Part shown: positions 1-64,000 of the stretch, piece by piece
Layout of the letters: each line of letters begins with the position of its first letter
How positions within the stretch are numbered: position 1 is the first letter of the stretch
IMG/VR virus record: IMGVR_UViG_3300013307_000003
Coordinates: 1 to 64,000 of that record
Length of the DNA: 64,000 nucleotides
Reading direction: 5' to 3' (one strand)
Source of the DNA: a virus
Translations under genes and position numbers: made by a program
Notes under the pieces: model-generated
What the model was told of the DNA's origin: nothing
Databases searched by the model: none
The model's input: only the letters and a program-made list of their open reading frames with translations

Positions 1-1
1 A

Positions 2-538
2 ACCCCTGCAGCCGGTGCGCGCATTCTCGGCCCTGGACTTTCCGTGCAGGTGTGGGTGTACCTCACTTCAGTGGACGCCGAAGGGAATGAAAGTCTAGCG
101 AGCGCGGTCCTTTCGGCTACGCCGGGAAGCATTAGCGGAAACATCACTTGCTACACGATCACCGATTTTACTATCGGCGTAGTTTCAGTCGAAGGCCCTG
201 ACGCGCAAGGCTACTACACCTACCAATTCCTGAGCCTGCACACCGCGCCTGGGTGCGGCTTCACGCAAGGGTACTGGCGCGCTAACCTGAGCGTTCCGGC
301 AGATTTAGACCACGGATGGCTTATCGGCGACGGAGCGTGGCACTGGTGGGCTCCAAATCGGATTTTACAAGGGCGTGAGTGGGACAACGTAACATTCGGC
401 CAATTGGATTTTACGCTCACGATGAGGACCACTACGAACCTTTCCGGTGTGACCTTGCATTGGCAGATTTGGAACAGCGTGAACACTCGGTCGTGGAAAC
501 CGGTGCGTGGCAATCACACATCGTGCGTGATACCGTAG
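2..538 (+). CDS. Tail-fibre/structural protein, C-terminal part (5' end outside window)
   Basis: The frame is open from the first bases of the window, so the gene begins upstream. A GTG at 44 is internal and is not needed as a start. The first readable part ends in VDAEGNES, the typical last strand of a fibronectin type III domain. The remaining residues are rich in W, T and N, a beta-rich composition. It ends 3 bases before the next gene, in the same direction as the other distal tail genes. A tail-tip or fibre component is inferred from position and composition; the C-terminal domain is not recognised. Confidence 0.75.
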   Translation, partial: TPAAGARILGPGLSVQVWVYLTSVDAEGNESLASAVLSATPGSISGNITCYTITDFTIGVVSVEGPDAQGYYTYQFLSLHTAPGCGFTQGYWRANLSVPADLDHGWLIGDGAWHWWAPNRILQGREWDNVTFGQLDFTLTMRTTTNLSGVTLHWQIWNSVNTRSWKPVRGNHTSCVIP

Positions 539-541
539 CCA

Positions 542-1978
542 ATGCTTATCAAGAACCTCATCCAGACCGCAGACAAGAGCGATTACGGCGCGCGAGCGGA
601 TCGATCGATCCAATCCGGCCGCGTCATCTTGATCGACAAGACCGCACGCGAGCTTATCCTCGATGTCGGCATGATCGATGCGAACGGGGCCGGGGTTTAT
701 ATGCACGGCGTGCCGTACACACCTCAGACGCCGCCGCAGTTCAACGACATCGTACCGCTGCTTCGCACCAACAGCAGCCCTTACTCGGTTGTTTCCGGAT
801 CAGGCGCTCAGGTCGGCGGCGGCAACACCAATCAGGTCGTCGAGAGCGCGGGCGTCAACAGCATCAAGAAGACCGGCGAAACGACCGGACAGCAAGGCGA
901 CCTGATCCTCGATCCGGGCGCAAATGTCACGATCTCGCGGTCAGGCAAGACGTTCACGATCGGCGAGACCAACACCGCAACCATCGGCGGACTGCTCGAT
1001 ACCGGCGTCACGATCACGAGCAACGGCGACCTCTACACCTACATGTACAATTCCGGCGTGGCGGCGGATGTGAACTTCACGCTCCCGCAGTTGATCGCGA
1101 GCGGCGATAAGCAACTCACGTACATGTTCGTCAACAACAGCGCCTTCAACATCATCGTGGCCGCGTTCTCGGGCGATATGATCGAAGCGGTGAGCACGCT
1201 GACGATGGGGCCGGGTCAGTATTGGGAACTAAGGGGGCTGAAAGGTTCCGGCTCGGACGGGATTTGGCGCGTCACGACGCTGAACCCGAGCCTCGAATAC
1301 CTACGCATCAGGACGGGCACGACCTATACGCTGGCGGCGGGCGACACGGGCAGCGTTCAGGCGTTCAACAACTCTTCGGCGATCACGGTAACAGTCCCGA
1401 CGTTTGCTTCGGTAGCGATCCCGATCGGCGCGAGGATCGTCGTTCGACAGCTAGGGACCGGGCTCGTCACGCTCTCCCCTGCAGGTGGTGTCACGCTCCA
1501 CAACAGCGGTGGGTTGAGTGCAATCCAGCAGTACGCGTCGATGATCTTGAGCAAGATCGCGGCAGATGAGTGGATCATCACGAACGACGCCTACGGGATT
1601 TCACAGAAACGTGCGTGCGTGATTTCGCTGTGCGAAGCGTTTACCCCGGCGGGAACCGGGGCTGACATCGCCGAAAAGCGAGTCCCGTTCAATCCGACCG
1701 ACGGTAGTTCGATCACGTGGAACGTCAAGAGCATCTTCCTGCGAGTAAACACGGCGGGCGGGGCACCTGTCGTAGTGATCCAAAAGAGCACGGTCGGGAA
1801 CGCGGTGTTTGGGAGCGGCTCGACAGTCGGAACGATTACGTTCAGCAGCGGAGATTATGAGGGTGAAGTTACATCTATGCTCGGAACGGTTGCATCCGGC
1901 GACAAGTTGAGATTTTCTGTTACGACCTTGGCTACCGCGACTGGATGGAATATCGACGTAATCTTGGAGCAGCAGTAG
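542..1978 (+). CDS. Tail fibre-like structural protein (478 aa)
   Basis: Low-cysteine protein rich in G, T, S, N and V with regularly spaced short beta-strand patterns. Residues about 120-170 (LILDPGANVTISRSGKTFTI) look like phage fibre repeats, and residues 250-350 resemble the generic fibre pattern of axial beta structure. The last 120 residues form a separate block. It starts 3 bases after the preceding stop and ends 3 bases before the next start, so it belongs to one co-transcribed tail block. Host-binding or fibre function is inferred from neighbours; no enzyme motif is visible. Confidence 0.8.
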   Translation: MLIKNLIQTADKSDYGARADRSIQSGRVILIDKTARELILDVGMIDANGAGVYMHGVPYTPQTPPQFNDIVPLLRTNSSPYSVVSGSGAQVGGGNTNQVVESAGVNSIKKTGETTGQQGDLILDPGANVTISRSGKTFTIGETNTATIGGLLDTGVTITSNGDLYTYMYNSGVAADVNFTLPQLIASGDKQLTYMFVNNSAFNIIVAAFSGDMIEAVSTLTMGPGQYWELRGLKGSGSDGIWRVTTLNPSLEYLRIRTGTTYTLAAGDTGSVQAFNNSSAITVTVPTFASVAIPIGARIVVRQLGTGLVTLSPAGGVTLHNSGGLSAIQQYASMILSKIAADEWIITNDAYGISQKRACVISLCEAFTPAGTGADIAEKRVPFNPTDGSSITWNVKSIFLRVNTAGGAPVVVIQKSTVGNAVFGSGSTVGTITFSSGDYEGEVTSMLGTVASGDKLRFSVTTLATATGWNIDVILEQQ

Positions 1979-1981
1979 TCG

Positions 1982-2674
1982 ATGGCAATCGTGAAGGCCG
2001 AAAGCTGGGATGGTGTCACGGCACCGGCGATCCCATCCGGATGGTCTACCGTTGCGGCGTGGGGGACCGAGACATCGGTTTTCGCTTCGGCTGCAAACGG
2101 CGTTCAAAACACAAATACCGCTGTCACGACGGTCGCCTTCTGGAACACGAACAACGACGGCAACGGCGGCGATGCGATGACGAGCGCCACCTTCCTGTTC
2201 AGCGGCGCGGGGACGAACATCGCGTGCTACGTCTTCTGCAGGATGACGACGGCGAGCACGCTTCAGTCGGGGATCACGAGCTACGTCTCGCAACTCCACT
2301 TTGCGGGAGCGGGCGGGCCTGCGGTGTTTCTGCGGAAGCTCGTCGGCGGTACCCCGACACTACTCGGGACGATTGGCAGCCTCACGCTCTCGCTCACTGA
2401 CAGTTACGTACTTTACTGCCGCACGGTCGGTACGACCATCATCTTGCGCGTGAAGCGGGTCTCAGACGGCAAGTGGCTGAATAGCAGCGGATCATTCGTG
2501 ACCGGTAAGCAGGATGCGATAACCGTGACGGACAGTAGCATCTCCGGGGTCGGGAAATCGGGCATCTCGATGCAGCGAGGAACTGGGGCCGACTTTGTTT
2601 ACAGCGACGACTTCCTATTCGAGACGGTGGTAACGGCGGTGGCAAGACGGCGATGCGGGGCTACGTTCCTGTAG
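1982..2674 (+). CDS. Predicted jelly-roll (LamG-like) tail protein (230 aa)
   Basis: Beta-rich protein. Residues 60-210 have the spacing of a concanavalin/LamG-type sandwich: alternating hydrophobic strands, a VLYCRTVGTTIILRVKRVSDGKW hairpin in which a binding-face strand follows an R-V-x-x-G-x-W turn, and a C-terminal YSDDFLFET strand. Such domains on phage fibres often bind carbohydrate, but no ligand residues can be assigned here. The end is immediately adjacent to a small minus-strand reading frame. Family assignment is by pattern only. Confidence 0.75.
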   Translation: MAIVKAESWDGVTAPAIPSGWSTVAAWGTETSVFASAANGVQNTNTAVTTVAFWNTNNDGNGGDAMTSATFLFSGAGTNIACYVFCRMTTASTLQSGITSYVSQLHFAGAGGPAVFLRKLVGGTPTLLGTIGSLTLSLTDSYVLYCRTVGTTIILRVKRVSDGKWLNSSGSFVTGKQDAITVTDSSISGVGKSGISMQRGTGADFVYSDDFLFETVVTAVARRRCGATFL

Positions 2675-2860
2675 TCACCGCCGCCTCGTCACCCCCGCCA
2701 CCAAACCCACCACCACAATCACCCCGAGGATCACCCCCGCCTCGATGTTGGCGGCCGTCTCGCGGTCTACGAACAGGCGGAGGATGGCGAAGGCGGCGAC
2801 GAAGAGGGCGAGGATGGTGATGCAGGAGCACGAGCCTACGGTTTGAGATTTTGTCGGCAT
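2675..2860 (-). CDS. Small two-helix membrane protein, antisense to the tail operon
   Basis: Reading from the ATG at 2860 gives 61 residues with two hydrophobic stretches (about 11-27 and 38-55) separated by a charged turn (RLFVDRETAANIE) and ending in TRRR. Its stop abuts the stop of the upstream tail gene, and it fills the only gap in this part of the operon. No good ribosome site precedes it, and a GTG 18 bases further upstream is an alternative start. It could be a small holin-like or moron protein, or a chance frame in an intergenic gap. Confidence 0.4.
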   Translation of the reverse strand: MPTKSQTVGSCSCITILALFVAAFAILRLFVDRETAANIEAGVILGVIVVVGLVAGVTRRR

Positions 2861-2936
2861 GGTTGGATAGTTTAGCACGCGGGCGGCGATTATTCGTCGG
2901 TCGCGATTTTTTCGTTTGGCAGGAAGGACAAGAACA

Positions 2937-3311
2937 TTGGCAAGACTAGCGAGTGATATAGCGGTTGACGAGGCGAACGCAGTGATCCAGATGTGTCAGC
3001 AAATCCTTGAACTTAAGAAGCGAGTGGCGGCGCTCGTGACCGAGAACGGCGTCAGTCCGATTGGGAACCGATGGGCGACGCTTACAACCACAGCGGTTGC
3101 TACAGATGGCGGCCTGGGTACGGTGGACGGCGCTCCGAATGCTGCTCACGTCATTGACCCGCGCGTTTACCCGAACATAACCCGCACCGTCAGCCCGAAC
3201 GACCTGAACAACGCACTGCAAATCCTGGTCGATTTCAACACCTTCAACGCAGGTACACAGGTTAACGCGAATGCCAGTCGTCCCGGCCAACTCTTCAACG
3301 TGGCGCTGTAA
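2937..3311 (+). CDS. Structural protein with N-terminal helix (124 aa)
   Basis: A TTG at 2937 is chosen because AGGAAGGA at 2921-2928 sits 8 bases upstream; the frame also extends to a TTG at 2916, but the ribosome site lies inside that extension. Residues 1-30 form an amphipathic helix (ANAVIQMCQQILELKKRV), and the rest is beta-rich with T, N and V. It lies among fibre and tail genes and resembles a small trimerising fibre-associated protein, but no family is recognised. Confidence 0.7.
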   Translation: MARLASDIAVDEANAVIQMCQQILELKKRVAALVTENGVSPIGNRWATLTTTAVATDGGLGTVDGAPNAAHVIDPRVYPNITRTVSPNDLNNALQILVDFNTFNAGTQVNANASRPGQLFNVAL

Positions 3312-3321
3312 GGGAACCTGA

Positions 3322-3837
3322 ATGAGCACTCAGACCAGGCAAGATTACAGCACGTATACGGCTATGACCGTGACGAACCTCCAGTCACTCGCGATCGACA
3401 CGTCCGATCCGTTTGCAGGCTGGCAGAGTGCGCGCGTAGACAACCGAACAAGCGTGTTTGCGGATGACTTCGAGGTGCAAATCCTGCTGTCGACGGCGGC
3501 GACTTCCCCGGCAAACGACCAGGCGATTTACGTCTATGGCGTACCGTGGATTTACGATGGGTCCGTGTGGACGCCTGCCGCGAACTTTGGGACGACGACC
3601 AGGCCGACCGGCTCAGAGGGTACGGCTTCGATCTCTGATCCGAACAGCATGAAAGGGCCGATTGCGCTGCCTTACAAGATCACGAGCCAGCCAATCGACG
3701 GTTGGTTTCTTTTGTCTCAGTTGTTCGGGCAGGCCATGCCGGACGGATGGAGCCTCGCTCTGCGGAACAATTGCGGCGCTGCACTCGGAACTGGGTGCGT
3801 GGTGGCGTATCGACCGATCTTCTGGAGCCAGAACTAA
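3322..3837 (+). CDS. Tail/virion structural protein (171 aa)
   Basis: Beta-rich protein with low charge and many T, S, D and W residues, typical of distal tail components. No signal peptide, transmembrane segment or catalytic motif is visible. It directly abuts the next gene (stop at 3837, start at 3838). The sequence alone supports only a virion-associated role inferred from the operon. Confidence 0.7.
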   Translation: MSTQTRQDYSTYTAMTVTNLQSLAIDTSDPFAGWQSARVDNRTSVFADDFEVQILLSTAATSPANDQAIYVYGVPWIYDGSVWTPAANFGTTTRPTGSEGTASISDPNSMKGPIALPYKITSQPIDGWFLLSQLFGQAMPDGWSLALRNNCGAALGTGCVVAYRPIFWSQN

Positions 3838-4644
3838 ATGCTACGCGGGTCATGGGGCAACCAGAAACCACCGGTCGGGTCCACGCTCAATTACGGGCAT
3901 CCGCTATTTCACCCGAAGGGGTTGTACTGGCTTTTCAACGAAAATGGCGGTCTGCCGTGTGAACTGCGCACTAAAATCCTTACAGTTCAAAACGCAGGCA
4001 CAATGCCGGTATGGGGGCCTGGAAAGAAGCTGTCCGGTCCAGCGTTTTCGTCTGTGTCTACGAGTACGCACCCCGCACTATTGCCCGATACTACACTGCT
4101 ACCAGTCGGCCCTGCTACGTTTTTCATAGGCAGCAGAAAACGGGACACAACCAATCGGACATCGGCAGCATTTGGGAACGGCGGAGGCTCCGGAGGCTCA
4201 ACATTCGAGTGTGACGCTCTCCTGCCATACAGTGACGGAACCGTGTATTGGGATTACGGCGGCAACACTTCGGGAACTACTCGTCTGTCTATTGCGGGTC
4301 TAAGTTTCGGAGACGACATCTGGGCGTTTACGGTCGGCGCTCGCGGGATGGAGATTTGGCAGAACGGCGTTAAGCGCGCAAGCAACGCGGCCACTCCGAC
4401 GAGGACGACCGACAGCAACCCGTTCTGCATCGGCCAAGCGACGGGCGTACTTACCTCCGATCTCGCGGATTACGGCTTTTTATACGTCGTGCCGTTTCAG
4501 GCGACCGGTACCGAAATCATTAACCTGACGAATAGTCCGTTCGCCATAATCGCGCCGCCGCCCGCGACCAAGTTCTACTCGTACGCCACACCCGCAACCG
4601 GCAACCGCCGCCGCCGTATCCTGTGTGCTGGAAGGATGATGTAG
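3838..4644 (+). CDS. LamG-like tail protein (268 aa)
   Basis: Residues about 95-240 show a LamG/concanavalin pattern: an opening ATFFIGSRK strand, a central WDYGG turn, the characteristic WAFTVGARGMEIWQNGVKR strand-turn-strand (the x-x-x-W-x-N-G-V motif), and a final LYVVPF strand. The N-terminal 60 residues are G/P-rich and the C-terminus is basic (NRRRRIL). In phage fibres this fold commonly binds glycans or hydrolysed polysaccharide, so receptor contact is a reasonable inference. It is the second such domain protein in this operon. Confidence 0.75.
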   Translation: MLRGSWGNQKPPVGSTLNYGHPLFHPKGLYWLFNENGGLPCELRTKILTVQNAGTMPVWGPGKKLSGPAFSSVSTSTHPALLPDTTLLPVGPATFFIGSRKRDTTNRTSAAFGNGGGSGGSTFECDALLPYSDGTVYWDYGGNTSGTTRLSIAGLSFGDDIWAFTVGARGMEIWQNGVKRASNAATPTRTTDSNPFCIGQATGVLTSDLADYGFLYVVPFQATGTEIINLTNSPFAIIAPPPATKFYSYATPATGNRRRRILCAGRMM

Positions 4645-4645
4645 G

Positions 4646-6685
4646 ATGCTCTGGGCTAAACTTTCTACTGCCGCAACTATCACCGTCGGCCCGATCCTCG
4701 ACAGCACCGGCGCGGAATACACTGGCGCTGTCATCGGCGACCTCACGCTCCGTAAGCACGACGGCAGCAGCGCGGCTATGGCGAGCGCAGCGACCCTCAC
4801 CCACGTGGATAACGGGCACTATACGCTCGTGACGACGACGGGCAACATGGACACCATCGGACGCCTGCAAATCCGGTGTAACAAATCGACCTACCAGATG
4901 CCGCCGGTCGAGATCATGGTCCTCCCTGCGGCGGTCTATGACACACTGATTACGAACGGCACGCTCGCGAGCACTACGAGCGGCAGGACGATTGCAGTCG
5001 ATAGTAGTGGGATCGGTGACGCGAACATTCAGAAGATACTCGGCACTACCAGTGTCGGCGCAGCAGGCTACGTAGCGCACGATATGGCGCAAGCCGTCCC
5101 GACCAGCCCAACCGCCGGAACCGTCGGCGAAGCGCTCCTGATGATGCTCAACCGCCTCGGCAGGCGCGGAACAGCACAGGCAGGCACCTCGACGACGATC
5201 ACGCTCGACAGCGGCGCTTCTGCCACAGATAACATCTACAGCACGCACAGTATCAAGATCATCAGCGGGACCGGATCGGGGCAGGTCGCGAACATCGCCT
5301 CGTACGTTGGGTCCACGAAGGTCGCGACGATCACACGACCCGGTGGCGGCACTTGGACGACGAACCCGGACAATACCTCTGTGTTTCAGATCGAGGCGGT
5401 TCCGCTGGCGGCGGTCGGCTACATGCTGTTTACGGCACTGACAGAGGGTGCGGCCGGTCGTATCGCAGCGGCTTTCCAGACGATGTTCAACGTCGCCTCC
5501 TCCGTCTTCACGACCGCGAGTGTCAACCAGACGGGCGATAGTTACGCGAGGATCGGAGCACCTGCTGGCGCTTCTGCCTCTGCCGACATCGCATCTATCA
5601 AGACAGACACCGGCACGACGATCCCCGGTCGGCTCCCTGCGGCCCTCGTGAGCGGGCGTATGGATAGCAGCGTGGGCGCGATGGCGGCAAACGTCGTCAC
5701 GGCGGCGGCAATCGCGGATGGGGCCATAGATCGCGCTACGTTCGCCGCTGACACGGGTCTACAGAGCATCAGGTCAAATACCGCACAGGCGGGTGGCAGC
5801 ACGTCGATAACGCTCGACAGCGGCGCAAGCGCATCGAATAGCTTCTACGTGAACTGCCTGATTATCCTGACAGGCGGGACGGGCGCAGGCCAGGCGAGGT
5901 TTATCACCGCTTACGTGGGCAGCACAAAGGTCGCTTCTGTGTCTGCATGGACGACCAACCCGGATAGCAGCACGACGTTTGCGATCATGGGCTTCGATAG
6001 CGTGCCGGGCGCAACGGCTCCGACTACCGCGCAGATTACGGCTGCGATCTTCACCGACTTGATGAACGGGACTGACTTCAACACCGCTGGCAGTTTCGGC
6101 GCACTCGTGAAGGCGAACATCGACGCCGCGACCAGCTCGCGCATGGCGACGTACAGCCAGCCGACCGGGTTCCTCGCTGCGACCTTCCCGGCCGCGATCC
6201 CCGACGCGGCGCACTACACGAACGCACGGGGCGATTTGCTCGCGAACCTCGACGCGACGATCAGCAGCCGCACGAAACCCGCCGACACTCAGGCGCGGGT
6301 CACGCTCGTCGATACCGTAACGACCTATACCGGCAACACTCCTCAGACCGGCGACAACTACGCGCGGCTTGGCGCGCCCGCAGGTGCTTCGATCGCAGCC
6401 GACATTGCGGCCGCAGAAGCGTTCGCCGATCGCGTCGTCGGGCGCGGCACGGTCGGCTCGGCCTCGACGACCACCAGCATTGTCACCAGCGCGATGACGC
6501 CTGCCGGTGTCCACGCCGACCAGTTCAAGGGGCGGATCGTCATCTTCGATCGCACGACCACGACGACCGCTCTGCGCGGGCAGGCAACCGACATCACGGC
6601 CTCTAGCGCGGCTTCTCTGCCGGTCCTGACGGTCACGGCACTAACTGACGCGCCCCAGGCGGGCGACCAATTTTCTATAGTTTGA
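4646..6685 (+). CDS. Large repetitive tail fibre protein (679 aa)
   Basis: Contains two kinds of internal repeat. A unit starting [11 protein letters not shown] recurs (about residues 178-235 and 382-435, both running into AYVGSTKVA-type strands), and a second unit, [14 protein letters not shown] / [14 protein letters not shown], recurs near residues 297 and 570. The N-terminal 90 residues form a beta-rich module. Composition is A/T/S/G/D-rich with few aromatics, as in extended trimeric fibres. The start overlaps nothing, and the 3' end overlaps the antisense HNH gene by 11 bases. Fibre shaft function is inferred. Confidence 0.8.
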
Positions 6686-7331
6686 TGTGTGACCAACCTT
6701 TGCCGCGCAATATCCATGACACGTTGCGTTGGGATGTTCCAACATGATCGCCTATGCGTTGTTGTGTCCATCCCTCGGATCTCAACCTGTGGATAGTACG
6801 CACATCATCTTCGGACAGGGTAAACCGAGAAGCGTTTATGCCTACACCGTGATGACGGGGGAAATCAGGTCGCTGCATTGACATTCTGCCCTTGCTCATG
6901 GCGTCCGCAATATTGTCTTTTTGCGTTCCAACGAAGAGGTGATCCGGGTTAACACAATTACGAACATCGCATTTATGGCACGCTTGTTCACCTAGCAGGA
7001 GTTCTCTCCCGATGGTAATTTCAAGCGCGTATCGGTGTGCACCGTAGTGCTTACCGTGAATAATTAGTCGGGCGTATCCGCGTTCTGTCGGAGTGCCGCA
7101 CCATAACCAACATCCGTTCTCTTGCTTCTGAACAGCGGCAAAAAAACGTTCAGGGGTCCAGGGCACACTGCTTTTTAGCCCCATTGTGGAGCATTGCCAA
7201 GATACAGAACCGGCTGTACGGTTAAGAACTTTCCCTATCTCTGGATGGGATTGTGACATGTAGTTTTCGCGCAGGTAGGCTTTTTATTCGGGTGTCCAAA
7301 TTCGAGGAGCAATACGAGGTAAACTGGGCAT
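6675..7331 (-). pseudogene. HNH homing-endonuclease-like gene with an early nonsense codon
   Basis: The strong ribosome site (AAGGAG) and ATG at 7331 start a frame reading MPSLPRIAPRIWTPE, then TAA at 7284-7286. The same frame continues without further stops to 6675. The intact relative at 15248-15883 aligns across the whole length, with W-S-T-E-E-D-D-Y-L-R where this copy has W-T-P-E-stop-K-A-Y-L-R. An ATG at 7259 leaves a 194-residue remainder with the HNH core ([30 protein letters not shown]) and a C-terminal helix-turn-helix ([23 protein letters not shown]), but that ATG lacks a ribosome site. Inserted antisense between two tail genes, as homing genes often are. Confidence 0.8.
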
Positions 7332-7447
7332 GATGTTCTCCTTCTTAACCAAGGCGAATGTCCACGCAGAGGGTGTGCCAACACGCCTCTGCATACCCCT
7401 ACATTATACCCCGAATTGCTCGTCATTCGTATACGTTTTGAGATCAT
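7332..7447 (-). promoter_or_regulatory. HNH cassette promoter and 5' leader hairpin (copy A)
   Basis: On the minus strand a TATAAT (7408-7403) is followed about 10 bases later by a hairpin at 7392-7366 (7-bp stem, one bulged C, 4-bp stem, TGGC loop), then the AAGGAG ribosome site and the ATG at 7331. About 115 bases are nearly identical to the leader of the second HNH gene at 15884-16000, including the hairpin. No convincing -35 box is seen. A 5'-terminal mRNA-stabilising stem is a plausible role. Confidence 0.6.
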
Positions 7448-7498
7448 ATACTATGATGGTTTCCTTTACCTTTTCTGTGGTGTAGGGAGGCATAACGC

Positions 7499-8827
7499 AT
7501 GTCCGATGCCTCTTACGGCGGGGCCGGGTCTAAGAGTTTCGCCGACAACACGCCTATCAGCGGCGGCACGGCAGGAACGGGGCGAACCTTCCTCGGCGTC
7601 TACTTCAGCAACCGACTGCTGCAAAACGGGACGATCACGAGCGTCAAGTACCTCGCGCACGGCTCCATAGCCAACGGCATGAAGTTCAAGGTCTTCCGAC
7701 CAAACGGAAGCAACTGGGACTTCGTAGGCGAGAGCGAGAAGTTTACGCCAGTATCCGGCAGCACGCAGACGAAGGTCCTCGGCACCCCGATTACCGGAGT
7801 CGCGCCCGGCGACGTGCTCGGCTACTGGATCGACTACGACGGAAGCACGAGCGTCGGGGCGTGCCTGACGCGTGCGGCGACCTCCGGGACGATCAAGTGG
7901 CTTGCGGGCGATAACACTGGGGCCAACCAGAACTTCAGCGGCAGCATTGATAATCTCGACCTGTGTCTGGAGGCGTTCGGACTTGCGCCTGTTGCGGGTA
8001 TGTCGGGCGACAGCATCGAGGCGGGGCACGGGAGCAGTTACAGCACGTTCCTCGACCTTACGGGACCCGCAGGCGACATTTCGGCGGAGCTCGGCTTCTG
8101 TATGCGCACGAGCGTCGGGAGCAGTTTTACCTACCAGGATTACTCGTCGGGCAGTAAGCAGTGGTCGTGGGTGCTGGGCACGGCGATGCCGGCGATGCAG
8201 AGTGGGACCGCCGTCCACCAGTCGAGCGACCTGAACAACCTCGAATATTGGTTCCACTGCGGCGTCAACGACATCTTCAACGGTCGAACGTGGAACCAAG
8301 TCCAGAGCGATCTTGATGCGATCTACGCGCTCTGCGGCTCGCGCCCGATGTTCGTGGACGAGATACTCCCCGACAGCAACTTCACCGACCTGCAAGCAGC
8401 GACCATCCGAACGTTCAACACGAACTACGCGGCGTGGGGGGTCGGAAAGGCGACGGTGCGGATCGTATCGTGCCACGACCTGCTCGGGCAAATCCGATCT
8501 TCGACGGGCCAGATCGACGACCTTAAATCGATCTACAACAGCGGCGACGGCGTGCATCCGAACGCGGCGGGCGCGGCGGTGATCGCTAGCCAGCGCGCCA
8601 GCGTTCGTGCCGCCTACTACGGCGGTTCGCCGCGCACGGTCGGCAAGATCACGCAGCCGATCTCCTTCGGCGCGATGAGCATGAGAAGGTACGGGTCGTT
8701 TGCCGGGAAAACTGTTCCGGTCACGACGCCCGATGTCCGCGTCACCTTCCGAGGAGGCGGCCGCAAGGTCTCGTATTCAGGCGGCGGACGTAAAACAACT
8801 CTAGGCGGAGGAGGCGGGCGTGGCTGA
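7499..8827 (+). CDS. Tail-associated SGNH/GDSL esterase (442 aa)
   Basis: Residues 1-160 are a beta-rich attachment domain. Residues 165-370 carry the SGNH hydrolase blocks: MSGDS at 168-172 (nucleophile Ser172), CGVNDIF with Asn257 in 254-260, and GDGVHP with the Asp350/His353 pair. The C-terminus is a G/R-rich tail (GGGRK repeats). The family deacylates carbohydrate or lipid esters; on a tail fibre it would most likely remove O-acetyl groups from host surface polysaccharide. GGGAGG precedes the ATG. It overlaps the next gene by 8 bases. The catalytic assignment is firm; the substrate is inference. Confidence 0.85.
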   Translation: MSDASYGGAGSKSFADNTPISGGTAGTGRTFLGVYFSNRLLQNGTITSVKYLAHGSIANGMKFKVFRPNGSNWDFVGESEKFTPVSGSTQTKVLGTPITGVAPGDVLGYWIDYDGSTSVGACLTRAATSGTIKWLAGDNTGANQNFSGSIDNLDLCLEAFGLAPVAGMSGDSIEAGHGSSYSTFLDLTGPAGDISAELGFCMRTSVGSSFTYQDYSSGSKQWSWVLGTAMPAMQSGTAVHQSSDLNNLEYWFHCGVNDIFNGRTWNQVQSDLDAIYALCGSRPMFVDEILPDSNFTDLQAATIRTFNTNYAAWGVGKATVRIVSCHDLLGQIRSSTGQIDDLKSIYNSGDGVHPNAAGAAVIASQRASVRAAYYGGSPRTVGKITQPISFGAMSMRRYGSFAGKTVPVTTPDVRVTFRGGGRKVSYSGGGRKTTLGGGGGRG

Positions 8828-9158
8828 CGTTTACACGGTAATCCGACAGGGCGAGAAGGACTTGATCTACTCGCCTGAGTACGACCCCGACAGCGGCACT
8901 CTTACGTTCGCTTCCGGCACCGTAACCCTCTACGACGCAGCCGGGGCTGTGGCGGGCGGCGTCGATGCGCTCGCTGTGACCGACTTCACGAGCGGGGCGT
9001 CGAGCGGGCCGCAGGCGTGGTGGCTCATGGATCTCACGAACGCCGGGCTGACGCTCGCGCCTGGGGTCTACGAGTTGTGTTTTACGATGATCGACAGCAA
9101 CGGGCGGGACCGGATTTCGGTTGTCGGGGTCACGGTTAAGACGCCGTACGGGCCATAA
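8820..9158 (+). CDS. Small beta-rich tail protein (112 aa)
   Basis: GTG start overlapping the esterase stop by 8 bases, indicating translational coupling. The sequence opens VYTVIRQGEKDLIYSPEY and alternates short strands and turns through to a basic-Gly-Pro end. The pattern (an exposed beta sandwich of about 110 residues next to a fibre enzyme) resembles baseplate upper or fibre-adaptor Ig-like proteins, but no family is recognised with certainty. Confidence 0.7.
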   Translation: MADVYTVIRQGEKDLIYSPEYDPDSGTLTFASGTVTLYDAAGAVAGGVDALAVTDFTSGASSGPQAWWLMDLTNAGLTLAPGVYELCFTMIDSNGRDRISVVGVTVKTPYGP

Positions 9159-9226
9159 ATCTTTTTTATCATCGTCACTTTTCTGGCGCATACATACCCG
9201 CCATCACCTCGTGATAGGATAGGCGA

Positions 9227-9724
9227 ATGCAAGCGGTAACGACTATTCAAGGGACGAAGCGGCACATGCCTACATTTACGCCCGGTTGGAACGCCCCCAC
9301 ATACCTGACGATCGCCATAGCCTGTATAGGCACTGCCGGTCTCGTGATCGTCGCGTTCGTCACGTCGCGCTATAGCCTGCTCTCAAAAATCCTCGAAAGC
9401 AAGGATGCCGACAATAAGCTATCCGAGGAGCGGGCGCAGGCGTTCACGAACCGTTTTGACGGCATGGAGAACAAGCTCCACTCAATCGAGGCGGAACTGC
9501 AAACGAGCAGGAGCGAGACGCTGGCAGCGCGGCAGGAGATACTGGCAGTCAAGCAGGAAAACGCCGACCTGCGCGCTGAGAACGCGACACTCAAGATCGC
9601 GATGCAGGCGCGTGACATGGAGTTCGCGGCGATGAAGACGGAGAATAAGCGGCTCTCCGGGGAGTGCGAGAGCATGAGGCGGAGGATACAGCAACTACAT
9701 CCGGATAAGGATTTGATTGGGTAA
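9227..9724 (+). CDS. Membrane-anchored coiled-coil protein, spanin candidate (165 aa)
   Basis: One transmembrane helix (about residues 27-46, LTIAIACIGTAGLVIVAFV) followed by a long uninterrupted coiled coil (residues 50-150, E/K/L/A-rich heptads). That layout, an N-terminal anchor with a periplasmic coiled coil, is typical of inner-membrane spanins, and it lies just before small two-helix membrane proteins and the endolysin. No overlapping lipoprotein partner is visible, so the spanin role is only inferred. AGGATAGG lies 3-4 bases before the ATG. A short ATCAC/GTGAT hairpin at 9203-9215 sits just upstream. Confidence 0.7.
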   Translation: MQAVTTIQGTKRHMPTFTPGWNAPTYLTIAIACIGTAGLVIVAFVTSRYSLLSKILESKDADNKLSEERAQAFTNRFDGMENKLHSIEAELQTSRSETLAARQEILAVKQENADLRAENATLKIAMQARDMEFAAMKTENKRLSGECESMRRRIQQLHPDKDLIG

Positions 9725-9737
9725 CGGAGGCAAGGCA

Positions 9738-9926
9738 ATGTCATTGTTAATCAGTTTACTTATAACAGCACTGGTGGTGTGGCTGATCTTCTACTGTATC
9801 GGTAAGCTACCACTTGACCCGGTTGTCAAGCAGGTCGTGCAGGTCGTGCTTGCGGTCCTGTGCTTGATCTGGCTGTTGCAGGTGTTCCTGCACATCGCGC
9901 CGGGGTTCTGGTATCCGAGGTACTGA
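9738..9926 (+). CDS. Holin-like membrane protein, Thivi_2564-type (62 aa)
   Basis: ATG at 9738 chosen because GGAGG ends 7 bases before it; an upstream start overlapping the previous gene is less likely. Two hydrophobic helices (residues 3-22 and 30-55) flank the short loop KLPLDPVVKQ. The pattern L-P-L/I-D-x-x-V/I-K-Q before a second helix ending in WLLQ matches the small Thivi_2564 family of phage and bacterial membrane proteins. Size, topology and location between the spanin candidate and the endolysin suit a holin, which is not proven for this family. Confidence 0.7.
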   Translation: MSLLISLLITALVVWLIFYCIGKLPLDPVVKQVVQVVLAVLCLIWLLQVFLHIAPGFWYPRY

Positions 9927-9936
9927 GGAGAAAACA

Positions 9937-10341
9937 ATGAGCATAGACCTATTCAACGAAATCAAGGGGCTTGCCGGGAACCTGCCGGTCGGTGCGTTCA
10001 AAGCCCTGCCGCCAGATCGGTGGGACCACGTTTCTTTCCAGGGCGTTCAGAAGGCGAAGGTCACGGCTCACAGCGTGGGCTTCGATCCGATCCATCAGAT
10101 TGCGACGGCCTCGTGGACCTACGCCGACCTCGTGGACCCTTCGAAGGTCGATACGATCAAGGCGACGATTGACGCCAAGGGGCACGCGACGATCACGCTC
10201 GACGGCGTTTCCGAGGCGAATGCGCGGATTGCGGTGAGGCCGATCGTGCAGCTCTTTTCGGTGAAGTTCTCGATTGAGTTGATCTATGATTTGAATGGCG
10301 TGAGGCAGGATACGAGGCTAGACGGCAGGGCATTCCCGTAG
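9937..10341 (+). CDS. Conserved-looking soluble protein of unknown function (134 aa)
   Basis: Preceded by GAGGAG and an A-rich spacer. No membrane segment or signal. Mixed alpha/beta pattern with charged strands (VTAHSVGFDP, ATIDAKGHATITLDGV) and a C-terminal strand pair. Located in the lysis region between two small membrane proteins; it could be a virion or lysis accessory protein. No family recognised. Confidence 0.7.
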   Translation: MSIDLFNEIKGLAGNLPVGAFKALPPDRWDHVSFQGVQKAKVTAHSVGFDPIHQIATASWTYADLVDPSKVDTIKATIDAKGHATITLDGVSEANARIAVRPIVQLFSVKFSIELIYDLNGVRQDTRLDGRAFP

Positions 10342-10390
10342 CCTGTGCGTGGCACTGAGAGGCCCTAGCGCATGATCTGAGGGGAACCGT

Positions 10391-10564
10391 ATGACTAATC
10401 GAATAGATCGCGAAATCGCTGAGATGAAACAGCGGCGCGAAGTCGTGATTGAGCAGATCGTGCAGGCGTTTCAGAGGGCGCACAAGACGGTCGCGCCGAT
10501 TATCGACAGAGAAGCAAAGGCAGAGCGCGTTCCTGCAGAAATCATGAACCTTCGGTTGGATTGA
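10391..10564 (+). CDS. Short helical protein (57 aa)
   Basis: ATG preceded by GAGGGGA. Highly charged and helical, with heptad-like spacing in residues 5-40 (R-E-I-A-E-M-K-Q-R-R then VVIEQIVQAF). No membrane segment. It fills the gap between its neighbours exactly and uses a good ribosome site. Function unknown. Confidence 0.65.
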   Translation: MTNRIDREIAEMKQRREVVIEQIVQAFQRAHKTVAPIIDREAKAERVPAEIMNLRLD

Positions 10565-10577
10565 AAGGACACGAGAA

Positions 10578-10841
10578 ATGCATTACAAGAATGGCCGCGA
10601 AGCGAAAATCGGGGACAAGGTTGTGCTATTCCCAACATATGGGGCACCTGTCATCGGCATACTGTACGATGCCGTCGCTGGCAACAACTACTGCAACGGT
10701 CGGCTTGCTCCGGTGTCGCCTTCTGATCCATCTCCGAACCTCCGGGAATGCCTTCATTTCGATGATGTGAAGGACGCCGTGACTGCGTCGGGTGTCGTAT
10801 TCGACAACAAGGATGAGCCTGTTGTTAAGGCTGAGCAATGA
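10578..10841 (+). CDS. Small conserved phage protein (87 aa)
   Basis: Starts HYKNGREAKIGDKVV, a pattern seen in many short phage proteins that begin with a small SH3-like barrel (Y-x-N-G-R-E-A-x-x-G-D-x-V). The rest has conserved-looking N and C residues (NNYCNGRL) but no catalytic motif. GAAAGGA precedes the ATG. Unknown role; sits between tail and lysis genes. Confidence 0.7.
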   Translation: MHYKNGREAKIGDKVVLFPTYGAPVIGILYDAVAGNNYCNGRLAPVSPSDPSPNLRECLHFDDVKDAVTASGVVFDNKDEPVVKAEQ

Positions 10842-10899
10842 AAGCGCAACCCGTAAATATCGGCTTCGGCAAGCTGTAAGCGGTGAAAGGGATTATCGA

Positions 10900-11145
10900 A
10901 TGATCAGCGAGATTACGGCTCGTGCGCTTACGCTTTCGACGGGCAAGCGTCTGGAATTGACGGAGGCTGAGCACGAAGAGCTTGAGACATGGTTCTGCGA
11001 GGCGAACGCCCTGCCTCTGCGCACGGCGAACCCACCACCGATTTACCTGACACAGACGCCAAGCGTGCCGCCCGAGATGAGCGAGCCGGTAGTGAATAGC
11101 GGACTGGTGACGACGGACCCTCCTCCGGGCGGGGAGGCGGCATGA
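10900..11145 (+). CDS. Small helical protein with proline-rich tail (81 aa)
   Basis: ATG at 10900 chosen because GAAAGG is 9 bases upstream; the frame is open further upstream to a GTG-type start inside the previous gene. Residues 1-45 are helical (LTEAEHEELETWFCEANAL), then a P/T-rich tail (TANPPPIYLTQTP and VTTDPPPGGEAA). It overlaps the following membrane protein by ATGA. Unknown. Confidence 0.65.
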   Translation: MISEITARALTLSTGKRLELTEAEHEELETWFCEANALPLRTANPPPIYLTQTPSVPPEMSEPVVNSGLVTTDPPPGGEAA

Positions 11146-11372
11146 GCAAGATAAATCCTATCATCTGGGCAATCATCGTCGCGATGCTAGCAGAGGTGGC
11201 TCTGACGCTGGCGAAATTGCCGGTACCTGCCATCATAGACCATGCCCTTTTCGTGTTTATTGGCGTGCTGGTGCCGTATGAGCGGTTCTTGCCCAACCAG
11301 ACCACGAGTGTAAGCAGCATAAGCACGGTTACACCGCCGCCTGCTGATCCATCCGGGCCGCCTGCGATATAA
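11142..11372 (+). CDS. Small membrane protein, holin candidate (76 aa)
   Basis: Two hydrophobic segments (about 6-25, IIWAIIVAMLAEVALTL, and 33-48, ALFVFIGVLVPY) and a T/S/P-rich cytoplasmic-type tail. It overlaps the upstream gene by 4 bases (ATGA). This is the last gene before a 390-base noncoding stretch, and its end overlaps a TATAAT box. A second small membrane protein besides the one at 9738 suggests a holin/antiholin pair, which is inference. Confidence 0.7.
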   Translation: MSKINPIIWAIIVAMLAEVALTLAKLPVPAIIDHALFVFIGVLVPYERFLPNQTTSVSSISTVTPPPADPSGPPAI

Positions 11373-11373
11373 T
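11344..11373 (+). promoter_or_regulatory. Promoter for the noncoding RNA
   Basis: A perfect TATAAT at 11368-11373 overlaps the stop of the preceding gene. The -35 region is weak (CTGATC at 11344-11349, spacing 18). In GC-rich surroundings an exact -10 followed 6-7 bases later by a strong 5' hairpin is suggestive of a start near 11380. Confidence 0.5.
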
Positions 11374-11379
11374 AGAAGT

Positions 11380-11690
11380 CCGGGTACGCAACCAAGTGGT
11401 ACCGGGACGCGGCCCACTCTAAAAACCGTCCCACCGATTTACCGATTTGATCCTGCGGCGGCGTGGAGGGACAACGAAGGTTGGCTCCCTTAATCGACAC
11501 GCTCAAGTAAAGCCTGGTGTTCCCTACCGTTGGTGATTAGACTATAAGCCGACGGGGTTTGCAGTCGTTCCGCAAGATCGATGAACACAAGCCGGAGTAG
11601 CGACCGGCCCGCAGATCAAAACCACAGTGGGTCTGGTAATTCACCGGGTCGGCGCGCCGCTTCTGAACAAGGACCGGCGCGCTTTTAGTT
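11380..11690 (+). ncRNA. Candidate structured noncoding RNA (about 310 nt)
   Basis: No reading frame of note occupies 11373-11764. The predicted transcript opens with a hairpin, GTCCGGGTAC / GTACCGGGAC (11379-11409, 10-bp stem with one mismatch). A GCCGG/CCGGC hairpin lies near 11591, and the transcript ends in a GC-rich terminator at 11652-11690. It does not fold as a tRNA by eye. The role is unknown; its position between lysis-type membrane genes and the endolysin operon suggests a regulator or a processed leader. Confidence 0.5.
11651..11690 (+). terminator. Intrinsic terminator
   Basis: Perfect 8-bp GC stem GCGCGCCG (11652-11659) / CGGCGCGC (11675-11682) with a 15-base loop, followed directly by TTTTAGTTT. 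It separates the noncoding RNA from the endolysin operon. Confidence 0.7.
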
Positions 11691-11724
11691 TGTCACCGGA
11701 GAACCGCATGAAACCGCGATTTAC

Positions 11725-11758
11725 CTTCCTGTAGTGCTGTCTTAGCACTTACAGGAGG
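11725..11758 (+). promoter_or_regulatory. Hairpin that sequesters a Shine-Dalgarno site
   Basis: CTTCCTGTAGTGCT (11725-11738) pairs with AGCACT-T-ACAGGAGG (11744-11758) around a GTCTT loop, with one bulged T and one G-U pair. The 3' arm contains the complete AGGAGG (11753-11758) used by the GTG at 11765, so the ribosome site is hidden in the stem. This would keep the lysis operon translationally off until the stem is opened. Confidence 0.65.
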
Positions 11759-11764
11759 AGACGA

Positions 11765-12199
11765 GTGAGAACAAGAGACTGGCGGCGGGCGCAGCGTGAG
11801 AAGCGCACGAAGGCCGCCTACAACCGCGCCGTGGATGATTTCAACGACGACCAGGTTGCGCGCAGCATGTTCCCTCGCTATCGCGGGGCGCGCTGGCAGG
11901 ACACGCTTCGTTCGTTCATGAGGAACGAGGGGCGCAATTGGAATTGCGATCGCTTGCGTTGGCGCGAATGCGGGAAGTGTTCACACATTATCGGCCATTG
12001 CGAATGCCACGGATGGAACACGCGCCGCCGAAATGAGGCGATGGCTTACGATCTGCGCGGCACGCCGTGGGAGCACGATCCGCCGCTGAACGAGGAACCG
12101 CCGTTCGGCTATCACGAGGCCGAAACCGAATACGTACCCGACGTTCCGCTACTCAAACGGGTGGCGGATTTTTCTTTGTCTGGAGTTTTATCGCCATGA
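11765..12199 (+). CDS. Basic protein with cysteine cluster (144 aa)
   Basis: GTG start with AGGAGG 6 bases upstream, that site being part of a hairpin. The N-terminus is strongly basic (MRTRDWRRAQREKRTKAAY). A putative zinc site, C-G-K-C-x5-H-C-E-C-H, lies near residues 69-82; the C-terminal half is acidic and P-rich. It overlaps the next gene (ATGA). It looks like a small nucleic-acid or regulator protein, but is unrecognised. First gene of the endolysin operon. Confidence 0.7.
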   Translation: MRTRDWRRAQREKRTKAAYNRAVDDFNDDQVARSMFPRYRGARWQDTLRSFMRNEGRNWNCDRLRWRECGKCSHIIGHCECHGWNTRRRNEAMAYDLRGTPWEHDPPLNEEPPFGYHEAETEYVPDVPLLKRVADFSLSGVLSP

Positions 12200-12402
12200 G
12201 CATCGACACCACAACCCGCCAAGATCAATGGCGCGGCGAGAAGCGTGTCATCCTCCGACTGCGTTCTCCTTTCACGCCTATCGGCTTCATCTCGATCCCG
12301 TACAACGTCGCTGATGAGATGCGCAAGCGCGAGAACATCCTGCACAATCGGGGGCCGGTGAGAGTGGATACGACGGGCAAGGATTGGAGTGCGATAAGAT
12401 GA
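12196..12402 (+). CDS. Small protein of unknown function (68 aa)
   Basis: ATGA overlap with both neighbours (12196-12199 and 12399-12402), so it is translationally coupled within the endolysin operon. Sequence mixes basic strands (KRVILRLRSPFTPIGFISIPY) with a helical middle. No motif recognised. Confidence 0.7.
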   Translation: MSIDTTTRQDQWRGEKRVILRLRSPFTPIGFISIPYNVADEMRKRENILHNRGPVRVDTTGKDWSAIR

Positions 12403-13001
12403 GCACATCACACGGCCTTGATACAACTCAAGATTGCACGCCTCATATTCCAGCGATCAAGGCGGCAGGCATCTCCTTCGTGTGCAGGTACGCCTCCCAC
12501 AGTGCGTGGAAGAACATGACACCGGAGGAAGTGCGGGCACTTTCGAAGGCGGGTATCTACATCTGCACCGTGTGGGAGATAGGCGACCAGGAAAGCTACT
12601 TCACGCGGGCGCAGGGACTAATGGACGGAGCAGGTTCATTCGCTTTTTGCCAACATCTAGGACAGCCGTTCAACTCACCGATTTACTACGCGGTCGATCT
12701 CGACATCAACCCGACCAAAGTAGTCCAGTATTTTCAGGCAGTCCGAGAGAGCCTTCAGCGGCACGGTCAAATCGGTAAGACGACGTACGAGGTCGGTGTG
12801 TACGGACCCGGCGCAGTCTGCAAGTTCCTGCACGATGCAGGGTTAGTTTCGTTCACATGGATAGACCAATCACCGGGACACAGCGGGGCCGACTATGCCG
12901 ATTGGAACCTCAAGCAACTCCCGTCGGCCACAATCGCGGGCATGAATGCGGACGGTGATGTCAGCCGTGGCAACGGCGGCGGATGGATGGTGAAGGCATG
13001 A
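12399..13001 (+). CDS. Endolysin, DUF1906 glycoside hydrolase-like (200 aa)
   Basis: ATG at 12399 overlaps the upstream stop (ATGA). The whole protein matches the DUF1906/Rv2525c-like TIM-barrel domain used by many phage lysins: GLDTTQD at the first strand, AGISFVCRYAS, a YICTVWEIG strand with acidic Glu, PIYYAVDLDI with the Asp pair, YEVGVYGPGAVC and TWIDQS near the end. The family is thought to cleave peptidoglycan glycan chains. No signal peptide, so release through a holin is expected. No separate wall-binding domain is visible. Confidence 0.8.
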   Translation: MSTSHGLDTTQDCTPHIPAIKAAGISFVCRYASHSAWKNMTPEEVRALSKAGIYICTVWEIGDQESYFTRAQGLMDGAGSFAFCQHLGQPFNSPIYYAVDLDINPTKVVQYFQAVRESLQRHGQIGKTTYEVGVYGPGAVCKFLHDAGLVSFTWIDQSPGHSGADYADWNLKQLPSATIAGMNADGDVSRGNGGGWMVKA

Positions 13002-13165
13002 GCACTGACAACACCTCCAACTACCGCAAACGCCGCCCGGCCCCCGAACCCCCAGCCCGCCGTGCCGCTCGGAAGCGCATTCTGGCGGCGTATGCCGAGC
13101 GGAGGAGGAGGATGGAGGAGGCGGTGGTGCGGTGCGTGGTGAGGGGGCAAAGGCAAAACGCGTGA
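12998..13165 (+). CDS. Very basic small protein (55 aa)
   Basis: Overlaps both neighbours (ATGA at 12998, GTGA at 13162). More than a quarter of residues are Arg or Lys; the middle reads like an amphipathic arginine helix (ARRAARKRILAAYAERRRR). It could bind nucleic acid or membranes. Unrecognised. Confidence 0.6.
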   Translation: MSTDNTSNYRKRRPAPEPPARRAARKRILAAYAERRRRMEEAVVRCVVRGQRQNA

Positions 13166-14565
13166 ACATTATAGCTCTCACAGCAAGCCAGACGGCCATT
13201 GACAACCCCGCCGCTATCAACACATGGCTTGACCAGGTCGGCAAGGAGGGACATACCGTCACTCCTCTGACGCTCCCCGCCGATGCTAGCGTTCAGTCCG
13301 TCTGGGACATTATCCAGAGCCACAAACCTAACCATACGCAGTTGTTCGGACGCGTGCCTCTGCCGCTCGTTAGAAGCGTTATTGACGGCCACCTCAATCC
13401 GGATGGAACCATGCGTGCCGGGGAGTGCGTTGCGCCTTACTGCAACGACAGCCTGGACTCGTGGTGGCCGCAAGCCGATGGAACGTTCCTTCAGTCGGGA
13501 GGCTTCGCGAGTTCCCCGGCGGTGCGCACCTGCTCGTTAATTGATGGCTCGAACCTCGTTCAGATTGGCACTGAGCAGGCGATGTTCGACCGCATGATGG
13601 CATTCAATCAAGCGTATCGAACGGGCGCGTTTGACTACGGAACAGATGGATGCTTTGTGGACTATCTCGACCAGATACAGCCGATACGTGCTCAAATCAT
13701 TAGCGACCTTCAGTCCGTTGTTGGAGGAGAGGTTCACGTCACGGATTTGACTACCTCAGTTGACGCCGATAGATGGCATTTCTTCACGGTCAACAAGGGT
13801 AAAAGGTTTCTAGTCGGCGGTTTCTTCGACGGCGGAATTGGTCGTGACGGCGGTGTTGGAGAATACAACACCGGGAGCATGGCCGACTTCGCGAGCGGTA
13901 ACGTGATGATCGCAGTCGCCTTGATGTTTTGCAGCAACGGTTGGATGATGAGGTACTGGCCTCTCCAGAGAGCGTTGCTGGCAGGCGGCTCTGTGGCAGT
14001 GCTCTACGACCCGTGGGCGCAATTTAGCCTTGCGGGTTGGGATGAGACGACGCCTCTTGCAACGGTGTTCCTGCGCGAGATGCGGGCCAACTACGAGATG
14101 ATATTTTCAGGCGTCGGCGACTATACGATTACGAGGAGGGCGGGAGACGTGGCGATTGACCCGAGAGTTGATGGTTTGTTGACCCGCGTCGCCGCTCTGG
14201 AAACCCAGGCGAAGGCTGACGCTATCGCGATTGCGGCACTTACGCCAGGCGGCGGCGGCGACACGACCGACACCGGAACAGCCATCACGATCCTGAGTGC
14301 CAAGTACCGCCAGGTCGCTAGCACGACAACGTTCAAAGACGCCACGGCCGTCGTGCAGGCGCTTGTGGCGTCCGGCAAGCCGTTCTTCGTGTACTCGGAT
14401 GCGAGCGTCAACGGCAACGGCCCGTGCCTGAGCGATCCGAGTTGGGGCGTCAATCCGAAAGACCCGTATCCGGGCGTGCTGAAGGAACTCGTCGTCACTT
14501 ATTCGAAGGGGACGGGTGCGGCGCAGACGGTTGTGTTCGGGCAGTTTGCGGCGGTGGTGTTCTAG
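13162..14565 (+). CDS. Gingipain (C25)-like peptidase with C-terminal beta domain (467 aa)
   Basis: GTG at 13162 overlaps the upstream stop. Residues about 1-340 resemble a caspase-fold C25 domain: an alternating alpha/beta start, THTQLFGRVPLP (the V/I-G-R-x-P strand of gingipain-like proteins), a NPDG turn, a long central region with YGTDGCFVDY, and GGSVAVLYDPW. Catalytic His and Cys cannot be assigned safely. A short coiled coil (VDGLLTRVAALETQAKADA) and a Gly hinge lead to a 95-residue beta domain of the type ending D-P-x-P-G-V-x-K-x-L-V-V-x-Y. Last gene of the tail/lysis operon; virion peptidase is an inference. Confidence 0.55.
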   Translation: MNIIALTASQTAIDNPAAINTWLDQVGKEGHTVTPLTLPADASVQSVWDIIQSHKPNHTQLFGRVPLPLVRSVIDGHLNPDGTMRAGECVAPYCNDSLDSWWPQADGTFLQSGGFASSPAVRTCSLIDGSNLVQIGTEQAMFDRMMAFNQAYRTGAFDYGTDGCFVDYLDQIQPIRAQIISDLQSVVGGEVHVTDLTTSVDADRWHFFTVNKGKRFLVGGFFDGGIGRDGGVGEYNTGSMADFASGNVMIAVALMFCSNGWMMRYWPLQRALLAGGSVAVLYDPWAQFSLAGWDETTPLATVFLREMRANYEMIFSGVGDYTITRRAGDVAIDPRVDGLLTRVAALETQAKADAIAIAALTPGGGGDTTDTGTAITILSAKYRQVASTTTFKDATAVVQALVASGKPFFVYSDASVNGNGPCLSDPSWGVNPKDPYPGVLKELVVTYSKGTGAAQTVVFGQFAAVVF

Positions 14566-15044
14566 GACGCACTTATCCTCAATTGGGCAACGCCCGGCAG
14601 AAGCGGTGGCATCTTGCCGTTCTGATACATTTCACGCAGTTGCGGCTCCGCCCATTCGTGGACGGTCATGCCATTCTCCATCACAGTATCGGCCAGGAAC
14701 TCGCGCTCGATCGTACTGACACCGCACTCAATCGCTTCAAGTTTGGCTTTGAGGATCAAAACGAGCGCGCGCCATCGTTGCCTGCAAGCCTGCTCGTAGA
14801 ATTCATTCTGTGAGTTCTGGACGCGCAGTTTGCCGGTTTCGGTGTGCGTAATCTGCTTATCCTTGCGATCTGGCAGCGGAAGAACCATTCTGATGAAGCG
14901 CGACTGCACCCTGAACCCTATCACGGCATTTTCAGCGTTCCACCCGTGCATAAACTGGTCGGCTCCGTAGCGTTGCAGAATGCGCTCTATCTCAGTCTTA
15001 CTGGTCGCGACCGTCACCCGCGTGTCGCTTGCGTATTTTGACAT
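14562..15044 (-). CDS. Conserved phage protein of unknown function (160 aa)
   Basis: ATG at 15044 chosen over the upstream GTG because GGGAGA lies 9 bases before it. The sequence opens with a small domain (TKTEIERILQRYGADQFMHGWN and a strand FRVQSRFIRMVLPLP) followed by a helical half with an R-x-R-W-R-A-L-V-L pattern; this combination occurs widely in phages with no assigned function. It is the last gene of the long minus-strand operon and overlaps the + strand peptidase stop by 4 bases. Confidence 0.75.
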   Translation of the reverse strand: MSKYASDTRVTVATSKTEIERILQRYGADQFMHGWNAENAVIGFRVQSRFIRMVLPLPDRKDKQITHTETGKLRVQNSQNEFYEQACRQRWRALVLILKAKLEAIECGVSTIEREFLADTVMENGMTVHEWAEPQLREMYQNGKMPPLLPGVAQLRISAS

Positions 15045-15045
15045 G

Positions 15046-15264
15046 TTACTTGTTCTCCCCCACACATTCCTGACATCCCCTGCGCCTGTGCCGTATACAC
15101 TCGCCGACGTTTGGGAGCACCCTGATCTCTGAACCGAAAAGTGGAACGAATGACCTCGGCTTCCTCCGCTCCCGCTCTAGCCCCATGCACAATTTGCAAT
15201 CTGTGGACCACGGTTCAGCGTGCCGGAGTTTGCAAAGACTACATAATCTAATTGTTTTGGCCAT
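15046..15264 (-). CDS. Small zinc-finger protein (72 aa)
   Basis: ATG at 15264. Two CxxC-type clusters (LCSLCKLRH near residues 8-15 and DCKLCMG near 22-28) plus a late cysteine pair suggest a treble-clef or ribbon zinc site. The middle is R/K-rich. It overlaps the end of the HNH gene by 17 bases and abuts the next gene. Nucleic-acid binding inferred. Confidence 0.65.
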   Translation of the reverse strand: MAKTIRLCSLCKLRHAEPWSTDCKLCMGLERERRKPRSFVPLFGSEIRVLPNVGECIRHRRRGCQECVGENK

Positions 15265-15883
15265 GTTTTTTTCGCGCATCCTGTGCCTGCTGCCGAATCG
15301 TAGTGCATTTCCTGCACACGCGTCCAGTAGTGTTTTTTAGCTGACGGATGTAAGTGTTTTCGGGAGAGAACTCGTGACCACGGATGCAATGTGTTTTGAG
15401 ACGATTGTTGTAAGAAGGTGTGCCCGGAGTCACAAATGTATGCTCGGAGTGCGTTAAGTCCTCAAGATGGTCAGGATTGACACAAAGCTTGTTATGGCAA
15501 ATGTGGTGTAAGACTTCCTTTGTCACCACGCGGCCAAAAACAACCGTATAGCTGTATTTGTGAGTGCGCAAGTTTTTTCCGTTGTGATGTATCACGCCGT
15601 ACCCAGAGCCGTCGCTCTTGCCGGGCCAAATCCAGCACCCGTCTTCTTGCACTTTCAGTACTGATAAGAACTTTTGCGGGGACCACTTTCGCACGTGCCA
15701 TCGAATTTTTCTTATCCGTAAACGATTCGCCCGTGTTTCAACGGACGAACTGCTGCGGTTGAGCGCTTCCGCGATTTGTGAGATCGGCACCGATGGGTAA
15801 AACTCACGCAGGTAATCGTCTTCTTCTGTAGACCAAGGGGTATAATTCGCGGCAGCACCGCTTAAACGGGGTAAACTAGTCAT
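15248..15883 (-). CDS. HNH homing endonuclease with SANT-like N-terminus (211 aa)
   Basis: Residues 1-58 form a Myb/SANT-like tri-helix (YTPWSTEEDDYLREFYPS and SQIAEALNRSSSSVETRANRL) for DNA binding. Residues 67-130 are an HNH_3-type core (DGCWIWPGK, RTHKYSY, LHHICHNKLCVNPDHLE). The C-terminus has an H-C-x-R-G-H-E-F-x4-T and C-x2-C zinc module. AAGGAGAT precedes the ATG. It is the intact relative of the interrupted gene at 6675-7331 and shares its promoter-leader. Such free-standing endonucleases drive their own insertion; here it disrupts no visible gene. Confidence 0.85.
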   Translation of the reverse strand: MTSLPRLSGAAANYTPWSTEEDDYLREFYPSVPISQIAEALNRSSSSVETRANRLRIRKIRWHVRKWSPQKFLSVLKVQEDGCWIWPGKSDGSGYGVIHHNGKNLRTHKYSYTVVFGRVVTKEVLHHICHNKLCVNPDHLEDLTHSEHTFVTPGTPSYNNRLKTHCIRGHEFSPENTYIRQLKNTTGRVCRKCTTIRQQAQDARKKHGQNN

Positions 15884-15995
15884 GATGATCTCCTTCTAAT
15901 CCAAGGCGATTGTCCACGCAGAGGGTGTGCCAACACGCCTCTGCATACCCATTTATTTTACCCCAAATTGCTCGTTATTTGTATACCTTTTAAGA
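15884..15995 (-). promoter_or_regulatory. HNH cassette promoter and 5' leader hairpin (copy B)
   Basis: Minus strand: TAAAAT at 15960-15955 (TATAAT in copy A), then the same bulged hairpin at 15944-15918, AAGGAGAT and the ATG at 15883. The match to copy A continues upstream of the -10 (GAGCAATT block), so the whole promoter-leader travelled with the gene. Confidence 0.6.
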
Positions 15996-16394
15996 TCAAA
16001 CCCTGCCTCCTTGTGGCGTATCTTTATATGCTTTGTACGCTCGCTCGAATGCTACCTGCGGGTCTTTGTCTCTTGCCTCCACGAAGTCGTTAGCAAGTTG
16101 GTCATTGTGGATGCGACATACCACGACACCATCCCACGGAAGGAAATCGCTTTCGAATGTAACCTCTACACATTCCGCTTGAAGACGACGCCAAGCGGCC
16201 AGCATCTTGTCAGCCGTCATGGGCGGATCGTGCGTCGGCCATTCCGGTAAATACTCTATCGTGATCTTCTGCGGCTTGATGCCACGATCAATCAATCTCC
16301 TTCTCTCTAATGCAGCCTCTTCCTCGCTCGAAAGAAACTTGGTCATGTCACCGTGCTTTACGGCCCAACAGGGTTGATTATTCAATTCCAACAT
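15996..16394 (-). CDS. Small protein of unknown function (132 aa)
   Basis: AAGGAAGG directly precedes the ATG at 16394; the internal Met at 16346 (MTKFLSSEEE) is an alternative. The N-terminal stretch PCWAVKHGDMTKFLSSEEEA is followed by a helix; a strand pair (ITIEYLPEW, VEVTFESDFLPWDGVVV) and a C-terminal helix complete it. No motif recognised. Early operon. Confidence 0.7.
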   Translation of the reverse strand: MLELNNQPCWAVKHGDMTKFLSSEEEAALERRRLIDRGIKPQKITIEYLPEWPTHDPPMTADKMLAAWRRLQAECVEVTFESDFLPWDGVVVCRIHNDQLANDFVEARDKDPQVAFERAYKAYKDTPQGGRV

Positions 16395-16427
16395 CCTTCC
16401 TTGAATGGCAGAGGCGGCGCGGGCCGG

Positions 16428-16928
16428 TCATCGATCCGCCTCCTCGTCTTCAAAGTCTCGAGGGTCAAGGAATACAGGCGGTCTACGCACCACAGGAGCG
16501 CGCACAAACTCTACGAGGTATTCGCCCGACCCGTCCTTGTCGCATCGATGCGGAGTGATTACGTGTTGTTTGCATTGGGGACACAACAATACTGCGTGGA
16601 TGCCAGGGCGACTGGTCGTGCTTAGCACCTCGGCTTTCATGGCCGCACGGATCGCATCGCGTACTGTCCTGCCGAAATGCCTCGCATCGTCGCCCTCGCC
16701 ATCCCATCCGGTTTCTGTAACTACCATTACCTCGTTTCCGTGCCGTCCTTGAAAGCACGCGATTTCGGTTCCGTGGCACGATCGCTTCTCAAGCCAGTCG
16801 AGCATAGCCTTGTCATCAACCTCAAACGTCGGGACGCCTGCCTGCTTCTTTGCCCAATCCGGCAATTGATCGGCGCGTTCGCTGGCAATGTCGAGTTGCT
16901 TCTGGAACCATGTTGGATCGGTGCTCAC
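16428..16928 (-). CDS. Protein with zinc-binding C-terminal half (166 aa)
   Basis: GTG at 16928 overlaps the upstream stop (GTGA). Residues 115-135 contain C-P-Q-C-K-Q-H-V-x4-H-R-C, a plausible single zinc site; the N-terminal part is helical and acidic (WFQKQLDIASERADQLPDWA). No catalytic motif. Early operon, function unknown. Confidence 0.7.
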   Translation of the reverse strand: MSTDPTWFQKQLDIASERADQLPDWAKKQAGVPTFEVDDKAMLDWLEKRSCHGTEIACFQGRHGNEVMVVTETGWDGEGDDARHFGRTVRDAIRAAMKAEVLSTTSRPGIHAVLLCPQCKQHVITPHRCDKDGSGEYLVEFVRAPVVRRPPVFLDPRDFEDEEADR

Positions 16929-17524
16929 GGTTTCACCTCGCTCTCCTTCGGCAGCGGCGGGAGGTCGCGCCACTCAGAAGGAGCGGGAATTGGTGTTCCG
17001 TTAGATGCTAACCAGCATTCATCAACGTACGACCCCAGAGTTTTTATTTCTACATCACGCCAGTTATCCGGCGGCTCACTTCCCGGCTTCCATCCGCCAG
17101 TCGCGGTTTCATACCACTCCCCTTGCGTATGCCCGTCTCTGCCGTCCGACTTCACGTACCCCAGTTCAGCGAGTTTTGCCGCTGCGTTGCCGTACTCTTC
17201 CTCAGCAAAGTATAGAACGACTGGCCCCCATTCCTCGCACGCCTTCCTGCTGCGCTCAAGATATTCCTCGCGGGTCTGCCCCTTTCGCGTGCCGTAGAGC
17301 AATTCAATTACGCCCTTGATTGTCGGTTTGCCGGTCGCGACTTCTTGCTCGGCTTCGGCGATTAGGAGGGCGAGTTCGCAGTCGGGCTTATGCTTGTGTG
17401 TGCCAGAGCATTCGTTGCCCTTTTGACATTCCATGCATCCGTAATAATCTCGGTTTTGGCTATCGGTATAGTGCCAATGCGTGGCGGCTGTCTTCAGCAC
17501 CGGCAGCACTTTCTTAGCGTCCAT
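16925..17524 (-). CDS. Protein of unknown function with Cys cluster (199 aa)
   Basis: ATG at 17524, overlapping the upstream gene by 11 bases. Residues 30-50 hold CMECQKGNECSGTHKHKPDC, a candidate metal site. The C-terminal 60 residues (WKPGSEPPDNWRDVEIKTL and LPPLPKE) resemble the conserved tail of DUF551-type phage proteins (W-x-P-x-x-x-x-P-P-x-x-G/N-W-x-x-V), although the usual VLVY strand is altered. Early operon. Confidence 0.65.
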   Translation of the reverse strand: MDAKKVLPVLKTAATHWHYTDSQNRDYYGCMECQKGNECSGTHKHKPDCELALLIAEAEQEVATGKPTIKGVIELLYGTRKGQTREEYLERSRKACEEWGPVVLYFAEEEYGNAAAKLAELGYVKSDGRDGHTQGEWYETATGGWKPGSEPPDNWRDVEIKTLGSYVDECWLASNGTPIPAPSEWRDLPPLPKESEVKP

Positions 17525-17867
17525 CGCTCGCCTCCCCGATTTCAATAACGGCCGCCTGTATCTTGTTGACGGCGGCGAGTTCATCGGCAGACATTCGTTT
17601 TGTCAGGCTGTCCATTTCGGCCCGGCACGCCTCTGCCATTGCACTGTCGGGCGCTAATGCAAACAACTCTCCTTGCAAGTCGGCGAACCATGTGAGCCAT
17701 CGAACAAAATAGCCGCTAACATTTTCCATCCGCCTCTCCTTTTCTGAAATCGCCCCGCAATTCCCACAAATCCGCACACGCCTTCCATCCACCGTCCGCA
17801 GCTCGTCGGTCCTGCATCCTAGGTTGGCGCAGATTGAGGTGTCGCGGGGTGGGGTGCGGGGTTTCAC
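17514..17867 (-). CDS. Zinc-ribbon protein (117 aa)
   Basis: GTG start overlapping the upstream stop (GTGA). N-terminal zinc ribbon, CANLGC-x14-RICGNCG (residues 13-38), followed by a helical domain with W and M residues (VRWLTWFADLQGELF) and an acidic C-terminus. Possibly a DNA-binding adaptor. Unrecognised beyond the ribbon. Confidence 0.7.
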   Translation of the reverse strand: MKPRTPPRDTSICANLGCRTDELRTVDGRRVRICGNCGAISEKERRMENVSGYFVRWLTWFADLQGELFALAPDSAMAEACRAEMDSLTKRMSADELAAVNKIQAAVIEIGEASDGR

Positions 17868-18253
17868 TTCGCTTCCGGCGCTTCCGCGTGCATCGCAAAT
17901 CCGCCTGGAAGGTACACAGTGCCGCCCTCGCTCGACACCAGATCAACAAATTGCGCCAACGTGCAACCGGCAAAAATCGGCGTTTTCTTCTCGCTTGAGT
18001 ACCGAGACTGCCTAAGCCACGCAATCTCGCCTCGGTTGATTGCCTCTACGCTCCACGGGCTGTTACAGTGGTCGGTACACGGTTCGTCGTATTCGGCGTC
18101 GAATGCTATCTTGAAAGCGTCGTACGGCGTTCCTGCGTTATGTTCATATGGCCGGTCATTCCAATCGTCAGCCCACATCTCTGTGGGTGGCTTGTGAGAA
18201 AAGTACGCCCACGGTGCGCGGGCGTAGCATAGTTGTAAGTCGCGGTATTTCAT
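17864..18253 (-). CDS. Protein of unknown function (129 aa)
   Basis: Opens MKYRDLQLCYARAPWAYFS with an acidic W-rich block (MWADDWNDRPYEHNAGTPYD), a pattern recurring in uncharacterised phage proteins; the middle has C-x3-C, and residues 100-120 form GGTVYLPGGFAMH. It overlaps both neighbours by four bases. Unknown role. Confidence 0.7.
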   Translation of the reverse strand: MKYRDLQLCYARAPWAYFSHKPPTEMWADDWNDRPYEHNAGTPYDAFKIAFDAEYDEPCTDHCNSPWSVEAINRGEIAWLRQSRYSSEKKTPIFAGCTLAQFVDLVSSEGGTVYLPGGFAMHAEAPEAK

Positions 18254-18630
18254 GTCATCACCTCCCCAACCACGTCGAACGCTTCCTCAATTGACCTCAC
18301 AATCACACTTTTTCCCGCGTCCGCAAGCACCTTCTGCCCCGGCCTGACAGTCCCTTTCGGCGTCTTCACTTCAATGCCGATGTAGCCGAGACGAATTGGG
18401 CACCACACAAAAATGTCCGGTGTGTCCACGTCGTTTCCGCCACGATCGGCGCGCCATTGGCCGACCCGAAAAACAGTGCGACCGCGGAGTGTCAAGCCGT
18501 CGTAGATTCCCTTCACGATGTCGGCCTCTCGGATCGTGCGCGAATATGCGGTTTTAGCCGAGCCAGAGCCATTCTCGTGGCGTTTGCGCCGCGAAGCGGG
18601 TATTTGTACCCCTGCACGTTTTTCTGTCAC
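18250..18630 (-). CDS. VRR-NUC-like nuclease (126 aa)
   Basis: GTG at 18630 chosen because it overlaps the upstream stop (GTGA). The core D-T-P-D-I-F-V-W-(12)-I-G-I-E-V-K-T-P-K-G-T matches the VRR-NUC/PD-(D/E)xK pattern: the metal-binding Asp in TPD, the E-x-K in GIEVK, and a following Q-x-x-x-L-x-x-A-G helix. Phage members of this size are often Holliday-junction or flap nucleases acting in recombination. Located in the early operon with Bet and the replication gene. The basic N-terminus could contact DNA. Confidence 0.8.
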   Translation of the reverse strand: MTEKRAGVQIPASRRKRHENGSGSAKTAYSRTIREADIVKGIYDGLTLRGRTVFRVGQWRADRGGNDVDTPDIFVWCPIRLGYIGIEVKTPKGTVRPGQKVLADAGKSVIVRSIEEAFDVVGEVMT

Positions 18631-18839
18631 AAATTGCCTCCTGCGCCATCGCGCCGGACGACGAAATATTCGCCGCTCAGAAACTTGCATGCTATATCGT
18701 AGAGATCGGGGTCCTGCTCCATCACGTGAAAGCATTTTCGGACAAACGGATTAGCGTCGGTCGCAGTCACTTCTCGGACGCGCTGAAACTCACTCCCGCC
18801 TTTGCCCTTCCACAGCGAATAAGTCTGTTCAGTCCTCAT
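18627..18839 (-). CDS. Small protein of unknown function (70 aa)
   Basis: ATG at 18839, 11-base overlap with the upstream gene and GTGA overlap with the nuclease downstream. Sequence MRTEQTYSLWKGKGGSEFQR then a helical middle and a C-terminal FLSGEYFVVRRDG strand. The tight coupling to the nuclease gene may indicate a partner; no motif. Confidence 0.65.
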   Translation of the reverse strand: MRTEQTYSLWKGKGGSEFQRVREVTATDANPFVRKCFHVMEQDPDLYDIACKFLSGEYFVVRRDGAGGNL

Positions 18840-19209
18840 CTGCTTCCTCCTCCTGTCCCACGTTCGCCGCAATCAACGCTATCGTCGGCGTCTCGCGCCT
18901 CCACGTCCCAGCCCCGCACTCGGGGTTGTTGACCCACCAATTACCGTCCGCGTGGTGTTCAAGCGTCGCACCAACCGGCATCGCGATTATCAACCTGGCG
19001 AGTTCAGCGAGTGCTTCTGTCTCGTCGCGTTGCCTGATAATCTCATCTGTGGACGCCAACACGTAGCCGCCCCATTCGGATTTCGGCGTCGGCTCGTCCT
19101 TATGCAGATAGCATTTCCCGGCATTGTGCGGCCCGCTGAAGCGCACGCCGCAGATGCAGCAGGTCTTGCACATGTAGTCGCCGTCGGGCCAGTCGTGTTC
19201 CGTGCTCAT
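18829..19209 (-). CDS. Zinc-site protein (126 aa)
   Basis: N-terminal cysteine cluster MCKTCCICGVRF-x9-CYLH (residues 13-35) is a likely zinc finger. A helical stretch (RQRDETEALAELARLIIA) follows, then a strand-rich end with W and C. It overlaps its upstream gene (ATGA). Function unknown, early operon. Confidence 0.7.
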   Translation of the reverse strand: MSTEHDWPDGDYMCKTCCICGVRFSGPHNAGKCYLHKDEPTPKSEWGGYVLASTDEIIRQRDETEALAELARLIIAMPVGATLEHHADGNWWVNNPECGAGTWRRETPTIALIAANVGQEEEADED

Positions 19210-19445
19210 AGCGCTTGCTCCAATCCTAAGACCTGCATCGCTTTATCCGCTTCCTCGTTAGCGTCTTCGTAGTCGCCGTACCGAAGGCTTGTTAAGGCAA
19301 ACGCCAGTTCTCTGTGTGCATAGCGCAAGGTCATGGCGTTTGCAGCCAGCTTTTTGATGTCGCAGGGGTTACTTGGGTACAAGTCCACGCATTTGTTCAG
19401 GCATCGAATGATCTTGGCAGCGACAAACCTGTCATTGTTATTCAC
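19206..19445 (-). CDS. Small helical protein (79 aa)
   Basis: GTG start overlapping the upstream stop (GTGA). All-helical with alternating A/L/K (AAKIIRCLNKCVDLY, KLAANAMTLRYAHRELAFALTSL) and an acidic C-terminus. Several phages carry such short helical proteins next to nucleotide or DNA genes; no specific family recognised. Confidence 0.7.
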   Translation of the reverse strand: MNNNDRFVAAKIIRCLNKCVDLYPSNPCDIKKLAANAMTLRYAHRELAFALTSLRYGDYEDANEEADKAMQVLGLEQAL

Positions 19446-19600
19446 GCCGTCCCACTCCTCACTCCCATCCCACTGCCGCCACCATCACGCACCCAGCGCG
19501 ATCGGTATTCGCGGTCCTCGGCTTCGGCCATGCAAACGCCGCAGACGGGCTTATCTCCAGGCTCCGCCCAATCAGCCGCGTCTGCACCGCACAGGCTCAT
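19442..19600 (-). CDS. Micro-protein with CxxC site (52 aa)
   Basis: Supported by overlaps at both ends: its ATG overlaps the stop of the gene before it and its TGA overlaps the GTG after it (GTGA). N-terminus MSLCGADAADWAEPGDKPVC-GVC gives a C-(15)-C-G-V-C metal-type site, followed by a G/R tail. Unknown; probably a small zinc protein. Confidence 0.6.
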   Translation of the reverse strand: MSLCGADAADWAEPGDKPVCGVCMAEAEDREYRSRWVRDGGGSGMGVRSGTA

Positions 19601-19941
19601 TTGCTTCTATCCTTGTGCAAAATCCCGAACTTACACGCCCCCCCAATCCCACACGTCGGGCAACTCTTTGGATACGGCTGGTCGTGGTTCCACAGCCACG
19701 CGCGGCAGGTTTTTGGCGGCTCCTGCGCCTCTTCAAGTTCCGGCTTCTGATCGCGCTGCCAGCACTGAAACGCCTCCCACGCCTGAGCGCTTACGATCCG
19801 CTCGTCGGGGCTGAGGTGGAGCGGTTCGGCGCGGCCGGCGTTGTAGGCGTCCACTAGCGCGTCTGCTACGTCAATCACGCTCAGGGAGCCGTCTTTGCGG
19901 ATCGTGTCGGCGGCTTTGATAACTGCGTCTCGATATTCCAT
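19597..19941 (-). CDS. Protein with C-terminal zinc ribbon (114 aa)
   Basis: ATG at 19941 within TGATG. N-terminal half is helical (YRDAVIKAADTIRKDG and VADALVDAYNAGR). The C-terminal CPTCGIGGAC with a preceding P-Y-P-K-S forms a short ribbon. Early operon, function unknown. Confidence 0.7.
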   Translation of the reverse strand: MEYRDAVIKAADTIRKDGSLSVIDVADALVDAYNAGRAEPLHLSPDERIVSAQAWEAFQCWQRDQKPELEEAQEPPKTCRAWLWNHDQPYPKSCPTCGIGGACKFGILHKDRSK

Positions 19942-20189
19942 CACGCCGCCTCCGCTTCCATCGCCGATTTGCAAGCCCGGTACACATCATCGCAATCCGG
20001 CATCCTATAACGCGCCTCATCGTCAGACGCGTACACGAGGAAGCGGATCATTCCCCGGCAACTATCCTCCGTGCCGACCTCGCAAATCATCGCCGCTCGT
20101 TCTGCTCGCGCAACTACCTTGGCGTTACATGAGCGGCACCTGCTTTGCTGATCCACTACCATTCTAAGCAGTTTTCGATAGGTGTCCAT
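19941..20189 (-). CDS. Small protein with Cys residues (82 aa)
   Basis: ATG at 20189 overlapping the upstream stop as TAATG. Sequence begins MDTYRKLLRMVVDQQSRCRSCN with C-x2-C, then two further cysteines around an acidic segment. It may coordinate a metal. No family recognised. Confidence 0.65.
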   Translation of the reverse strand: MDTYRKLLRMVVDQQSRCRSCNAKVVARAERAAMICEVGTEDSCRGMIRFLVYASDDEARYRMPDCDDVYRACKSAMEAEAA

Positions 20190-20461
20190 TACGCCTCCTC
20201 CCTGCCGTCCAGACACCCGCACGAAATCAACTGTCCTTTGCAACGTGGACACTGCTCCATGTCGCAACCCGGATGATGAAAGCCGCCGGCCTTCACGCGG
20301 CAATCGTGGCAGCAGTTGTTGTGGTCGTGGACGCCGTGTTCGCCCCAGTCGTCTCCGTACTTGATTTGCGGCAGTCGTGTGCCGTCCGGGAACTCTATCG
20401 GTTCCTCGTTACAAGTATCCGTCTTCAGCATGTCGCGGTCACAATCGGTACAAATAGACAT
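20189..20461 (-). CDS. Cysteine-rich zinc protein (90 aa)
   Basis: ATG at 20461 within TGATG. Eleven cysteines, including C-x2-C pairs at the start (CTDCDRD) and end (CPRCKGQ, CGC), and a central H-x-H-N-N-C-C-H-x-C, consistent with two zinc sites. Acidic linker (DGTRLPQIKYGDDWGEHG). Possibly a nucleic-acid adaptor; unrecognised. Confidence 0.7.
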   Translation of the reverse strand: MSICTDCDRDMLKTDTCNEEPIEFPDGTRLPQIKYGDDWGEHGVHDHNNCCHDCRVKAGGFHHPGCDMEQCPRCKGQLISCGCLDGREEA

Positions 20462-20808
20462 CACGCTTCCTCCCCCTCCTCACTGTCCCACTCCCACTTG
20501 TCCAGCGCCTTGAGCGCGGCATCCACGACAGATCGCATCGGCAACTCAAGCCCGTACCATATCTTATGCTTGCTGCGGCACGCTGTTTCCAGCAGTTCCG
20601 TGAACTCGAACTTCGCGTCGTCTGGCAAGGCGTCGATCACTTCCGGGAGCAGGTTGCGGTCGCGGCAGTAATCTTTCGCTCGCATCCACTTGAAGAGGTT
20701 CCTCTTTTCTGCCTCTGCGTCGTGCCACAGTTCAGAATTATTCGGGCAGATTTCATAACCGCAAGCGTTCATCATTGCGCGGTTCAGGTCGTCGTCACTT
20801 GGTATCAT
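20461..20808 (-). CDS. Acidic helical protein (115 aa)
   Basis: ATG at 20808 with GGGAGA nearby, which is preferred over an upstream GTG-type start. All-helical and acidic (DDDLNRAMMNACGYE, VIDALPDDAKFEFTELLETA, ending in E-rich residues). No catalytic motif. Early operon. Confidence 0.7.
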   Translation of the reverse strand: MIPSDDDLNRAMMNACGYEICPNNSELWHDAEAEKRNLFKWMRAKDYCRDRNLLPEVIDALPDDAKFEFTELLETACRSKHKIWYGLELPMRSVVDAALKALDKWEWDSEEGEEA

Positions 20809-20838
20809 ACTCGTCTCTCCCTTCGGTGATGCCCGCAC

Positions 20839-21201
20839 CTACGCCTTCAGCCGTTGCATATCTCTCTTGGCTTGCTCTAAGCACGCAATCAGATTGCTAA
20901 CCGCCTCCTCGTCCATCGGCCCGCTGTGCCCCTGCACCATAACGCCTTGTGCGCTCGCCGATATATCAAAGAAGATGGCTGTCGGCTCCAGAGTTCTTCG
21001 ATACCGCGTGACGACTCCGGTCGCCGCAGAACTCTCCTTGCCGACAAACCCTTGCGGCTGGACGGCGGTATCGGGTTGCCGCTTCATCCAATCGCACCGA
21101 TCCCGCGACACATTAAGATCCAGGTATTTTCCAGAAACAGGAGGCGTATCGCTGATCTGCATCATCAGCGTGTCTTCATTCAACCGCTCAATCGAAATCA
21201 T
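20839..21201 (-). CDS. Protein of unknown function (120 aa)
   Basis: AAGGAGAGAAGGACG precedes the ATG. A beta-rich N-terminal half (LMMQISDTPPVSGKYLDLNVS) with an alpha C-terminal half (NLIACLEQAKRDMQRL). Soluble. No family recognised; first gene after a small gap in the early operon. Confidence 0.7.
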   Translation of the reverse strand: MISIERLNEDTLMMQISDTPPVSGKYLDLNVSRDRCDWMKRQPDTAVQPQGFVGKESSAATGVVTRYRRTLEPTAIFFDISASAQGVMVQGHSGPMDEEAVSNLIACLEQAKRDMQRLKA

Positions 21202-21249
21202 CGTCCTTCTCTCCTTGCTGCTGCTGCTGCTCGGTGCGCGCGGGGCGGC

Positions 21250-21426
21250 TTACCAGTTGTCGTTCGGTCCCGGTGCGTCGTGGTCGGGGTCTTCGTCTTG
21301 GACCGGCGGACCTGGACAATCCCGGTCAAGTTCCATCTCACCGCACTTGCAGATCGTGCAATATGCAAGGGTGCCTTCACATACCCCGCAGTACGGACAG
21401 CCGCAGTCGCACTCTGCGGGCGTCAT
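21250..21426 (-). CDS. Cysteine-rich micro-protein (58 aa)
   Basis: ATG at 21426 overlaps the stop of the gene before it (TGATG). Residues 5-40 hold CDCGCPYCGVC and CTICKCGE, a compact double CxxC cluster suited to one or two metals; the tail is acidic and P-rich. Unknown function. Confidence 0.65.
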   Translation of the reverse strand: MTPAECDCGCPYCGVCEGTLAYCTICKCGEMELDRDCPGPPVQDEDPDHDAPGPNDNW

Positions 21427-21596
21427 CAATTTGTGTCCTTTTCCCACTTCAGTCTCCTTTTGGCCGTTTCAAATTCAATCCAATCTGCGCATGAACCACA
21501 ATCATCTGTAGCGCGTCCGGCTCCGCTTCCTGTGCCAACCGCGTGCACGTCTGGAGCTGCGAGCGGAGGGAACGGATTACGCAGCGTTGCCTTCAC
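21426..21596 (-). CDS. Small protein of unknown function (56 aa)
   Basis: GTG at 21596 is the only start after the in-frame stop, and it overlaps the preceding gene by 20 bases; its TGA overlaps the next ATG (TGATG). Residues 33-36 (CGSC) and a C-terminal helix (DWIEFETAKRRLKWEKDT) are notable. Coupling on both sides supports expression despite the absence of a ribosome site. Confidence 0.55.
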   Translation of the reverse strand: MKATLRNPFPPLAAPDVHAVGTGSGAGRATDDCGSCADWIEFETAKRRLKWEKDTN

Positions 21597-22209
21597 CGAA
21601 AAAGCCGTTGACTATATCGCGGGGCGGGTTTTTTGCTAGCGCGTCCAGCGCTTCCGCAAACTTCTCTGCGGGTTCGGTGAGCATCGGCGACTGTCTCACA
21701 TGTTCACGATGTAACTTTGCAGGCTCGCTGTTCATGTCCAGCATCGTCTGCTTAACCGCCAATTGGCCGATGACTTTTTGAATGACAGCGCGGCCAGGTG
21801 GGTCGTGCTCGTCGTCCTTCGCTAGCATTCCCATTGCCTCGTAGCAGTAATTCCGCTGTTCTTGGGTGTCCAGCCACATCACCAAGTCTGAGAGTTCTTT
21901 GAGCGTCCATATCTCGTTCGGCGTTCCGATCAGCCTGTGAATTTTCGTCGCCACTTCCGATGGGCGCAGGTAGGCTATGGGGCGGATAGACGCTTCACCG
22001 GAGTTGTCTGTGGCAAATCCCACGCAGTCACCGGACGCTGTAAAACACGGTTGGTTGACTTGAATTCCTGCAAGTCGCCCGATCCATGCGGCCCATAGTC
22101 GCGCCGGCATTCGCTGGTTGGTTTCTTTCAGTCGCTCAGCAGCGTTTACATCCGCCTCGAAGTTTCGAGGGCGCGGCAACCGAGCTTTCACATTGACTGC
22201 AGCAGGCAT
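21577..22209 (-). CDS. Protein of unknown function downstream of the replication gene (210 aa)
   Basis: ATG at 22209, 22-base overlap with the replication gene. N-terminus is basic (VNVKARLPRPRNFEADVNA); the central part (RPSEVATKIHRLIGTPNEIWTLKELSDLVMWLD) looks like a mixed alpha domain; the end is helical. Position directly after a replisome organiser is where helicase loaders usually lie, but no Walker motif is present. Function unknown. Confidence 0.7.
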   Translation of the reverse strand: MPAAVNVKARLPRPRNFEADVNAAERLKETNQRMPARLWAAWIGRLAGIQVNQPCFTASGDCVGFATDNSGEASIRPIAYLRPSEVATKIHRLIGTPNEIWTLKELSDLVMWLDTQEQRNYCYEAMGMLAKDDEHDPPGRAVIQKVIGQLAVKQTMLDMNSEPAKLHREHVRQSPMLTEPAEKFAEALDALAKNPPRDIVNGFFGEGNAA

Positions 22210-23162
22210 GGCTTCTCACTTTCTGCCAGCGGCGGAGGAGGCACAACAGCCGCCTTTGCCCTCCTTCGGCGTTCTTCTTGCTCGGCAAGTAACTTTGCTT
22301 CGCGTTCCCGTTCGGCATCGGCTCGCTCTTGCGCCTCCCGTGCCGACAGTTCGGCTTCGTCCTCCACGACTTCATCGGGAATGACAGGCTTGCCATTTCC
22401 GCTGCGCCGTATCCAATTCCGGGCGGTCGCTTGCCAGTCACGCATCGGGTTTCGCCCCACCATCCAGCCGTTGCCGGTGTAGTGGTCGAAATAAAATCGG
22501 GCTTCTGCCCCAGTCGAACCGTTCGCCCTGAAGAAATCACCGACAGTCTTCGCAGCAGGCGGCTCGAATTTTCGGCGAATTTTCTGCACATTCGAATTCG
22601 AAGTGCCGTGCGTGGCGTGATTTTCGCCCGTCAGGGCAGGCGCTTGCGCCTCAACTCTCTCTTCCGAAGGTGAAAGAGAAGGTGAAACAGAAAGAGAAGG
22701 AGAAGGTGAAAGAGAAACGCTGTTTTCTGCCGTTTCTTGCTGTTTCTTGCTGCTGCCGTCTCGAAGTGCTTCAGCGTATGCTGTATATTGCTGATTGGCG
22801 GGGAACCTGGACCCGGTATCAGCAAGGCGTTTGTCTGAATTGATGTAGCTTTGCCGCTTGAACCACGTCTGCGGCGGGAACGCTATGTACTGCTTGCCAT
22901 CTACTTCGTACAGGTCCCAAAGTCCCAACTCGGCAATCTTCTCTAACACGGCTTGCACTTGCGCGGTCGTCTCATCGAAGCCAGGACAAACCAGCATCTT
23001 GAACTCGCGAGGATTTCCAGGCAGCCGCCCCCAGTCATCCGCCTGAGGTATCGCCATTAGGTACATTGCCACCGCGTTGTGACCAAATATCGAAAGGTCA
23101 GCAATTCTGGCATCTTGACTAACGTCTGTTGAGACTTCACGCTTGCGGCTCATCTGCGCCAT
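22188..23162 (-). CDS. Replisome organiser / replication initiation-like protein (324 aa)
   Basis: Residues 15-115 resemble the winged-helix N-terminal domain of phage replication proteins of the DnaD/Lin1244 type (ISIFGHNAVAMYLMAIPQADDWGRLP, VLEKIAELGLWDLYEVDGKQY, WFKRQSYINSDKR). A low-complexity S/P linker follows (about 148-165), then a C-terminal block (FYFDHYTGNGWMVGRNPMRD and WQATARNWIRR) typical of these proteins, and a charged coiled tail. GGAGG precedes the ATG. It would bind the origin and recruit helicase. The DNA encoding the linker is a set of short tandem repeats, a candidate origin. Confidence 0.8.
   Translation of the reverse strand: MAQMSRKREVSTDVSQDARIADLSIFGHNAVAMYLMAIPQADDWGRLPGNPREFKMLVCPGFDETTAQVQAVLEKIAELGLWDLYEVDGKQYIAFPPQTWFKRQSYINSDKRLADTGSRFPANQQYTAYAEALRDGSSKKQQETAENSVSLSPSPSLSVSPSLSPSEERVEAQAPALTGENHATHGTSNSNVQKIRRKFEPPAAKTVGDFFRANGSTGAEARFYFDHYTGNGWMVGRNPMRDWQATARNWIRRSGNGKPVIPDEVVEDEAELSAREAQERADAEREREAKLLAEQEERRRRAKAAVVPPPPLAESEKPCLLQSM
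22667..22751 (-). repeat. Short direct repeats in the replication gene, candidate origin
   Basis: The 14-mer AAGGTGAAAGAGAA occurs at 22667-22680 and 22703-22716 with a degenerate copy between. Next to it GTTTCTTGCT is tandem at 22732-22751, preceded by the near copy GTTTTCTGCC. Purine-rich on one strand, they encode the S/P linker. Iterons inside a replication gene are the lambda-like arrangement; origin function is inferred. Confidence 0.45.
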
Positions 23163-23265
23163 TCCTCCGGTGTCTTCGAGCCTTTAGAGCTATTGCACGC
23201 CCGCCATCGCGAGCAGAAGTAGCCTTTCCGTATCGTTGAACTTCCGGGCCATTTCGTCACCTAAT

Positions 23266-23319
23266 AAACGAAAACGGGCGGGTGCTCTCTGCGGGGCCAG
23301 CCGCTTCGAACACCCACCC
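23266..23319 (-). terminator. Intrinsic terminator after the Bet gene
   Basis: Minus strand: GGGTGGGTGT (23319-23310) pairs fully, with two G-U pairs, with GCACCCGCCC (23285-23276), then GTTTTCGTTT. A second dyad, GTATGGCT/AGCCATAC, lies at 23351-23374 just after the Bet stop. The 220-base gap 23163-23385 holds no convincing gene; a 20-codon frame at 23190-23252 is the only candidate. Confidence 0.65.
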
Positions 23320-23385
23320 TCGGATTGCCACGAGTGCATCCGTCTGTATAGTATGGCTTCTGGCCTAGCCATACCGAAATGTGTT

Positions 23386-24399
23386 CTATCGAGCCATTGC
23401 CGCCAAAGTCTGTGCTGATGCGGCTGGTTGCTCGTCCGCAAAAGGATCGGCGGGTTCGCCACTCAATTCCAGGTCTGCTGCTTCATCTTCAGGTTTCGGT
23501 TTTGGCTTATCGTCCGGTCGAATAATGCCGCCTTCGGTAAGCGCGTGAACCCAGGCGTCATCTGTGAGTTGCATGACATTGCTAATGTCGCTTGCGAGCG
23601 GCTTGTCCATCTTGCAGAGCGCCTTAGCAAGATATTTTGGGTCTCCGTCGTAGCCGAGTTTCTTGAGCCGCGCCGCGAATTCTTTACCCTTAGCAAGCGC
23701 CGCTTTATCGGCCTCCGCTTTGGCCGTTGCGCGCTCCTGCGCTTCCTTCTTCGCGGCGGCTTTCACCGCTTCTTCGTCGTAAATCTCGCCAGTCTCCGTA
23801 TCGACGCCTGCGGGTGGCAGATTTACATTGGGGACATTCTCAGCCTGTGCCATTTCGTCGGAGGTATAAACGCCGGATAGCTCGGCAGGAAACGCCTTCC
23901 GAAGCGCCTGACTTTCAGCACATTTCGCAATCATTACGTCAGGCATTTTCTGCCACTGGTCGCCGAGTCGACCGTTGAAGTTCTGAGCGAAAGACTTGAA
24001 GAGTGCCACGCCCCACACCGGCGTCTTGAAACCGTTGCGCCATACGCCGACTTTCGCCGCGAGCGGCAAGCCATTCGAAAGCCACACGTCTTTCCAAATG
24101 CCGTCTTCGCCGCACCAGAACGGGCCTTCTTGACCCGCGTATTCGCCCGTGCGAGCTGCGATCAGCCTGAACCCGTCAATGCTCGCGTCGATGCACAGCT
24201 TGCCGCCGCGCTTAATTGCATAGATCTGCTTCGCGAAAGGATCGAGCCCGGTTCGCTGGCACACCGCGACGAATAGTTCGAATTCGTTTGGCGTTATGTC
24301 TCGTGGACAAAGGGTCTTGCGGAGAAGGTCACGCTTCTCCTCGTCGAATAGAACGGGCGCTTCATGCGGCTTGTGCAACGCGATCTCGTCTGTACTCAT
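23386..24399 (-). CDS. bet: Single-strand annealing protein, Bet/RecT family (337 aa)
   Basis: ATG at 24399 (AAGGAGACT nine bases upstream) rather than the upstream in-frame ATG. Residues 25-205 match the phage recombination protein Bet core: LRKTLCPRDITPNEFELFVAVCQRTGLDPFA, KQIYAIKRGGKLC, IDASIDGFRLIAARTGEYAGQ, the GPFWC strand and MIAKCAESQALRKAFP. The C-terminal 130 residues are an A/K/E helical linker plus acidic tail. The protein anneals complementary single strands in phage recombination. It is the promoter-proximal gene of its unit and is followed by a terminator. Confidence 0.92.
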   Translation of the reverse strand: MSTDEIALHKPHEAPVLFDEEKRDLLRKTLCPRDITPNEFELFVAVCQRTGLDPFAKQIYAIKRGGKLCIDASIDGFRLIAARTGEYAGQEGPFWCGEDGIWKDVWLSNGLPLAAKVGVWRNGFKTPVWGVALFKSFAQNFNGRLGDQWQKMPDVMIAKCAESQALRKAFPAELSGVYTSDEMAQAENVPNVNLPPAGVDTETGEIYDEEAVKAAAKKEAQERATAKAEADKAALAKGKEFAARLKKLGYDGDPKYLAKALCKMDKPLASDISNVMQLTDDAWVHALTEGGIIRPDDKPKPKPEDEAADLELSGEPADPFADEQPAASAQTLAAMAR

Positions 24400-24430
24400 C
24401 GGGCCAGTCTCCTTACCATTTGTTATACGC

Positions 24431-24502
24431 ATATTACCCTGATTGTACCCTATATGTCAATACATTTGACAAAAGATAGGGTACAGGTGGTATACTTTTG
24501 CT
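24431..24502. promoter_or_regulatory. Divergent overlapping promoters and operator (Bet / RHH regulator)
   Basis: A dyad TACCCTAT (24446-24453) ... ATAGGGTA (24476-24483) encloses back-to-back -35 boxes TGTCAA (24455-24460, minus promoter) and TTGACA (24466-24471, plus promoter). The minus -10 is TAATAT (24436-24431, spacing 18); the plus -10 is TATACT (24491-24496, spacing 19). One repressor dimer pair could silence both directions. The plus -10 lies only 6 bases before the ATG at 24503, so that mRNA would be leaderless. Confidence 0.7.
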
Positions 24503-24751
24503 ATGGCCGAAAATTCTAAAAAACAACAGTTCAATCTTCGCCTCAACCCGGTTGCCGAGCAGCAACTTGAAGAATTGGCCGCGCACTACAATCTCAGCAA
24601 GGCCGCGATAATCAAAATGGCTGTTTCACATCTGCACCGGCAGTATTTTCCTGACGCGCCTCCTGACGCCGATGACTTGTTTGCGGACGAAGCCCCACCC
24701 CACCCACCACCCCCGACCGGGACGCCGCCGACGCCGACCGGGAAGGGGTGA
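24503..24751 (+). CDS. Ribbon-helix-helix regulator (82 aa)
   Basis: Residues 1-50 have the RHH fold signature: strand KQQFNLRLNP, helix VAEQQLEELAAHYN, turn LS, helix KAAIIKMAVSHLHRQYF (Arc/CopG-like). The C-terminal 30 residues are acidic then P/G/T-rich and unstructured. It is divergent from the Bet operon and its promoter overlaps a palindromic operator, which suggests autoregulation and repression of Bet. The predicted transcript starts at or within one base of the ATG and there is no ribosome site. The 3' end overlaps a minus-strand frame. Confidence 0.85.
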   Translation: MAENSKKQQFNLRLNPVAEQQLEELAAHYNLSKAAIIKMAVSHLHRQYFPDAPPDADDLFADEAPPHPPPPTGTPPTPTGKG

Positions 24752-24881
24752 AGAAGCGGGGCTTGTGACGGTAGCTCTCGCGGAGCGGCTTGTTGTCGGA
24801 CGGCCAATAGAGGCCGCACGGACAGAGCGAGCCTGTCGGGAGTTGCCAGGTGGGGCGCTGGCAGCGTGGGCAGTTGGTCAT
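24612..24881 (-). CDS. Putative zinc-finger protein overlapping the RHH gene antisense (89 aa)
   Basis: Its ATG overlaps the stop of the methyltransferase gene (ATGA, 24878-24881), which favours translation. N-terminal CPRCQRPTW-x8-CPCG is a clean ribbon-type zinc site. After residue 43 the frame runs antisense through the low-complexity 3' end of the RHH gene, so the C-terminus (S/R/G-rich) may be poorly constrained. Moderate support only. Confidence 0.5.
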   Translation of the reverse strand: MTNCPRCQRPTWQLPTGSLCPCGLYWPSDNKPLRESYRHKPRFFTPSRSASAASRSGVVGGVGLRPQTSHRRQEARQENTAGADVKQPF

Positions 24882-25708
24882 GCGGCTTCGTCCTCTTCGT
24901 CGTCGAGGCCGAGCGTGCCCTGCGCCAGTCGCTTGATAACTTCCTGGCAGTACTGCTCGCTCAGTTCGATCCCAATGGCGCGGCGGTTCATGCGTTTTGC
25001 GGCGCGCAGGCCGGAGCCGCTCCCCATGAAAGGCTCTAGGATCACGTCTCCAGGCTTACCGAACCGCTCGAAGCACCACGTCGCGAGGTAGACCGGCTTT
25101 TGGTTCGGGTGGAACCGCTTCTCGGTGCGCTCGCTGCCTTTGAGTAGGCCGTTCCAGCGGTGTTGGCATATTCGGACTGCGCCACCATGATTGGACCACG
25201 CGAGTTCAGCATCCGCAAAGCACGCAGTATTCTCCTTGTCCCACACGATCCACGATGACGAAGAGGGCAGAGACGCGCTGTAGTGGTTCGCGCCCCACCA
25301 GACGTGCCGCGCTTTCGGGAACGCCGCAGAACATGCACAAAACGCTTCTGTGGCGGTGTCCGTGCTGTCGTCGCCGATTACGACCGGATAGACATTTGCT
25401 GGGATCACTTTCGTACGTCCGGCGGTCCCGCCGGACGTTTGGCCCAATCGTGTTTTTATAGGCGGTCCGTGTAAGGTTTTACCGAACGGCTTCCCCGCGC
25501 CGACCGGAACGGTCGGCGCGGTTGTGGTTAAGAGAGGGTTTGCCGACGGCCTGCCGTTGAAATGCCCACTCGTCTGCACGCTCTGAATGCCGTACGGCGG
25601 ATCAGCCCACACGAACGAGACACCCGCATCCTTCAACTGCGGCAGAACATCGAACACGTTCGCACAGAAGATCGTTATGCCGTCCTGATTGTAAACAGGC
25701 TCGATCAC
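24878..25708 (-). CDS. DNA methyltransferase, beta-class N6-adenine/N4-cytosine type (276 aa)
   Basis: GTG at 25708 (GTGA overlap with a micro-ORF). Motif IV DPPYG at residues 36-40 comes first; motif I ILEPFMGSGSGLRAA near 230-244, followed by IGIEL, comes last; this order defines the beta class. A poorly conserved insert (residues 41-105) separates DPPYG from the catalytic helix, and IVWDKEN and HPNQKP are typical of solitary phage adenine or cytosine methyltransferases. No restriction partner is adjacent. It probably protects phage DNA from host restriction or marks origin DNA. Target sequence unknown. Confidence 0.88.
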   Translation of the reverse strand: MIEPVYNQDGITIFCANVFDVLPQLKDAGVSFVWADPPYGIQSVQTSGHFNGRPSANPLLTTTAPTVPVGAGKPFGKTLHGPPIKTRLGQTSGGTAGRTKVIPANVYPVVIGDDSTDTATEAFCACSAAFPKARHVWWGANHYSASLPSSSSWIVWDKENTACFADAELAWSNHGGAVRICQHRWNGLLKGSERTEKRFHPNQKPVYLATWCFERFGKPGDVILEPFMGSGSGLRAAKRMNRRAIGIELSEQYCQEVIKRLAQGTLGLDDEEDEAA

Positions 25709-25785
25709 GCCCCTCCCCCACCTTCCCCCGCGCCCGCCGCCGCCGCTGCAAACAGACTGCCGACGGCTCTCTGTGCCATTCTCAT
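25705..25785 (-). CDS. Possible 26-residue peptide gene
   Basis: Exactly bridges two genes: its ATG overlaps the upstream TGA (ATGA) and its TGA overlaps the methyltransferase GTG (GTGA). The peptide is A/G-rich (MRMAQRAVGSLF then A5 and G4 runs). It may serve translational coupling rather than make a functional protein. Confidence 0.35.
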   Translation of the reverse strand: MRMAQRAVGSLFAAAAAGAGEGGGGA

Positions 25786-26039
25786 TCGTGCCTCGCTTTC
25801 AACTCGTGCAGTAGGTCCATATTGTCAATCGCGCACTTGCAGGCGATCACTACGCCGTCAGCCCATAACTTCGGCGCGTCGCCGTTGTTGAATGTCGCGA
25901 CTGCACCGGCTGCGATTACGCGAGCGCAGAGGTAGAACCCGCGCTCGCGCTCCGTCAGGTTGCGCTCGACTTCTTCAGGGAGCGACAGTGCGGCGAGCGT
26001 CGATTGCTCGCGGTTGACTTGCTTTTTGCGCTTGCTCAT
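25782..26039 (-). CDS. Small helical protein (85 aa)
   Basis: ATG at 26039 overlaps the upstream stop (ATGA). Basic N-terminus (MSKRKKQVNREQ) then helices (LPEEVERNLTERERGFYLCARVIAAGAVATF and VIACKCAIDNMDLLHEL). No motif assigned. Immediately upstream of the methyltransferase unit. Confidence 0.7.
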   Translation of the reverse strand: MSKRKKQVNREQSTLAALSLPEEVERNLTERERGFYLCARVIAAGAVATFNNGDAPKLWADGVVIACKCAIDNMDLLHELKARHE

Positions 26040-26173
26040 TCAGTCGGCCTCGCTTTCGAATGCTTGAGGAGCCTCGCGGTATATCCGTGCGACGCGTCGG
26101 CCAGTGGCGTAATAACGCCCGTACGTGGCCTCCCTTTGTTAGCGGTCGCAGTTCGTTCTGTTTCGGTTCCCAT
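26036..26173 (-). CDS. Small basic protein with GRPR element (45 aa)
   Basis: The stop overlaps the next ATG (ATGA). The sequence reads TANKGRPRTGVITPLADASH then a basic helix; NKGRPRTG is like an AT-hook. No strong ribosome site, so support is the overlap plus plausible composition. Possibly a DNA-binding accessory. Confidence 0.5.
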   Translation of the reverse strand: MGTETERTATANKGRPRTGVITPLADASHGYTARLLKHSKARPTE

Positions 26174-26260
26174 GCTCAAACGGCTCCTCAACTCCCTCAG
26201 CAGGTTCCGCCCCTACGCCCGAACGCCGCTTTGGAGGCTTCGCGTCCTGCTCTCTATGAG

Positions 26261-26455
26261 CTATGAGGGAAAGGTTCCGGGGGCCGCGTCCGTTATGGGC
26301 GTCCACGGCCTCGGTGTTTTTTTTGATCGTTGCTCGCACTGCGGCTCACATGGCACACCTCGCTTTCGTCGTCTGGAACGTAGGGGGCCGATCCTGCGCG
26401 GCACTCCGGGCGGTTCGGCGTCGTGTTCCGGTGGGTGGGGTTTCGGGTCGCACAT
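26261..26455 (-). CDS. Possible proline/arginine-rich protein (64 aa)
   Basis: Starts three bases after the stop of the preceding gene. P- and R-rich with C/H positions (CDPKPHPPEH, VPCEPQCEQ). An overlapping frame on the same strand (26139-26339) is an alternative; neither has a clear ribosome site. Low support. Confidence 0.4.
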   Translation of the reverse strand: MCDPKPHPPEHDAEPPGVPRRIGPLRSRRRKRGVPCEPQCEQRSKKTPRPWTPITDAAPGTFPS

Positions 26456-26458
26456 CTG

Positions 26459-26785
26459 TTACATGTTGTTCGCGCCGATCATGCTGTGCGGAATGGTGCG
26501 GCTGTAGTTGCCCGCATTCCACTCGGCGCATACTTCAGCGTGAAGCGCAATCTCTTCCGGTGTCGAGCATTGCGTGTCGGGCTGGAACTTGCGCGGATCG
26601 CCGCCTACGAACAACCCATAGACGGGGGAGTTCATCTCGTCTTGGAATTCCATGTGGCACTTCAGGCACATCGGCTCATAGATCGAACCGTACGATGCTT
26701 TCGAGTCCGTGATGTCTTGTTCGCAGAAATGACACTTCACGACGCCACCACCGCATTCAGAACACGTTCCTATGATCTTGTCCAT
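26459..26785 (-). CDS. Zinc-finger protein (108 aa)
   Basis: ATG at 26785, overlapping the upstream gene by 16 bases. C-S-E-C-G-x4-K-C-H-F-C (residues 8-20) plus MCLKCH (near 40) look like a two-finger metal site. The second half (EEIALHAEVCAEWNAG) is helical. Likely nucleic-acid or protein adaptor; early operon. Confidence 0.7.
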   Translation of the reverse strand: MDKIIGTCSECGGGVVKCHFCEQDITDSKASYGSIYEPMCLKCHMEFQDEMNSPVYGLFVGGDPRKFQPDTQCSTPEEIALHAEVCAEWNAGNYSRTIPHSMIGANNM

Positions 26786-27192
26786 TTTCTGCCTCCTGCC
26801 GTTTCTGCCCATGCTTTAATCCGTTCGGCTACTGTGTTTATAGCAATGATAGCTTTGCTTAAGCTAACGTCTATCGGCGTTGTAGCGTATGTGTCGTTCA
26901 AGTGAATCTCCAGACTCCATAGGTAGCCTTCGACCAACACTTCCTTTTGGAACTTGGTAAAGTGCGGCGCAAAATCAAACTGCTCTAACTGCTTCACTGC
27001 GCGCGCCATAGATTCAATGCGGTTGTCCGAGCTGTGTTCAAACCATATATGCGGCCAACGATAACCATGCCCGCAGCACGACGCGGTAGTAGCGAATCCG
27101 GCAGCGTTGAGAGCGTCGCAAAGAGGGATAATCTCTTCGTCTAGTTTTTCCGGATAGTTAGGATCAAATCGAACCGTCTTGTAGTCGCTCAT
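26770..27192 (-). CDS. Conserved phage protein with C-C-G-H motif (140 aa)
   Basis: ATG directly after the upstream stop. Residues 24-60 carry ALNAAGFATTASCCGHGYRWPHIWF, the hallmark of a family of short phage proteins (G-x-x-T-x-x-S-C-x-G-H-G-x-x-P-x-I-x-F). No activity is established for that family. The second half is helical with aromatic residues. Early operon. Confidence 0.75.
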   Translation of the reverse strand: MSDYKTVRFDPNYPEKLDEEIIPLCDALNAAGFATTASCCGHGYRWPHIWFEHSSDNRIESMARAVKQLEQFDFAPHFTKFQKEVLVEGYLWSLEIHLNDTYATTPIDVSLSKAIIAINTVAERIKAWAETAGGRKWTRS

Positions 27193-27447
27193 TTACTTGC
27201 CTCTCTGCCGATCGCGAGTGGCAACCATCGGAGCTTCTTCGTAGGGCTTATCGCCCTTGCGTGGGTATTTCTTCCGTTCATCCCACCAGCCACCAGTCCA
27301 ATAAAACGGCAAGAGTGTTGGTCGCCCTCTGAAATCTCTTGCGCCAGAAGGGTACGGGCAGTCAAGAATAGATTTGCCATTTCGGTAGTCCGATGCGCCT
27401 CGGTGGTAGGCGTCCTTTTGATGGTCCGAAGGAATGATAACCATCAT
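27193..27447 (-). CDS. RMF-like / CrpP-like small protein (84 aa)
   Basis: ATG at 27447 overlaps the upstream stop. Residues 8-55 read A-Y-H-R-G-A-S-D-Y-R-N-G-K-(4)-C-P-Y-P ... F-Y-W-T-G-G-W-W-D-E, the layout of ribosome modulation factor (x-A-x-x-x-G-x-x-x-x-x-x-G-(n)-C/N-P-Y-x(n)-W-x-x-G-W). RMF dimerises and hibernates ribosomes in gammaproteobacteria; small phage relatives have unclear roles. A ribosome-directed function is therefore only a suggestion. The C-terminus is basic. Confidence 0.6.
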   Translation of the reverse strand: MMVIIPSDHQKDAYHRGASDYRNGKSILDCPYPSGARDFRGRPTLLPFYWTGGWWDERKKYPRKGDKPYEEAPMVATRDRQRGK

Positions 27448-27758
27448 TCCGTCACCACCATCGCCCTCGCCTCCCCACACCCACCCCCTCGCCCAACCTC
27501 CCGGCTCGGGTCGAAGATGGAGGGTTTGTAATCGAATGGGATTGCGCCGACGTTGGCCGCACGCGTGCGGCGATCCCATTCGGCATCTTCTGTGGCGAGC
27601 GCGGTCATTTGCGCTTCAAGCAGGGCAATGTGGGCCTCGGCGCGCGCTACTGTTTCGCGTGCCTCTCGCAGCATTCCGGCCGCGAGGTAGAGTTGGTCGC
27701 GCTTCGTTTTGATCTCGCGCAGCACGTCGCCTTGGGTGCGCTCGGTTGTCGTGGTCAT
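27444..27758 (-). CDS. Coiled-coil protein (104 aa)
   Basis: ATG at 27758 (ATGA overlap). Residues 8-65 form a long coiled coil (GDVLREIKTKRDQLYLAAGML and EARETVARAEAHIALLEAQ), followed by an acidic break and a G-rich end. No domain recognised. Confidence 0.7.
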   Translation of the reverse strand: MTTTTERTQGDVLREIKTKRDQLYLAAGMLREARETVARAEAHIALLEAQMTALATEDAEWDRRTRAANVGAIPFDYKPSIFDPSREVGRGGGCGEARAMVVTE

Positions 27759-28117
27759 TTGCTTCTCCCTATCCTCGTAATCATCGCCTTGGCGCGTCCG
27801 AACACCTGGCGTGCTTCCTTGCGCTGCTGGATGAGGTCGTAGGCGGCGAGGCAGTGCGGGCACTCGGCAAGGCGTTTGTTCATCGTGTCGGCGGACGCGT
27901 AGTCAACCTGTGTCTCGCCGTCCCAGTCCACGACATACCGTGAGCTTTGCAGTGCGCGTCGAAGGTGGTTGTTGGAGTGCACGCCGTCATCGCCTACATC
28001 CTCCCATTGCGGGCATTGCCTGAGTGCGTTGCCAATTTTGCGCGTCAGACACTTCACGAGTTCCTGCGCCTCGACGTACCGCCTGCACACTTCGATCGCT
28101 CGCGTCTCCTCGGTCAT
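27755..28117 (-). CDS. Helical protein with paired cysteines (120 aa)
   Basis: ATG at 28117 (ATGA overlap). All-helical with C-x-x-C near the C-terminal third (AECPHCLAAYDLIQQRK) and further Cys and His upstream. Function unknown. Confidence 0.7.
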   Translation of the reverse strand: MTEETRAIEVCRRYVEAQELVKCLTRKIGNALRQCPQWEDVGDDGVHSNNHLRRALQSSRYVVDWDGETQVDYASADTMNKRLAECPHCLAAYDLIQQRKEARQVFGRAKAMITRIGRSK

Positions 28118-28269
28118 TTTCTTAACCTCTTGTGCATAATTCCGAAAAAGAAGGGTCCGATCACGAAGCCGAACCACTTATATGGTCCTTGCGATACCGT
28201 CAGGTCGTAAAGCGCGGCCGTTGGAGTGGAGTAGCCGACAAGGATTGAAAACGGGTCGCGTCCGATCAT
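28114..28269 (-). CDS. Small membrane protein (51 aa)
   Basis: ATG at 28269 overlaps the previous gene's TGA. One hydrophobic segment near the C-terminus (WFGFVIGPFFFGIM) then basic residues (HKRLRK), suggesting a single-pass protein. Unknown. Confidence 0.6.
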   Translation of the reverse strand: MIGRDPFSILVGYSTPTAALYDLTVSQGPYKWFGFVIGPFFFGIMHKRLRK

Positions 28270-28427
28270 CTCCACACCCCCTTCACAACCAGCCACACCA
28301 GCCCGATCAATATCCACCCGACTACCGAGAGGCAACCCCAGGCAACCGCGCCCGCGCCTTCGTCGTGGCGCTCGGGGTCGTAGTCAGTCGCGGCGTCTTG
28401 CTGTTGCTGTGTCAGTCGATTGCGCAT
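28266..28427 (-). CDS. Small single-pass membrane protein (53 aa)
   Basis: Overlaps both neighbours (16 bases upstream, ATGA downstream). Q/D-rich N-terminal half (LTQQQQDAATDYDPERHDEG) followed by a hydrophobic helix, residues 27-48 (AVAWGCLSVVGWILIGLVWL). Two small membrane genes in tandem; function unknown. Confidence 0.65.
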   Translation of the reverse strand: MRNRLTQQQQDAATDYDPERHDEGAGAVAWGCLSVVGWILIGLVWLVVKGVWR

Positions 28428-29161
28428 CGGTCACACCCCATATCAAAACTGAACGCCGGTTCGTCGCCTGCGAGTTTGCGCCGTCCTTTGCGGCTCGGCA
28501 CTTCGTCGGACAATGCAAGTTCAATCAGCGTTGGGCCATCCTGCATCCACCGCAGGCCGTTCGCTGTTTCGAGCGCGGCGGCTTCCGCGAACTTCTCTGG
28601 CATGTGGTAAGCCAGCGCAATCCAATCATTCTTTCGATAGTTTTTGCAGGGAGTGCAATTGGCGTGCTGCATGAACTTGTAGACACGGGGCGGCTTTATG
28701 CCGTGCTTTGCGAAGTACCCGAAACACTGCGGCTTGCTGACGCCCCACTCAATCAGCGGAAACCAGACGCTGTGCCGTTCCAAGTCCCAGTTCGCAACCG
28801 TGCGATCTGCTCGCCTTTGTTCATCCACGTCGTAGCCGTAGGCGACACGCAGCGGCTCTGTGTGGGCGTTCAGGTAGGCTCGGCTCGGAATGATCTTGAG
28901 GTCCCGGCTGCACGGCGACAACTGGCGAGCAGGGATCATGTGCTTGTCCGCGAAATACTGAAACAGGTCGCGCCCGTCGCTCGCTTCCACGACGTTCAGC
29001 CCCCACCGATCCGCGACTTCCCGCCCGAACCGATACGTGTCTTCGTCTTCGCGCTGCGTGTCGCTGAAAAGGCAGATTGGAGCGCGGCACTCGTCTTGTA
29101 GGCGGCAAGCGATGTAGGCCGAACAAATCCCCATGCTGTAGAACACGAGGTCTTGTGTCAT
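28412..29161 (-). CDS. PAPS reductase-like ATP-pyrophosphatase family protein (249 aa)
   Basis: ATG at 29161 overlaps the upstream stop. Family features: opening strand VFYSMGICSA in the PP-loop position, ICLFSDTQREDEDTY, SPCSRDLKIIPSRAYL, and a late NCTPCKNYR cysteine pair plus C-x-x-C at the end. Normal members have SGGKDS; here the loop is S-M-G-I-C-S, lacking the usual Lys and Asp. Known relatives include PAPS reductases, DndC and tRNA-thiolation enzymes. Phage copies have been proposed to act in sulfur metabolism or DNA modification. The altered loop makes activity uncertain. Confidence 0.75.
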   Translation of the reverse strand: MTQDLVFYSMGICSAYIACRLQDECRAPICLFSDTQREDEDTYRFGREVADRWGLNVVEASDGRDLFQYFADKHMIPARQLSPCSRDLKIIPSRAYLNAHTEPLRVAYGYDVDEQRRADRTVANWDLERHSVWFPLIEWGVSKPQCFGYFAKHGIKPPRVYKFMQHANCTPCKNYRKNDWIALAYHMPEKFAEAAALETANGLRWMQDGPTLIELALSDEVPSRKGRRKLAGDEPAFSFDMGCDRCAID

Positions 29162-29385
29162 CGCCCCATCACCACACCGCCCATCGCCCAACCGAGCGCA
29201 ACTACAAACCCGACCGCCGCCAGCGCGAACACAAGCACTTGACGGCGATAGATGCGCCGCGACTGCCTCCACGCGGCTCTGCGGGCCTCCAGGTGGGCTT
29301 CGTGGGCGTCCTGGGTGCTGCCCTGCTCGATGAATGAGCCGGTGGTGCCGTATTCCGTTCTGTAGCGTTCCGCGCTGCCGTTCAT
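29158..29385 (-). CDS. Small membrane protein (75 aa)
   Basis: Overlaps both neighbours (ATGA). Soluble charged N-terminal half (DAHEAHLEARRAAWRQSRRIY) and a C-terminal transmembrane helix (VLVFALAAVGFVVALGW), so tail-anchored. No family recognised. Confidence 0.7.
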   Translation of the reverse strand: MNGSAERYRTEYGTTGSFIEQGSTQDAHEAHLEARRAAWRQSRRIYRRQVLVFALAAVGFVVALGWAMGGVVMGR

Positions 29386-29609
29386 ACCGAAGTCCTTTCG
29401 TCGTTCTTCACGCAGCCAGACTCACAAACCCACCATGCGCCCTTGCCTTGACACGTTTCGCAGGTTTCAGTGTCTCCAGGATCGTTGTTGATAGGGTCGT
29501 CGTCGTAAACGTCAATCACGCCGTCATCGCAACCGATTTCATGGCAGCGATAGTAGAGCGCGTAGCCGCCGCACTTCGGGCACTCACCGGGGTCGCCTTC
29601 GTCGTTCAT
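29382..29609 (-). CDS. DnaJ-type zinc-finger protein (75 aa)
   Basis: Four cysteine pairs with CPKCGGYALYY, GCDDGVIDVY, and C-E-T-C-Q-G-K-G-A-W-W-V-C, close to the C-x-x-C-x-G-x-G repeats of the DnaJ central zinc domain. Stand-alone phage versions are common and of unknown role; a chaperone or nucleic-acid adaptor is plausible. Confidence 0.75.
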   Translation of the reverse strand: MNDEGDPGECPKCGGYALYYRCHEIGCDDGVIDVYDDDPINNDPGDTETCETCQGKGAWWVCESGCVKNDERTSV

Positions 29610-30022
29610 ACTGGTATCGTCTCCAAGAACACTTCAATCGTGCTGATCGTGTCTTTCAGGCATTCCTGATACGCGGCACGCAGGCAGTCAAGAAGCGACG
29701 TGGGCGCGCCGTCCGGGTCCATGATCTTGTCGAGATAATGGAACCGGTTCTTATCTTTAGTGATCCAGTCCACTAACTCGTCCTGGGCGTGCAGGCACGC
29801 TTCAGCGGTCTTCGTGGCAATGTGGGCGTCAACAGCGCGGTCTTCGCCGCCAATCGGGAATTCGTCGATGATCTCCATTGCTTCTTGGATCATGTGCTTG
29901 TCGTGGGCGTATTGCTCGCACGTCTTGTGCAAGTCTTTAGCCCATAGCGGTAAGGACTTGCTCCTGTCGAGATACCTCTGAGCGTGTAGCCGAGCATTTC
30001 CGTTTGTTTCGCTTATGGTCAC
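29606..30022 (-). CDS. Helical protein of unknown function (138 aa)
   Basis: GTG at 30022 overlaps the upstream stop (GTGA). Opens TISETNGNARLHAQRYLDRS, then long helices with charged faces; ends with a cysteine-containing helix (DCLRAAYQECLKD). Soluble, no motif. Confidence 0.7.
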   Translation of the reverse strand: MTISETNGNARLHAQRYLDRSKSLPLWAKDLHKTCEQYAHDKHMIQEAMEIIDEFPIGGEDRAVDAHIATKTAEACLHAQDELVDWITKDKNRFHYLDKIMDPDGAPTSLLDCLRAAYQECLKDTISTIEVFLETIPV

Positions 30023-30210
30023 GTCGCACTCCTCTTCGCCGCCACACCCGCCTCCACAACCCTTCTCCTCACCTCCGGCCGCAACCGCTCGCCCGCCCTC
30101 CGCAGATCCGCCACGATCAAGCCGGACGCGAGCGCGGCGGCGTAGCGTGCTTCGACGGCGCGGCGGTGCTGGCGGCGTTCGGCGGGCGTGGTGGGGCGGG
30201 GGGCGGTCAT
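30019..30210 (-). CDS. Basic helical micro-protein (63 aa)
   Basis: ATG at 30210 within TGATG of the DUF2303 gene stop. Arg-rich helices (PAERRQHRRAVEARYAAALASG and LRRAGERLRPEVRRRV). Possibly DNA-binding. Unrecognised. Confidence 0.6.
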   Translation of the reverse strand: MTAPRPTTPAERRQHRRAVEARYAAALASGLIVADLRRAGERLRPEVRRRVVEAGVAAKRSAT

Positions 30211-31019
30211 CAGATACTCCACGATCCGAGCAGGGGCCGGATTTGCGTTCCCGTCGCGACGCTATCGAGCACGTTGTCAAAGGCGAATTCGATGACCTTG
30301 TGGGGCCGTTCGATAATATAGGTGAATGTCAGCAAACCTTCGCCAGAGATGCGGTAACGGAGCCGTGCGGGAACTTTAATGAGTGGACCGCCAACGAACG
30401 GCGATAGTCCGAGAGTGAACTTGGTTGGGACTTTGAGATGACCTTTTGTCGCCGTACCGTTGATCTCTTCGGCGAACTCGAACTGAACAGCACCGTTGTC
30501 TAAATTGATGCCGGACTTGAACGCGACCGACTTCTTGGCCTCCAACTTTGTCGCACTCTCCATGATCGTCGCGCTCTCAGGCTCGGCAATATCGGCGAGG
30601 TTGTCCTCAAGAAACTCGGCAAAATCGACTTGCTTCATCGGCTGATTGTTCTTGCTCATCCACGTTCGCCACTCAATCGATAGCTCTAAGGTCAGCTTTG
30701 CGGTATGGGTGCACCATGACGGTTCGTCTTCGCCGCCGTGGTAGTCGATGACGGCGGTAAACGAGTTCTCGGTGCGCTTGGCAAAGATGCGGGTGTTCTC
30801 CGTCTTGAACTGATCGACATAGGTCTGAAACGACGCTTCGTCAGTCAGTGCGACCTTTGCACGAATGCGCGTCGGCGTCAGCAGAAGGTCTTCCAGGCTC
30901 TTCGGCGCATAAGCGTCCGGCAGAATTGCAAACGGTACCGTCATGCCGTCGCTGTGGATGTCGTGAACGGCCGCGCCGTGCTCAAATGCGGCGTCGTACT
31001 CGGTTCTCTCTTCGCTCAT
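30210..31019 (-). CDS. DUF2303 family protein (269 aa)
   Basis: Matches the DUF2303/YfdQ family along its length: an N-terminal block (TVPFAILPDAYAPKSLEDLLLTP), a central YHGGEDEPSWCTHTAKLTLE with the conserved S-W-x-x-H, and FAEFLEDNLADI. The family is widespread in temperate phages near recombination genes; no biochemical function is established. ATG overlaps the upstream stop. It follows a small gene that commonly accompanies it. Confidence 0.8.
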   Translation of the reverse strand: MSEERTEYDAAFEHGAAVHDIHSDGMTVPFAILPDAYAPKSLEDLLLTPTRIRAKVALTDEASFQTYVDQFKTENTRIFAKRTENSFTAVIDYHGGEDEPSWCTHTAKLTLELSIEWRTWMSKNNQPMKQVDFAEFLEDNLADIAEPESATIMESATKLEAKKSVAFKSGINLDNGAVQFEFAEEINGTATKGHLKVPTKFTLGLSPFVGGPLIKVPARLRYRISGEGLLTFTYIIERPHKVIEFAFDNVLDSVATGTQIRPLLGSWSI

Positions 31020-31324
31020 CGTGTTTTATTGATCTCCAGTAGTTCGCCCATGTTGGCCTGTCGCGGATCAGTGCGGGTAAGGTCGCCGCGTTCCTCGTCG
31101 AAGAAAAACTGCGTGCTCTCCTTTGCTCGCTTCGGCGGCGTGCCGACTATTTCGTCGCGGATCGTCAGCCGGTTTCCGCCCGCAGGCTCGATCGTGATTT
31201 TGAAAGTCACTGTGCCCGCTTTGCCGGTATCCGATACCTCCGAAGCCACGCGCTGAAGTTGCTCCTCGAATTCGATTGCGGCCACTCCCTCGCGAATGCC
31301 CGTCAAGAACCTTGCTAGTTGCAT
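31016..31324 (-). CDS. Small protein paired with DUF2303 (102 aa)
   Basis: ATG at 31324 preceded by AAAGGAGA. Helix then beta strands (MQLARFLTGIREG and VTFKITIEPAGGNRLTI) and an acidic middle (STQFFFDEERGDLT). Small proteins of this shape precede DUF2303 genes in other phages. Function unknown. Confidence 0.7.
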   Translation of the reverse strand: MQLARFLTGIREGVAAIEFEEQLQRVASEVSDTGKAGTVTFKITIEPAGGNRLTIRDEIVGTPPKRAKESTQFFFDEERGDLTRTDPRQANMGELLEINKTR

Positions 31325-31584
31325 CGTGTCTCCTTTTGTAAAAGCGCCCTCAGCCTCACGACCTCCGCCTCCAAATCCACGCATCGCGCCTCCGCCACAA
31401 CCGCCCTCCTCCGCATCCGCTGGTACGGCGTGTTCGCCTCGTCGTGCGCCTCCAGGAACTCCGCGCGGCGGGTGGCGGCAGGGGAGTAGGCGAGCGTCTC
31501 ACGAGCGGCGGCGAGGTTGTTCCTCAAGTGCGCTTCGGCGAGCAGGTTTGTTGCCTGGAGTTCGTGCATGGCTTCTGTGGTCAT
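31315..31584 (-). CDS. Coiled-coil protein (89 aa)
   Basis: ATG at 31584 (ATGA overlap). Two helical spans; the second has leucine-zipper spacing (VVAEARCVDLEAEVVRLRALL). No motif beyond the coil. Confidence 0.65.
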   Translation of the reverse strand: MTTEAMHELQATNLLAEAHLRNNLAAARETLAYSPAATRRAEFLEAHDEANTPYQRMRRRAVVAEARCVDLEAEVVRLRALLQKETRCN

Positions 31585-32003
31585 CGTGTGCCTCGTGCTT
31601 TCGCGATAGCGGCCTCTGCGTCGTTGACCGCGACGCCCGCTGGACACGGATACTCGCTCTTCGCCATCGCTTCGACTGCGTACGGCAGCAGGGATTGCAC
31701 GGCGGCCAGCAGGTCGTGGAAGCTATTGCACGCCCGACAGATGAACACTGCATCCTCGCACTTGATGCGCACGCCGTTGCAGATGTACGTCATACCGCCG
31801 TGAACGTGGCCGTAGCGGTCGGCCTCGACGACAGGTGAATTGGTGAGATTGGATCGTATCTCTCGCCAATCGCGGTCTTGGTCGTTTATCTCGTCAACAA
31901 CGCGCCAGGGCAGCGGCGAGTGTTGCAGGTGCGCGATCCCGATCTCCTCGTACGCCCGTTGGCAGCCGAGATCGACGGCGGCGGTGAGTTCGGGGTCGGT
32001 CAT
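31581..32003 (-). CDS. Protein of unknown function (140 aa)
   Basis: ATGA overlap with both neighbours. N-terminal helix, then SPLPWRVVDEINDQDRDWREI, a strand pair (PVVEADRYGHVHGGM) and a Cys-containing helix (AVFICRACNSFHDLLAAVQSLL). This resembles the widespread small phage proteins of the PW-start, I-x-x-A-N-x-x-D type, but with C-N replacing A-N. No function is known for them. Confidence 0.7.
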   Translation of the reverse strand: MTDPELTAAVDLGCQRAYEEIGIAHLQHSPLPWRVVDEINDQDRDWREIRSNLTNSPVVEADRYGHVHGGMTYICNGVRIKCEDAVFICRACNSFHDLLAAVQSLLPYAVEAMAKSEYPCPAGVAVNDAEAAIAKARGTR

Positions 32004-32413
32004 TGCGGTTCACCTGTCGCTTTTGCAGGTGGGCGCGTCTGTGCTTCACGGTCGGCTTCAACTGCCCTGCTGAGTTCCACAATCTTGTGAAGCCTGCTGT
32101 TTTCTCGGCACAGTTCGGCGTAGTCCGCCATCCTGGTCTTGACTTGCGCGAACATGGCCTGCGCGATCCTGGAGAGTGCGTCAGCCACGACCAACGCGCT
32201 CGCCGGATCATCGAACACAAGCCGGATGCCGGGCGGAATGTCGGCGGTGGTCGCTCCATCATACTCATCTGTGCGCTCGCCTATCGTTCCCGGCGCACCG
32301 ATCGCAGGCGTGATGATGACTTCTGTCAGGTCGGCGGACGCGGATACGATTAAGTCGCCGTGACCGAAATGGATCACCGTGTTCTTGTCGGCTTCGCATA
32401 TGTAAATGGGCAT
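32000..32413 (-). CDS. Protein with beta N-terminus and helical C-terminus (137 aa)
   Basis: ATG at 32413 preceded by GAGGGAGAGACG. Residues 1-60 alternate strands (IYICEADKNTVIHFGHGDLIV), the rest is helical with a basic end. Unknown. First gene after a 113-base gap with a repeated leader motif. Confidence 0.7.
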   Translation of the reverse strand: MPIYICEADKNTVIHFGHGDLIVSASADLTEVIITPAIGAPGTIGERTDEYDGATTADIPPGIRLVFDDPASALVVADALSRIAQAMFAQVKTRMADYAELCRENSRLHKIVELSRAVEADREAQTRPPAKATGEPQ

Positions 32414-32466
32414 CGTCTCTCTCCCTCGGTCTCTATCCATCTGCCGTGTCGGTCGGTCGTTCGTCG

Positions 32467-32490
32467 GTGCCGGGGTTTAGGCGGCGGACG
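32467..32490. repeat. Leader repeat, copy 1 of 3
   Basis: Plus-strand GGGGTTTAGGCGGCGGACGG; related copies at 32949-32975 (GGGTTTAGGCGGCGGTGACG) and 33278-33299 (AGGCGGCGGGGATGCGGATG). Each lies upstream of the ribosome site of a minus-strand gene (32413, 32925, 33256), sharing GGCGGCGG and, in copies 2 and 3, GATGC-type ends. Confidence 0.5.
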
Positions 32491-32526
32491 GGATATTCCC
32501 CGTGCTCTCCGGGGTGTCAAGCACTT

Positions 32527-32667
32527 CTAATCGGCGGCTTTGACCTTGCCCGTCTTACGGGCGTCACTACGGTTTTCGCTCGTAGGTTTCGCTGCAGCTT
32601 CCTGTCGCCCCCGGCCTACTGACTGCAGGCTTTGAACCGGACGCCGCGCTCTGGTCTGCGCGTCCAT
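32527..32667 (-). CDS. Possible basic micro-protein (46 aa)
   Basis: The only gene-like frame in 32414-32706. Basic and unstructured (MDAQTRARRPVQSLQ, ARKTGKVKAAD). A weak GGGG element precedes the ATG. No overlap supports it; the stretch may instead be leader RNA. Low confidence. Confidence 0.35.
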   Translation of the reverse strand: MDAQTRARRPVQSLQSVGRGRQEAAAKPTSENRSDARKTGKVKAAD

Positions 32668-32706
32668 CACGAAGCCCCGGCGAGCCAGGGGAGTGAGGCG
32701 AACCTG

Positions 32707-32925
32707 TTAATCGTCACCGTGTTCGCGCATGGACTGCCACTCTGTTGCGACAGCGTCTTCAGCCCATTTCACGCACTCGGCTTTATCACAAACAACAACG
32801 TCGTCTGGATACGGATTGCCTCGGCTCATCGGGCGGTCAATCCTGTTGATGGTTTCACCCAAATGCGCAGAACAGCACTCGCATTTCGAGACATATCTGC
32901 CCTGATTTGTCTTGACAGTGTTCAT
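32707..32925 (-). CDS. Small zinc-type protein (72 aa)
   Basis: C-E-C-C near residue 15-18 with a second C-D-K-A-E-C (residues 46-51) gives a short treble-clef-like site, as in small phage YacG-like fingers. GAGAGAGA lies before the ATG. Helical end (WAEDAVATEWQSMREH). Unknown. Confidence 0.7.
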   Translation of the reverse strand: MNTVKTNQGRYVSKCECCSAHLGETINRIDRPMSRGNPYPDDVVVCDKAECVKWAEDAVATEWQSMREHGDD

Positions 32926-32977
32926 GTCGCAGTCTCTCTCTTGTGACGGCCGGGTTTAGGCGGCGGTGACGCGGATG

Positions 32978-33256
32978 CTACTCACCAGTCGCTTGCGCTT
33001 TAAGTTGGTCGTACAGCGCCGCGCAGGAGTCGTGGGTCACGATATGGCTTGCACGCGGCCCGACATGGCAAGCAAAGTTGAAATACCACCTCGCAGCGAT
33101 ACACGCGCATAGGTAATCTTCGAGGTCGCGCCGCGTCCACTTTGTCAGCGCAAGCAACCGCGAAGTGGTTTCCTTCATGGCGCGTCCAGATTTGGAACGT
33201 TTGTCTGAAGGTTTGATTTGTAAACTGGTGGATGTCTCGGTCGTCGTTGCGCTCAT
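32978..33256 (-). CDS. Small protein of unknown function (92 aa)
   Basis: AGGAGAGAGACG precedes the ATG. T/S/K-rich N-terminal 30 residues, then a helical part with W, C and H (WTRRDLEDYLCACIAARWYFNF). No family recognised. Confidence 0.7.
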   Translation of the reverse strand: MSATTTETSTSLQIKPSDKRSKSGRAMKETTSRLLALTKWTRRDLEDYLCACIAARWYFNFACHVGPRASHIVTHDSCAALYDQLKAQATGE

Positions 33257-33301
33257 CGTCTCTCTCCTCTTTTGGTCAGGCGGCGGGGATGCGGATGCCG
33301 T

Positions 33302-33739
33302 CTACTCGCCGCCGCATCGAACTAGGTGGTCTAGCGGGTATCGCGCGTTCATCCAATCGCGGTGCATCTCTTCATTCTTGCGCTCTCGCTCTCGCCTAGG
33401 ACCGTTAACGGTTTGCCCTGGTTTTAACTGAAGCCGCGAGATCCACAGGCCGCGCGGTCCGGTGGCACGCCTCACGTTCTCGGAGTTTGTCACAGCTTCC
33501 AGATGGAAGGGATTAACGCAACGATGATTGCGACAAAGGTGGTCAACGACCAGTCCGGGCGCGATCGGCCCGATGAAGTACAGGTAACTGAACCGGTGCG
33601 CTCCAACTCCGCGACCGTCAATGCTGATTGATCCGTATCCTTCGGTCGATAGCGGCGCCGTCCAGTTCCAGCACCCTCCGCTACCCTCTTCCCACCGATC
33701 CATAAAGATGTCGATATGTCTGACCGGGAACCTTGGCAT
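33302..33739 (-). CDS. HNH endonuclease, first gene of the leftward operon (145 aa)
   Basis: HNH_3-type fold: GGCWNWTAPLSTEGYGSI, AHRFSY, VVDHLCRNHRCVNPFHLE (His-Asn-His positions) and AVTNSENVRR. The C-terminal 45 residues are charged. Directly downstream of a consensus promoter (33797-33769) and separated from the repressor gene by its operator. Homing or packaging-associated HNH cannot be distinguished; the location in the early region suggests a homing gene. Confidence 0.85.
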   Translation of the reverse strand: MPRFPVRHIDIFMDRWEEGSGGCWNWTAPLSTEGYGSISIDGRGVGAHRFSYLYFIGPIAPGLVVDHLCRNHRCVNPFHLEAVTNSENVRRATGPRGLWISRLQLKPGQTVNGPRRERERKNEEMHRDWMNARYPLDHLVRCGGE

Positions 33740-33751
33740 CTGCTTCCTCGC

Positions 33752-33802
33752 TATACTTGACTGACTGTATTATATACCTACTTAGATATATTGTCAAGTA
33801 TA
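33752..33802 (-). promoter_or_regulatory. Consensus leftward early promoter within an inverted-repeat operator
   Basis: Minus strand TTGACA (33797-33792), 17 bases, TATAAT (33774-33769): a perfect sigma70 promoter. It is bracketed by a perfect inverted repeat, TATACTTGAC (33752-33761) and GTCAAGTATA (33793-33802), whose right arm overlaps the -35. It is well placed for the adjacent XRE repressor to control the early operon. Confidence 0.8.
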
Positions 33803-33849
33803 AAATAGAAGAAATATAGCCTAAAACGTATAAACCGGAGAAAAAAATT

Positions 33850-34128
33850 TCAAACAGGCTGCGGAGCGATTGGTTCGTCCTCTTCAGGCGGTACCCACCC
33901 GCGCAAGATTCGAGGATCGACATCGAAGAGTGTGGAGATTCGAAACCATGTGTCTGCGCCTAATCCTGTGCCGTTGGTTTCGGCTTTAGAGATGTTGACC
34001 TGCTTGACGTTGAGACACTTTGCGAGCTGTTCCTGCGTCATGCCAGCCTGCTTGCGATACTCACGCAGCTTGTTTGGAAAGCTGCTTAGTAGACGTGCCT
34101 TACGGCGTGCAATGGTTTGAGTAGACAT
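33850..34128 (-). CDS. XRE-family repressor, leaderless (92 aa)
   Basis: Residues 18-75 are a classic HTH_XRE: LREYRKQAGMTQEQLAKCLNVKQVNISKAETNG. The start is ATG 34128 because a promoter (TTGACA 34164-34159, spacing 18, TATAAT 34140-34135) ends 6 bases before it, leaving no room for a leader. No peptidase domain, so induction would not be by LexA-type self-cleavage. Divergent from a second XRE gene and next to the early operator, it is the best candidate for the lysogeny repressor or its Cro-like opponent. Confidence 0.88.
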   Translation of the reverse strand: MSTQTIARRKARLLSSFPNKLREYRKQAGMTQEQLAKCLNVKQVNISKAETNGTGLGADTWFRISTLFDVDPRILRGWVPPEEDEPIAPQPV

Positions 34129-34327
34129 ATTCGAATTATACAGGAACTCGTATACCCTTGTCAATATAAAATAGCGTACGAACAATATTATTCTCTATGC
34201 CTTAAGTTAGAGTTCTCGCTACAGTCACGTATATTTACTTGCCTAGTAAATATACCCCTTGCGAAATATATACGAATGGGTATATAATATCTCGTATCGT
34301 AAATAATTGGGAGAGGGGAAGGAGGTG
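34129..34327. promoter_or_regulatory. Divergent control region between two XRE regulators
   Basis: AT-rich. It holds the leftward promoter for the gene at 34128, a perfect dyad GTATATTTAC-N7-GTAAATATAC (34229-34255), and a rightward promoter TTGCGA-N18-TATAAT (34259-34288) for the second XRE gene, with a TATAC/GTATA dyad (34267-34282) over it. The layout is that of a phage immunity switch. Confidence 0.75.
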
Positions 34328-34696
34328 ATGATATTGACATCATTCTCCGATTGGGTCCGGGCGTCGCGACGCGCGAAGGACTTGACGCTTGTACAGGTTG
34401 CGGAGAAGGCGGGCGTAGCACAGCCAGTTTGGAGTCAATGGGAATCAGGAAAAGCAACGCCACGACGGGAAACGGTTATCAAGATTGCGGACGCGCTCGG
34501 TGTGGATCACAAGGAAGCACTGGTTCGGGCTGGGTACCTGCCGTCCGAAGTTCCCGCTGCCGATAACGACGAAATGCGGGAACTTATGCGGGAGCTTGAG
34601 CCGATCATAATGTCGTTGCGCCCGGAACGGCGTAGGTCTGTGCGTCGCTACCTGATTAATATAGCGCGCAACTTGCCAGACCTTATGGCCGTTTAA
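34328..34696 (+). CDS. Second XRE-family regulator (122 aa)
   Basis: HTH_XRE in residues 4-60 (FSDWVRASRRAKDLTLVQVAEKA, QPVWSQWESGKATPRRETVIKIADAL). A C-terminal helical segment (MRELMRELEPIIMSLRPERRRSVRRYL) may oligomerise. AAGGAGGT (34319-34326) touches the ATG at 34328 but is ideally spaced for the TTG at 34334, so the latter may be the real start. Divergent from the other repressor and followed by the integrase. The pair could form a CI/Cro-type switch; which is which cannot be told from sequence. Confidence 0.85.
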   Translation: MILTSFSDWVRASRRAKDLTLVQVAEKAGVAQPVWSQWESGKATPRRETVIKIADALGVDHKEALVRAGYLPSEVPAADNDEMRELMRELEPIIMSLRPERRRSVRRYLINIARNLPDLMAV

Positions 34697-35009
34697 CTCG
34701 CCCATTAACGCCAAACGTTAATTCCTCGTCCGGTTCGCCATAGCCAGTCAAAGTAAACCGGCTCATCCCTTAAAACAGTTTAACAGCTAATTCCAGCAAT
34801 CATACCCGACTTTCCCCGCAATTAAGACCCTCCTTAATCTCCAATCACGTAGACACCTGACATATAATCCGAGTTAATCCGATAGGCGGCAGTAGACACA
34901 AAGACGGTAAAGATACCTACAGTATTTCCACGCGTTTTTATTAATTTCTTGTTTAGGCACTTTGTTAGATGTAGACGGGTGTATACTTAACTTTAGGAGG
35001 ACACAGCAG
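34697..35009 (+). other. Noncoding integrase upstream region, candidate attP/arm sites
   Basis: No gene. It contains a perfect dyad ATTAACG-CCAAA-CGTTAAT (34704-34722), CCGGTT/AACCGG arms (34731-34762), TAATCCGA twice exactly 10 bases apart (34865-34872, 34875-34882), and GTAGAC three times (34849, 34892, 34971). A TATAAT (34863-34868) lacks a good -35. Direct repeats one helical turn apart next to an integrase gene fit arm-type or regulator sites. Confidence 0.5.
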
Positions 35010-36041
35010 ATGGACGAACTAATCGAGGCGTTCCGCGCCGACAAGTGCAACAAGATGGGTTGGTCGCTGGCGAGCGGTCGCGCCTACGTGTCGCACTTGA
35101 ACGGGCTGGTGGCGTGGTTGGTTGGCAAGATCGGGCGGGTGCCGGAGCCTGCGGATGTCACGGCAGACTTTGTGCGGACGTACGACACGCTGCGGAAGCG
35201 CGCGGGAAAGGCGCAGCGGACGCGCGCGGCGGGTATGGCGGCTATACAGAGTTTCGCGAAGTGGCTGTATGAGCGAAAATTGATCGGGTTGGAGCAGTGT
35301 GCGGGGATTGGGCAGATTAAGGTGAAGGTCACGGAGAAGCCGCGTAAGCGCTGGGCGACGCGCGAGGAAGTGCAGTCGCTGTTCGACGCGTGCCCGCGCC
35401 TAATCGACGGGCGCGGCGATAACCAGGTGTACCGCGCGCAGCTCGCGACGGCAGTCGTGGCGATATTGGCGTACACCGGGCTTCGGCGTGCCGAGGTGTG
35501 CGCGCTCCACGTGGCCGACGTGGACATTGCGGGTACTTTCACGACGATCACGGTTCGGAAGGGGAAGGGCGATAAGAACAGAACTCTCCCGCTGCACCCG
35601 AACGCCGTTCGCCACGTTCGGGCGTGGATTGAGAGCAGGCCGCACGAGCACGAGCGGCTGTTTGCGGTGCCGGTGTTTTCGCAGGAGGGCGTTCCGGTCG
35701 TGCGGCCGATGAGCGAGCAGCGCATGAAGGGGATACTCGTTTCGCTCTGTCGGATCGCGGGCATCGAGCAGAGCGTTCCGCTTTCAGCGCACGCGTTTCG
35801 CCGGTTCGCGGGGACGGCGCTCATGAAGGTCAAAGGGTGTACGATCAAGCACATTCAGGCGTTCTACGGGCACAGCGACCCGTCTCAAAGTTACGAGTAC
35901 CTGGGGATCGATCAGCAGGAACTCTACTCGCTTATCGCGGCGATGGAGGTCGAGGCAGACCCGACGCCTATCGATCCACGCATACAACAATCCATGCCGA
36001 CCCGCCGTCAGGCATCTTACAGAAGGAGGATACCCAGATGA
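35010..36041 (+). CDS. int: Tyrosine recombinase (integrase, 343 aa)
   Basis: ATG at 35010 with AGGAGG 7 bases upstream. N-terminal SAM-like core-binding domain (residues 5-105) and a catalytic domain with TGLRRAEV (Arg159), RKGKGDKNR (Lys189), the H-x-x-R pair in SAHAFRR (His261, Arg264), YGHSD (His288) and the tyrosine nucleophile in QSYEYLG (probably Tyr297). A basic C-terminal tail (MPTRRQASYRRRIPR). No long arm-binding extension. Mediates integration and, with an accessory factor, excision. Its stop overlaps the next small gene. Confidence 0.95.
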   Translation: MDELIEAFRADKCNKMGWSLASGRAYVSHLNGLVAWLVGKIGRVPEPADVTADFVRTYDTLRKRAGKAQRTRAAGMAAIQSFAKWLYERKLIGLEQCAGIGQIKVKVTEKPRKRWATREEVQSLFDACPRLIDGRGDNQVYRAQLATAVVAILAYTGLRRAEVCALHVADVDIAGTFTTITVRKGKGDKNRTLPLHPNAVRHVRAWIESRPHEHERLFAVPVFSQEGVPVVRPMSEQRMKGILVSLCRIAGIEQSVPLSAHAFRRFAGTALMKVKGCTIKHIQAFYGHSDPSQSYEYLGIDQQELYSLIAAMEVEADPTPIDPRIQQSMPTRRQASYRRRIPR

Positions 36042-36238
36042 AAACCCCTAGCAACATCACCACCATCCGCCAATCCCTCGGAACCGGCCAGGTACGCGAG
36101 GAGCGGAAGCCCGCGACTGCGGCAGGCAAGAAGCGGGGTGTGGCCGGGAATCGTGAAGCGGAGGCTAGGAGGCAGAGGGAGGAGGCTCAGACACAGGACA
36201 TTCTGCACGACGATAGCGAGCGTCCTCTTCGACGCTAA
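36038..36238 (+). CDS. Small basic protein after integrase (66 aa)
   Basis: AAGGAGGA ends 8 bases before the ATG, which overlaps the integrase stop (ATGA). R/K/Q/E-rich (TIRQSLGTGQVREERKPATA and EARRQREEAQTQ). It could be a recombination accessory (excisionase-like) but has no HTH motif. The 3' end overlaps the convergent minus gene by 74 bases. Confidence 0.6.
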   Translation: MKTPSNITTIRQSLGTGQVREERKPATAAGKKRGVAGNREAEARRQREEAQTQDILHDDSERPLRR

Positions 36239-36422
36239 CCCGCATCCGTCGGAGCATGTCCGACAGCGCCAGATCGATCCTTCGTTGTTCAGCAAGGTCT
36301 GCGGCGGTGTGGCCGGGCTGCAGGTTCATCCAATGGGCCTCGTAGCCACAATAATTGCAGTGGGACATGTCGGAGGAATGCCCCGTCCATCCTGTGTTCG
36401 GGCAAACGGTGTTGTCGCTCAC
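36165..36422 (-). CDS. Zinc-finger protein (85 aa)
   Basis: GTG at 36422 overlaps the upstream stop. C-P-N-T-G-W-(5)-M-S-H-C-N-Y-C-G-Y-E-A-H-W (residues 6-28) resembles a Cys/His zinc site. The last 25 residues overlap antisense with the small gene after integrase, so one of the two 3' ends may be dispensable. Confidence 0.65.
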   Translation of the reverse strand: MSDNTVCPNTGWTGHSSDMSHCNYCGYEAHWMNLQPGHTAADLAEQRRIDLALSDMLRRMRVSVEEDARYRRAECPVSEPPPSAS

Positions 36423-36793
36423 GATTTTTCGTCCTCCGCTTCGTGCGTCGCGCCGGGCGGCGTGGTGACTGGAAACTCTTCGTGCCATCGGCAGCCGTAG
36501 TCCCAAAACTCCTCATCCCATTCCTCTAACTCTTTAACCGTCGATGGGATAGAGTAGTATTGTGATACCAAGTCGGCGAGATTGAATTGCTGTTGGATGG
36601 CGCTGTAGATGTCGTCTAAATGGTCGCGGATTGGAGCGTTGTGTTCCGCGAACTCGTAGCCCTCTGCACACCATCCTTTACCGACTCTCACACGGAACTG
36701 TACGATTGGGTACTGGATCGGGACGATGATTGCGGTTTCTTGGCCGTCGCCATAGACTTTCGTGACATTATAAATCTGTGGTTGAATGCTCAC
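36419..36793 (-). CDS. Acidic protein of unknown function (124 aa)
   Basis: GTG at 36793, GTGA overlap. Beta-rich start (SIQPQIYNVTKVYGDGQ, IIVPIQYPIVQFRVRV) then helices and a W/E-rich end (EEWDEEFWDYGCRWHEEF). No motif recognised. Confidence 0.7.
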   Translation of the reverse strand: MSIQPQIYNVTKVYGDGQETAIIVPIQYPIVQFRVRVGKGWCAEGYEFAEHNAPIRDHLDDIYSAIQQQFNLADLVSQYYSIPSTVKELEEWDEEFWDYGCRWHEEFPVTTPPGATHEAEDEKS

Positions 36794-37113
36794 GCTCCCT
36801 CCCTTTCCATACACTCCCCACGCACTTCGGGGCTGTGGTTGTGGACGAGCATCTCAGGGGCGATTGCCATAACGCAGTACCCTTCCTCAAGCCCGAACTG
36901 TCCGCCGTGCATGATGTAGTTGACGCGCACTCTAAGAGTTCGTCCTGTATATCCGAGTTCGTCGGACCATTCACGAAGCATGAGCGTGTCGGCCTCAGCA
37001 AAGTTCCGGTCGTTCTTTCGGACTTCAAACGTTTTGGTTCCGCGCTGAATGGCTGCGAAATATCTTGGCAGTATCTTCAGCGCGTGAACTCGCGTACAGT
37101 CCTGAACTTTCAC
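36790..37113 (-). CDS. DUF3850 (ASCH/PUA-like) protein (107 aa)
   Basis: GTG start, GTGA overlap. Strong match to the DUF3850 pattern: HALKILPRYFAAIQRGTKTF, EVRKNDRNF, a D-x-L-x-L-R-E-W strand, YTGRTLRVRVNYIMHGGQF and GLEEGYCVMAI. The PUA-like fold usually binds RNA or modified nucleotides; relatives are widespread in phages with no assigned substrate. Confidence 0.8.
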   Translation of the reverse strand: MKVQDCTRVHALKILPRYFAAIQRGTKTFEVRKNDRNFAEADTLMLREWSDELGYTGRTLRVRVNYIMHGGQFGLEEGYCVMAIAPEMLVHNHSPEVRGECMEREGA

Positions 37114-37670
37114 GCTCCTCCTCCCTCCTCGCCACTCGCCTCCACTGCGCCCGATGACGGCGGCAGGAAGTAGGCGGCTGCGATATTCGACATTCGTTCG
37201 AATGTTTCTGAATTACTAAGGTTTCGATTGAGATATGCCTCAAGTATCTGGCGCAGCGCCTCTTCAGCTCGCTCCAGGCGGGTGCGGAGGGTGGCGAGCT
37301 CGTTGAGGGTGTTATCGATCCCGATGTGGCAGGACTCGATGTAGAGCTTTTGGCCCGCGACTGTGGTTTCCAGGTCCTTCACGCGGGTTTCGGCGGCGAG
37401 GCGTTTCCGCTCGTATGTCTCGGCTTTTTCTATCGCATAGTCTAGATACGAGATTGCGCCTTGGTTGTACTTGTCTGATTGGTATGATGCGAGCAGGTTC
37501 CGCATTGCTATAAGCTCGTCGCGCAATCGCGGTTCTTGCGCCTCGGTCGGCGGCGGTGGCGCTTTCCTGCGCCTTACTGTCGGTATTGCGTTCCACGTTT
37601 CAGAGTTAGCACGCGCCTGCTCGGTCTGGGCGAACTCTTCGAGGCTGATACTTTCGTCAGGCTGTTCCAT
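37110..37670 (-). CDS. Coiled-coil protein (186 aa)
   Basis: ATG at 37670 preceded by AAGGAGAGACC; overlaps the upstream gene by 14 bases. Residues 50-150 are mostly coiled coil (DELIAMRNLLASYQ, ETRVKDLETTVAGQKL, ELATLRTRLERAEEALRQI). Flanked by P-rich and G/E-rich ends. Function unknown. Confidence 0.7.
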   Translation of the reverse strand: MEQPDESISLEEFAQTEQARANSETWNAIPTVRRRKAPPPPTEAQEPRLRDELIAMRNLLASYQSDKYNQGAISYLDYAIEKAETYERKRLAAETRVKDLETTVAGQKLYIESCHIGIDNTLNELATLRTRLERAEEALRQILEAYLNRNLSNSETFERMSNIAAAYFLPPSSGAVEASGEEGGGA

Positions 37671-38115
37671 TGTCGGTCTCTCCTTTGATAACAAGCAGCG
37701 CGTCTCGGCAAGCTCTTGCAATGGCTTCGGTGAGCGTGCATGCGGATGCGTTGATCGGCGTACCTGCCGGATGGTTCCACGAACGAGACAGGCGCACGTG
37801 CCACGGAACCGCGCGCGAGTGCAGTTCGCATATGGAAGTCACTTCGAAGTCGAGCGTCAGGACGTGCTCCAGAAGCGCCAGCGCGGCGGCCGGGTCGCCT
37901 GCGTAGTCGCGCAGCGGTAAATCGTAGTGCTCGCCGGGCGGAAACCATCGTTCGTGTTTGATTGGCGGCGTTAGCCGATCCATCGGGGACTTCTGCTCGC
38001 GCAATGGAACTGGATAGCGAGTTTCTACATTTTGGCACGTCCAGCCGCGCAGCGCGGCAATCTGTGCGTTAAGCGCGGCCGTGTCGGTCGGCGGCGCGGG
38101 TGTGGTGTCGGTCAT
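37657..38115 (-). CDS. Phage ABA-sandwich domain protein (152 aa)
   Basis: ATG at 38115 within TAATG. Residues 14-140 follow the Phage_ABA_S layout: AALRGWTCQNVETRYPVP, a P-rich middle, LRDYAGDPAAALALLEHVL (the Y-x-x-D-x-x-A-A signature), strands, and TLTEAIARACRDALLVI (the P-x-A-I-x-x-A-x-L end). The fold is widespread in phage proteins of unknown biochemical role. Confidence 0.75.
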   Translation of the reverse strand: MTDTTPAPPTDTAALNAQIAALRGWTCQNVETRYPVPLREQKSPMDRLTPPIKHERWFPPGEHYDLPLRDYAGDPAAALALLEHVLTLDFEVTSICELHSRAVPWHVRLSRSWNHPAGTPINASACTLTEAIARACRDALLVIKGETDNGTA

Positions 38116-38429
38116 TATCCGTAATCCTCCATCAAATGCAGCGTGTGCAACTCCTGAATAGCCTGCCAGCGCGTTTTGACGAACTCCCGCGCTTCCGGCT
38201 CGCTCGCGAACTTCTTCTTGAAGAATATCCACTTCCAGTCACAGTTCGGGTTGCCGGTGTCCGCCTTGACCGTGACGCCGACGGACCAGAGGTTGCTATC
38301 GTCGCTGTAGTGCGGCGCGCGGATCTCACCGCACGCTTTGCCGTCGGCCTTGATTGTCGTGGACGGCGCAACCTCTGCGACGGCACGCAGTCCGGTCTCG
38401 CGCGGCTGTTTCTTGAATGATAGTTTCAC
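38115..38429 (-). CDS. Protein of unknown function (104 aa)
   Basis: GTG at 38429 chosen for the GTGA overlap with the preceding gene; an in-frame ATG at 38462 would overlap further. Beta-rich centre with conserved-type W and K (NLWSVGVTVKADTGNPNCDW, WIFFKKKF) then a helix. No family recognised. Confidence 0.65.
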   Translation of the reverse strand: MKLSFKKQPRETGLRAVAEVAPSTTIKADGKACGEIRAPHYSDDSNLWSVGVTVKADTGNPNCDWKWIFFKKKFASEPEAREFVKTRWQAIQELHTLHLMEDYG

Positions 38430-38662
38430 GACGGCTGGTATACCCCCGGAAACGTTTCCCATTTGTCGGTCCTCGTGTTGTACCCTGGCGGCGCTTCCCA
38501 ATCGCGAGCCTGCTGCGCGTACGCTTCGTCGCGGACTTCCTCCAGTGTGGCTCCGTACCGCAGGTTATCGCGTCCGTACAGCGCGTCGATGAGCGCTAGC
38601 AGTTCGTCGAGCGTCATGGCCGCGACTTGCGCGCGGGCTTCGTTGTAGCCGTGGAATTTCAT
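38426..38662 (-). CDS. Small helical protein (78 aa)
   Basis: Helical first half (YNEARAQVAAMTLDELLALIDALYG) with an acidic middle, then a G/P-rich end. GAGAGGA precedes the ATG. No family recognised. Confidence 0.7.
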   Translation of the reverse strand: MKFHGYNEARAQVAAMTLDELLALIDALYGRDNLRYGATLEEVRDEAYAQQARDWEAPPGYNTRTDKWETFPGVYQPS

Positions 38663-38698
38663 TGGTTGCGGTTCCTCTCTTGGTGCGCGCCCCTGTTC

Positions 38699-38998
38699 CT
38701 ATCCGGTGTATCGATATTCCTTCCCGCATCGCTTGCAATCCCATATCGCGATTGTCAAGCAGTCAGTGACGAATTGGTGTGGCTCGTGGGTGTCGGTTCG
38801 GTAGCAAGGCGTAAGTCCTAATGGGTCGTATTCTCCGATCTGCCCGTCACATTGCGCTTTGACTTCCACGTGCTCGGTTCTGTCAGGCTTGTACGGCAGC
38901 AACGCTCCGCAGTTGCAACGTGGCTGTTCGATGTCCGGTTCTTCGCCGGGAAGTTGTCCGCATCCTGGCGGCAGGCTCCAGCCGAATATGCTTCTCAT
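38699..38998 (-). CDS. Protein with multiple Cys pairs, first gene of its operon (99 aa)
   Basis: GAAGGAGAT precedes the ATG, and a promoter at 39057-39028 lies directly upstream. C-N-C-G near residue 28 and WDCKRCGKEYRYTG at the C-terminus form a split zinc ribbon; the middle has D-Q and H residues. Likely a small metal-binding regulator or adaptor. Confidence 0.7.
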   Translation of the reverse strand: MRSIFGWSLPPGCGQLPGEEPDIEQPRCNCGALLPYKPDRTEHVEVKAQCDGQIGEYDPLGLTPCYRTDTHEPHQFVTDCLTIAIWDCKRCGKEYRYTG

Positions 38999-39027
38999 TG
39001 CGCGATCTCCTTCGGTTCACTACAATC

Positions 39028-39105
39028 ATTATAGCACATACCTTGACGTTGCGTCAATATGTCAGGTATAATAATTTAACGCAACGTAAAGGTATAATAG
39101 GAGGT
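39028..39105. promoter_or_regulatory. Divergent promoters with two palindromic operators
   Basis: Leftward promoter: TTGACG (39057-39052), 18 bases, TATAAT (39033-39028). Rightward promoter: TTGACG (39043-39048), 18 bases, TATAAT (39067-39072). Their -35 boxes are the arms of a perfect dyad TTGACG-TTG-CGTCAA (39043-39057). A related dyad, TTTAACG-CA-ACGTAAA, follows at 39075-39090, just before a second TATAAT (39093-39098) and AGGAGG. Confidence 0.75.
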
Positions 39106-39351
39106 ATGAAGATCGAAGACACCGTGACAATCACACAGGCGGCGGCGATTATGGCTGTCAGCCGTCAATCCGTCCACAATGCTATCAAAGCTGGCAAGAT
39201 CAAGGTGATGATCGAAATTGCGGGTCGGAAATTGCTTCGGCGTGCTGACGTGGAAGCGTACAAGGCGCGGGCCACCACCACCACCGACGGCGCGAGCGGG
39301 GCACGACGGCAGCGACGACCAGGGCGAGAGGGAGGAGCGGAGAAGTCATGA
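39106..39351 (+). CDS. MerR/excisionase-type HTH regulator (81 aa)
   Basis: Residues 6-50 match the helix-turn-helix of excisionase/AlpA-like proteins: TVTITQAAAIMAVSRQSVHNAIKAGKI, then RKLLRRADVEAY. A basic disordered tail follows (R/G/A-rich). AGGAGG is one base from the ATG. It sits on a divergent promoter with two related palindromes, which suggests autoregulation; excisionase activity is equally possible. Four-base overlap with the next gene. Confidence 0.8.
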   Translation: MKIEDTVTITQAAAIMAVSRQSVHNAIKAGKIKVMIEIAGRKLLRRADVEAYKARATTTTDGASGARRQRRPGREGGAEKS

Positions 39352-39794
39352 TCGACTACGTTTGTTCGATGTGCGGCGCACGCGGCGTAAAACTGTGGCG
39401 GCAGACAAATACTTGCGCGATTGCCATTGATTTACTGTGTGCTCCTTGCGCCTGCATCGATCAGAAAACAAATTTGGTCCCTAACGTAGAGGGCATGATT
39501 GAAAAAGAAGACGGCTGGGTTAGCGATCAATTCCCGTTTCTCGTGCCTGCTGTGCCGACGCCCGACAATGAAACCTATTGGGGATATACTTCCGTGCCCG
39601 AAGACGGTGTTCTATGGTGGAAATCTCTTCCGACGTGGCCGCCGCCAAAGCCGCCCGACCACGCCCGCACGACACTCCAGGCAATCGCCGACGCCGAACC
39701 CGCCACGATCCTCGCACACGGCTACTACGAAGCGCCGTGCGATGGGTGTCGGGAGTTGATCGCGCTGGCGCGGGAGGGGCTTGAGCATCAGTAG
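39348..39794 (+). CDS. Zinc-site protein (148 aa)
   Basis: ATGA overlap with the HTH gene. N-terminal CSMCGARGVKLW ... CAPCACI is a zinc ribbon (Cys near 6, 9, 32 and 35), followed by a P/W-rich middle and a C-terminal helical part (PCDGCRELIALAREG). Co-expressed with the HTH regulator. Function unknown. Confidence 0.7.
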   Translation: MIDYVCSMCGARGVKLWRQTNTCAIAIDLLCAPCACIDQKTNLVPNVEGMIEKEDGWVSDQFPFLVPAVPTPDNETYWGYTSVPEDGVLWWKSLPTWPPPKPPDHARTTLQAIADAEPATILAHGYYEAPCDGCRELIALAREGLEHQ

Positions 39795-39828
39795 AAGGAC
39801 ATTTCCAAATCTCGACTGATTTTGATTT

Positions 39829-40242
39829 ATGGACAAATCAAACACGGACGAGGTTATTGCGCGGCGGCTGTGCGAGCAGAAGTATATTCGAGACTGCGAA
39901 CTCGACTGCTGGCTCCGGTCGCGGGCAGGCGAGACGCTAATTTCCATGAAGCGCGACTACCCTAACGAGTTGCGCCCCGGCAAGTTCTACTACGAGAGCA
40001 CGCTCTATCGGTGGTGCCAGAAGGTTGACCAGGCGATAGCGGACGCGCGGCTCGTGACTGCGCCCGAAGACAAGCCACGCGAGCGAAATCCGTTTAAAAT
40101 TTCGCTCGCGACCGGTTCCCTCGTTCACGAGGCGGACGACGGAACGCCACAAGGCAAAGTCGCGACCGAGGGCAGCTCGTGGAACAGTGAGCGATTGCGC
40201 GTGGTCGGGGCGGTAGACCGTCACAGCCGGAAACGTCTCTAG
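39829..40242 (+). CDS. Protein of unknown function containing a 12-bp DNA palindrome (137 aa)
   Basis: Residues 1-75 are a charged helical domain (DEVIARRLCEQKYIRDCELDCWLRS and SMKRDYPNELRP); the rest is loosely structured. No ribosome site. Its coding DNA includes a perfect inverted repeat at 40078-40110, after which the protein looks less constrained. The 3' end overlaps the minus gene by four bases. Confidence 0.6.
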   Translation: MDKSNTDEVIARRLCEQKYIRDCELDCWLRSRAGETLISMKRDYPNELRPGKFYYESTLYRWCQKVDQAIADARLVTAPEDKPRERNPFKISLATGSLVHEADDGTPQGKVATEGSSWNSERLRVVGAVDRHSRKRL

Positions 40243-40436
40243 ACAATATGCTCTTCGATCATCCACCGCGTTAGATGCTTTCTGACCTCCTCGGTGGGCA
40301 AGGAGCGCAGCCAGTCGTAGAGCGTGCGCGGGAGTTTGATGCTGTAGACCGTGCCGTCGCCGACCGTGCGCGGCCTGCCACCCTTGCGGGCGTTGACTGG
40401 GCTGGTGACGGCGCGGCGGTCCTTAATCTTGCCCAC
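40239..40436 (-). CDS. Small RHH-like DNA-binding protein (65 aa)
   Basis: GTG at 40436 chosen because GGAGGA is 8 bases upstream (a TTG at 40457 is the alternative). Basic GGRPRTVGDG element then strand-helix-helix, TVYSIKLPRTLYDWLRSLP, EEVRKHLTRWMIEEHI, consistent with an Arc/CopG-type fold. Likely DNA-binding regulator. Confidence 0.65.
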   Translation of the reverse strand: MGKIKDRRAVTSPVNARKGGRPRTVGDGTVYSIKLPRTLYDWLRSLPTEEVRKHLTRWMIEEHIV

Positions 40437-40599
40437 TGGTTTGTTCCTCCGCCTCAAGCGCCTTCTGGATCAGCTCTACCGCGCGTTTCGTTTCGGCCTG
40501 TCCGTAGTGGCTAAACACCTGGATAATCGGCGTCCGGGGCATATCTGGCCGCACGAACACGACGCGGCCTTTGATATTGCATAGGATGTATCGCGGCAT
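40423..40599 (-). CDS. Small protein of unknown function (58 aa)
   Basis: ATG at 40599 with GGGAGACA upstream. Strand-rich start (PRYILCNIKGRVVFVRPD) and C-terminal helix (AETKRAVELIQKALEAEEQ). Overlaps the RHH-like gene by 14 bases. Could be its antitoxin- or corepressor-like partner, but no family supports that. Confidence 0.65.
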   Translation of the reverse strand: MPRYILCNIKGRVVFVRPDMPRTPIIQVFSHYGQAETKRAVELIQKALEAEEQTSGQD

Positions 40600-40690
40600 T
40601 GGTTGTCTCCCTGGTAAACTGAGTATGCCCGCTGTCTCCTGGCGGGCCGGGGGCGGCCGGTTCCAGCGGCGCGCCCCGCATACATCCAAC

Positions 40691-41056
40691 CTACTCGTCG
40701 ATCCGCTTGCCGGTGATGTAAATCTGCGCGGCGTTGCCGGGGCATCCAACCATCTCAACAGCATTATTGAGATAGTTAGCGACGTGGACCATATCGTTCT
40801 TGCGCTCACCCTGGGCGTACCCGTCCGGATTGCCATCCTCGAAGAACTCATCGAGTGTGCAGGTGATATTACCGTCGTTCGACCAGTCGGGCGTCCACTC
40901 GCCCCACAGTCGCGCGTCCTGCTCAAACTTGCCCGGTTCGCCCGGAACGCTGCAAATCACTTTGTCGTCACCTACGAGGTACAGGTGCAATAGCCCTGCG
41001 TTGTCCTCGTACAGTCGCACGGTCTCAGTCGCGGTGGTGATTGTGGGTGCGATCAT
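40691..41056 (-). CDS. Acidic beta-rich protein (121 aa)
   Basis: GAAGAGGAGATT precedes the ATG. Strands (VRLYEDNAGLLHLYLVGDDKVICSV) and an acidic middle (WTPDWSNDGNITCTLDEF); ends in a short helix. First gene of an operon with a promoter at 41156-41128 in a perfect inverted repeat. Function unknown. Confidence 0.7.
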   Translation of the reverse strand: MIAPTITTATETVRLYEDNAGLLHLYLVGDDKVICSVPGEPGKFEQDARLWGEWTPDWSNDGNITCTLDEFFEDGNPDGYAQGERKNDMVHVANYLNNAVEMVGCPGNAAQIYITGKRIDE

Positions 41057-41127
41057 CTTCGTAATCTCCTCTTCGTCGCGGCGATCGCGGTTCCAGCGCG
41101 GCTCGCCTGTGTGTTTGTGATAGGTTA

Positions 41128-41174
41128 ATTTTACAATACCTAGTACCGGTTGTCAAGGGGTAAAACTAGGTATT
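41128..41174 (-). promoter_or_regulatory. Leftward promoter in a perfect 10-bp inverted repeat
   Basis: TTGACA (41156-41151), 17 bases, TAAAAT (41133-41128) on the minus strand. AATACCTAGT (41135-41144) and ACTAGGTATT (41165-41174) flank the -35, extendable to TTACAATACC/GGTATT-TT-GTAA. A repressor binding this dyad would block the operon. Confidence 0.7.
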
Positions 41175-41213
41175 TTGTAAAAAACTGAAAAATAGTTACA
41201 AAAAACCGAGCAC

Positions 41214-41243
41214 TTGACAAAATTGAACTGCTTGCAGTAGAAT
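41214..41243 (+). promoter_or_regulatory. Rightward promoter for the small RNA
   Basis: TTGACA (41214-41219), 18 bases, TAGAAT (41238-41243). The -10 is straddled by a direct repeat TTGCAGT (41233-41239 and 41243-41249). Confidence 0.7.
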
Positions 41244-41249
41244 TGCAGT

Positions 41250-41322
41250 GGAGATAGTTGCGTCTCACACCTTTGCACAGAGCAGGCTCGCCATCCATTG
41301 TGGAGGCGAGCCTGTTTTCTTT
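41250..41322 (+). ncRNA. Candidate small RNA (about 73 nt)
   Basis: A strong promoter ends 7 bases before 41250 and a strong intrinsic terminator ends at 41322, with no open frame between. The RNA is transcribed into a minus-strand operon region with no + strand gene for 2.6 kb. The terminator loop contains CCATTGTGG; its complement ACAATGGA spans the start codons at 43909 and 37670. Target assignment is speculative. Confidence 0.6.
41283..41322 (+). terminator. Intrinsic terminator of the small RNA
   Basis: Perfect 10-bp stem CAGGCTCGCC (41283-41292) / GGCGAGCCTG (41305-41314) followed by TTTTCTTT. Inner TCCA/TGGA can extend the stem. No T-tract on the other strand, so it acts rightward only. 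Confidence 0.8.
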
Positions 41323-41499
41323 GTCCGCCTTCCTTCCACCCCACTCCCGTCGCCTGTCTCCCGACGGCTCTAAAAGCGGCCGCGCTCGGTTTACTCCTTT
41401 CCGGGTGCGGTCGCTTTCTTTTTCTCAGGGTGTGGGTGAGTAGATCAGGATTAGTGTTGCGCCGTTGTTGGTCTCGGCGTAGACGCGGACCGGATCAAT

Positions 41500-41742
41500 T
41501 TACTTGTTGAATTCTGCGTGTACCTGTTCCGCGACGTAATCCGCGTAAAGCCGGAACATGCGCGGATCATCCTTGATCGTCGTCAGCACGCGAACAACCT
41601 CCAGGCTTTCGCGCTGTTCCCTGGCGAGCGTCGTGCCTTCGTGGTTGCAGAGCTGTGCGATCTGGTTTAGCTTGATCGTCATTTCGGCGAATACCGGACT
41701 GTTGCTGATGGCGTGTTGGATGTGGAGTGGTATCTCGTTCAC
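41500..41742 (-). CDS. Small helical protein (80 aa)
   Basis: GTG at 41742 overlaps the micro-ORF stop (GTGA), and AAAGGAGA lies within that micro-ORF. Helical (ALLHIQHAISNS-type start, IKLNQIAQLCNHEG, REQRESLEVVRVLTTIKDD). After its TAA the same frame continues open for 24 codons. Function unknown. Confidence 0.65.
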   Translation of the reverse strand: MNEIPLHIQHAISNSPVFAEMTIKLNQIAQLCNHEGTTLAREQRESLEVVRVLTTIKDDPRMFRLYADYVAEQVHAEFNK

Positions 41743-41813
41743 GGCGTGTCTCCTTTCGCGCCGAACACGACGCAGAGCAGCAGGAGGAGGCAGGCGAGGG
41801 CGGTGAGGATCAT
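41739..41813 (-). CDS. 24-residue membrane peptide
   Basis: Its ATG overlaps the upstream stop (ATGA) and its TGA overlaps the next GTG (GTGA), filling the gap exactly. The peptide MILTALACLLLLLCVVFGAK is one hydrophobic helix. It may be a tiny membrane protein, and it also carries the next gene's ribosome site. Confidence 0.5.
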   Translation of the reverse strand: MILTALACLLLLLCVVFGAKGDTP

Positions 41814-42127
41814 GGCGCACCTGTCGCCTTTCGGATCGCGTCGTTTGCGTCGTCCAGCGCCTTGATTGTTTCCGGCGAAAGTTCGTCTTCGTTTACGTCC
41901 GGGCAGTTCACGAGGCGACGAAGGGCAGCGAGCAGTTCCGGGGCCGCAGCAAGCAGCCGACCGTTCGCCTCAGCGTCAATCCTCGTGCGATCCAGCGCGG
42001 ATGTGTGAACGGCAGCGATAATCAACCCGTTCTTTCGGATGACGTGCTTATCGTAGTATTTGCGCGATGCGTCGTTTTGCCAGGGTCCGGGTGTTGGCGT
42101 GCTGACTGGTTGTTGAGTGCGTGCCAT
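41810..42127 (-). CDS. Conserved phage protein, PGPW / AAPELL type (105 aa)
   Basis: Shows the pattern of a very common small phage protein: TPGPWQNDASRKYYDKHVIRK, IIAAVHTSALDRTRIDAEANGRLLAAAPELLAALRRLV. That family is ubiquitous in temperate phages and has no established function. GAAAGGACA precedes the ATG. Confidence 0.85.
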   Translation of the reverse strand: MARTQQPVSTPTPGPWQNDASRKYYDKHVIRKNGLIIAAVHTSALDRTRIDAEANGRLLAAAPELLAALRRLVNCPDVNEDELSPETIKALDDANDAIRKATGAP

Positions 42128-42218
42128 AATGTTCTGTCCTTTCTTGACGGGAGGGACGAGGTGCGGCCGGGGGAACTGTGCAGGTTCTTACCGGCCATTA
42201 CTTTGAGTGTGTGACTTA

Positions 42219-42572
42219 CTATCTGCGATAGATCACGGTTTGCGTACCGTTAAATCGATAATTGCGGAATGTGCCTTCCCAGCGAAATACTGCGCCTTCA
42301 GGCAGGGATCGGTCGTCGAATACAAATTCGTTCATGGCGTCGAACAGCCACGGGCTATCGGGCAACTCGCCAAAGTCGCTATCAATGATGGTCATGTCGC
42401 CGTACACTGTGAGCGTGAACACGATGTAGCCACGATAAGTCTTGTTTTGTTCAGGTGCAAGGTGGCCCCAAGTGTTCTTGTGGGCAATACGACGGTTTTC
42501 TAGTTCTACCGGCGCGAACGCAGTGCCCATGTAGTTGCATGGGTCATAGGCCACTGAATTGAGTACTCCCAT
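42219..42572 (-). CDS. Protein of unknown function (117 aa)
   Basis: ATG at 42572 with GGGAGGTT close upstream. Beta-rich with aromatics (KTYRGYIVFTLTVYGDMTIID and AVFRWEGTFRNYRFNGT). No membrane segment. Unrecognised. Confidence 0.7.
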   Translation of the reverse strand: MGVLNSVAYDPCNYMGTAFAPVELENRRIAHKNTWGHLAPEQNKTYRGYIVFTLTVYGDMTIIDSDFGELPDSPWLFDAMNEFVFDDRSLPEGAVFRWEGTFRNYRFNGTQTVIYRR

Positions 42573-42682
42573 TATAAACCTCCCTCGTTGTCTGTGCAAT
42601 GCGGATGTACCAGGGTTAAAACCCGCAGGCCGGTCGCGAACACGGCGTGGAAGTCGTTGGCTTCGTGTGCGGGTGGGCGTGT

Positions 42683-42982
42683 CTACTCCCACATAGCAGC
42701 AGAACATGAGATAGCGTGTTCGCCGCGTCCTAGAATGTCTGCTAGAGGCTCAGGAACGACATGCTGAACTGATCTCCATGCGGTATCGGGCAACAGGTGC
42801 TCTAACTGTTTCGGCCCGGTGAATTCGTAAATCGCATCGAAGTCGAATTGGTTGTACGGCTTGCCAGTGAAGGTCACGACTTCGCGCTGGTCTGTCCAAT
42901 TACCGCAACAGTCTTTTGTCTGTTCCTTCACGCCGACATAAGCGCGGTCTTTGTAGAAGCGTGCAACCAGTTTCATGCTCAT
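42683..42982 (-). CDS. Protein of unknown function (99 aa)
   Basis: ATG at 42982 with AAAGGA 9 bases upstream; an in-frame ATG at 43021 lacks a ribosome site. Strand-rich basic N-terminus (MSMKLVARFYKDRAYVGVKEQ), C-C-G-N-W, and a helical end. The 186-base gap upstream holds an 11-codon frame with its own strong AAGGAGAT site (43078-43043). Confidence 0.7.
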   Translation of the reverse strand: MSMKLVARFYKDRAYVGVKEQTKDCCGNWTDQREVVTFTGKPYNQFDFDAIYEFTGPKQLEHLLPDTAWRSVQHVVPEPLADILGRGEHAISCSAAMWE

Positions 42983-43168
42983 TGTTCGTTTCCTTTCGTG
43001 TTTAGCGAGCGGAGGTGTCATTCTCTGACGGCGGTAACAGTCTTAGATGTGGCAACAAACGCCGTTCGTGCTTGCCATTGTCTCTATCTCCTTGTGTATT
43101 CGATGCGTACGATAAACCAGCAGGCAGGCAGCGAACCTGCAATCCATCCTCTGTCTGCTAGTGGCAAG

Positions 43169-43426
43169 CTATACTTCGCGTTCTGCGCAGAACCGTTCGT
43201 ATTCTCGCTCGCGAATAAGATGTTCGTGCTGATACTCTACGATGCGTTCCCAGTCCCAGGTTTGCGCGTGGATGTACGAGCCTAGTTGCTCGCTCGCAAT
43301 GATCGAATGATAGAGCATTCCTACATTGTCCGCGTCAACTGTCTGAGCGAGTATCACGACCTGCCCAGTGGCAAACTTCTGTTCGTGGATAACATCCATT
43401 GTTTCGTGGATCTGCTGAATGGTCAT
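43169..43426 (-). CDS. Small protein of unknown function (85 aa)
   Basis: GAACGGAGAAG precedes the ATG. Helical with H/E/Q/R (IQQIHETMDVIHEQKFATG and WERIVEYQHEHLIREREYERF). It is the first gene of an operon whose promoter lies about 210 bases upstream, leaving a leader of about 200 bases (43427-43630) in which I see no gene. Confidence 0.7.
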   Translation of the reverse strand: MTIQQIHETMDVIHEQKFATGQVVILAQTVDADNVGMLYHSIIASEQLGSYIHAQTWDWERIVEYQHEHLIREREYERFCAEREV

Positions 43427-43636
43427 TGCGCTTCTCCGTTCAATTCGTTTAGCTCAAAAGAGTTTGTCCGGTTGCAGTCGATGCCTGTAAATGCGTGAGC
43501 GTAACAGGGTGTCCGCCGGTGCTATCTTTTTGTTGCTAGGTGGGGGAAACTCACATCCGGCTTTTCCTGCTTGGTAACAGGTAGAGGTTGGTACCGTTCC
43601 GGGATGTCTCTGTATTCAGTTCGTTCTTACATCTAC

Positions 43637-43665
43637 AGTATACGCTATCTGTTAGCGTGTGTCAA
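43637..43665 (-). promoter_or_regulatory. Leftward promoter with CTAACAGATAG element (copy 1)
   Basis: TTGACA (43665-43660), 17 bases, TATACT (43642-43637). CTAACAGATAG (43655-43645) lies between the boxes and recurs in the same place in the promoter at 43960-43932. Confidence 0.8.
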
Positions 43666-43705
43666 GACATATTTTGTCTACATGTAGAAAATAGTTGAAA
43701 AAAAC

Positions 43706-43909
43706 CTAGGTGGTCTCTTCGGCCGCTTCGCGCGCTCGCCGTGCCGCTTGCGCTGCCTTCATCTTGGCGCGCGTCTCGGCGCTGAATACGCGGCCACGTT
43801 GGAGATCAGCAGAAGCGCGTCCGTTGTCGGCGCTCTGTTTCTTCTTCTTCTCGGATGTTCGCGATCCGAGGATAGACATCACTTCGCGGATTTTCTCGGT
43901 TTCGTCCAT
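43706..43909 (-). CDS. Basic protein with NUMOD3-like segment (67 aa)
   Basis: GGAGG 10 bases before the ATG. Acidic N-terminal helix (DETEKIREVMSILGSR), K-rich hinge, then GRVFSAETRAKMKAAQAARR, which matches the K/R-x-x-S-x-E-T-R-x-K-M-x-x-A type seen in NUMOD3 DNA-binding helices of homing endonucleases. Its own promoter (43960-43932) makes it a good regulator candidate, possibly acting on the shared promoter element. Confidence 0.7.
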   Translation of the reverse strand: MDETEKIREVMSILGSRTSEKKKKQSADNGRASADLQRGRVFSAETRAKMKAAQAARRAREAAEETT

Positions 43910-43931
43910 TGTCGATAATCCTCCGTATAAG

Positions 43932-43960
43932 AGGATACACTATCTGTTAGGGTTTGTCAA
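43932..43960 (-). promoter_or_regulatory. Leftward promoter with CTAACAGATAG element (copy 2)
   Basis: TTGACA (43960-43955), 17 bases, TATCCT (43937-43932), with CTAACAGATAG (43950-43940) between. Aligned with copy 1, only a few positions differ. It lies 11 bases from the divergent gene at 43971. Confidence 0.8.
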
Positions 43961-43970
43961 ATAATGAGGG

Positions 43971-44675
43971 ATGGGTAATACCGTGGGAGACCTGGCGATA
44001 GCCGTGCAACAGTCTATGTCACAACAGACACCCGGTGTCAATCGGATGTGTACAGCAAAGTCAAAACGCCACGGAGGACCGTGCGGACGACCCGCGATGA
44101 TAGGCAAGTCGGTCTGCTATCACCACGGCGGAAGGTCGCCTGGCGGTATCGCATCTGCTACCTATAAACATGGTGGCAGTAGCAAGTTCATTCCGGCTAG
44201 ACTGCAGGACAGCTACCGCGAATCGATGAACGATCCGAACATCCTTTCGCTCACATCTGCTATTGCTCTGCTTCAGGCACGCTTCTGGGATGTACTATCC
44301 GCCACTTCACAAGAGGAGAGTGGAGCGCTCTGGCAAGCCCTTCACGACCACGCACAGACCTACCGTAACGCCTTTGGCAAGGATGCAGCACAGACGCGCG
44401 AACGCGCCTTAAATGCCATCCTGGATGCGATAGACGCAGGATACAACGAACGGGCTGCCTGGCAGGAGTTACGCCAGATAACGCAGGAAATACGGCTGCT
44501 GAAGGAGAGCGAGCGGAAACACCTCGTAGACAGCCAGCAAATGATAAGCGTACAGCAGGCAATGGTTATGCTCGGCGCGGTAACTCACATCATACGTACG
44601 CACGTGACGGACCCCAAAGCCCTTGACGGCATCAGTCGCGAGCTTGCGCAACTGGTCAACGCCCCTCCAAAGTAG
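43971..44675 (+). CDS. HGG-motif zinc protein, probable small terminase-associated (234 aa)
   Basis: Residues 26-60 contain C-(10)-G-G-P-C-G-R-P-A-M-(5)-C-Y-H-H-G-G-R-S-P-G-G, the Cys/His knuckle typical of a phage family often found just before the large terminase. The C-terminal 150 residues are helical (LQARFWDVLS, AALHDHAQTYRNAFGKDAA-type, EIRLLKESERKHL). Position and helical build suit a small terminase subunit or its adaptor, but a canonical DNA-binding HTH is not seen. Confidence 0.7.
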   Translation: MGNTVGDLAIAVQQSMSQQTPGVNRMCTAKSKRHGGPCGRPAMIGKSVCYHHGGRSPGGIASATYKHGGSSKFIPARLQDSYRESMNDPNILSLTSAIALLQARFWDVLSATSQEESGALWQALHDHAQTYRNAFGKDAAQTRERALNAILDAIDAGYNERAAWQELRQITQEIRLLKESERKHLVDSQQMISVQQAMVMLGAVTHIIRTHVTDPKALDGISRELAQLVNAPPK

Positions 44676-45104
44676 GCAGACACACGTCTGTAGTTATCAC
44701 GTGTGCGCAACGTCCGATAATAAACGGTATGTTACGTAGTCTAGTACCGACCAGTCCTGACAGTAGACGCGTGGCTGCAAGTCAGGACCCCTACCCGGTA
44801 CCCGTGGCGTCATGAACGGCGAGGGGGTAGGCGATGGTGGGAAAGCACCCCCAAAAAAGTCGCGGTAATTTTTCGGTCGAGGTTGGATCGTAAATACGGC
44901 GATGGTGGCGGATTAGTACCACCTTGGGAATTCTGTTCTGCCTATGTATTAGAGAGTTAATATACTAATACAGTGTAGATAGCGCGCGTGCGCGTTTTAG
45001 AACGTTAGAAAAGTGTTCAGACTCTGAACAGAGTTTGGGTAAAGAAACAACGAGAGCCGATCCTTTTGCGGAGGATCGGCTCTTATAACGTGAAGGAGGT
45101 TGCA
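44676..45104 (+). other. Noncoding, highly structured stretch; candidate packaging site or leader
   Basis: No gene in 429 bases. It contains GTCCTGAC/GTCAGGAC (about 44753-44787), CCTACCC/GGGTAGG, GGTG/CACC, the alternating GCGCGCGTGCGCG with TTTT (44981-45000), a TGTTCAG-ACT-CTGAACA hairpin (45014-45030) and the terminator at 45053. A weak promoter (TTGGGA-N17-TATTAG near 44925) is possible. It lies between the HGG protein and the terminase block, where pac/cos sites usually are. Confidence 0.5.
45053..45088 (+). terminator. Terminator-like hairpin before the head operon
   Basis: Perfect 11-bp stem AGAGCCGATCC (45053-45063) / GGATCGGCTCT (45073-45083) with a 9-base loop and a short TTATAA. 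It stands 5-10 bases before the AAGGAGGT of the next gene, so it may also affect translation. Confidence 0.6.
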
Positions 45105-45644
45105 GTGCTGGCTACAACGACCGACGGTTCAAGTGTACCTGCTATGGGTTTGCGTGTCAAGAATGTAATCGTGGATGCGCTGACGGGTCACGCTGTCCGT
45201 GTTCACGAGATCGGGATGAGTGTTTCGTCGGAGAGTTCTGACGAAGAGGTGTTTGCGGCGATAAGCGCGGTGCGTGACGTGGAGGCTCAGACGCGGCTCC
45301 GGTCCTGCTTCTGCCAGGGAGACGCCTACAGCCAGGCGCGCAGGCGTTCTGGGAATGAAATCCAGTTTGCGAAGGCTTTCAAGCGGAAGTTCGGGTCGAA
45401 GGTCTTCAACGACGTTCGGCGATGTGGGTGGGTCGCCGAGAAGTGGCCGATCGGCAAGCGTCGTGCAGACAAGAGTTGGAACTGGCACATCAAGACGCCG
45501 CCGGACGGACCCGCGAAGCCTGACAAGCAGCGACCGGATATTCCGCTCAAGGTGGTCGAAACGCTGGAAGTCGAGGGTGTCTGGGAGGTTCGGCTTGTGG
45601 ATGATTACGGGCGGCGGTATGTCGGGAAAGTGGTGGCGGAATGA
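45105..45644 (+). CDS. Protein of unknown function, first gene of the head operon (179 aa)
   Basis: GTG at 45105 chosen for AAGGAGGT just upstream; longer in-frame starts would lie inside the terminator hairpin. A beta N-terminal half (GLRVKNVIVDALTGHAVRVHE) and a basic central segment with N-E-I-Q-F-A-K-A-F-K-R-K-F-G and WVAEKWPIGKRRAD, then a beta end. Unrecognised; overlaps the next gene (ATGA). Confidence 0.7.
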   Translation: MLATTTDGSSVPAMGLRVKNVIVDALTGHAVRVHEIGMSVSSESSDEEVFAAISAVRDVEAQTRLRSCFCQGDAYSQARRRSGNEIQFAKAFKRKFGSKVFNDVRRCGWVAEKWPIGKRRADKSWNWHIKTPPDGPAKPDKQRPDIPLKVVETLEVEGVWEVRLVDDYGRRYVGKVVAE

Positions 45645-45895
45645 CCGGATACCGACCAATCAATACTGCGAAGCCAGAGGATCGTGTTCCACCGTCATCG
45701 AGCGTGACGGAGATTGTGCCCGACGGCATTCCGATCGGTCAGCGGCCGACGAAGCCGTGCGAGCACTATTTCGAGCATTTACGGTCAGATACTGTCCTTG
45801 CTGATGTTCCTGAATCGGACAAGAAGATACGGATCGGCGACGTTGATTTGTTCTACTGCCGCCGGTGTCTGGAGTATCGCGAGGTGAAACGATGA
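45641..45895 (+). CDS. Small protein with C-terminal Cys pair (84 aa)
   Basis: P/D-rich N-terminal 35 residues, C-E-H-Y-F-E-H in the middle and FYCRRCLEYREVKR at the end, giving a possible C-H-C-C zinc site. Overlaps both neighbours. Function unknown. Confidence 0.7.
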   Translation: MTGYRPINTAKPEDRVPPSSSVTEIVPDGIPIGQRPTKPCEHYFEHLRSDTVLADVPESDKKIRIGDVDLFYCRRCLEYREVKR

Positions 45896-46164
45896 TAATC
45901 AAGCGCGAACACACAGACCGCCGTGTCATGCGAATGCCGGTGACGCCGGAAATGCTCGTCTTAATGTGCCGGTCGAACGAGCCGTGGCAGGTGATCGGGA
46001 ATGCGCTGCCGGAAGATGCCCGCGCGGTCGGATCGTCGTACGACGCCATGCGGAACTGCTTTCAGGTGTTTATTCACAGTGCGGCATACGAGTTGGTGCC
46101 GGAGTACGCGGAAGTGCCGGAAGTCCCGATGGTGACGTTTAAGCGGTGGGATGGATTGAAGTGA
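45892..46164 (+). CDS. Small protein of unknown function (90 aa)
   Basis: ATG at 45892 (ATGA overlap). Basic start (MIIKREHTDRRVMRMPVTPE) and a mixed core (WQVIGNALPEDARAVGSSYD, CFQVFIHSAAYE). No motif. Lies between regulatory DNA and the terminase. Confidence 0.7.
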   Translation: MIIKREHTDRRVMRMPVTPEMLVLMCRSNEPWQVIGNALPEDARAVGSSYDAMRNCFQVFIHSAAYELVPEYAEVPEVPMVTFKRWDGLK

Positions 46165-46433
46165 TCGACTTCACGAACAGTACCTATTCAGATGCCGCGA
46201 CTGAGCCTTGCTCGCTGGAAACCGTTAAGCAGATCATGGATTGGTTCGCCGACCGAATGCCTGCGATGGCGGTTTCGGTTTCGGTCCATCCTGACTACAT
46301 CGACTTGTTCAAGGCGAACCTGCGTGAAGAAGGTTTTGTGAGAACCACAGACGTGAAGGGGTTGATGGGGCTGCCGGTGCTTGTCGATCCTGAGTTGAAA
46401 GGCGCGTGCTGGCGCGTGAATTACAACAAGTGA
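46161..46433 (+). CDS. Small protein of unknown function (90 aa)
   Basis: GTG at 46161 overlaps the upstream stop (GTGA). An alpha/beta layout (LETVKQIMDWFADRMPAMAV then SVSVHPDYIDLFKANL and a strand-rich end). No family recognised. Confidence 0.7.
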   Translation: MIDFTNSTYSDAATEPCSLETVKQIMDWFADRMPAMAVSVSVHPDYIDLFKANLREEGFVRTTDVKGLMGLPVLVDPELKGACWRVNYNK

Positions 46434-46567
46434 CCCACCGCGACCGCATCTGGCAAGCCTTCCTGAAGACCCCGTACGCCCGTATGCAGACGGTTGCGGA
46501 CATGGACGTGCTGTGCCAGTGGTGGTTTTTGAGGGGGATTGTGAGGCGTGCTAAACCCAATCGATGA
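46430..46567 (+). CDS. Small basic helical protein (45 aa)
   Basis: GTG overlaps the upstream TGA (GTGA); its own end overlaps the next gene by 20 bases. Sequence THRDRIWQAFLKTPYARMQTV then W-W and a basic tail. Coupling supports expression; function unknown. Confidence 0.6.
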   Translation: MTHRDRIWQAFLKTPYARMQTVADMDVLCQWWFLRGIVRRAKPNR

Positions 46568-46790
46568 GTTCATTGACGACGATATTCGAAAGATGAAGAA
46601 GGAAGCCATCCAGCAAATCCGCGATGCAATTTGCTCCGCGCTTAACGAGCAGTTGAGTAAGGCGTTTCAACTCGAAAATTACGAGATCGAACAAAAGGTG
46701 CTGTGGGGGACGAACTGGCGCGATATTGTGTTCCAGCCGTTCGTTGATGCGATCTATCGAGGGCCGATGCAGGGATTGCAGATCGTCTGA
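46548..46790 (+). CDS. Small helical protein before the terminase (80 aa)
   Basis: GTG at 46548. Acidic N-terminal helix (IDEFIDDDIRKMKKEAIQQIRDAI) then a mixed half with W. Immediately precedes the large terminase (TGATG), the usual place for a small terminase or head-assembly accessory, but it has no recognisable DNA-binding fold. Confidence 0.65.
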   Translation: MLNPIDEFIDDDIRKMKKEAIQQIRDAICSALNEQLSKAFQLENYEIEQKVLWGTNWRDIVFQPFVDAIYRGPMQGLQIV

Positions 46791-48328
46791 TGCCAGCAGC
46801 CACACTAAAAGACGGCCGCACGCTCGCCCAATCGTGGTTCTCGGACCTCTCGTCGCGCCTCGTGGCCGACATCGCGTGCCAGGAGTACCGGACCGATCCG
46901 GTGACGTACGCGCGTGAAGTCCTGAAGGTCGTGTGGTGGCCGAAGCAGGTCGAGATTGTCGAGGCGCTCTTGAAGCACAAGAGAGTGCTGGTCAAGGCCG
47001 GACACAGTGTCGGGAAGTCCCACCTCGCGGGCGGCCTCGTGAACTGGTTCTACGACGCCTATCCGGTCGGACAGTGCATCACGACGGCCCCGACAAAGAA
47101 CTCGGTGGTCGATGTCATCTGGAAAGAGATACGCCTGCAGCGGCCGCCGTCGCTCCGTCACTGCATGTTGCCGAAAGCGCCGAGGATGGAGAGCAGCCCC
47201 GATCACGTCGCGATGGGCTTGACGGCCTCCAGTGACGCGGCTTTCCAGGGACGGCACGAGCAGGCGGTCTTCCTGCTCTACGATGAGTGCGTCGGCATCC
47301 AGTCGGATTACTGGATAGCGGGCGAAGCGATGATGTCTTCGGATGTCGCGTACTGGCTGGCGCTCTGCAATCCGACCGACACCTCGTCAGTCGCGTACGA
47401 CGAGTGCATCAGTTCCGGCAAGTGGCACGTCATCGATATCTCGTGCCTCGATCACCCGAATATCGCCGCTGAACTCGCAGGCAAGCCGAAGCCCTTCCCA
47501 AAGGCCGTTGACCTCAACTGGGTGGAGGGGCGTATCCGGGAGTGGTGCGAGCCGGTCAGCCACGAGGACAAGCGAAGTCGGGACTTCGAGTTCCCGAAAG
47601 GGAGCGGGACGTGGTACCGGCCGGGTCCGCTCGGAGAGAGCCGGTTGCTCGGCAGGTGGCCCTCTACGGGGGCAACCTCGGTTTGGTCCGACGCAGCGTG
47701 GCAGGCAGCCATGCACGAGCAGGAACTACCGGAAGAAGGAACGACGTTTATCGGGTGCGACAAGGCGCGTTTCGGCGACGACTTCACGAGCTTCATCGTG
47801 CGCCGCGATTGCTGTGTCCTCCACCACGAGACGCACAACGGCTGGGATAATCTGCAGATCGCGGGTCGTCTCAAGCAGCTCGCGGAGCGCTTCCACGCGA
47901 AGGGTGAGAGTCCGCATCAGGTCAAGTGCCAGATAGACGACGTTCAGGGCGGCGTCGTGGACCTGCGCGGCCCCTACGACTTCAAGGAAATCAACAGCGC
48001 GAACAACGCCGTGCAGCGCAAAGACTATCCGAACAAGCGGTCCGAGTTGTGGTTTACGGTCGCCGAACGCGCCGATGCGGGCGACCTCGACCTGTCGCGC
48101 CTGACCCCACACTCCAAGACCCTCCTGCGCTCCCAGTGCATGTCGCCGACGTGGAAGGTGGACAGCCAGGGCCGTCGCGAAGTCGAAAAGAAGGCGGACA
48201 CGAAGAAGCGGATCAAGCGAAGCCCAGACGACGCGGACGCGCTCAACCTCGCGTTCGCGCTGCCGCCGCAGGTGAACCGGGTCGAGCGGGCGAGCGGCAA
48301 GGTTCGGAATAAGTTTACGTTTGCTTAA
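46790..48328 (+). CDS. terL: Terminase large subunit (512 aa)
   Basis: N-terminal ATPase: Walker A-like VKAGHSVGKSH (68-78, Lys76), Walker B VFLLYDE (160-166, Asp165/Glu166) and coupling motif ALCNPT (191-196). C-terminal RNase H-like nuclease: Asp324 in GCDKARFGDD, Asp383/384 in QIDDVQGG, and the D-D-x-D set in PDDADALN (480-486). It cuts and pumps DNA into the prohead. Length is typical. Its ATG overlaps the upstream stop, and it is followed after 12 bases by the portal gene. Confidence 0.95.
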   Translation: MPAATLKDGRTLAQSWFSDLSSRLVADIACQEYRTDPVTYAREVLKVVWWPKQVEIVEALLKHKRVLVKAGHSVGKSHLAGGLVNWFYDAYPVGQCITTAPTKNSVVDVIWKEIRLQRPPSLRHCMLPKAPRMESSPDHVAMGLTASSDAAFQGRHEQAVFLLYDECVGIQSDYWIAGEAMMSSDVAYWLALCNPTDTSSVAYDECISSGKWHVIDISCLDHPNIAAELAGKPKPFPKAVDLNWVEGRIREWCEPVSHEDKRSRDFEFPKGSGTWYRPGPLGESRLLGRWPSTGATSVWSDAAWQAAMHEQELPEEGTTFIGCDKARFGDDFTSFIVRRDCCVLHHETHNGWDNLQIAGRLKQLAERFHAKGESPHQVKCQIDDVQGGVVDLRGPYDFKEINSANNAVQRKDYPNKRSELWFTVAERADAGDLDLSRLTPHSKTLLRSQCMSPTWKVDSQGRREVEKKADTKKRIKRSPDDADALNLAFALPPQVNRVERASGKVRNKFTFA

Positions 48329-48340
48329 GAAGGGGCGCGC

Positions 48341-49891
48341 GTGACCGGTAACGATCTTATAAACACGGCGACACCTGCCCCGTTTCAGTTGGAAACCGCG
48401 CTCGCCGCCTGGCAGTCGTTCGACTACTACCACATGCGCCCGTACCCGATCCACGCGTTCGGGACGAGCCAGTGGCCGAGGGAAAAGGGGCCGCCGCCGA
48501 CCCCATTGCCTTACGTGGGCATGATGGTCTCGGAACTCGCAGAGTTCACGTTCAGGAACGGCGTCCCGACATTCTCGGTTCCGGACGATCCCGACCTCGA
48601 CGACTTCCTGCAGACGATCATCAAGCGCAACGGACTGCCGAGCCAGTACATCCCGCTCGCGGAGGACGCAGGCAACCAGGGCGCGCTCGCGGCGAAGTTC
48701 ATGGTCGATCCAAACGACAAGGCTTGCCCGGTCAAGATCAGTTTCCTGAAGATCCCGACCGAGTGCCGCGTCTGGATCGATCCGCACGACCGCCTGAACC
48801 TACTTATGGCGCGCATCCAGTACCCGTACCGGAGCCTTGCCGACGGCAACTGGTACTACTACCGCGAGGAGTGGACAGACGAGAAGTTCGTCAAGTACGT
48901 GCCGCTGCCTGCAGGCGCATCCGACGTGACAGGGATCGGGTCTCTGCCCGGCTACCGGACGCACCTTGGCGACACCGACGACCCAGGACGCTGGCAGATC
49001 GAGAGCGAGGAGGAGAACCCGCTCGGCGTCATCCCGATCACCGTCATTCGAAACAAGGCGGTTGCGGGAAACCCACTCGGAGAAGGCGACTGCTGGCGCG
49101 TGTTTCGTCTGATCGATCGTATCGCGCTCACGCTCCACGGCGAAGATCGTGGCAACCAGATGCACAGCGAGCCGAACCTGGTCGTCACGAACGCGGATGT
49201 GGATAACGAAGGGCCGTTGCTGCCAGGTGAGCCACTGAGCATTCGGAACGATAATCCGGATGTCCGGGCCGACGCGAAACTCCTGGAGCCGTCCGGGGCG
49301 GCGCGCGCCTACAGCGGAGCGTATGCCGACCGCATGGAGGATTTGCTGTACCGGGGTGTTGGGCTGTCGCGGGTTGACCCTGCCGCGATCACGAACAAAG
49401 GGAACATGACGAGCCTCGCGTTTGCGATGACGTTTTCCCGGACGATCGCGACAGCGGATAGAAAGAGGGAGTTGTGGGGCGCAAGCGGATTATGTCTCTT
49501 CTTCCACCAGGTCCTGACCGCCCTGCAGAACATGGGCGGATTTCCGCAGGTTCGGACGTGGGACCCGGAAATGGAAGTCTCGTGCGATTGGCCCACGTAC
49601 TTCGCAGAGACGCCGAGGGATTTGCAGGCAACGACCGACCGGACGATAAGCCAGGTCAACAACCACCTCCTGCCGCACGCTCGCGGCGTCGAGCGGGTAG
49701 CGCGGGCGGAGAAGATCCCGCCGAACGAGATCAAGACGGTTCAAGTAGAGGCGGAGACGCAGAGGCAGGAAACGGAAGCGAAGATCATCGCGATGCAAAA
49801 TCAGGGGATGACGCCGACGGCAGCGGATGCTGCAGGCGAAGCGAGTTCGCTGCTTGTAGATGCGAGCCAGGGGAGTAACATCAGCGCGTGA
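48341..49891 (+). CDS. Portal protein (516 aa)
   Basis: Follows the terminase directly. Portal-type features: N-terminal stem region (YPIHAFGTSQWPREKGPP, a PYVGMMVSELAEFTF helix), central mixed alpha/beta wing (IPITVIRNKAV, LIDRIALTLHGEDRG), a MEDLLYRGVGLSRVDPAAI segment, and a C-terminal helical crown with T/Q/E-rich coil (VQVEAETQRQETEAKIIAM). The dodecameric ring is the DNA entry channel. Length is typical (about 450-550). The stop overlaps a GTG of the first sugar-enzyme gene (GTGA at 49888). Confidence 0.88.
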   Translation: MTGNDLINTATPAPFQLETALAAWQSFDYYHMRPYPIHAFGTSQWPREKGPPPTPLPYVGMMVSELAEFTFRNGVPTFSVPDDPDLDDFLQTIIKRNGLPSQYIPLAEDAGNQGALAAKFMVDPNDKACPVKISFLKIPTECRVWIDPHDRLNLLMARIQYPYRSLADGNWYYYREEWTDEKFVKYVPLPAGASDVTGIGSLPGYRTHLGDTDDPGRWQIESEEENPLGVIPITVIRNKAVAGNPLGEGDCWRVFRLIDRIALTLHGEDRGNQMHSEPNLVVTNADVDNEGPLLPGEPLSIRNDNPDVRADAKLLEPSGAARAYSGAYADRMEDLLYRGVGLSRVDPAAITNKGNMTSLAFAMTFSRTIATADRKRELWGASGLCLFFHQVLTALQNMGGFPQVRTWDPEMEVSCDWPTYFAETPRDLQATTDRTISQVNNHLLPHARGVERVARAEKIPPNEIKTVQVEAETQRQETEAKIIAMQNQGMTPTAADAAGEASSLLVDASQGSNISA

Positions 49892-49914
49892 GCCGTGTAG
49901 GAGGCGGCGGAACG

Positions 49915-50625
49915 ATGGCTTTACCAGAGATTTCGCAGGAATTGAGGGGCGACAAACGAGTACGCCTCAAACAGAAATTGCAAGAGTGCACCAAGATGTC
50001 TCAGCACGAGGGATACGGACAGTACGGCACAGATAGTCCGATTGTTCGGCGCTTTGTGAAGTACAGCGAGCAGGTTGCGACGCTTGTACAGTGGATAGAC
50101 ATATTCGAGGTGATTAAGGCTGTAGACGCACTCTACGGAGCCTGGCAAAACAACAAAGTCGTCATGTTCTGCGGCAACGGCGGTAGCGGGTCATCATGTT
50201 CCCACATCGTTAATGATCTGCAAAAGAATATCGGCCTAGAGACCGGCAAGCCGCTGAAGGCGATCTGTCTGAACGACGCTACGCCGCTTGTGAGCGCATG
50301 GGCCAACGACAGCGCATGGTCGAACGTCTTTGCCCCGCAAGTGGCAACGTGGAACGAATGCGGGGCGGTCCTGGTGGCCGTGTCGGGGAGCGGGAACAGC
50401 GCGAATGTTCTCAACGCCGTACATGTCGCGAGTGAGAGTGAATGTGTGACGACGATCGGACTTTCAGGCTTCGACGGCGGCGTGCTGGCGAAGACGGTTG
50501 ACATCTCGATCCACGTTCCCACCGAGAGTATGCAGCAAGCGGAAGACGTTCACATGGTGATCCTTCACATGCTGTTTCTCGGGCTGATGGAGAGGATCAA
50601 GAGCCGAATAGGAGGCGGCGACTGA
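49915..50625 (+). CDS. SIS-domain phosphosugar isomerase, GmhA-like (236 aa)
   Basis: ATG at 49915 chosen for GGAGG about 10 bases upstream; a GTG at 49888 overlapping the portal stop is the alternative. SIS core: MFCGNGGSGSSCSH (85-98) binds the sugar phosphate, VAVSGSGNSANVLNAV (155-170) is the second phosphate loop, and TTIGLSGF follows. The C-terminal EDVHMVILHM (Glu210, His213, His218) matches the metal site of sedoheptulose-7-phosphate isomerase GmhA. That enzyme makes the first precursor of heptoses. Other SIS isomerases remain possible. Confidence 0.8.
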   Translation: MALPEISQELRGDKRVRLKQKLQECTKMSQHEGYGQYGTDSPIVRRFVKYSEQVATLVQWIDIFEVIKAVDALYGAWQNNKVVMFCGNGGSGSSCSHIVNDLQKNIGLETGKPLKAICLNDATPLVSAWANDSAWSNVFAPQVATWNECGAVLVAVSGSGNSANVLNAVHVASESECVTTIGLSGFDGGVLAKTVDISIHVPTESMQQAEDVHMVILHMLFLGLMERIKSRIGGGD

Positions 50626-50816
50626 TGAGAAAACCAAGTACGAACGACAGATTGTCAGAATTGGAGCGTGAAGTCGAACGACTTTCCAAACTGGTTGAAG
50701 GAGTGGTCGGCGTAACTATCACGAGGGAGCGCTACACTCAGTTACTTGAGATGGAGACGTTATTCCCAATACTGTTGACGGAAGCCCGTCTGCAGAAAGT
50801 CGAGACGGGACGATGA
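50625..50816 (+). CDS. Small coiled-coil protein (63 aa)
   Basis: ATG overlaps the isomerase stop. Residues 6-30 are a coil (NDRLSELEREVERLSKLVEG), then a beta hairpin and helix. It could be a subunit or adaptor of the neighbouring enzymes. Unrecognised. Confidence 0.65.
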   Translation: MRKPSTNDRLSELEREVERLSKLVEGVVGVTITRERYTQLLEMETLFPILLTEARLQKVETGR

Positions 50817-51361
50817 GCGAGACAGACAGGCATCGTCATCTTGTGACCGAGTACGTTCAAGGGAACGGCGTCGATCTTGGCAGCGACGGGTCTCCAATCG
50901 CGCCGTGGGCGATCCAACTCGATCTCCCCGACGAGCAGTTCAAGTCGTATAACCCGAACCGCGAGCGTGGGGACATCCACTATCAGGGAGACGCGACCGA
51001 CCTCCCGTTCAAAGATCACACGCTCGACTTCGTGCACGCGAGCCACCTCCTCGAAGACTTTTCGGACTGGGGGCCAGTCCTGCGCGAGTGGGATCGTGTG
51101 CTGAAACCGGGCGGGTACATGTTGATTGCGGTCCCGGACCGGCTGCGGTTCCGTCGGAATGTCCTGCGCGGTTTGGAGGCGAACCCGCCGTACGATTGCG
51201 ACAACGGCAACCACCGCCACGAGAGCCACGTCGGGGAACTGACCGCCTATCTCCATACCTACGAGGCGATCCGCGACGACTTCGTAGATGACAACCCGGA
51301 CTGCTACAGTATCCTGTACATCGGCAGAAAGCCGGTCCCGGAACCGCAGGTGCCAGGATGA
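50813..51361 (+). CDS. SAM-dependent methyltransferase, type 11-like (182 aa)
   Basis: Class I Rossmann motifs: motif I GVDLGSDGSPI (altered from the usual E/D-x-G-x-G-x-G), motif II-like GDATDLPF (residues about 58-65), DFVHASHLLED (motif IV region), and LREWDRVLKPGGYMLIAVPD (post-motif strand). C-terminal part is short. These enzymes methylate small molecules or sugars; acceptor unknown. Overlaps neighbours by four bases on both sides, so it is coupled to the sugar genes. Confidence 0.82.
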   Translation: MSETDRHRHLVTEYVQGNGVDLGSDGSPIAPWAIQLDLPDEQFKSYNPNRERGDIHYQGDATDLPFKDHTLDFVHASHLLEDFSDWGPVLREWDRVLKPGGYMLIAVPDRLRFRRNVLRGLEANPPYDCDNGNHRHESHVGELTAYLHTYEAIRDDFVDDNPDCYSILYIGRKPVPEPQVPG

Positions 51362-52119
51362 GGAGAAAAGCAGCGCCAATAGCCGAAGACCCGCGTACAC
51401 CGATCATCCCATGCGCACACAATCTGGGTCCGTGCAGCGTGCAGGACTATCAAATCTGCACGCTGTGTGGGACGTACGTCAGCATGGCTCCAGTGGACCC
51501 TGCGGCGATCTACGAGCGTGACTACTGGACGCACGAGAATGGGCGATCCACGATCTCTGAGCAGAGTTTCAACGTAGACAATCACCGCGAGTGCGGCGTC
51601 ACGAAGAACGAATACGTGATGGGGCAGATCGAGGGAGCGGGCGGAGGTGCGCTTGAAATCGCCTGCGCGCCTGGCAACCTCCTTCGCAGGCTTCACGATG
51701 CCGGATTTACGCCCGTCTTCGGGATCGACGTTGATCGCTCGTACCGCGAGTACATCCAGGAAACGGCGGGGCCGGAAGCGCACTTAATGTTCGGGTACTT
51801 CCCGGAGGTTACGGCGCGGATCAATCCCGGCTCGTTTTCTCTGATCGTCGCGCTCGACCTCTTTGAGCACATTCACGATCCCGGTCCGTTCCTGACCGAA
51901 TGCAAACGGCTGCTGAAGGATGGCGGGCAGTTGCTGCTCATGCTTCCGATGGTTAATCCGCCCGAGGATGTCAGTGAGCGCTTCTTCTGCCCTGCGGAGC
52001 ATGTTTTTGTTCACAGCGTGAAGCACGTGACTATGATGCTCGAATGGGCGGGTTTCGAGAGTGTCAAGTTCGGACGATGGACGAGTGGGCACGAATCTGT
52101 GTCGGCGAGGGTGGCATGA
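51358..52119 (+). CDS. Class I methyltransferase with N-terminal zinc-binding segment (253 aa)
   Basis: N-terminal C-(6)-C-S-V-Q-D-Y-Q-I-C-T-L-C-G (residues 19-38) followed by Y-E-R-D-Y-W is the zinc and leader segment of sugar C-methyltransferases of the TylF/Methyltransf_13 type. The core has LEIACAPGNLLRRLHDAG (motif I, Cys/Ala replacing the usual glycines), VFGIDVD, and LIVALDLFEHIHDPGPFL. It likely methylates a nucleotide sugar or glycan. Overlaps on both sides. Confidence 0.8.
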   Translation: MRRKAAPIAEDPRTPIIPCAHNLGPCSVQDYQICTLCGTYVSMAPVDPAAIYERDYWTHENGRSTISEQSFNVDNHRECGVTKNEYVMGQIEGAGGGALEIACAPGNLLRRLHDAGFTPVFGIDVDRSYREYIQETAGPEAHLMFGYFPEVTARINPGSFSLIVALDLFEHIHDPGPFLTECKRLLKDGGQLLLMLPMVNPPEDVSERFFCPAEHVFVHSVKHVTMMLEWAGFESVKFGRWTSGHESVSARVA

Positions 52120-52487
52120 ACGAGATTATCCCTCGCTTGTGTCTCGGTGATTGGATGGCTGCTCGCGACAGCCACAGCGACTTTCACGTGGTCACTGTTG
52201 CTGTTGATTCGCCCTTCATAGGGGATGAACATTTCAAACTCGTAGACGGTCCAGGTAATTCGCGCCTTGAATTCGACAAGGCAGTGTGTTCAGTAGCAGA
52301 GGCTTACAACCAAGGCAAAAGCGTATTGGTTCACTGCGTTGCAGGACAGAGCCGATCGGCAGCGGTCGTCGTTTCCGCACTCATGGCGCTTCAGGACTTG
52401 GATTGGTGTCAGGCATACAACCTCGTGATTAAACAGAAGCCTAATGTCCGCATACATCCGGCTTTTGCGGAGTTTTTGCGAACATGA
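52116..52487 (+). CDS. Dual-specificity protein phosphatase-like (123 aa)
   Basis: ATG at 52116 (ATGA overlap). Signature H-C-V-A-G-Q-S-R-S at 73-81: nucleophile Cys74 and phosphate-binding Arg80, with general acid Asp44 in LVDGPGN and a LCLGDWMAA start as in the DSP family. Minimal DSP domain. DSP-fold enzymes dephosphorylate proteins, nucleotides, inositol or glycans; here within a sugar cassette, a sugar-phosphate or glycan-phosphate substrate is plausible but inferred. Confidence 0.85.
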   Translation: MNEIIPRLCLGDWMAARDSHSDFHVVTVAVDSPFIGDEHFKLVDGPGNSRLEFDKAVCSVAEAYNQGKSVLVHCVAGQSRSAAVVVSALMALQDLDWCQAYNLVIKQKPNVRIHPAFAEFLRT

Positions 52488-53191
52488 ACGCACAAGTCGT
52501 TACCGTAGCAAGCCGGGTTCCCGCAGAGCCGTACTATCGGTTCGACCTATTCATCGAAAGCCTCGCGCGTTTCGCTGAGACGCCGACGGTCCTCGGAATG
52601 AACGGCACGTGGCAAGGATTGATGACGAAGCCCTACCTTCTTCGCGAATGGCTGCGGAACGGGCACAACACGAGCGACCGACTGATCGTCTGTGACGCCT
52701 ACGACATCATCTTCGCGATGCATCCGCACGGGATCGGCGACCGGTGCGCCGAGTGGTTCGGGGATGCAGTGGTGTTTAACGGTGAAAAGGGCTGTTGGCC
52801 GCGCGAAGACCTGCGCGACTGCTTCCCGGACAATGGTTCGCCGTGGAGGTTTTTGAATTCCGGCTTCATGTGCGGTCCGGCAAGCCAAATCCTCGCGCTT
52901 CTGAACGCGATGGACATCGAAAGCATCGGTTTTGACCCGCCAGGCGGTCCCTATCCTAACGATCAGGGTGAATATCAGTCGCTTTTTGCCAAACAACCGG
53001 TCGAAATGGTCGTTGACACGCAGTGCAGACTCGCGCAGACGCTCTCGGCGTGCGATTTGAGCGAGTTTGACCTCTCGGGAGACGAAATCACGAACAAAAT
53101 CACGGGTTCGGCCCCTGGCGTCTTCCACTTCAACGGCGGCGCGAAGGAGATTTGCGGTCCCGCGTTCTACGGAAGGCTCGCACTTGGTTAA
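52484..53191 (+). CDS. PLOD/LH3-like glycosyltransferase, copy 1 (235 aa)
   Basis: Pattern of the glycosyltransferase domain of procollagen lysyl hydroxylase LH3 and relatives: EPYYRF, LTKPYLLREWL-type helix, the metal site D-A-Y-D-I-I-F (D-x-x-D), VFNGEKGCWP, SPWRFLNSGFMCGP, NDQGEY and PGVFHFNGG. In LH3 these residues bind UDP-sugar and manganese. Here the acceptor could be a virion protein or lipid. It overlaps the phosphatase gene by four bases and is followed by a paralogue. Confidence 0.8.
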   Translation: MNAQVVTVASRVPAEPYYRFDLFIESLARFAETPTVLGMNGTWQGLMTKPYLLREWLRNGHNTSDRLIVCDAYDIIFAMHPHGIGDRCAEWFGDAVVFNGEKGCWPREDLRDCFPDNGSPWRFLNSGFMCGPASQILALLNAMDIESIGFDPPGGPYPNDQGEYQSLFAKQPVEMVVDTQCRLAQTLSACDLSEFDLSGDEITNKITGSAPGVFHFNGGAKEICGPAFYGRLALG

Positions 53192-53912
53192 ATCGGTGCA
53201 AGTTGTGTCGGTTTCGAGCCGCGTGCCAACGGAGCCGTACTATCGTTTCTCGACCTACCTCGAAAGCCTGAAGCGCTTCCAGTTCAAGCCTGTGATTTTA
53301 GGGATGAACGAGCCGTGGGGCGGTTTGATTACCAAGCCGAACCTGCTGCGCAACTGGCTGCGGGCTGGAAAGAACAAAGCGGATCGGATTATTGTGTGCG
53401 ACGCCTGGGACATCGTGTTCTGCGAGCACCCGCAGTCGATCGACGAGCGCGCCGCGTCTCTCTACGGCGATGCGATCGTGTTCAACGCAGAAAAAGCGTG
53501 CTGGCCGCGCACTGATCTTGCCGACCACTTCCCGGATACCGGGTCGCCGTGGCGGTTCTTGAACAACGGCTTCTTTTGTGGCCCGGCCGAGAAGATGCTC
53601 GCGTGCCTAGAGTGGCAGAACCTCGATGCGCTCGGTTTTGACCGGCGAAACGCAGACGATACCGGATGGATCTACCCCGACGACCAGGAACAGAGCCAGA
53701 TCGCCTATATCGCGCAGCCGGTCGATATGGTCGTCGATACCGCGTGCGAGCTGGCGCAGTGCCTGAGCGCGTCGTTCGTGAAAGAGTTCGATACGCGAGG
53801 CGAACGTATTCGTAACCGGATCACCGGGACGACACCCGGTGTTTTTCACTTTAATGGCGGGTCTAAGGACAAGCTCATGCCGAAGTTTCTGAAGAAATGG
53901 GGACTGTCGTAA
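53184..53912 (+). CDS. PLOD/LH3-like glycosyltransferase, copy 2 (242 aa)
   Basis: TTG at 53184 overlaps the stop of copy 1, with GGAAGG seven bases upstream; a GTG at 53196 is the alternative. Same motifs as copy 1: EPYYRF, TKPNLLRNWLR, D-A-W-D-I-V-F, VFNAEKACWP, SPWRFLNNGFFCGP, PDDQEQ, PGVFHFNGG. A tandem duplication followed by divergence, so the two may add different or successive sugars. Confidence 0.8.
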   Translation: MVKSVQVVSVSSRVPTEPYYRFSTYLESLKRFQFKPVILGMNEPWGGLITKPNLLRNWLRAGKNKADRIIVCDAWDIVFCEHPQSIDERAASLYGDAIVFNAEKACWPRTDLADHFPDTGSPWRFLNNGFFCGPAEKMLACLEWQNLDALGFDRRNADDTGWIYPDDQEQSQIAYIAQPVDMVVDTACELAQCLSASFVKEFDTRGERIRNRITGTTPGVFHFNGGSKDKLMPKFLKKWGLS

Positions 53913-53913
53913 A

Positions 53914-54444
53914 TTGGACCTACTTGAGACGACGAAATCAATAGGGATTGAAGGGTTCCTCCATCCGAGCGAGATGGACAAGCTCGCGGAACTGGCTGCA
54001 AACCGCGACGTGCTCGAAATCGGCTCGTTCAAGGGGCTGTCGGCGTTCTGCATGGCGATCACCGCGAAATCGCTGATGTGCTGCGACACGTTTTCGGCCA
54101 ATTCCGCCGGGCAGGAACAGATGGAGAGCGTTCAGACGCTCGACGACTTCCGGACGGCCACGGCGCGGTTCCTGAACGTCGAATACCGCCTCTATTCGAG
54201 CGAGACGGCGGCGGGATGCCTGACCGACGACTACGATATGATCTTCCTCGATGCGATGCACACGTACGAGGATGTGGTCGCCGACATCGCGAGGTGGTGG
54301 CCGCGAGTGAGGCCCTGCGGCGTGATCGTCTTCCACGACTACGGCCACGATCACTTTCAGGGCGTGAAGCGGGCGGTCGATGAAGTTTTCGGCCCCGCAC
54401 CCGAAGGGACGACGGTCGTCACGCTCCGATGGGTCCACAAGTGA
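53914..54444 (+). CDS. Class I methyltransferase, Methyltransf_24-like (176 aa)
   Basis: TTG start one base after the upstream stop. Motif I VLEIGSFKGLSAFCMA, acidic strand end MCCDTFS, MIFLDAMHTYEDVVADIARWW (the D-A-x-H-x-Y signature) and GVIVFHDYGHDHFQGVKRAV (H-D-Y). This O-methyltransferase family often modifies sugars and accompanies GT and TylF genes in glycan clusters. Its stop overlaps the next GTG. Confidence 0.82.
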   Translation: MDLLETTKSIGIEGFLHPSEMDKLAELAANRDVLEIGSFKGLSAFCMAITAKSLMCCDTFSANSAGQEQMESVQTLDDFRTATARFLNVEYRLYSSETAAGCLTDDYDMIFLDAMHTYEDVVADIARWWPRVRPCGVIVFHDYGHDHFQGVKRAVDEVFGPAPEGTTVVTLRWVHK

Positions 54445-55943
54445 ATAAGCCGACAATCTGTCTCATCACTCCCCCGAGCGTCTTCCTCTTAGACGCTCGG
54501 GTTTTTGTTGCGCTCGGCATACTCCGGGTCGGGGCGGTTCTGGAGGCAGACGGATACACCGTCGAGCATTTGGACCTAAATGGTGTCGAGAACTACGAGG
54601 AGGCCGTTCGGGACCACGCGAGCCGCACGAACGCGACGGTGTTCGGTTTGACCGCGACGACCCCGCAGATGCCCGCCACAGCCAAGATTGCAGCGGTTCT
54701 GAGAGAAACACGGCCGGATGCGAAGGTGATCCTCGGCGGTCCGCACGTCACGCTCGTAAATGCAGCACGGAAGCGAGAGGTGAAGCATGAGATCACGGGG
54801 CGCGCGGTTCGTGCGTTTGACGTTCTGGCAGAAATGTTCGATGTGCTGGTGGCAGGTGACGGCGAAGATAGCATCTTTCATGCACTCATGCCGGATGCGC
54901 CGAAGTTAATCGACGGCGACGATGCCGCGAGCAGATTGTTCCTGACGAACGACCGGCTCAACGAACTCCCGCTCCCGGCGCGTCACCTCGTGGACATGGA
55001 GAGCTATCATTACGCGATCGAGAGCCACCGCGCAACGTCGCTGATCGGACAGCTCGGATGCCCGTACATGTGCGCCTTTTGTGGGGGCCGCAACTCCCCG
55101 ATGCTGCGACGCATCCGCACCCGCTCGACCGAGAATGTGGTCGCGGAAGTGCGGCACCTCTACGAGCGGTACGGCGTTACCGGCTTCATGTTCTACGACG
55201 ACGAACTCAACGTCAGCAAGAGCATGGTCGAACTGATGGACGCGATTGCGGCACTGCAGGCGGAATTGGGCGTCGAGTTTCGGCTTCGCGGCTTCGTCAA
55301 GAGTAACCTCTTCACCGACGAGCAAGCGCGAGCGATGGTCCGCGCCGGGTTCCGGTGGATACTGATCGGCTTCGAGAGCGGTAGTCCGCGCATCCTGGAG
55401 AACATCCAGAAGAAGGCGACGCGCGAGCAGAACAGCGAGTGCATGGCGATTGCGAGGCGGCACGGGCTGAAGGTGAAAGCCCTAATGTCCATCGGGCACG
55501 CCGGGGAGAGCGCCGAGACGATCGGAGCGACGAAGCAGTGGCTTCTGCAAGAGCGGCCCGACGATTTTGATTGCACGGTGATCAGCACCTATCCAGGAAC
55601 GCCGTATTACGATGAGGCGACTGAGACCGCTCCGGGAACATGGACGTACACCGCGCCGAAGTCCGGCGACCGTCTCCACGCCTACGAGGTCGATTTTAAC
55701 CGCGTGGCGGAGTACTACAAAGGCGTGCCTGGCGATTACGTGTCCTACGTCTTCACCGATCATCTGAGCGCTGAGCGGATCGTGGAGTTGCGCGACGCGC
55801 TGGAGGCGGAAGTGCGGGCGGCGCTCGGAATTCCGTACAACGCGGGCGGCGTCGGGCTTTCGTACGAGCACAGCATGGGTCAGTCGGGGCCGCTGCCGCC
55901 GAACATCTTGAGGACAACCGAGAGGCAGTTGGTGAACGCTTGA
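54441..55943 (+). CDS. Cobalamin-binding-domain radical SAM enzyme (500 aa)
   Basis: GTG at 54441 (GTGA overlap). N-terminal B12-binding-like domain (about 1-140): ILRVGAVLEADGYTVEHLDLNG, FGLTATTPQMP and VILGGPHVTL; the usual D-x-H-x-x-G base-off ligand is not evident. The radical SAM barrel has C-P-Y-M-C-A-F-C (Cys207, 211, 214) for the 4Fe-4S cluster, FMFYDDELNV and LIGFESGSPRILENI. Class B relatives methylate unactivated carbons or rearrange sugars. A perfect terminator hairpin lies in codons about 11-22. Confidence 0.85.
   Translation: MNKPTICLITPPSVFLLDARVFVALGILRVGAVLEADGYTVEHLDLNGVENYEEAVRDHASRTNATVFGLTATTPQMPATAKIAAVLRETRPDAKVILGGPHVTLVNAARKREVKHEITGRAVRAFDVLAEMFDVLVAGDGEDSIFHALMPDAPKLIDGDDAASRLFLTNDRLNELPLPARHLVDMESYHYAIESHRATSLIGQLGCPYMCAFCGGRNSPMLRRIRTRSTENVVAEVRHLYERYGVTGFMFYDDELNVSKSMVELMDAIAALQAELGVEFRLRGFVKSNLFTDEQARAMVRAGFRWILIGFESGSPRILENIQKKATREQNSECMAIARRHGLKVKALMSIGHAGESAETIGATKQWLLQERPDDFDCTVISTYPGTPYYDEATETAPGTWTYTAPKSGDRLHAYEVDFNRVAEYYKGVPGDYVSYVFTDHLSAERIVELRDALEAEVRAALGIPYNAGGVGLSYEHSMGQSGPLPPNILRTTERQLVNA
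54473..54506 (+). terminator. Intrinsic terminator-like hairpin inside the radical SAM gene
   Basis: CCCGAGCGTCT (54473-54483) pairs perfectly with AGACGCTCGGG (54491-54501) over a 7-base loop, followed by TTTTT and GTTG. In isolation it would be called a strong terminator; it lies 30 bases into the coding sequence. Confidence 0.7.
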
Positions 55944-56971
55944 AGATCGCACTCTACCTCTCGACACTCGGCGGGAGCCCGCTGCAAGTCGGTCTCTTCC
56001 GGGGCCTGCAAGAACTCGGCCACGAAGTCACGTACTTCAATCCCGGCAATGGTTACGATCTTGTCCTGATTTTTAATCAGACCGCCCACACCCGCGAATA
56101 CATCTACCCGACGTTCCCGGACGATAGCGTGCCGATCGCATTCGTCGATTGTGCTGAGTACGGGTACTACAAGCGGCTCCCGAACATCATCCGGCACTAC
56201 GCGAACGCTTTTGCGCCGGGAAGCATGAGCCACGACACGAAGGATTGCGGTGAGCAGGAGAAACTGAGGCGGTTCTTGCAGGGCAAGTCGTTCCCCTACT
56301 TCCTGCGCGAGCACAGCAAGTACATCGAGTTTCCGAGCGAGTACCATCCGATCGACTACCCGCTCTACGCATTCTCGGTCTGTCACGATCGCCCTGACCG
56401 CGAGGAGTACTTACGCCGCGAGCAGGATTTGTTCGTAAGCTGGGGCGCATCGCACCCGTGGCGGATGCACATCACGGACGCGCTGCGTGGGTGTCACGTA
56501 AAATCGGAAATCCGCGTCCTGAATGACCAGGCAGGCGAGCAGGTTCCGAGGATGCCGCAAGACGAGTTCTTCAGCCGCACGCGATCCGCGAAGGCAAGCG
56601 TTTCCTTCGACGGCTACGGTTCCGGTTCGTTTCGGATGACCGAGGTTCTCGTGCGAACGCTCCTCCTGCAAGGGCCGCTGTCGATTCGCACGCGCGCGCC
56701 CTTAGAAGATGGTGTGACGTGCGTCGCCTACGATGTCGAGAGCGACGGTGAGGAGTTCCTCGGGACGGATGTTTGCCAGAAGCTGCACTCCGCACTTGCC
56801 GACCCAGACCGGTCGTTTGCGATCTACGAACGCGGCTACGACCACTGCATGACGCATTTGACCGAGCGCGCGACGGCGCAGTATGTGCTGGATACCGTGG
56901 CGGCGCACGATTGGAGTAAGCCGACCGAACTCGATTTAGGGTTGTTTCGAGAACAGGATGAGGTTGGGTGA
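55940..56971 (+). CDS. CgeB-like GT-B glycosyltransferase (343 aa)
   Basis: TTG at 55940 overlaps the upstream stop (TTGA). Opens MKIALYLSTLGGSPLQVGLFRGLQ, a Rossmann start of GT-B enzymes; a central FVSWGASHPWRMHITDALRG, SVSFDGYGSGSFRMTEVLVRTLL (the glycine-rich donor region of CgeB/GT1-type proteins) and C-terminal helices. Family members transfer sugars to spore, surface or phage polymers. No N-terminal signal. Confidence 0.72.
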   Translation: MKIALYLSTLGGSPLQVGLFRGLQELGHEVTYFNPGNGYDLVLIFNQTAHTREYIYPTFPDDSVPIAFVDCAEYGYYKRLPNIIRHYANAFAPGSMSHDTKDCGEQEKLRRFLQGKSFPYFLREHSKYIEFPSEYHPIDYPLYAFSVCHDRPDREEYLRREQDLFVSWGASHPWRMHITDALRGCHVKSEIRVLNDQAGEQVPRMPQDEFFSRTRSAKASVSFDGYGSGSFRMTEVLVRTLLLQGPLSIRTRAPLEDGVTCVAYDVESDGEEFLGTDVCQKLHSALADPDRSFAIYERGYDHCMTHLTERATAQYVLDTVAAHDWSKPTELDLGLFREQDEVG

Positions 56972-57252
56972 AGAAGCCAAAACTCTGGGACATCGTGCAG
57001 ATCGATTGGCTCGACAGTATGCACGTCGGCGGATGGCAGCACTTCACGGATGTAATATGGCACGAGAACGCCGAACACATGAAGCACAGTACCGTTGGAT
57101 TTCTAGCGAAGCAGTGCAAGGACAGCGTGACCGTCGTTCAGTCCCTGACTGAACGTTGGACAGACAAGCACCCAATGAACATCGATGCGCTCATGTGCAT
57201 TCCGAGATGTTCGATCACAAGCATCACGGTTCTGGCGCGAAAGAGAAAATAA
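56968..57252 (+). CDS. Protein of unknown function (94 aa)
   Basis: GTG start overlapping the upstream stop (GTGA). Opens KKPKLWDIVQIDWLDSMHVGGW, then D-V-I-W-H-E and a strand-rich end. It resembles many small phage proteins of the W-D-x-V-x-x-x-W-x-D-x type without an assigned role. Last gene coupled to the sugar cassette. Confidence 0.65.
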   Translation: MKKPKLWDIVQIDWLDSMHVGGWQHFTDVIWHENAEHMKHSTVGFLAKQCKDSVTVVQSLTERWTDKHPMNIDALMCIPRCSITSITVLARKRK

Positions 57253-57254
57253 TT

Positions 57255-57431
57255 ATGGCGACAAAGAAAGCACACCCCGGTTTCGCGAAAGCGGCGGGGC
57301 AGATTGAGAAAGGTGAGGGCGTCAGCAAAGAGCGCGCTGACGCGATACTCGCGGCGGCGAGTCGCTCGGCTTCCGCGAAAGCGAAGGCCGCTAATCCAAA
57401 ACTGAAAAAGGTTGTCAAAAAGAAGCCGTGA
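57255..57431 (+). CDS. Lysine-rich small protein (58 aa)
   Basis: Only two bases after the preceding stop. K/A/G-rich (HPGFAKAAGQIEKGEGVSKERA and ASAKAKAANPKLKKVVKKKP). The H-P-G-F-x-x-x-x start and G-x-S-x-E-x-A-x-A-I-L-A-x-x-x-R pattern is common in small phage proteins of unknown function that lie near capsid genes. Confidence 0.7.
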   Translation: MATKKAHPGFAKAAGQIEKGEGVSKERADAILAAASRSASAKAKAANPKLKKVVKKKP

Positions 57432-57949
57432 CCATGAAGACTTGCCAGATCGTTATGGAAGCCGTTCCTGACCCTTTGCGGGCAAACGTGCATCATCACA
57501 TTCCTGTCCGCGTTGAAGGCGACATGCGAGCACCTATCGCCATTTCATATTACGCGTTAAGGCACATCTCGCTAGATTGTAAAGCGTTTCCGAAGAAGAT
57601 CGGCATGATGGGCCTTGACTGGCGACTTCTGGAAGAGCGAATGGCGTACGCAGACGCTCTTTACATGTGCGTTACGCCGTGGCCGTTTCGGTGGATGTTT
57701 CATAAGTCAGCGCTAATCGTCGAAAACGCGTGGCGATGGTTTTTCATGCGCATCATCCTGACACTTCACGTATGGGGGTTGGCCGATGTGCCAGCCTACG
57801 AAATACCTTCGTGGCGACATATCGGCACGAACCAAATCAGAAAGGTCAAACAACTATGGCAATCACAGACGGAGCTAACCGCAATCCGAACGCGGCGACT
57901 GCGGGGCAACCTACGGGCACTCTGGAGGCGGGCACGCAGGCGGCGCTAA
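57428..57949 (+). CDS. Protein of unknown function, basic C-terminus (173 aa)
   Basis: GTG overlapping the upstream stop; ATG 57434 is an alternative. A beta N-terminal part (QIVMEAVPDP, VHHHIPVRVEGDM) and W-rich central helix; the last 30 residues are R-rich and overlap the next gene in another frame, so they may be poorly constrained. Confidence 0.6.
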   Translation: MTMKTCQIVMEAVPDPLRANVHHHIPVRVEGDMRAPIAISYYALRHISLDCKAFPKKIGMMGLDWRLLEERMAYADALYMCVTPWPFRWMFHKSALIVENAWRWFFMRIILTLHVWGLADVPAYEIPSWRHIGTNQIRKVKQLWQSQTELTAIRTRRLRGNLRALWRRARRRR

Positions 57950-58053
57950 GAAACAGGGGGGGCGTGGCCGGGGCAGGTGATGCTCCAGCCGGGCCGAGCA
58001 AGACGGGACCGCAGGACGCCGGGACTGCGGCGGCGATGAAAGCGCAGAAGTAA
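57856..58053 (+). CDS. Small G/A-rich protein (65 aa)
   Basis: ATG at 57856 with AAAGG upstream, overlapping the end of the previous gene by 94 bases. N/T/G/A-rich, no secondary structure predicted by eye, ending AAAMKAQK. Possibly a small decoration or head accessory peptide. Confidence 0.55.
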   Translation: MAITDGANRNPNAATAGQPTGTLEAGTQAALRNRGGVAGAGDAPAGPSKTGPQDAGTAAAMKAQK

Positions 58054-58075
58054 GAGCGCCGGATTGGGAGGGCGC

Positions 58076-58414
58076 ATGAGTAAGACCCACGACATCGACG
58101 AAGCGTACCGCATCCTTCGCGGGATGTACATGCACAGAATGGAGCAAATCTTGAGCCTATTAACGGATGCCCTCGACAGGCTGGACAAAGATATTCCAGC
58201 ACTCAACAAGGTCGTTAGCGACCTGGAAGCCAAGTCGGTCGCAGATGATGCGACAATCGCCGACCTGCAGGCACAGATCGCCGCTGGCGAGAGTGCAGAC
58301 GCCGATCGGCTGAACGCGCAGGTCGATGCTCTTGAGGCGCTTATCCCGCCTGCACCCGCACCGGCCCCGGCACCTGAAAACCCTCCACCAGCGGACGAAG
58401 CGCCGCCAGTTTAA
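58076..58414 (+). CDS. Coiled-coil protein with PA-rich tail (112 aa)
   Basis: ATG at 58076 after GGGAGGGCG. Residues 5-85 form a coiled coil (EQILSLLTDALDRLDKDIPAL, VVSDLEAKSVADDATIADLQAQ), followed by a P/A repeat tail (PPAPAPAPAPENPPP). Located between the sugar cassette and scaffold. Role unknown. The 104 bases after it hold an AGCCTC/GAGGCT hairpin and no gene. Confidence 0.7.
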   Translation: MSKTHDIDEAYRILRGMYMHRMEQILSLLTDALDRLDKDIPALNKVVSDLEAKSVADDATIADLQAQIAAGESADADRLNAQVDALEALIPPAPAPAPAPENPPPADEAPPV

Positions 58415-58518
58415 CGAAGAAGAAGCGCACCAGGAAAATAGCGCCGACCATGCAGGCGCGAAACGCATGAGACGAAGCCTCCCCGAGGCTCTAAAACGGG
58501 AGAAGGGTTGCAACGAAT

Positions 58519-59112
58519 ATGGCCGATCTCGAAGTAGCGAATCCCGCTGAAGACACCACGGCGGAGACGGTTGATGAATCTACCGGGCAGGAACCCGAGG
58601 CAGTTGTCAAGACGGAAGCTGAGCGAGCGCGCGAGGCGTATGCGGCTCGTGAGGAAAAGCGGAAGGCAGAACTCGAAGCCCTTCGCCGGGAAAACGAAGC
58701 CTACAAGCGTCGCGACGAAGAGTCGAAGGCGGCGGCGGAAGAGGCGCGTAAAGCGAAGCTCTCCGACGAAGCCCGCATTAAGGAAGAGCGCGACCAACTT
58801 GCCGCAGAAGTCGAGGGGTTCCGAATGAACGCCCTACGCGACAAGATCGGGCGCGAGTTCAACCTGCGCGACGAGATGATCCCGCGCCTCATCGGGACCG
58901 ACGAGGCGGCTATCCGTGCCGACGCCGAGGACCTTGTGCAGAAAGGTTTCACGAAGGCGCGGCCGAAGGTGGGCACTCCCACCAATCCGACAAACGACCA
59001 GGGGCCGAAGGGTGCGACCTATACCAAGGAACAGCTCTCGGACCCCGTTTTCTTTAGAGCGAACGAGAAAGACATCATGGCGGCGATGCGCGAAGGTCGC
59101 ATTAACCGCTAA
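58519..59112 (+). CDS. Scaffolding protein (197 aa)
   Basis: Directly before the capsid gene. Acidic N-terminus, then a long charged coil (AERAREAYAAREEKRKAELE, LRRENEAYKRRDEESKAAAE) and a C-terminal basic helical part (RAMREGRINR type) that would bind coat protein. The size and the D/E- and K/R-rich coil fit phage scaffold proteins of the DUF4355/GP20 type. No protease motif. Confidence 0.82.
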   Translation: MADLEVANPAEDTTAETVDESTGQEPEAVVKTEAERAREAYAAREEKRKAELEALRRENEAYKRRDEESKAAAEEARKAKLSDEARIKEERDQLAAEVEGFRMNALRDKIGREFNLRDEMIPRLIGTDEAAIRADAEDLVQKGFTKARPKVGTPTNPTNDQGPKGATYTKEQLSDPVFFRANEKDIMAAMREGRINR

Positions 59113-59164
59113 CCCCTCCTGACCCTCTCACGGGCAGGCTAACAATCGAATAGGCAGATGAACA

Positions 59165-59189
59165 GGCTCCGAGCGATCGGGGCTTTTTT
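59165..59189 (+). terminator. Intrinsic terminator between scaffold and capsid genes
   Basis: GCTCCGA (59166-59172), GNRA-type loop GCGA, TCGGGGC (59177-59183, one G-U pair), then six T. Read-through or antitermination would set capsid level; no strong promoter is visible between it and the capsid ATG. Confidence 0.6.
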
Positions 59190-59216
59190 GTTGCCTGCCT
59201 GGGAGAGTAATCGGAC

Positions 59217-60185
59217 ATGGCAAATACCAACATCACGACTTCTCAAGCCAGCGGGTTCATCCCCGAAGTCTGGCTGAACGTCGCACTCGGACGACTGCGC
59301 AACTACCTGACAATCCAGAAGTGTGTTACTCGGGACACCGATCTCGACAGCACGCAGAAGTTCAACGTCGGGCAGACCCTGCACCTGCCGAAGCGCGGCA
59401 GCCTCTCGGTCAACGACAAGGCGGAGAACCAGAACTACACGGTTCAGAACCCCTCTTCCTCGACCGTTGACCTGACACTCAACAAGCACAAGGAAGTCAC
59501 CTTCGGCGTGGAGTCGCGCGCAATCGCGACCGCCAATCAGAACGTGATCCAGGGGTACGTCGAGGACGCGTGCATCGCCCTCGCAGAACAGATCGACATC
59601 GATCTCCTGAGCCTCGTTACGTCCTTCACGGGCGGCACGATCGTCAACGCGGGCAACATCACGGAAGCGAACATCATCACCGCGTGGGGGTACCTCGTGA
59701 CCGCACAGGTTCCCGCGAGCATGAAGAAGTACGGCATCTGCGGAGTCAGCCAGGCGCAGGCACTCTTCCAGATCGACAGGCTCGTGCGCTACGACTCGCT
59801 CGGGGTGTCCAACGACATCACGAACGCGCAGGTCGGCGGCGCGAGCGGGGCCGGTCCGTTTACGATGGCGGGCGCGCTCGGCAAGCTGTACAACTTCGAA
59901 CTCGCAGTGACGCAGCTCATCCCGAACGCCGCCAGCCCGCTCTACGACAGGAATGCGTTCTTCTCGGAGGATGCGATCCTCTTCGCTTCCCGTCCGCTGG
60001 AGAACCCGGACGGCAACCTCGGCGTGCAGGCGACGGTCATCACCGATCCCGAGAGCGGGATTTCTCTGCGCCTCATGCACTCCTACCAGCACCTTCAGGG
60101 CGCGCACGTTCTGACGCTGGACGTGCTCTACGGCTACACGATGATGCGACCGACCCACGGCGTCCAGATCCAGACCGCCGCGTAA
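59217..60185 (+). CDS. Major capsid protein, P22 coat/gp5-like (322 aa)
   Basis: Follows scaffold. Opens ANTNITTSQASGFIPEVWLN with an E-V-W-x-x-x-A-x-x-x-L helix, then NVGQTLHLPKRGSL, a conserved R-G-S/D region, central helix IDIDLLSLVTSFTGGT, and C-terminal strands (GHPQ-type SYQHLQGAHVLTLDVLYGYTMMRP). This matches the P22 gp5-like coat family (HK97 fold) that uses a separate scaffold. Length is slightly below the family norm (about 350-430). Confidence 0.85.
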   Translation: MANTNITTSQASGFIPEVWLNVALGRLRNYLTIQKCVTRDTDLDSTQKFNVGQTLHLPKRGSLSVNDKAENQNYTVQNPSSSTVDLTLNKHKEVTFGVESRAIATANQNVIQGYVEDACIALAEQIDIDLLSLVTSFTGGTIVNAGNITEANIITAWGYLVTAQVPASMKKYGICGVSQAQALFQIDRLVRYDSLGVSNDITNAQVGGASGAGPFTMAGALGKLYNFELAVTQLIPNAASPLYDRNAFFSEDAILFASRPLENPDGNLGVQATVITDPESGISLRLMHSYQHLQGAHVLTLDVLYGYTMMRPTHGVQIQTAA

Positions 60186-60286
60186 GTCGTTCTCACCTTG
60201 CGCACCGGCACCCGACGGGGAAAAGCGGCGACCTACCGCAGCCGGTGCGCAACCGATTTCTTAGGTCGTTCTCTGGGGAGGGAACA

Positions 60287-60487
60287 ATGGGACTGGTGCA
60301 AGGGCCGAAGTGCCCGGAATGCAATATCGAGAAGCACCCGTGGGGATTGCGGGAGTGGAAGTGTCCGCAGTGCGGGGCGATTGGCGGGAACACCCTTGAC
60401 GACCTCGTGAAGCGGATCGAGGCGCTTGAGCAGATTGTTGCGCCTATGATGCAGAAGTCCGAAGGTCCGAAGGGTCAGGTCGCCTGA
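60287..60487 (+). CDS. Zinc-ribbon protein (66 aa)
   Basis: ATG at 60287 with GGGGAGGGA upstream. KCPECNIEKHPWGLREWKCPQCGAIGG is a complete C-x2-C-(15)-C-x2-C ribbon, followed by a short coil (DDLVKRIEALEQI). One base before the GT9 gene, whose own N-terminus is also a zinc ribbon. Confidence 0.75.
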   Translation: MGLVQGPKCPECNIEKHPWGLREWKCPQCGAIGGNTLDDLVKRIEALEQIVAPMMQKSEGPKGQVA

Positions 60488-60488
60488 G

Positions 60489-61508
60489 ATGGCTCAATAT
60501 ACCTGTACGCAGTGCCGATGGACGCTGGAAACGCCGCTCTGCCCCGGCTGCAACCAGTTTATGACCGACGACATCGAACTCGTCGAAAGTTTTATGGGCG
60601 GCGTCGATCTACCCGAGCGACCGATCACGTGGACGACGGCGTTCGGGCACTGGGGCGATGCCTTTATGTGTGCGGGCGTTATGAAAGCCATGCTCAAGCA
60701 CACAGGGCAACCGCTGTGCAATGTGCTCTACGTTGGCCCCGACCCTTCGATCGCGGATTGGTTTCGTGAACAGGAGTTTGTTTGCGACGTGATCGCGGTC
60801 AAGATCACCGGCGTGGACGTATATCCGAGGTTCTGGCAGATTGCCGCTCGCCCTGGCACGGAACCTGCCGATTGGCTTGCAGTCATTCAACCGATCGAGC
60901 CGAACCTGCCAGATCCGTGCAAAGTCACGCAGACCCACATCAACATGAAGTGGTTCCACAAACAGGCGGTGCAACTCTGGCATGACGCGAAACTGCCCGA
61001 GAGCGCGCGACGGTGGGCTCGGAACGCGAGCATTGAAAACGGTCTCGACGGCCCCGGAAAAGTAATCCACATCCATCCGGTAAGCACGTGGAGCGAGACT
61101 TCTCAGAACCACTGGCCGCACTGGAAGGCAGCGATCGAGCGCCTCCTTCTGACGACGCCGCATACCTACGTCGTGACCGGATTACAGCCCATCGACCGAC
61201 TCTGTGAGAACGACCGGCTCGTGAACATGATCGGTAAGACGCCGGGAAACATGGAGATGCTCGCGCTCTCCGAGCGGTGCGATGCGGTCATCAGCACGCC
61301 GAACAACGTCGCGCTGTGGTCGGTGATCCAGAAGCAGAAGGCGTTTTGCGTCGGGAACATGGCGTCGAAGTTCATCACGAGCTATTACACGCGGTTCCTG
61401 ATGCGCGGCGATCGCATGAAGTATATGGGCGTTGACACCGAATTCGACGACTTCCTGAACGCCGTCTATCCGTGGCTGGAAGAGGTAGAACCGTGCCCGA
61501 TTCGCTGA
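60489..61508 (+). CDS. GT9 (heptosyltransferase-like) glycosyltransferase with N-terminal zinc ribbon (339 aa)
   Basis: N-terminal C-T-Q-C-(8)-C-P-G-C ribbon (6-21), then a GT-B fold. The second half matches GT9: KVIHIHPVSTWSETSQNHWP, WKAAIERLLLTTPHTYVVTG, MIGKTPGNMEMLALSERCDAV (the loading and donor loop), ISTPNNVALW and FCVGN. LPS heptosyltransferases of this family use ADP-heptose. Here the acceptor is unknown; a GmhA-like isomerase 10 kb upstream makes a heptose route attractive. Next to the capsid gene. Confidence 0.78.
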   Translation: MAQYTCTQCRWTLETPLCPGCNQFMTDDIELVESFMGGVDLPERPITWTTAFGHWGDAFMCAGVMKAMLKHTGQPLCNVLYVGPDPSIADWFREQEFVCDVIAVKITGVDVYPRFWQIAARPGTEPADWLAVIQPIEPNLPDPCKVTQTHINMKWFHKQAVQLWHDAKLPESARRWARNASIENGLDGPGKVIHIHPVSTWSETSQNHWPHWKAAIERLLLTTPHTYVVTGLQPIDRLCENDRLVNMIGKTPGNMEMLALSERCDAVISTPNNVALWSVIQKQKAFCVGNMASKFITSYYTRFLMRGDRMKYMGVDTEFDDFLNAVYPWLEEVEPCPIR

Positions 61509-62209
61509 ACATACCCTACGTCTCGGAAATCGGGCTTGAGGTCCACATCCAAGACCCAGACCTCGATCAGACGTGGGTGGGGGTGCAGGCGGAGCGCGTG
61601 CTCGTGCAGGTGCTCGGTGAACTGCAAGCGCCGGTCGGACTGCACGGGGCGGGCGGCACAGGGAGGCAGTTCGTTCCGACGACCGAGACGCGCATTTTCG
61701 ACGGCAATGGCTATCCTGAACTACCAGTGGACGACATCGTTCCGGGCACGCCACTCACCGTGACCTGTTACGGCGCTGCCTATCCCGACGTGCTCTTGAA
61801 GTACAACGGCTACAATCGCGGCCATAACACTCTCATCCGTCCGCAGTCGTCGGGCGCGATCCTCGGGGCCTCCTACGGGCTTTCGGGCATCTTTGCGCTC
61901 GGCATCCAGAACATCAGCGTCACGACGACGTGGGGTTTCGCGGCGGCACTTCCGAACGACGTTTCGCAGGCGATCCTCGACGAGTGCACGGCGCGCATCC
62001 TGCGGTATCAGGACCTGGGGTTGGACGGCGCTGGCGAGTCGCTGAAGATCGGGAGTTTTGAGGTTGACACGAGCGGGGGCGCTAAGAACTGGATGAACTC
62101 CGCGAGCGTGCCGCAGCTTCAGAAAAATTTCGCGAACGTGATTATGGCTTACCGAAGCCGTGGCAACGATAAACTCAAGCGCATCGCGGCGGGCAAGAGG
62201 ATGAGCTGA
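61493..62209 (+). CDS. Head-tail connector-like protein (238 aa)
   Basis: GTG at 61493 with AGAGGT upstream, overlapping the GT9 gene by 16 bases. Mixed beta/alpha; begins LNIPYVSEIGLEVHIQDPDL, ends in charged helices (QLQKNFANVIMAYR-type, SRGNDKLKRIAAG). Position after the capsid gene and size suit an adaptor. Family not firmly recognised. Confidence 0.65.
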   Translation: MPDSLNIPYVSEIGLEVHIQDPDLDQTWVGVQAERVLVQVLGELQAPVGLHGAGGTGRQFVPTTETRIFDGNGYPELPVDDIVPGTPLTVTCYGAAYPDVLLKYNGYNRGHNTLIRPQSSGAILGASYGLSGIFALGIQNISVTTTWGFAAALPNDVSQAILDECTARILRYQDLGLDGAGESLKIGSFEVDTSGGAKNWMNSASVPQLQKNFANVIMAYRSRGNDKLKRIAAGKRMS

Positions 62210-62210
62210 C

Positions 62211-62552
62211 ATGGGCATCTCTGCGGCGAAGGCGAAGCGGCTCGCGACGAAGCGCATCAAGCAGAAGGGCTGTCTGACAACCATTAATGGCTCGGCCGCA
62301 GTTCCCTCTGTGTGGACGGAAGCCGGGATGGAGCGCATTCAAACCTTCCTCAGCGAGAATGAATACAACAAAGAGAGCTACGAGATACGGTTCCAGGCGA
62401 GTGCGCTCGCAAGCCCATACCTGCTCTCGAACGGTTCTGAGATCAAGCGGACGCTCGACGGATGGACGGGCGTGGTAAGGGGCATGATCCCACACCACGT
62501 CGGGAACACATTCGCAGCGGTTACGGTTCTCGTGGTGCTGACTACCAAATGA
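62211..62552 (+). CDS. Head completion/neck protein (113 aa)
   Basis: Basic N-terminus (ISAAKAKRLATKRIKQKG), central helix with EYNKESYEIRFQASALA, and a beta end (GVVRGMIPHHVGNTFAAVTV). Position between connector and tail genes suggests a head-closure protein; the small size fits. Inferred from order. Confidence 0.65.
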   Translation: MGISAAKAKRLATKRIKQKGCLTTINGSAAVPSVWTEAGMERIQTFLSENEYNKESYEIRFQASALASPYLLSNGSEIKRTLDGWTGVVRGMIPHHVGNTFAAVTVLVVLTTK

Positions 62553-63106
62553 TCGAGAAAATAAGCGCAAAACTGTTGACGATCCTCGCTGCCGATTCCC
62601 GCCTTTACGCAGGCGGGAATTCTTATGCCCCTGGCTGGACGGGCGTCAAGCGCGAGTCGCTCGGGGACACGCCAACAGCAGGTTACGTCAACCTCTTCGA
62701 CAAGTCCCACGACCCGGACGGTGTGGGGCACAGTCCGGGTATCTACGTTGGGACGCGGGGATTAGAGGCAACCGATGACGAGGAGTTCGAAGTTCAGTCG
62801 GGGACCGGGCGCGTCGAACTGCGCCTTCTCACCGTGCCGCTCTACATCACGTGCCTCGCGACGGACAAGTACACCGCTCGGAAGATGCGCAACCAACTGC
62901 GCCGAAACGTGAAGGTGATCCTGATGACCCAGATCGTCGTGACGGACTACTGGTACGGACTAGAGATGCCCGGCGGGGCCGGGAGCATCACGAACGAACG
63001 CGTCTGGACGACGGCCACCGGCGGCGGCACTCAGCAATCGGCGGAAGGGATCGCGATCGTACCGGTCCGCATTCACTACAGTTGGAACCCGACCTGCGAC
63101 GCGTGA
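62549..63106 (+). CDS. Tail terminator/completion-like protein (185 aa)
   Basis: ATG at 62549 overlaps the upstream stop (ATGA). Sequence starts IEKISAKLLTILAADSRLYAGG, then an extended beta block with TRGLEATDDEEFEVQSGTGR and VPLYITCLATDK, and ends VRIHYSW. Size and layout resemble tail completion proteins of siphophages. Assigned by position. Confidence 0.65.
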   Translation: MIEKISAKLLTILAADSRLYAGGNSYAPGWTGVKRESLGDTPTAGYVNLFDKSHDPDGVGHSPGIYVGTRGLEATDDEEFEVQSGTGRVELRLLTVPLYITCLATDKYTARKMRNQLRRNVKVILMTQIVVTDYWYGLEMPGGAGSITNERVWTTATGGGTQQSAEGIAIVPVRIHYSWNPTCDA

Positions 63107-63157
63107 GCAGGTCTTATTACCGTATGCATACCGCTCTGGCGGTTTGAGGAGAATGAC

Positions 63158-64000
63158 ATGGCAAACCCGCAATCAGGTCGTCAGAGCATCGTGGGACTTG
63201 GCATCGAATCGGCGTTCCGGTCCGCACCGCTCACTTCGCTTGGAGCGAACGTTTACAACGTCGGGATCGTTAACACAAACCCGATGCGCTTCTTCATCGC
63301 GGAGCCGGGCGGCGGCTTCTCCGATGGCACGACGAAGGATGTCGGAACGGACGAACAGGACGGCGACTCCGAAATCAATCGCGTAACACTCACCGGGAAG
63401 AATTACCAGGGGAAGGACAGCGCGAAGCTCGACCCAGAGAATTTGTATTACCCGGCGCTCGGTATCTTCGGGCGCGACGTTGAATCGACGCTTGCAGCGG
63501 GTGCCCTCAAGCACGTCTTCACGCCGACCGTGCGGCACATGCCCTCTTTTGTGATGGAGGAGCAGTACGGGGATGCGTCGAGCGGACGACTCTCGACCGG
63601 ACTGATTTTCCCTGGTCTTCACATCACGCACGGCGCTGTCCTGACGTGGCAGGCCGACTACTACGCGCACCGACAAATCCCGAACCGTTACCCGGCAGGC
63701 GGCGGCATCGACACCGATTACGACTTCACGAACGCCGCGGCGCTTCTGCCTTCGCAGCTTGGCGGCGATGGCACGAAGCAGGTGAAACTCAACCTCGCGC
63801 CGACCGCGATCGACGTGGCAGAGGGGAACTGCGGGAACGGTCCGCTGGTGTGGGGGAACATGCGGTTCGGCAACGAGTCGGGGTTCTCGAACACCTTCGT
63901 AACGCTCAACGATTCGGCGGTCGATGCGCGCATTCAGCCTGGGTGGGTTCTTGACCTCATCCGCGACATTGAGAGCCACATGTCGGGCGGGAGTGGATTC
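63158..64000 (+). CDS. Major tail tube protein, 3' end outside window
   Basis: ATG at 63158 with GAGGAGAA upstream; the frame is open to the window edge (281 codons). Beta-rich: GRQSIVGLGIESAFRSAPLT at the start resembles N-terminal arms of tail tube proteins, later GDSEINRVTLTGKNY and IFPGLHITHGAVLTWQADYY strands. Follows the connectors and precedes the expected tape measure region. Truncated by the window, not by mutation. Confidence 0.7.
   Translation, partial: MANPQSGRQSIVGLGIESAFRSAPLTSLGANVYNVGIVNTNPMRFFIAEPGGGFSDGTTKDVGTDEQDGDSEINRVTLTGKNYQGKDSAKLDPENLYYPALGIFGRDVESTLAAGALKHVFTPTVRHMPSFVMEEQYGDASSGRLSTGLIFPGLHITHGAVLTWQADYYAHRQIPNRYPAGGGIDTDYDFTNAAALLPSQLGGDGTKQVKLNLAPTAIDVAEGNCGNGPLVWGNMRFGNESGFSNTFVTLNDSAVDARIQPGWVLDLIRDIESHMSGGSGF

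Follow-up and report, generated by a model that had tools for sequence, protein, structure and literature searches.

In the late leader of phage lambda (pR'-6S-tR'), a promoter is followed by a noncoding leader, a terminator and the lysis genes, in that order. The late leader of Stx phages yields a small RNA, StxS, and sRNA dyads are commonly found between the late promoter and the lysis genes (PMC7873438). A further way in which a leader can act is known from HK022, where the nascent put RNA alone carries the polymerase past terminators (PMC9378689). Outside the lambdoids, RNA control of lysis is hardly known, and the structured RNAs of uncultured phages have been little catalogued. The locus described here is a compact unit made up of an RNA core, a terminator, a leader peptide, a hidden ribosome site and lysis genes.

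A noncoding gap before the lysis genes

The window, that is, the whole stretch of 64,000 nucleotides that was analysed, belongs to a virus record of 72.5 kb whose source is an uncultured, soil-type tailed phage. Coordinates given below for the window refer to features on the + strand unless stated otherwise. A preliminary description of this DNA had placed a candidate noncoding RNA of about 310 nt, with its own promoter and terminator, in a 392-base gap just before the endolysin genes. The length of the gap was verified (11373-11764). It contains no coding frame and separates a small, holin-like membrane ORF (11142-11372, TAA stop at 11370-11372) from an ORF of 144 amino acids that starts with GTG (11765-12199), is 93% identical in the relative described below and has no Pfam or PHROG match. 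A lysis module does lie downstream, but the endolysin itself (12399-13001; Pfam Rv2525c_GlyHyd-like, 1.2e-26; PHROG 13480, lysis) does not immediately adjoin the gap. Elsewhere in the window, two ORFs resembling free-standing HNH homing endonucleases (6675-7259 and 15248-15883) are found on the minus strand, opposite to the late genes.

All the signals listed in the preliminary description could be confirmed. The TATAAT hexamer (11368-11373), a candidate -10 element, overlaps the TAA of the preceding ORF; several internal dyads are present in the gap; and the GC-rich terminator corresponds to a hairpin of 13 pairs with one mismatch (11651-11683, -22.4 kcal/mol) followed by TTTTAG. The hairpin at the predicted 5' end of the transcript is also real (11378-11408, -14.8 kcal/mol), but it is interrupted (4+5+2 pairs). 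None of these features is strong alone, and a fold of all 325 nt beats chance by no more than a modest margin (z -1.9).

A covarying RNA core in two related phages

Protein-guided scans of IMG/VR with the 144-residue ORF and the endolysin yielded one relative, IMGVR_UViG_3300009093_000056 (L001). From 11696 onward, in the flanking lysis module, its identity to the window is 94%, a likeness that does not extend into the gap. The L001 region matching the gap contains two diverged tandem copies of the RNA, LA (4293-4475) and LB (4694-4850), separated by an ORF of 48 amino acids with a single membrane span (4476-4622) that is absent from the window. L001 thus carries one copy per successive gene, LA before the 48-residue membrane ORF and LB before the terminator and the lysis genes, and the rule of one copy per following gene holds in both phages. 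In another gap 5' of the L001 lysis module, a strong terminator-like hairpin (AGCCCGCA..TGCGGGCT TTT, 3125-3155) has no counterpart in the window.

The conserved structured core of about 185 nt (11441-11624) is predicted to fold as a four-way junction of P2, the P3 domain and P5, closed by a long helix, P1, of 11-12 pairs. The 5' strand of P1 (TTTGATCCTGCGG, 11446-11458), conserved in the window, LA and LB, pairs with a 3' strand (CCGCAGATCAAA, 11609-11620) that is followed by an invariant ACCA. In LA, this 3' strand holds the AGGA ribosome site of the 48-residue ORF, eight bases 5' of its ATG. P2 (GGCGTG/CACGCT, 11460-11503) has a 25-nt insertion relative to LB and shows two compensating changes, a double one and a single one. 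Between P2 and P3 lies J2/3 (11504-11516), which reads as a conserved single strand (CAAGTAAAGCCTG) in the alignment of the window with LB; here the strand CAAGYAAAGCCTG is conserved though unpaired. The P3 domain (11517-11588), supported by covariation in the same alignment, includes P3 itself (GTGTTC/GAACAC, 11517-11522 with 11583-11588), in which four of the five modelled pairs differ in both partners and still pair, P4 (11527-11555), with two such changes among six pairs, and P4b (TTTGC..GCAAG, 11558-11576). P5 (GCCGG..CCGGC, 11591-11608) abuts P1; its stem is identical in all three copies and its loop varies. P1 and P5 hardly vary and hence lend no covariation support.

Two known types of RNA were considered and rejected. 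The ACCA end and the position of P5 against P1 brought tRNA or tmRNA to mind, but ARAGORN found 0 genes, P1 is 11-12 pairs long and P5 does not end in a T loop. A group I or II intron was discarded on the absence of any Rfam intron match.

The evidence for the fold comes mainly from the alignment of the window with LB (77% identity), from which LA was left out. A structure read by hand on this alignment comprises 32 pairs, and 100% of its cells pair: in seven pairs both partners have changed with no loss of pairing, in two one partner has changed, and none is broken. P3, for example, reads GTGTT/AACAC in one copy and ACAGT/ACTGT in the other. When, as a control, the partner was slid by one to three columns, pairing dropped to 32-46%, with 0-1 double changes. 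Because the hand structure came from the same two sequences, a free prediction was also run. RNAalifold gave -34.8 kcal/mol, against -16.3 +/- 3.7 in 500 column shuffles preserving gaps and conservation (z = -5.0, 0/500 as low), and recovered P1, P2, P3, P4 and P4b. Finally, a covariance model (R1) built from the window and LB recovered the held-out LA at E 1.2e-14 by matching P1, P2 and the region of P5, with 54.5 bits (the window scores 218.6 bits and LB 176 bits). Folded singly, both L001 copies beat their shuffles (z -3.2 and -2.8).

The interior of LA is longer than, and unrelated to, that of the window and LB, and therefore the three copies share only P1, P2 and P5. From P5 to the ACCA, the window and LA agree at 36 of 37 aligned positions, and one G is deleted; the interior of the window copy resembles that of LB. 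This mixed likeness suggests that the single window copy may have arisen by recombination between two copies.

The covariation, the recovery of a held-out copy, the presence of dissimilar terminators at one place (see below) and the absence of a reading frame common to the copies bear out the earlier proposal of a noncoding, structured RNA. That description had named loss of the dyads in relatives as an observation that would speak against it. In L001, P2, P3 and P4 are kept, but the 5' hairpin falls outside the conserved core. What began as a guess from one sequence now has the support of covariation in an independent relative, and it is this comparison with the sister phage that carries conviction. 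We are highly confident that a conserved structured RNA exists, although the known copies number only three, in two related phages.

The opposite view, that these are chance dyads in a gap left unused after gene loss, could draw on the window copy alone, whose fold is just slightly better than chance (z -1.8), and on the extra ORFs that the sister phage has here. It does not accommodate seven compensated pairs with none broken, the alignment z of -5.0 or a terminator that was replaced; it is strongly disfavoured, and we give it the lowest probability of all the readings considered. Very improbable, too, is a mobile, MITE-like repeat in which the arms of P1 would be terminal inverted repeats. 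The perfect inverted ends and the two copies at one L001 locus fit such an element, but neither record holds any more copies, the place is the same in both phages, and we found neither target-site duplications nor copies at unrelated places. Besides, the similarity runs beyond the arms (ACCGATTTG, ACCA), and inverted ends alone leave the covariation of P3 and P4 unexplained.

To the extent of our searches, the family has no other members. Rfam 15 gave no match in the window at the gathering threshold, none in 11373-11764 at E<=10, and none for the L001 copies. DNA patterns for the P1/P5 end, the J2/3-P4b core and the P1/P2 end matched only the sister contig in IMG/VR, the other loci being chance matches, and two DNA patterns run on GTDB genomes hit chance loci and no further member. 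R1 found nothing in nine records of cousin phages (reached via capsid and terminase, and mostly fragments), and a BLAST search of GenBank phages at the DNA level added no member. In 396, 297 and 299 genomes from three phyla, R1 produced one weak match, which was rejected because it lies inside a TPR protein gene. Given the lack of an Rfam match and of further members in IMG/VR, GTDB and GenBank phages, this is very probably a new, narrowly distributed phage RNA, previously uncatalogued, where "narrow" reaches only as far as the tools do, since exact-pattern scans miss diverged copies.

Predicted transcript ends and the downstream leader ORF

LA also has an upstream TATAAT, at L001 4264, 29 nt 5' of the RNA, and it is the only one on the + strand of the 9.4-kb locus. 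In the window, the + strand has six TATAAT against 3.1 expected, so that the hexamer alone is weak evidence. No -35 better than 3/6 was found at 16-18 nt spacing from the window TATAAT, no convincing -35 accompanies either hexamer, and a consensus scan for promoters and terminators picked out neither of these signals in the gap. The 5' hairpin has no counterpart upstream of LA or LB. At the other end, the intrinsic-terminator-like hairpin with its TTTT (11651-11686) has arms GCGCGCCG...CGGCGCGC, and the terminator of LB (GCCTCCG...CGGAGGC TTTT, L001 4861-4890) is unrelated to it in sequence and occupies the same place. This shows that the terminator was replaced yet retained between the two phages. 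A terminator hairpin plus TTTT, as expected at an sRNA 3' end, is present in both the window and LB. A discrete transcript of about 310 nt with its own promoter is a plausible prediction, which the lack of a good -35 at either hexamer leaves unproven.

Such a transcript might be a trans-acting sRNA that, like StxS and further sRNAs from the late regions of lambdoid phages, acts on other mRNAs, a host protein or a defence system. Its promoter-like and terminator-like ends and its strongly folded core would suit this role, and Stx phages do make an sRNA between pR' and tR' (PMC7873438). On the other hand, antisense matches within the window are no longer than in shuffles, the conserved bases are paired or in the junction rather than in an exposed seed, and the copies directly precede lysis-module genes. 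We regard this reading as somewhat unlikely, and rank it second among those considered. Lower still do we place processive antitermination of the put/EAR kind, in which the nascent RNA would bind RNA polymerase so that the terminator is read through. The structured RNA lies just 3' of the promoter and 26 nt 5' of the terminator, and the put RNAs of HK022 antiterminate without a phage protein (PMC9378689); but the size of the element far exceeds that of two stem-loops, no terminator follows closely on LA, and an Rfam scan, by which similarity to put was gauged, gave no match.

Beyond the terminator, an eight-codon ORF (11708-11734) would encode MKPRFTFL, or MPPRFTFL in L001, with start, stop and GGAG kept. 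The second codon, the spacer, the stop codon and the hairpin arm differ between the two phages, and the hairpin persists (11725-11758; z -4.4 in the window and -5.2 in L001). The stop codon of the small ORF sits in the 5' arm of this hairpin, which is predicted to bury the Shine-Dalgarno of the ORF at 11765-12199. The stretch 11708-11758 is thus likely to be a translational attenuation or coupling device, as judged from its sequence.

Switching within the core itself was also considered. The GYAAA of J2/3 may possibly pair, alternatively, with the TTTGC of P4b (11558-11562), as a switch or a pseudoknot. Together with a junction core that contains the conserved single strand CAAGYAAAGCCTG, and with the Shine-Dalgarno held by the P1 3' strand in LA, this possible pairing would agree with a ligand-sensing riboswitch before the lysis genes. 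Nevertheless, there is no Rfam riboswitch match even at E 10, no mutually exclusive terminator fold was found and the distribution is very narrow, which makes a riboswitch quite improbable. Since we saw no alternative fold breaking the terminator, no switch is demonstrated, and this counts against a simple attenuator.

A putative role in lysis and its relation to known systems

The reading we favour is a cis-acting leader RNA controlling the lysis genes, arranged like lambda pR'-6S-tR', to which we assign a probability of roughly 45%; a free sRNA is no more likely than a leader acting in cis. Control in cis is favoured because, in both phages, a lysis-module gene unit directly follows each copy, as would be expected of a cis-acting control element. 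According to this model, transcription of the RNA would start from the -10-type promoter where the holin-like gene ends and stop at the intrinsic terminator just 5' of the lysis genes, and the RNA would work chiefly as a cis-acting leader. Transcription that is early or unlicensed would halt at the terminator and free the RNA of about 310 nt, while a modified RNA polymerase, or read-in from the tail operon, would pass it and express the endolysin operon. The small leader ORF and the hairpin burying the Shine-Dalgarno may then serve as a second gate that times translation of the first gene. A bolder version, which we consider unlikely, is that of a new class of cis-acting RNA gating lysis, in which a polymerase-modifying or ligand-sensing junction would stand once before each lysis-module gene and be followed by a leader-peptide gate, so that lysis would be timed by RNA and not by a protein antiterminator.

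With the lambda pR'-6S-tR' and StxS regions the locus shares a promoter, a few hundred noncoding bases, an intrinsic terminator and lysis genes, and the fact that a 6S-type leader can be a stable sRNA was counted as a likeness to the phage RNA described here. Unlike in lambda, the promoter here is inside a tail-to-lysis operon and the folded core, which covaries, is of greater size; as far as compared, the two are not homologous. In HK022 putL and putR, too, a structured nascent RNA stands between a phage promoter and terminators, but put consists of two stem-loops, whereas here a four-way junction of about 185 nt is predicted. Like the structured RNAs found by comparative genomics, phage-borne ones included (PMC2864571, PMC8040213), the element is intergenic, was found by covariation and has no assigned function; it differs from them in having no Rfam match and three copies only. 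Lastly, the stretch 11708-11758, and this stretch only, resembles the cat/erm-type leaders in that a tiny ORF ends in the arm of a hairpin burying the next Shine-Dalgarno, but it has no link to a drug, and its predicted control is over a gene of the lysis module.
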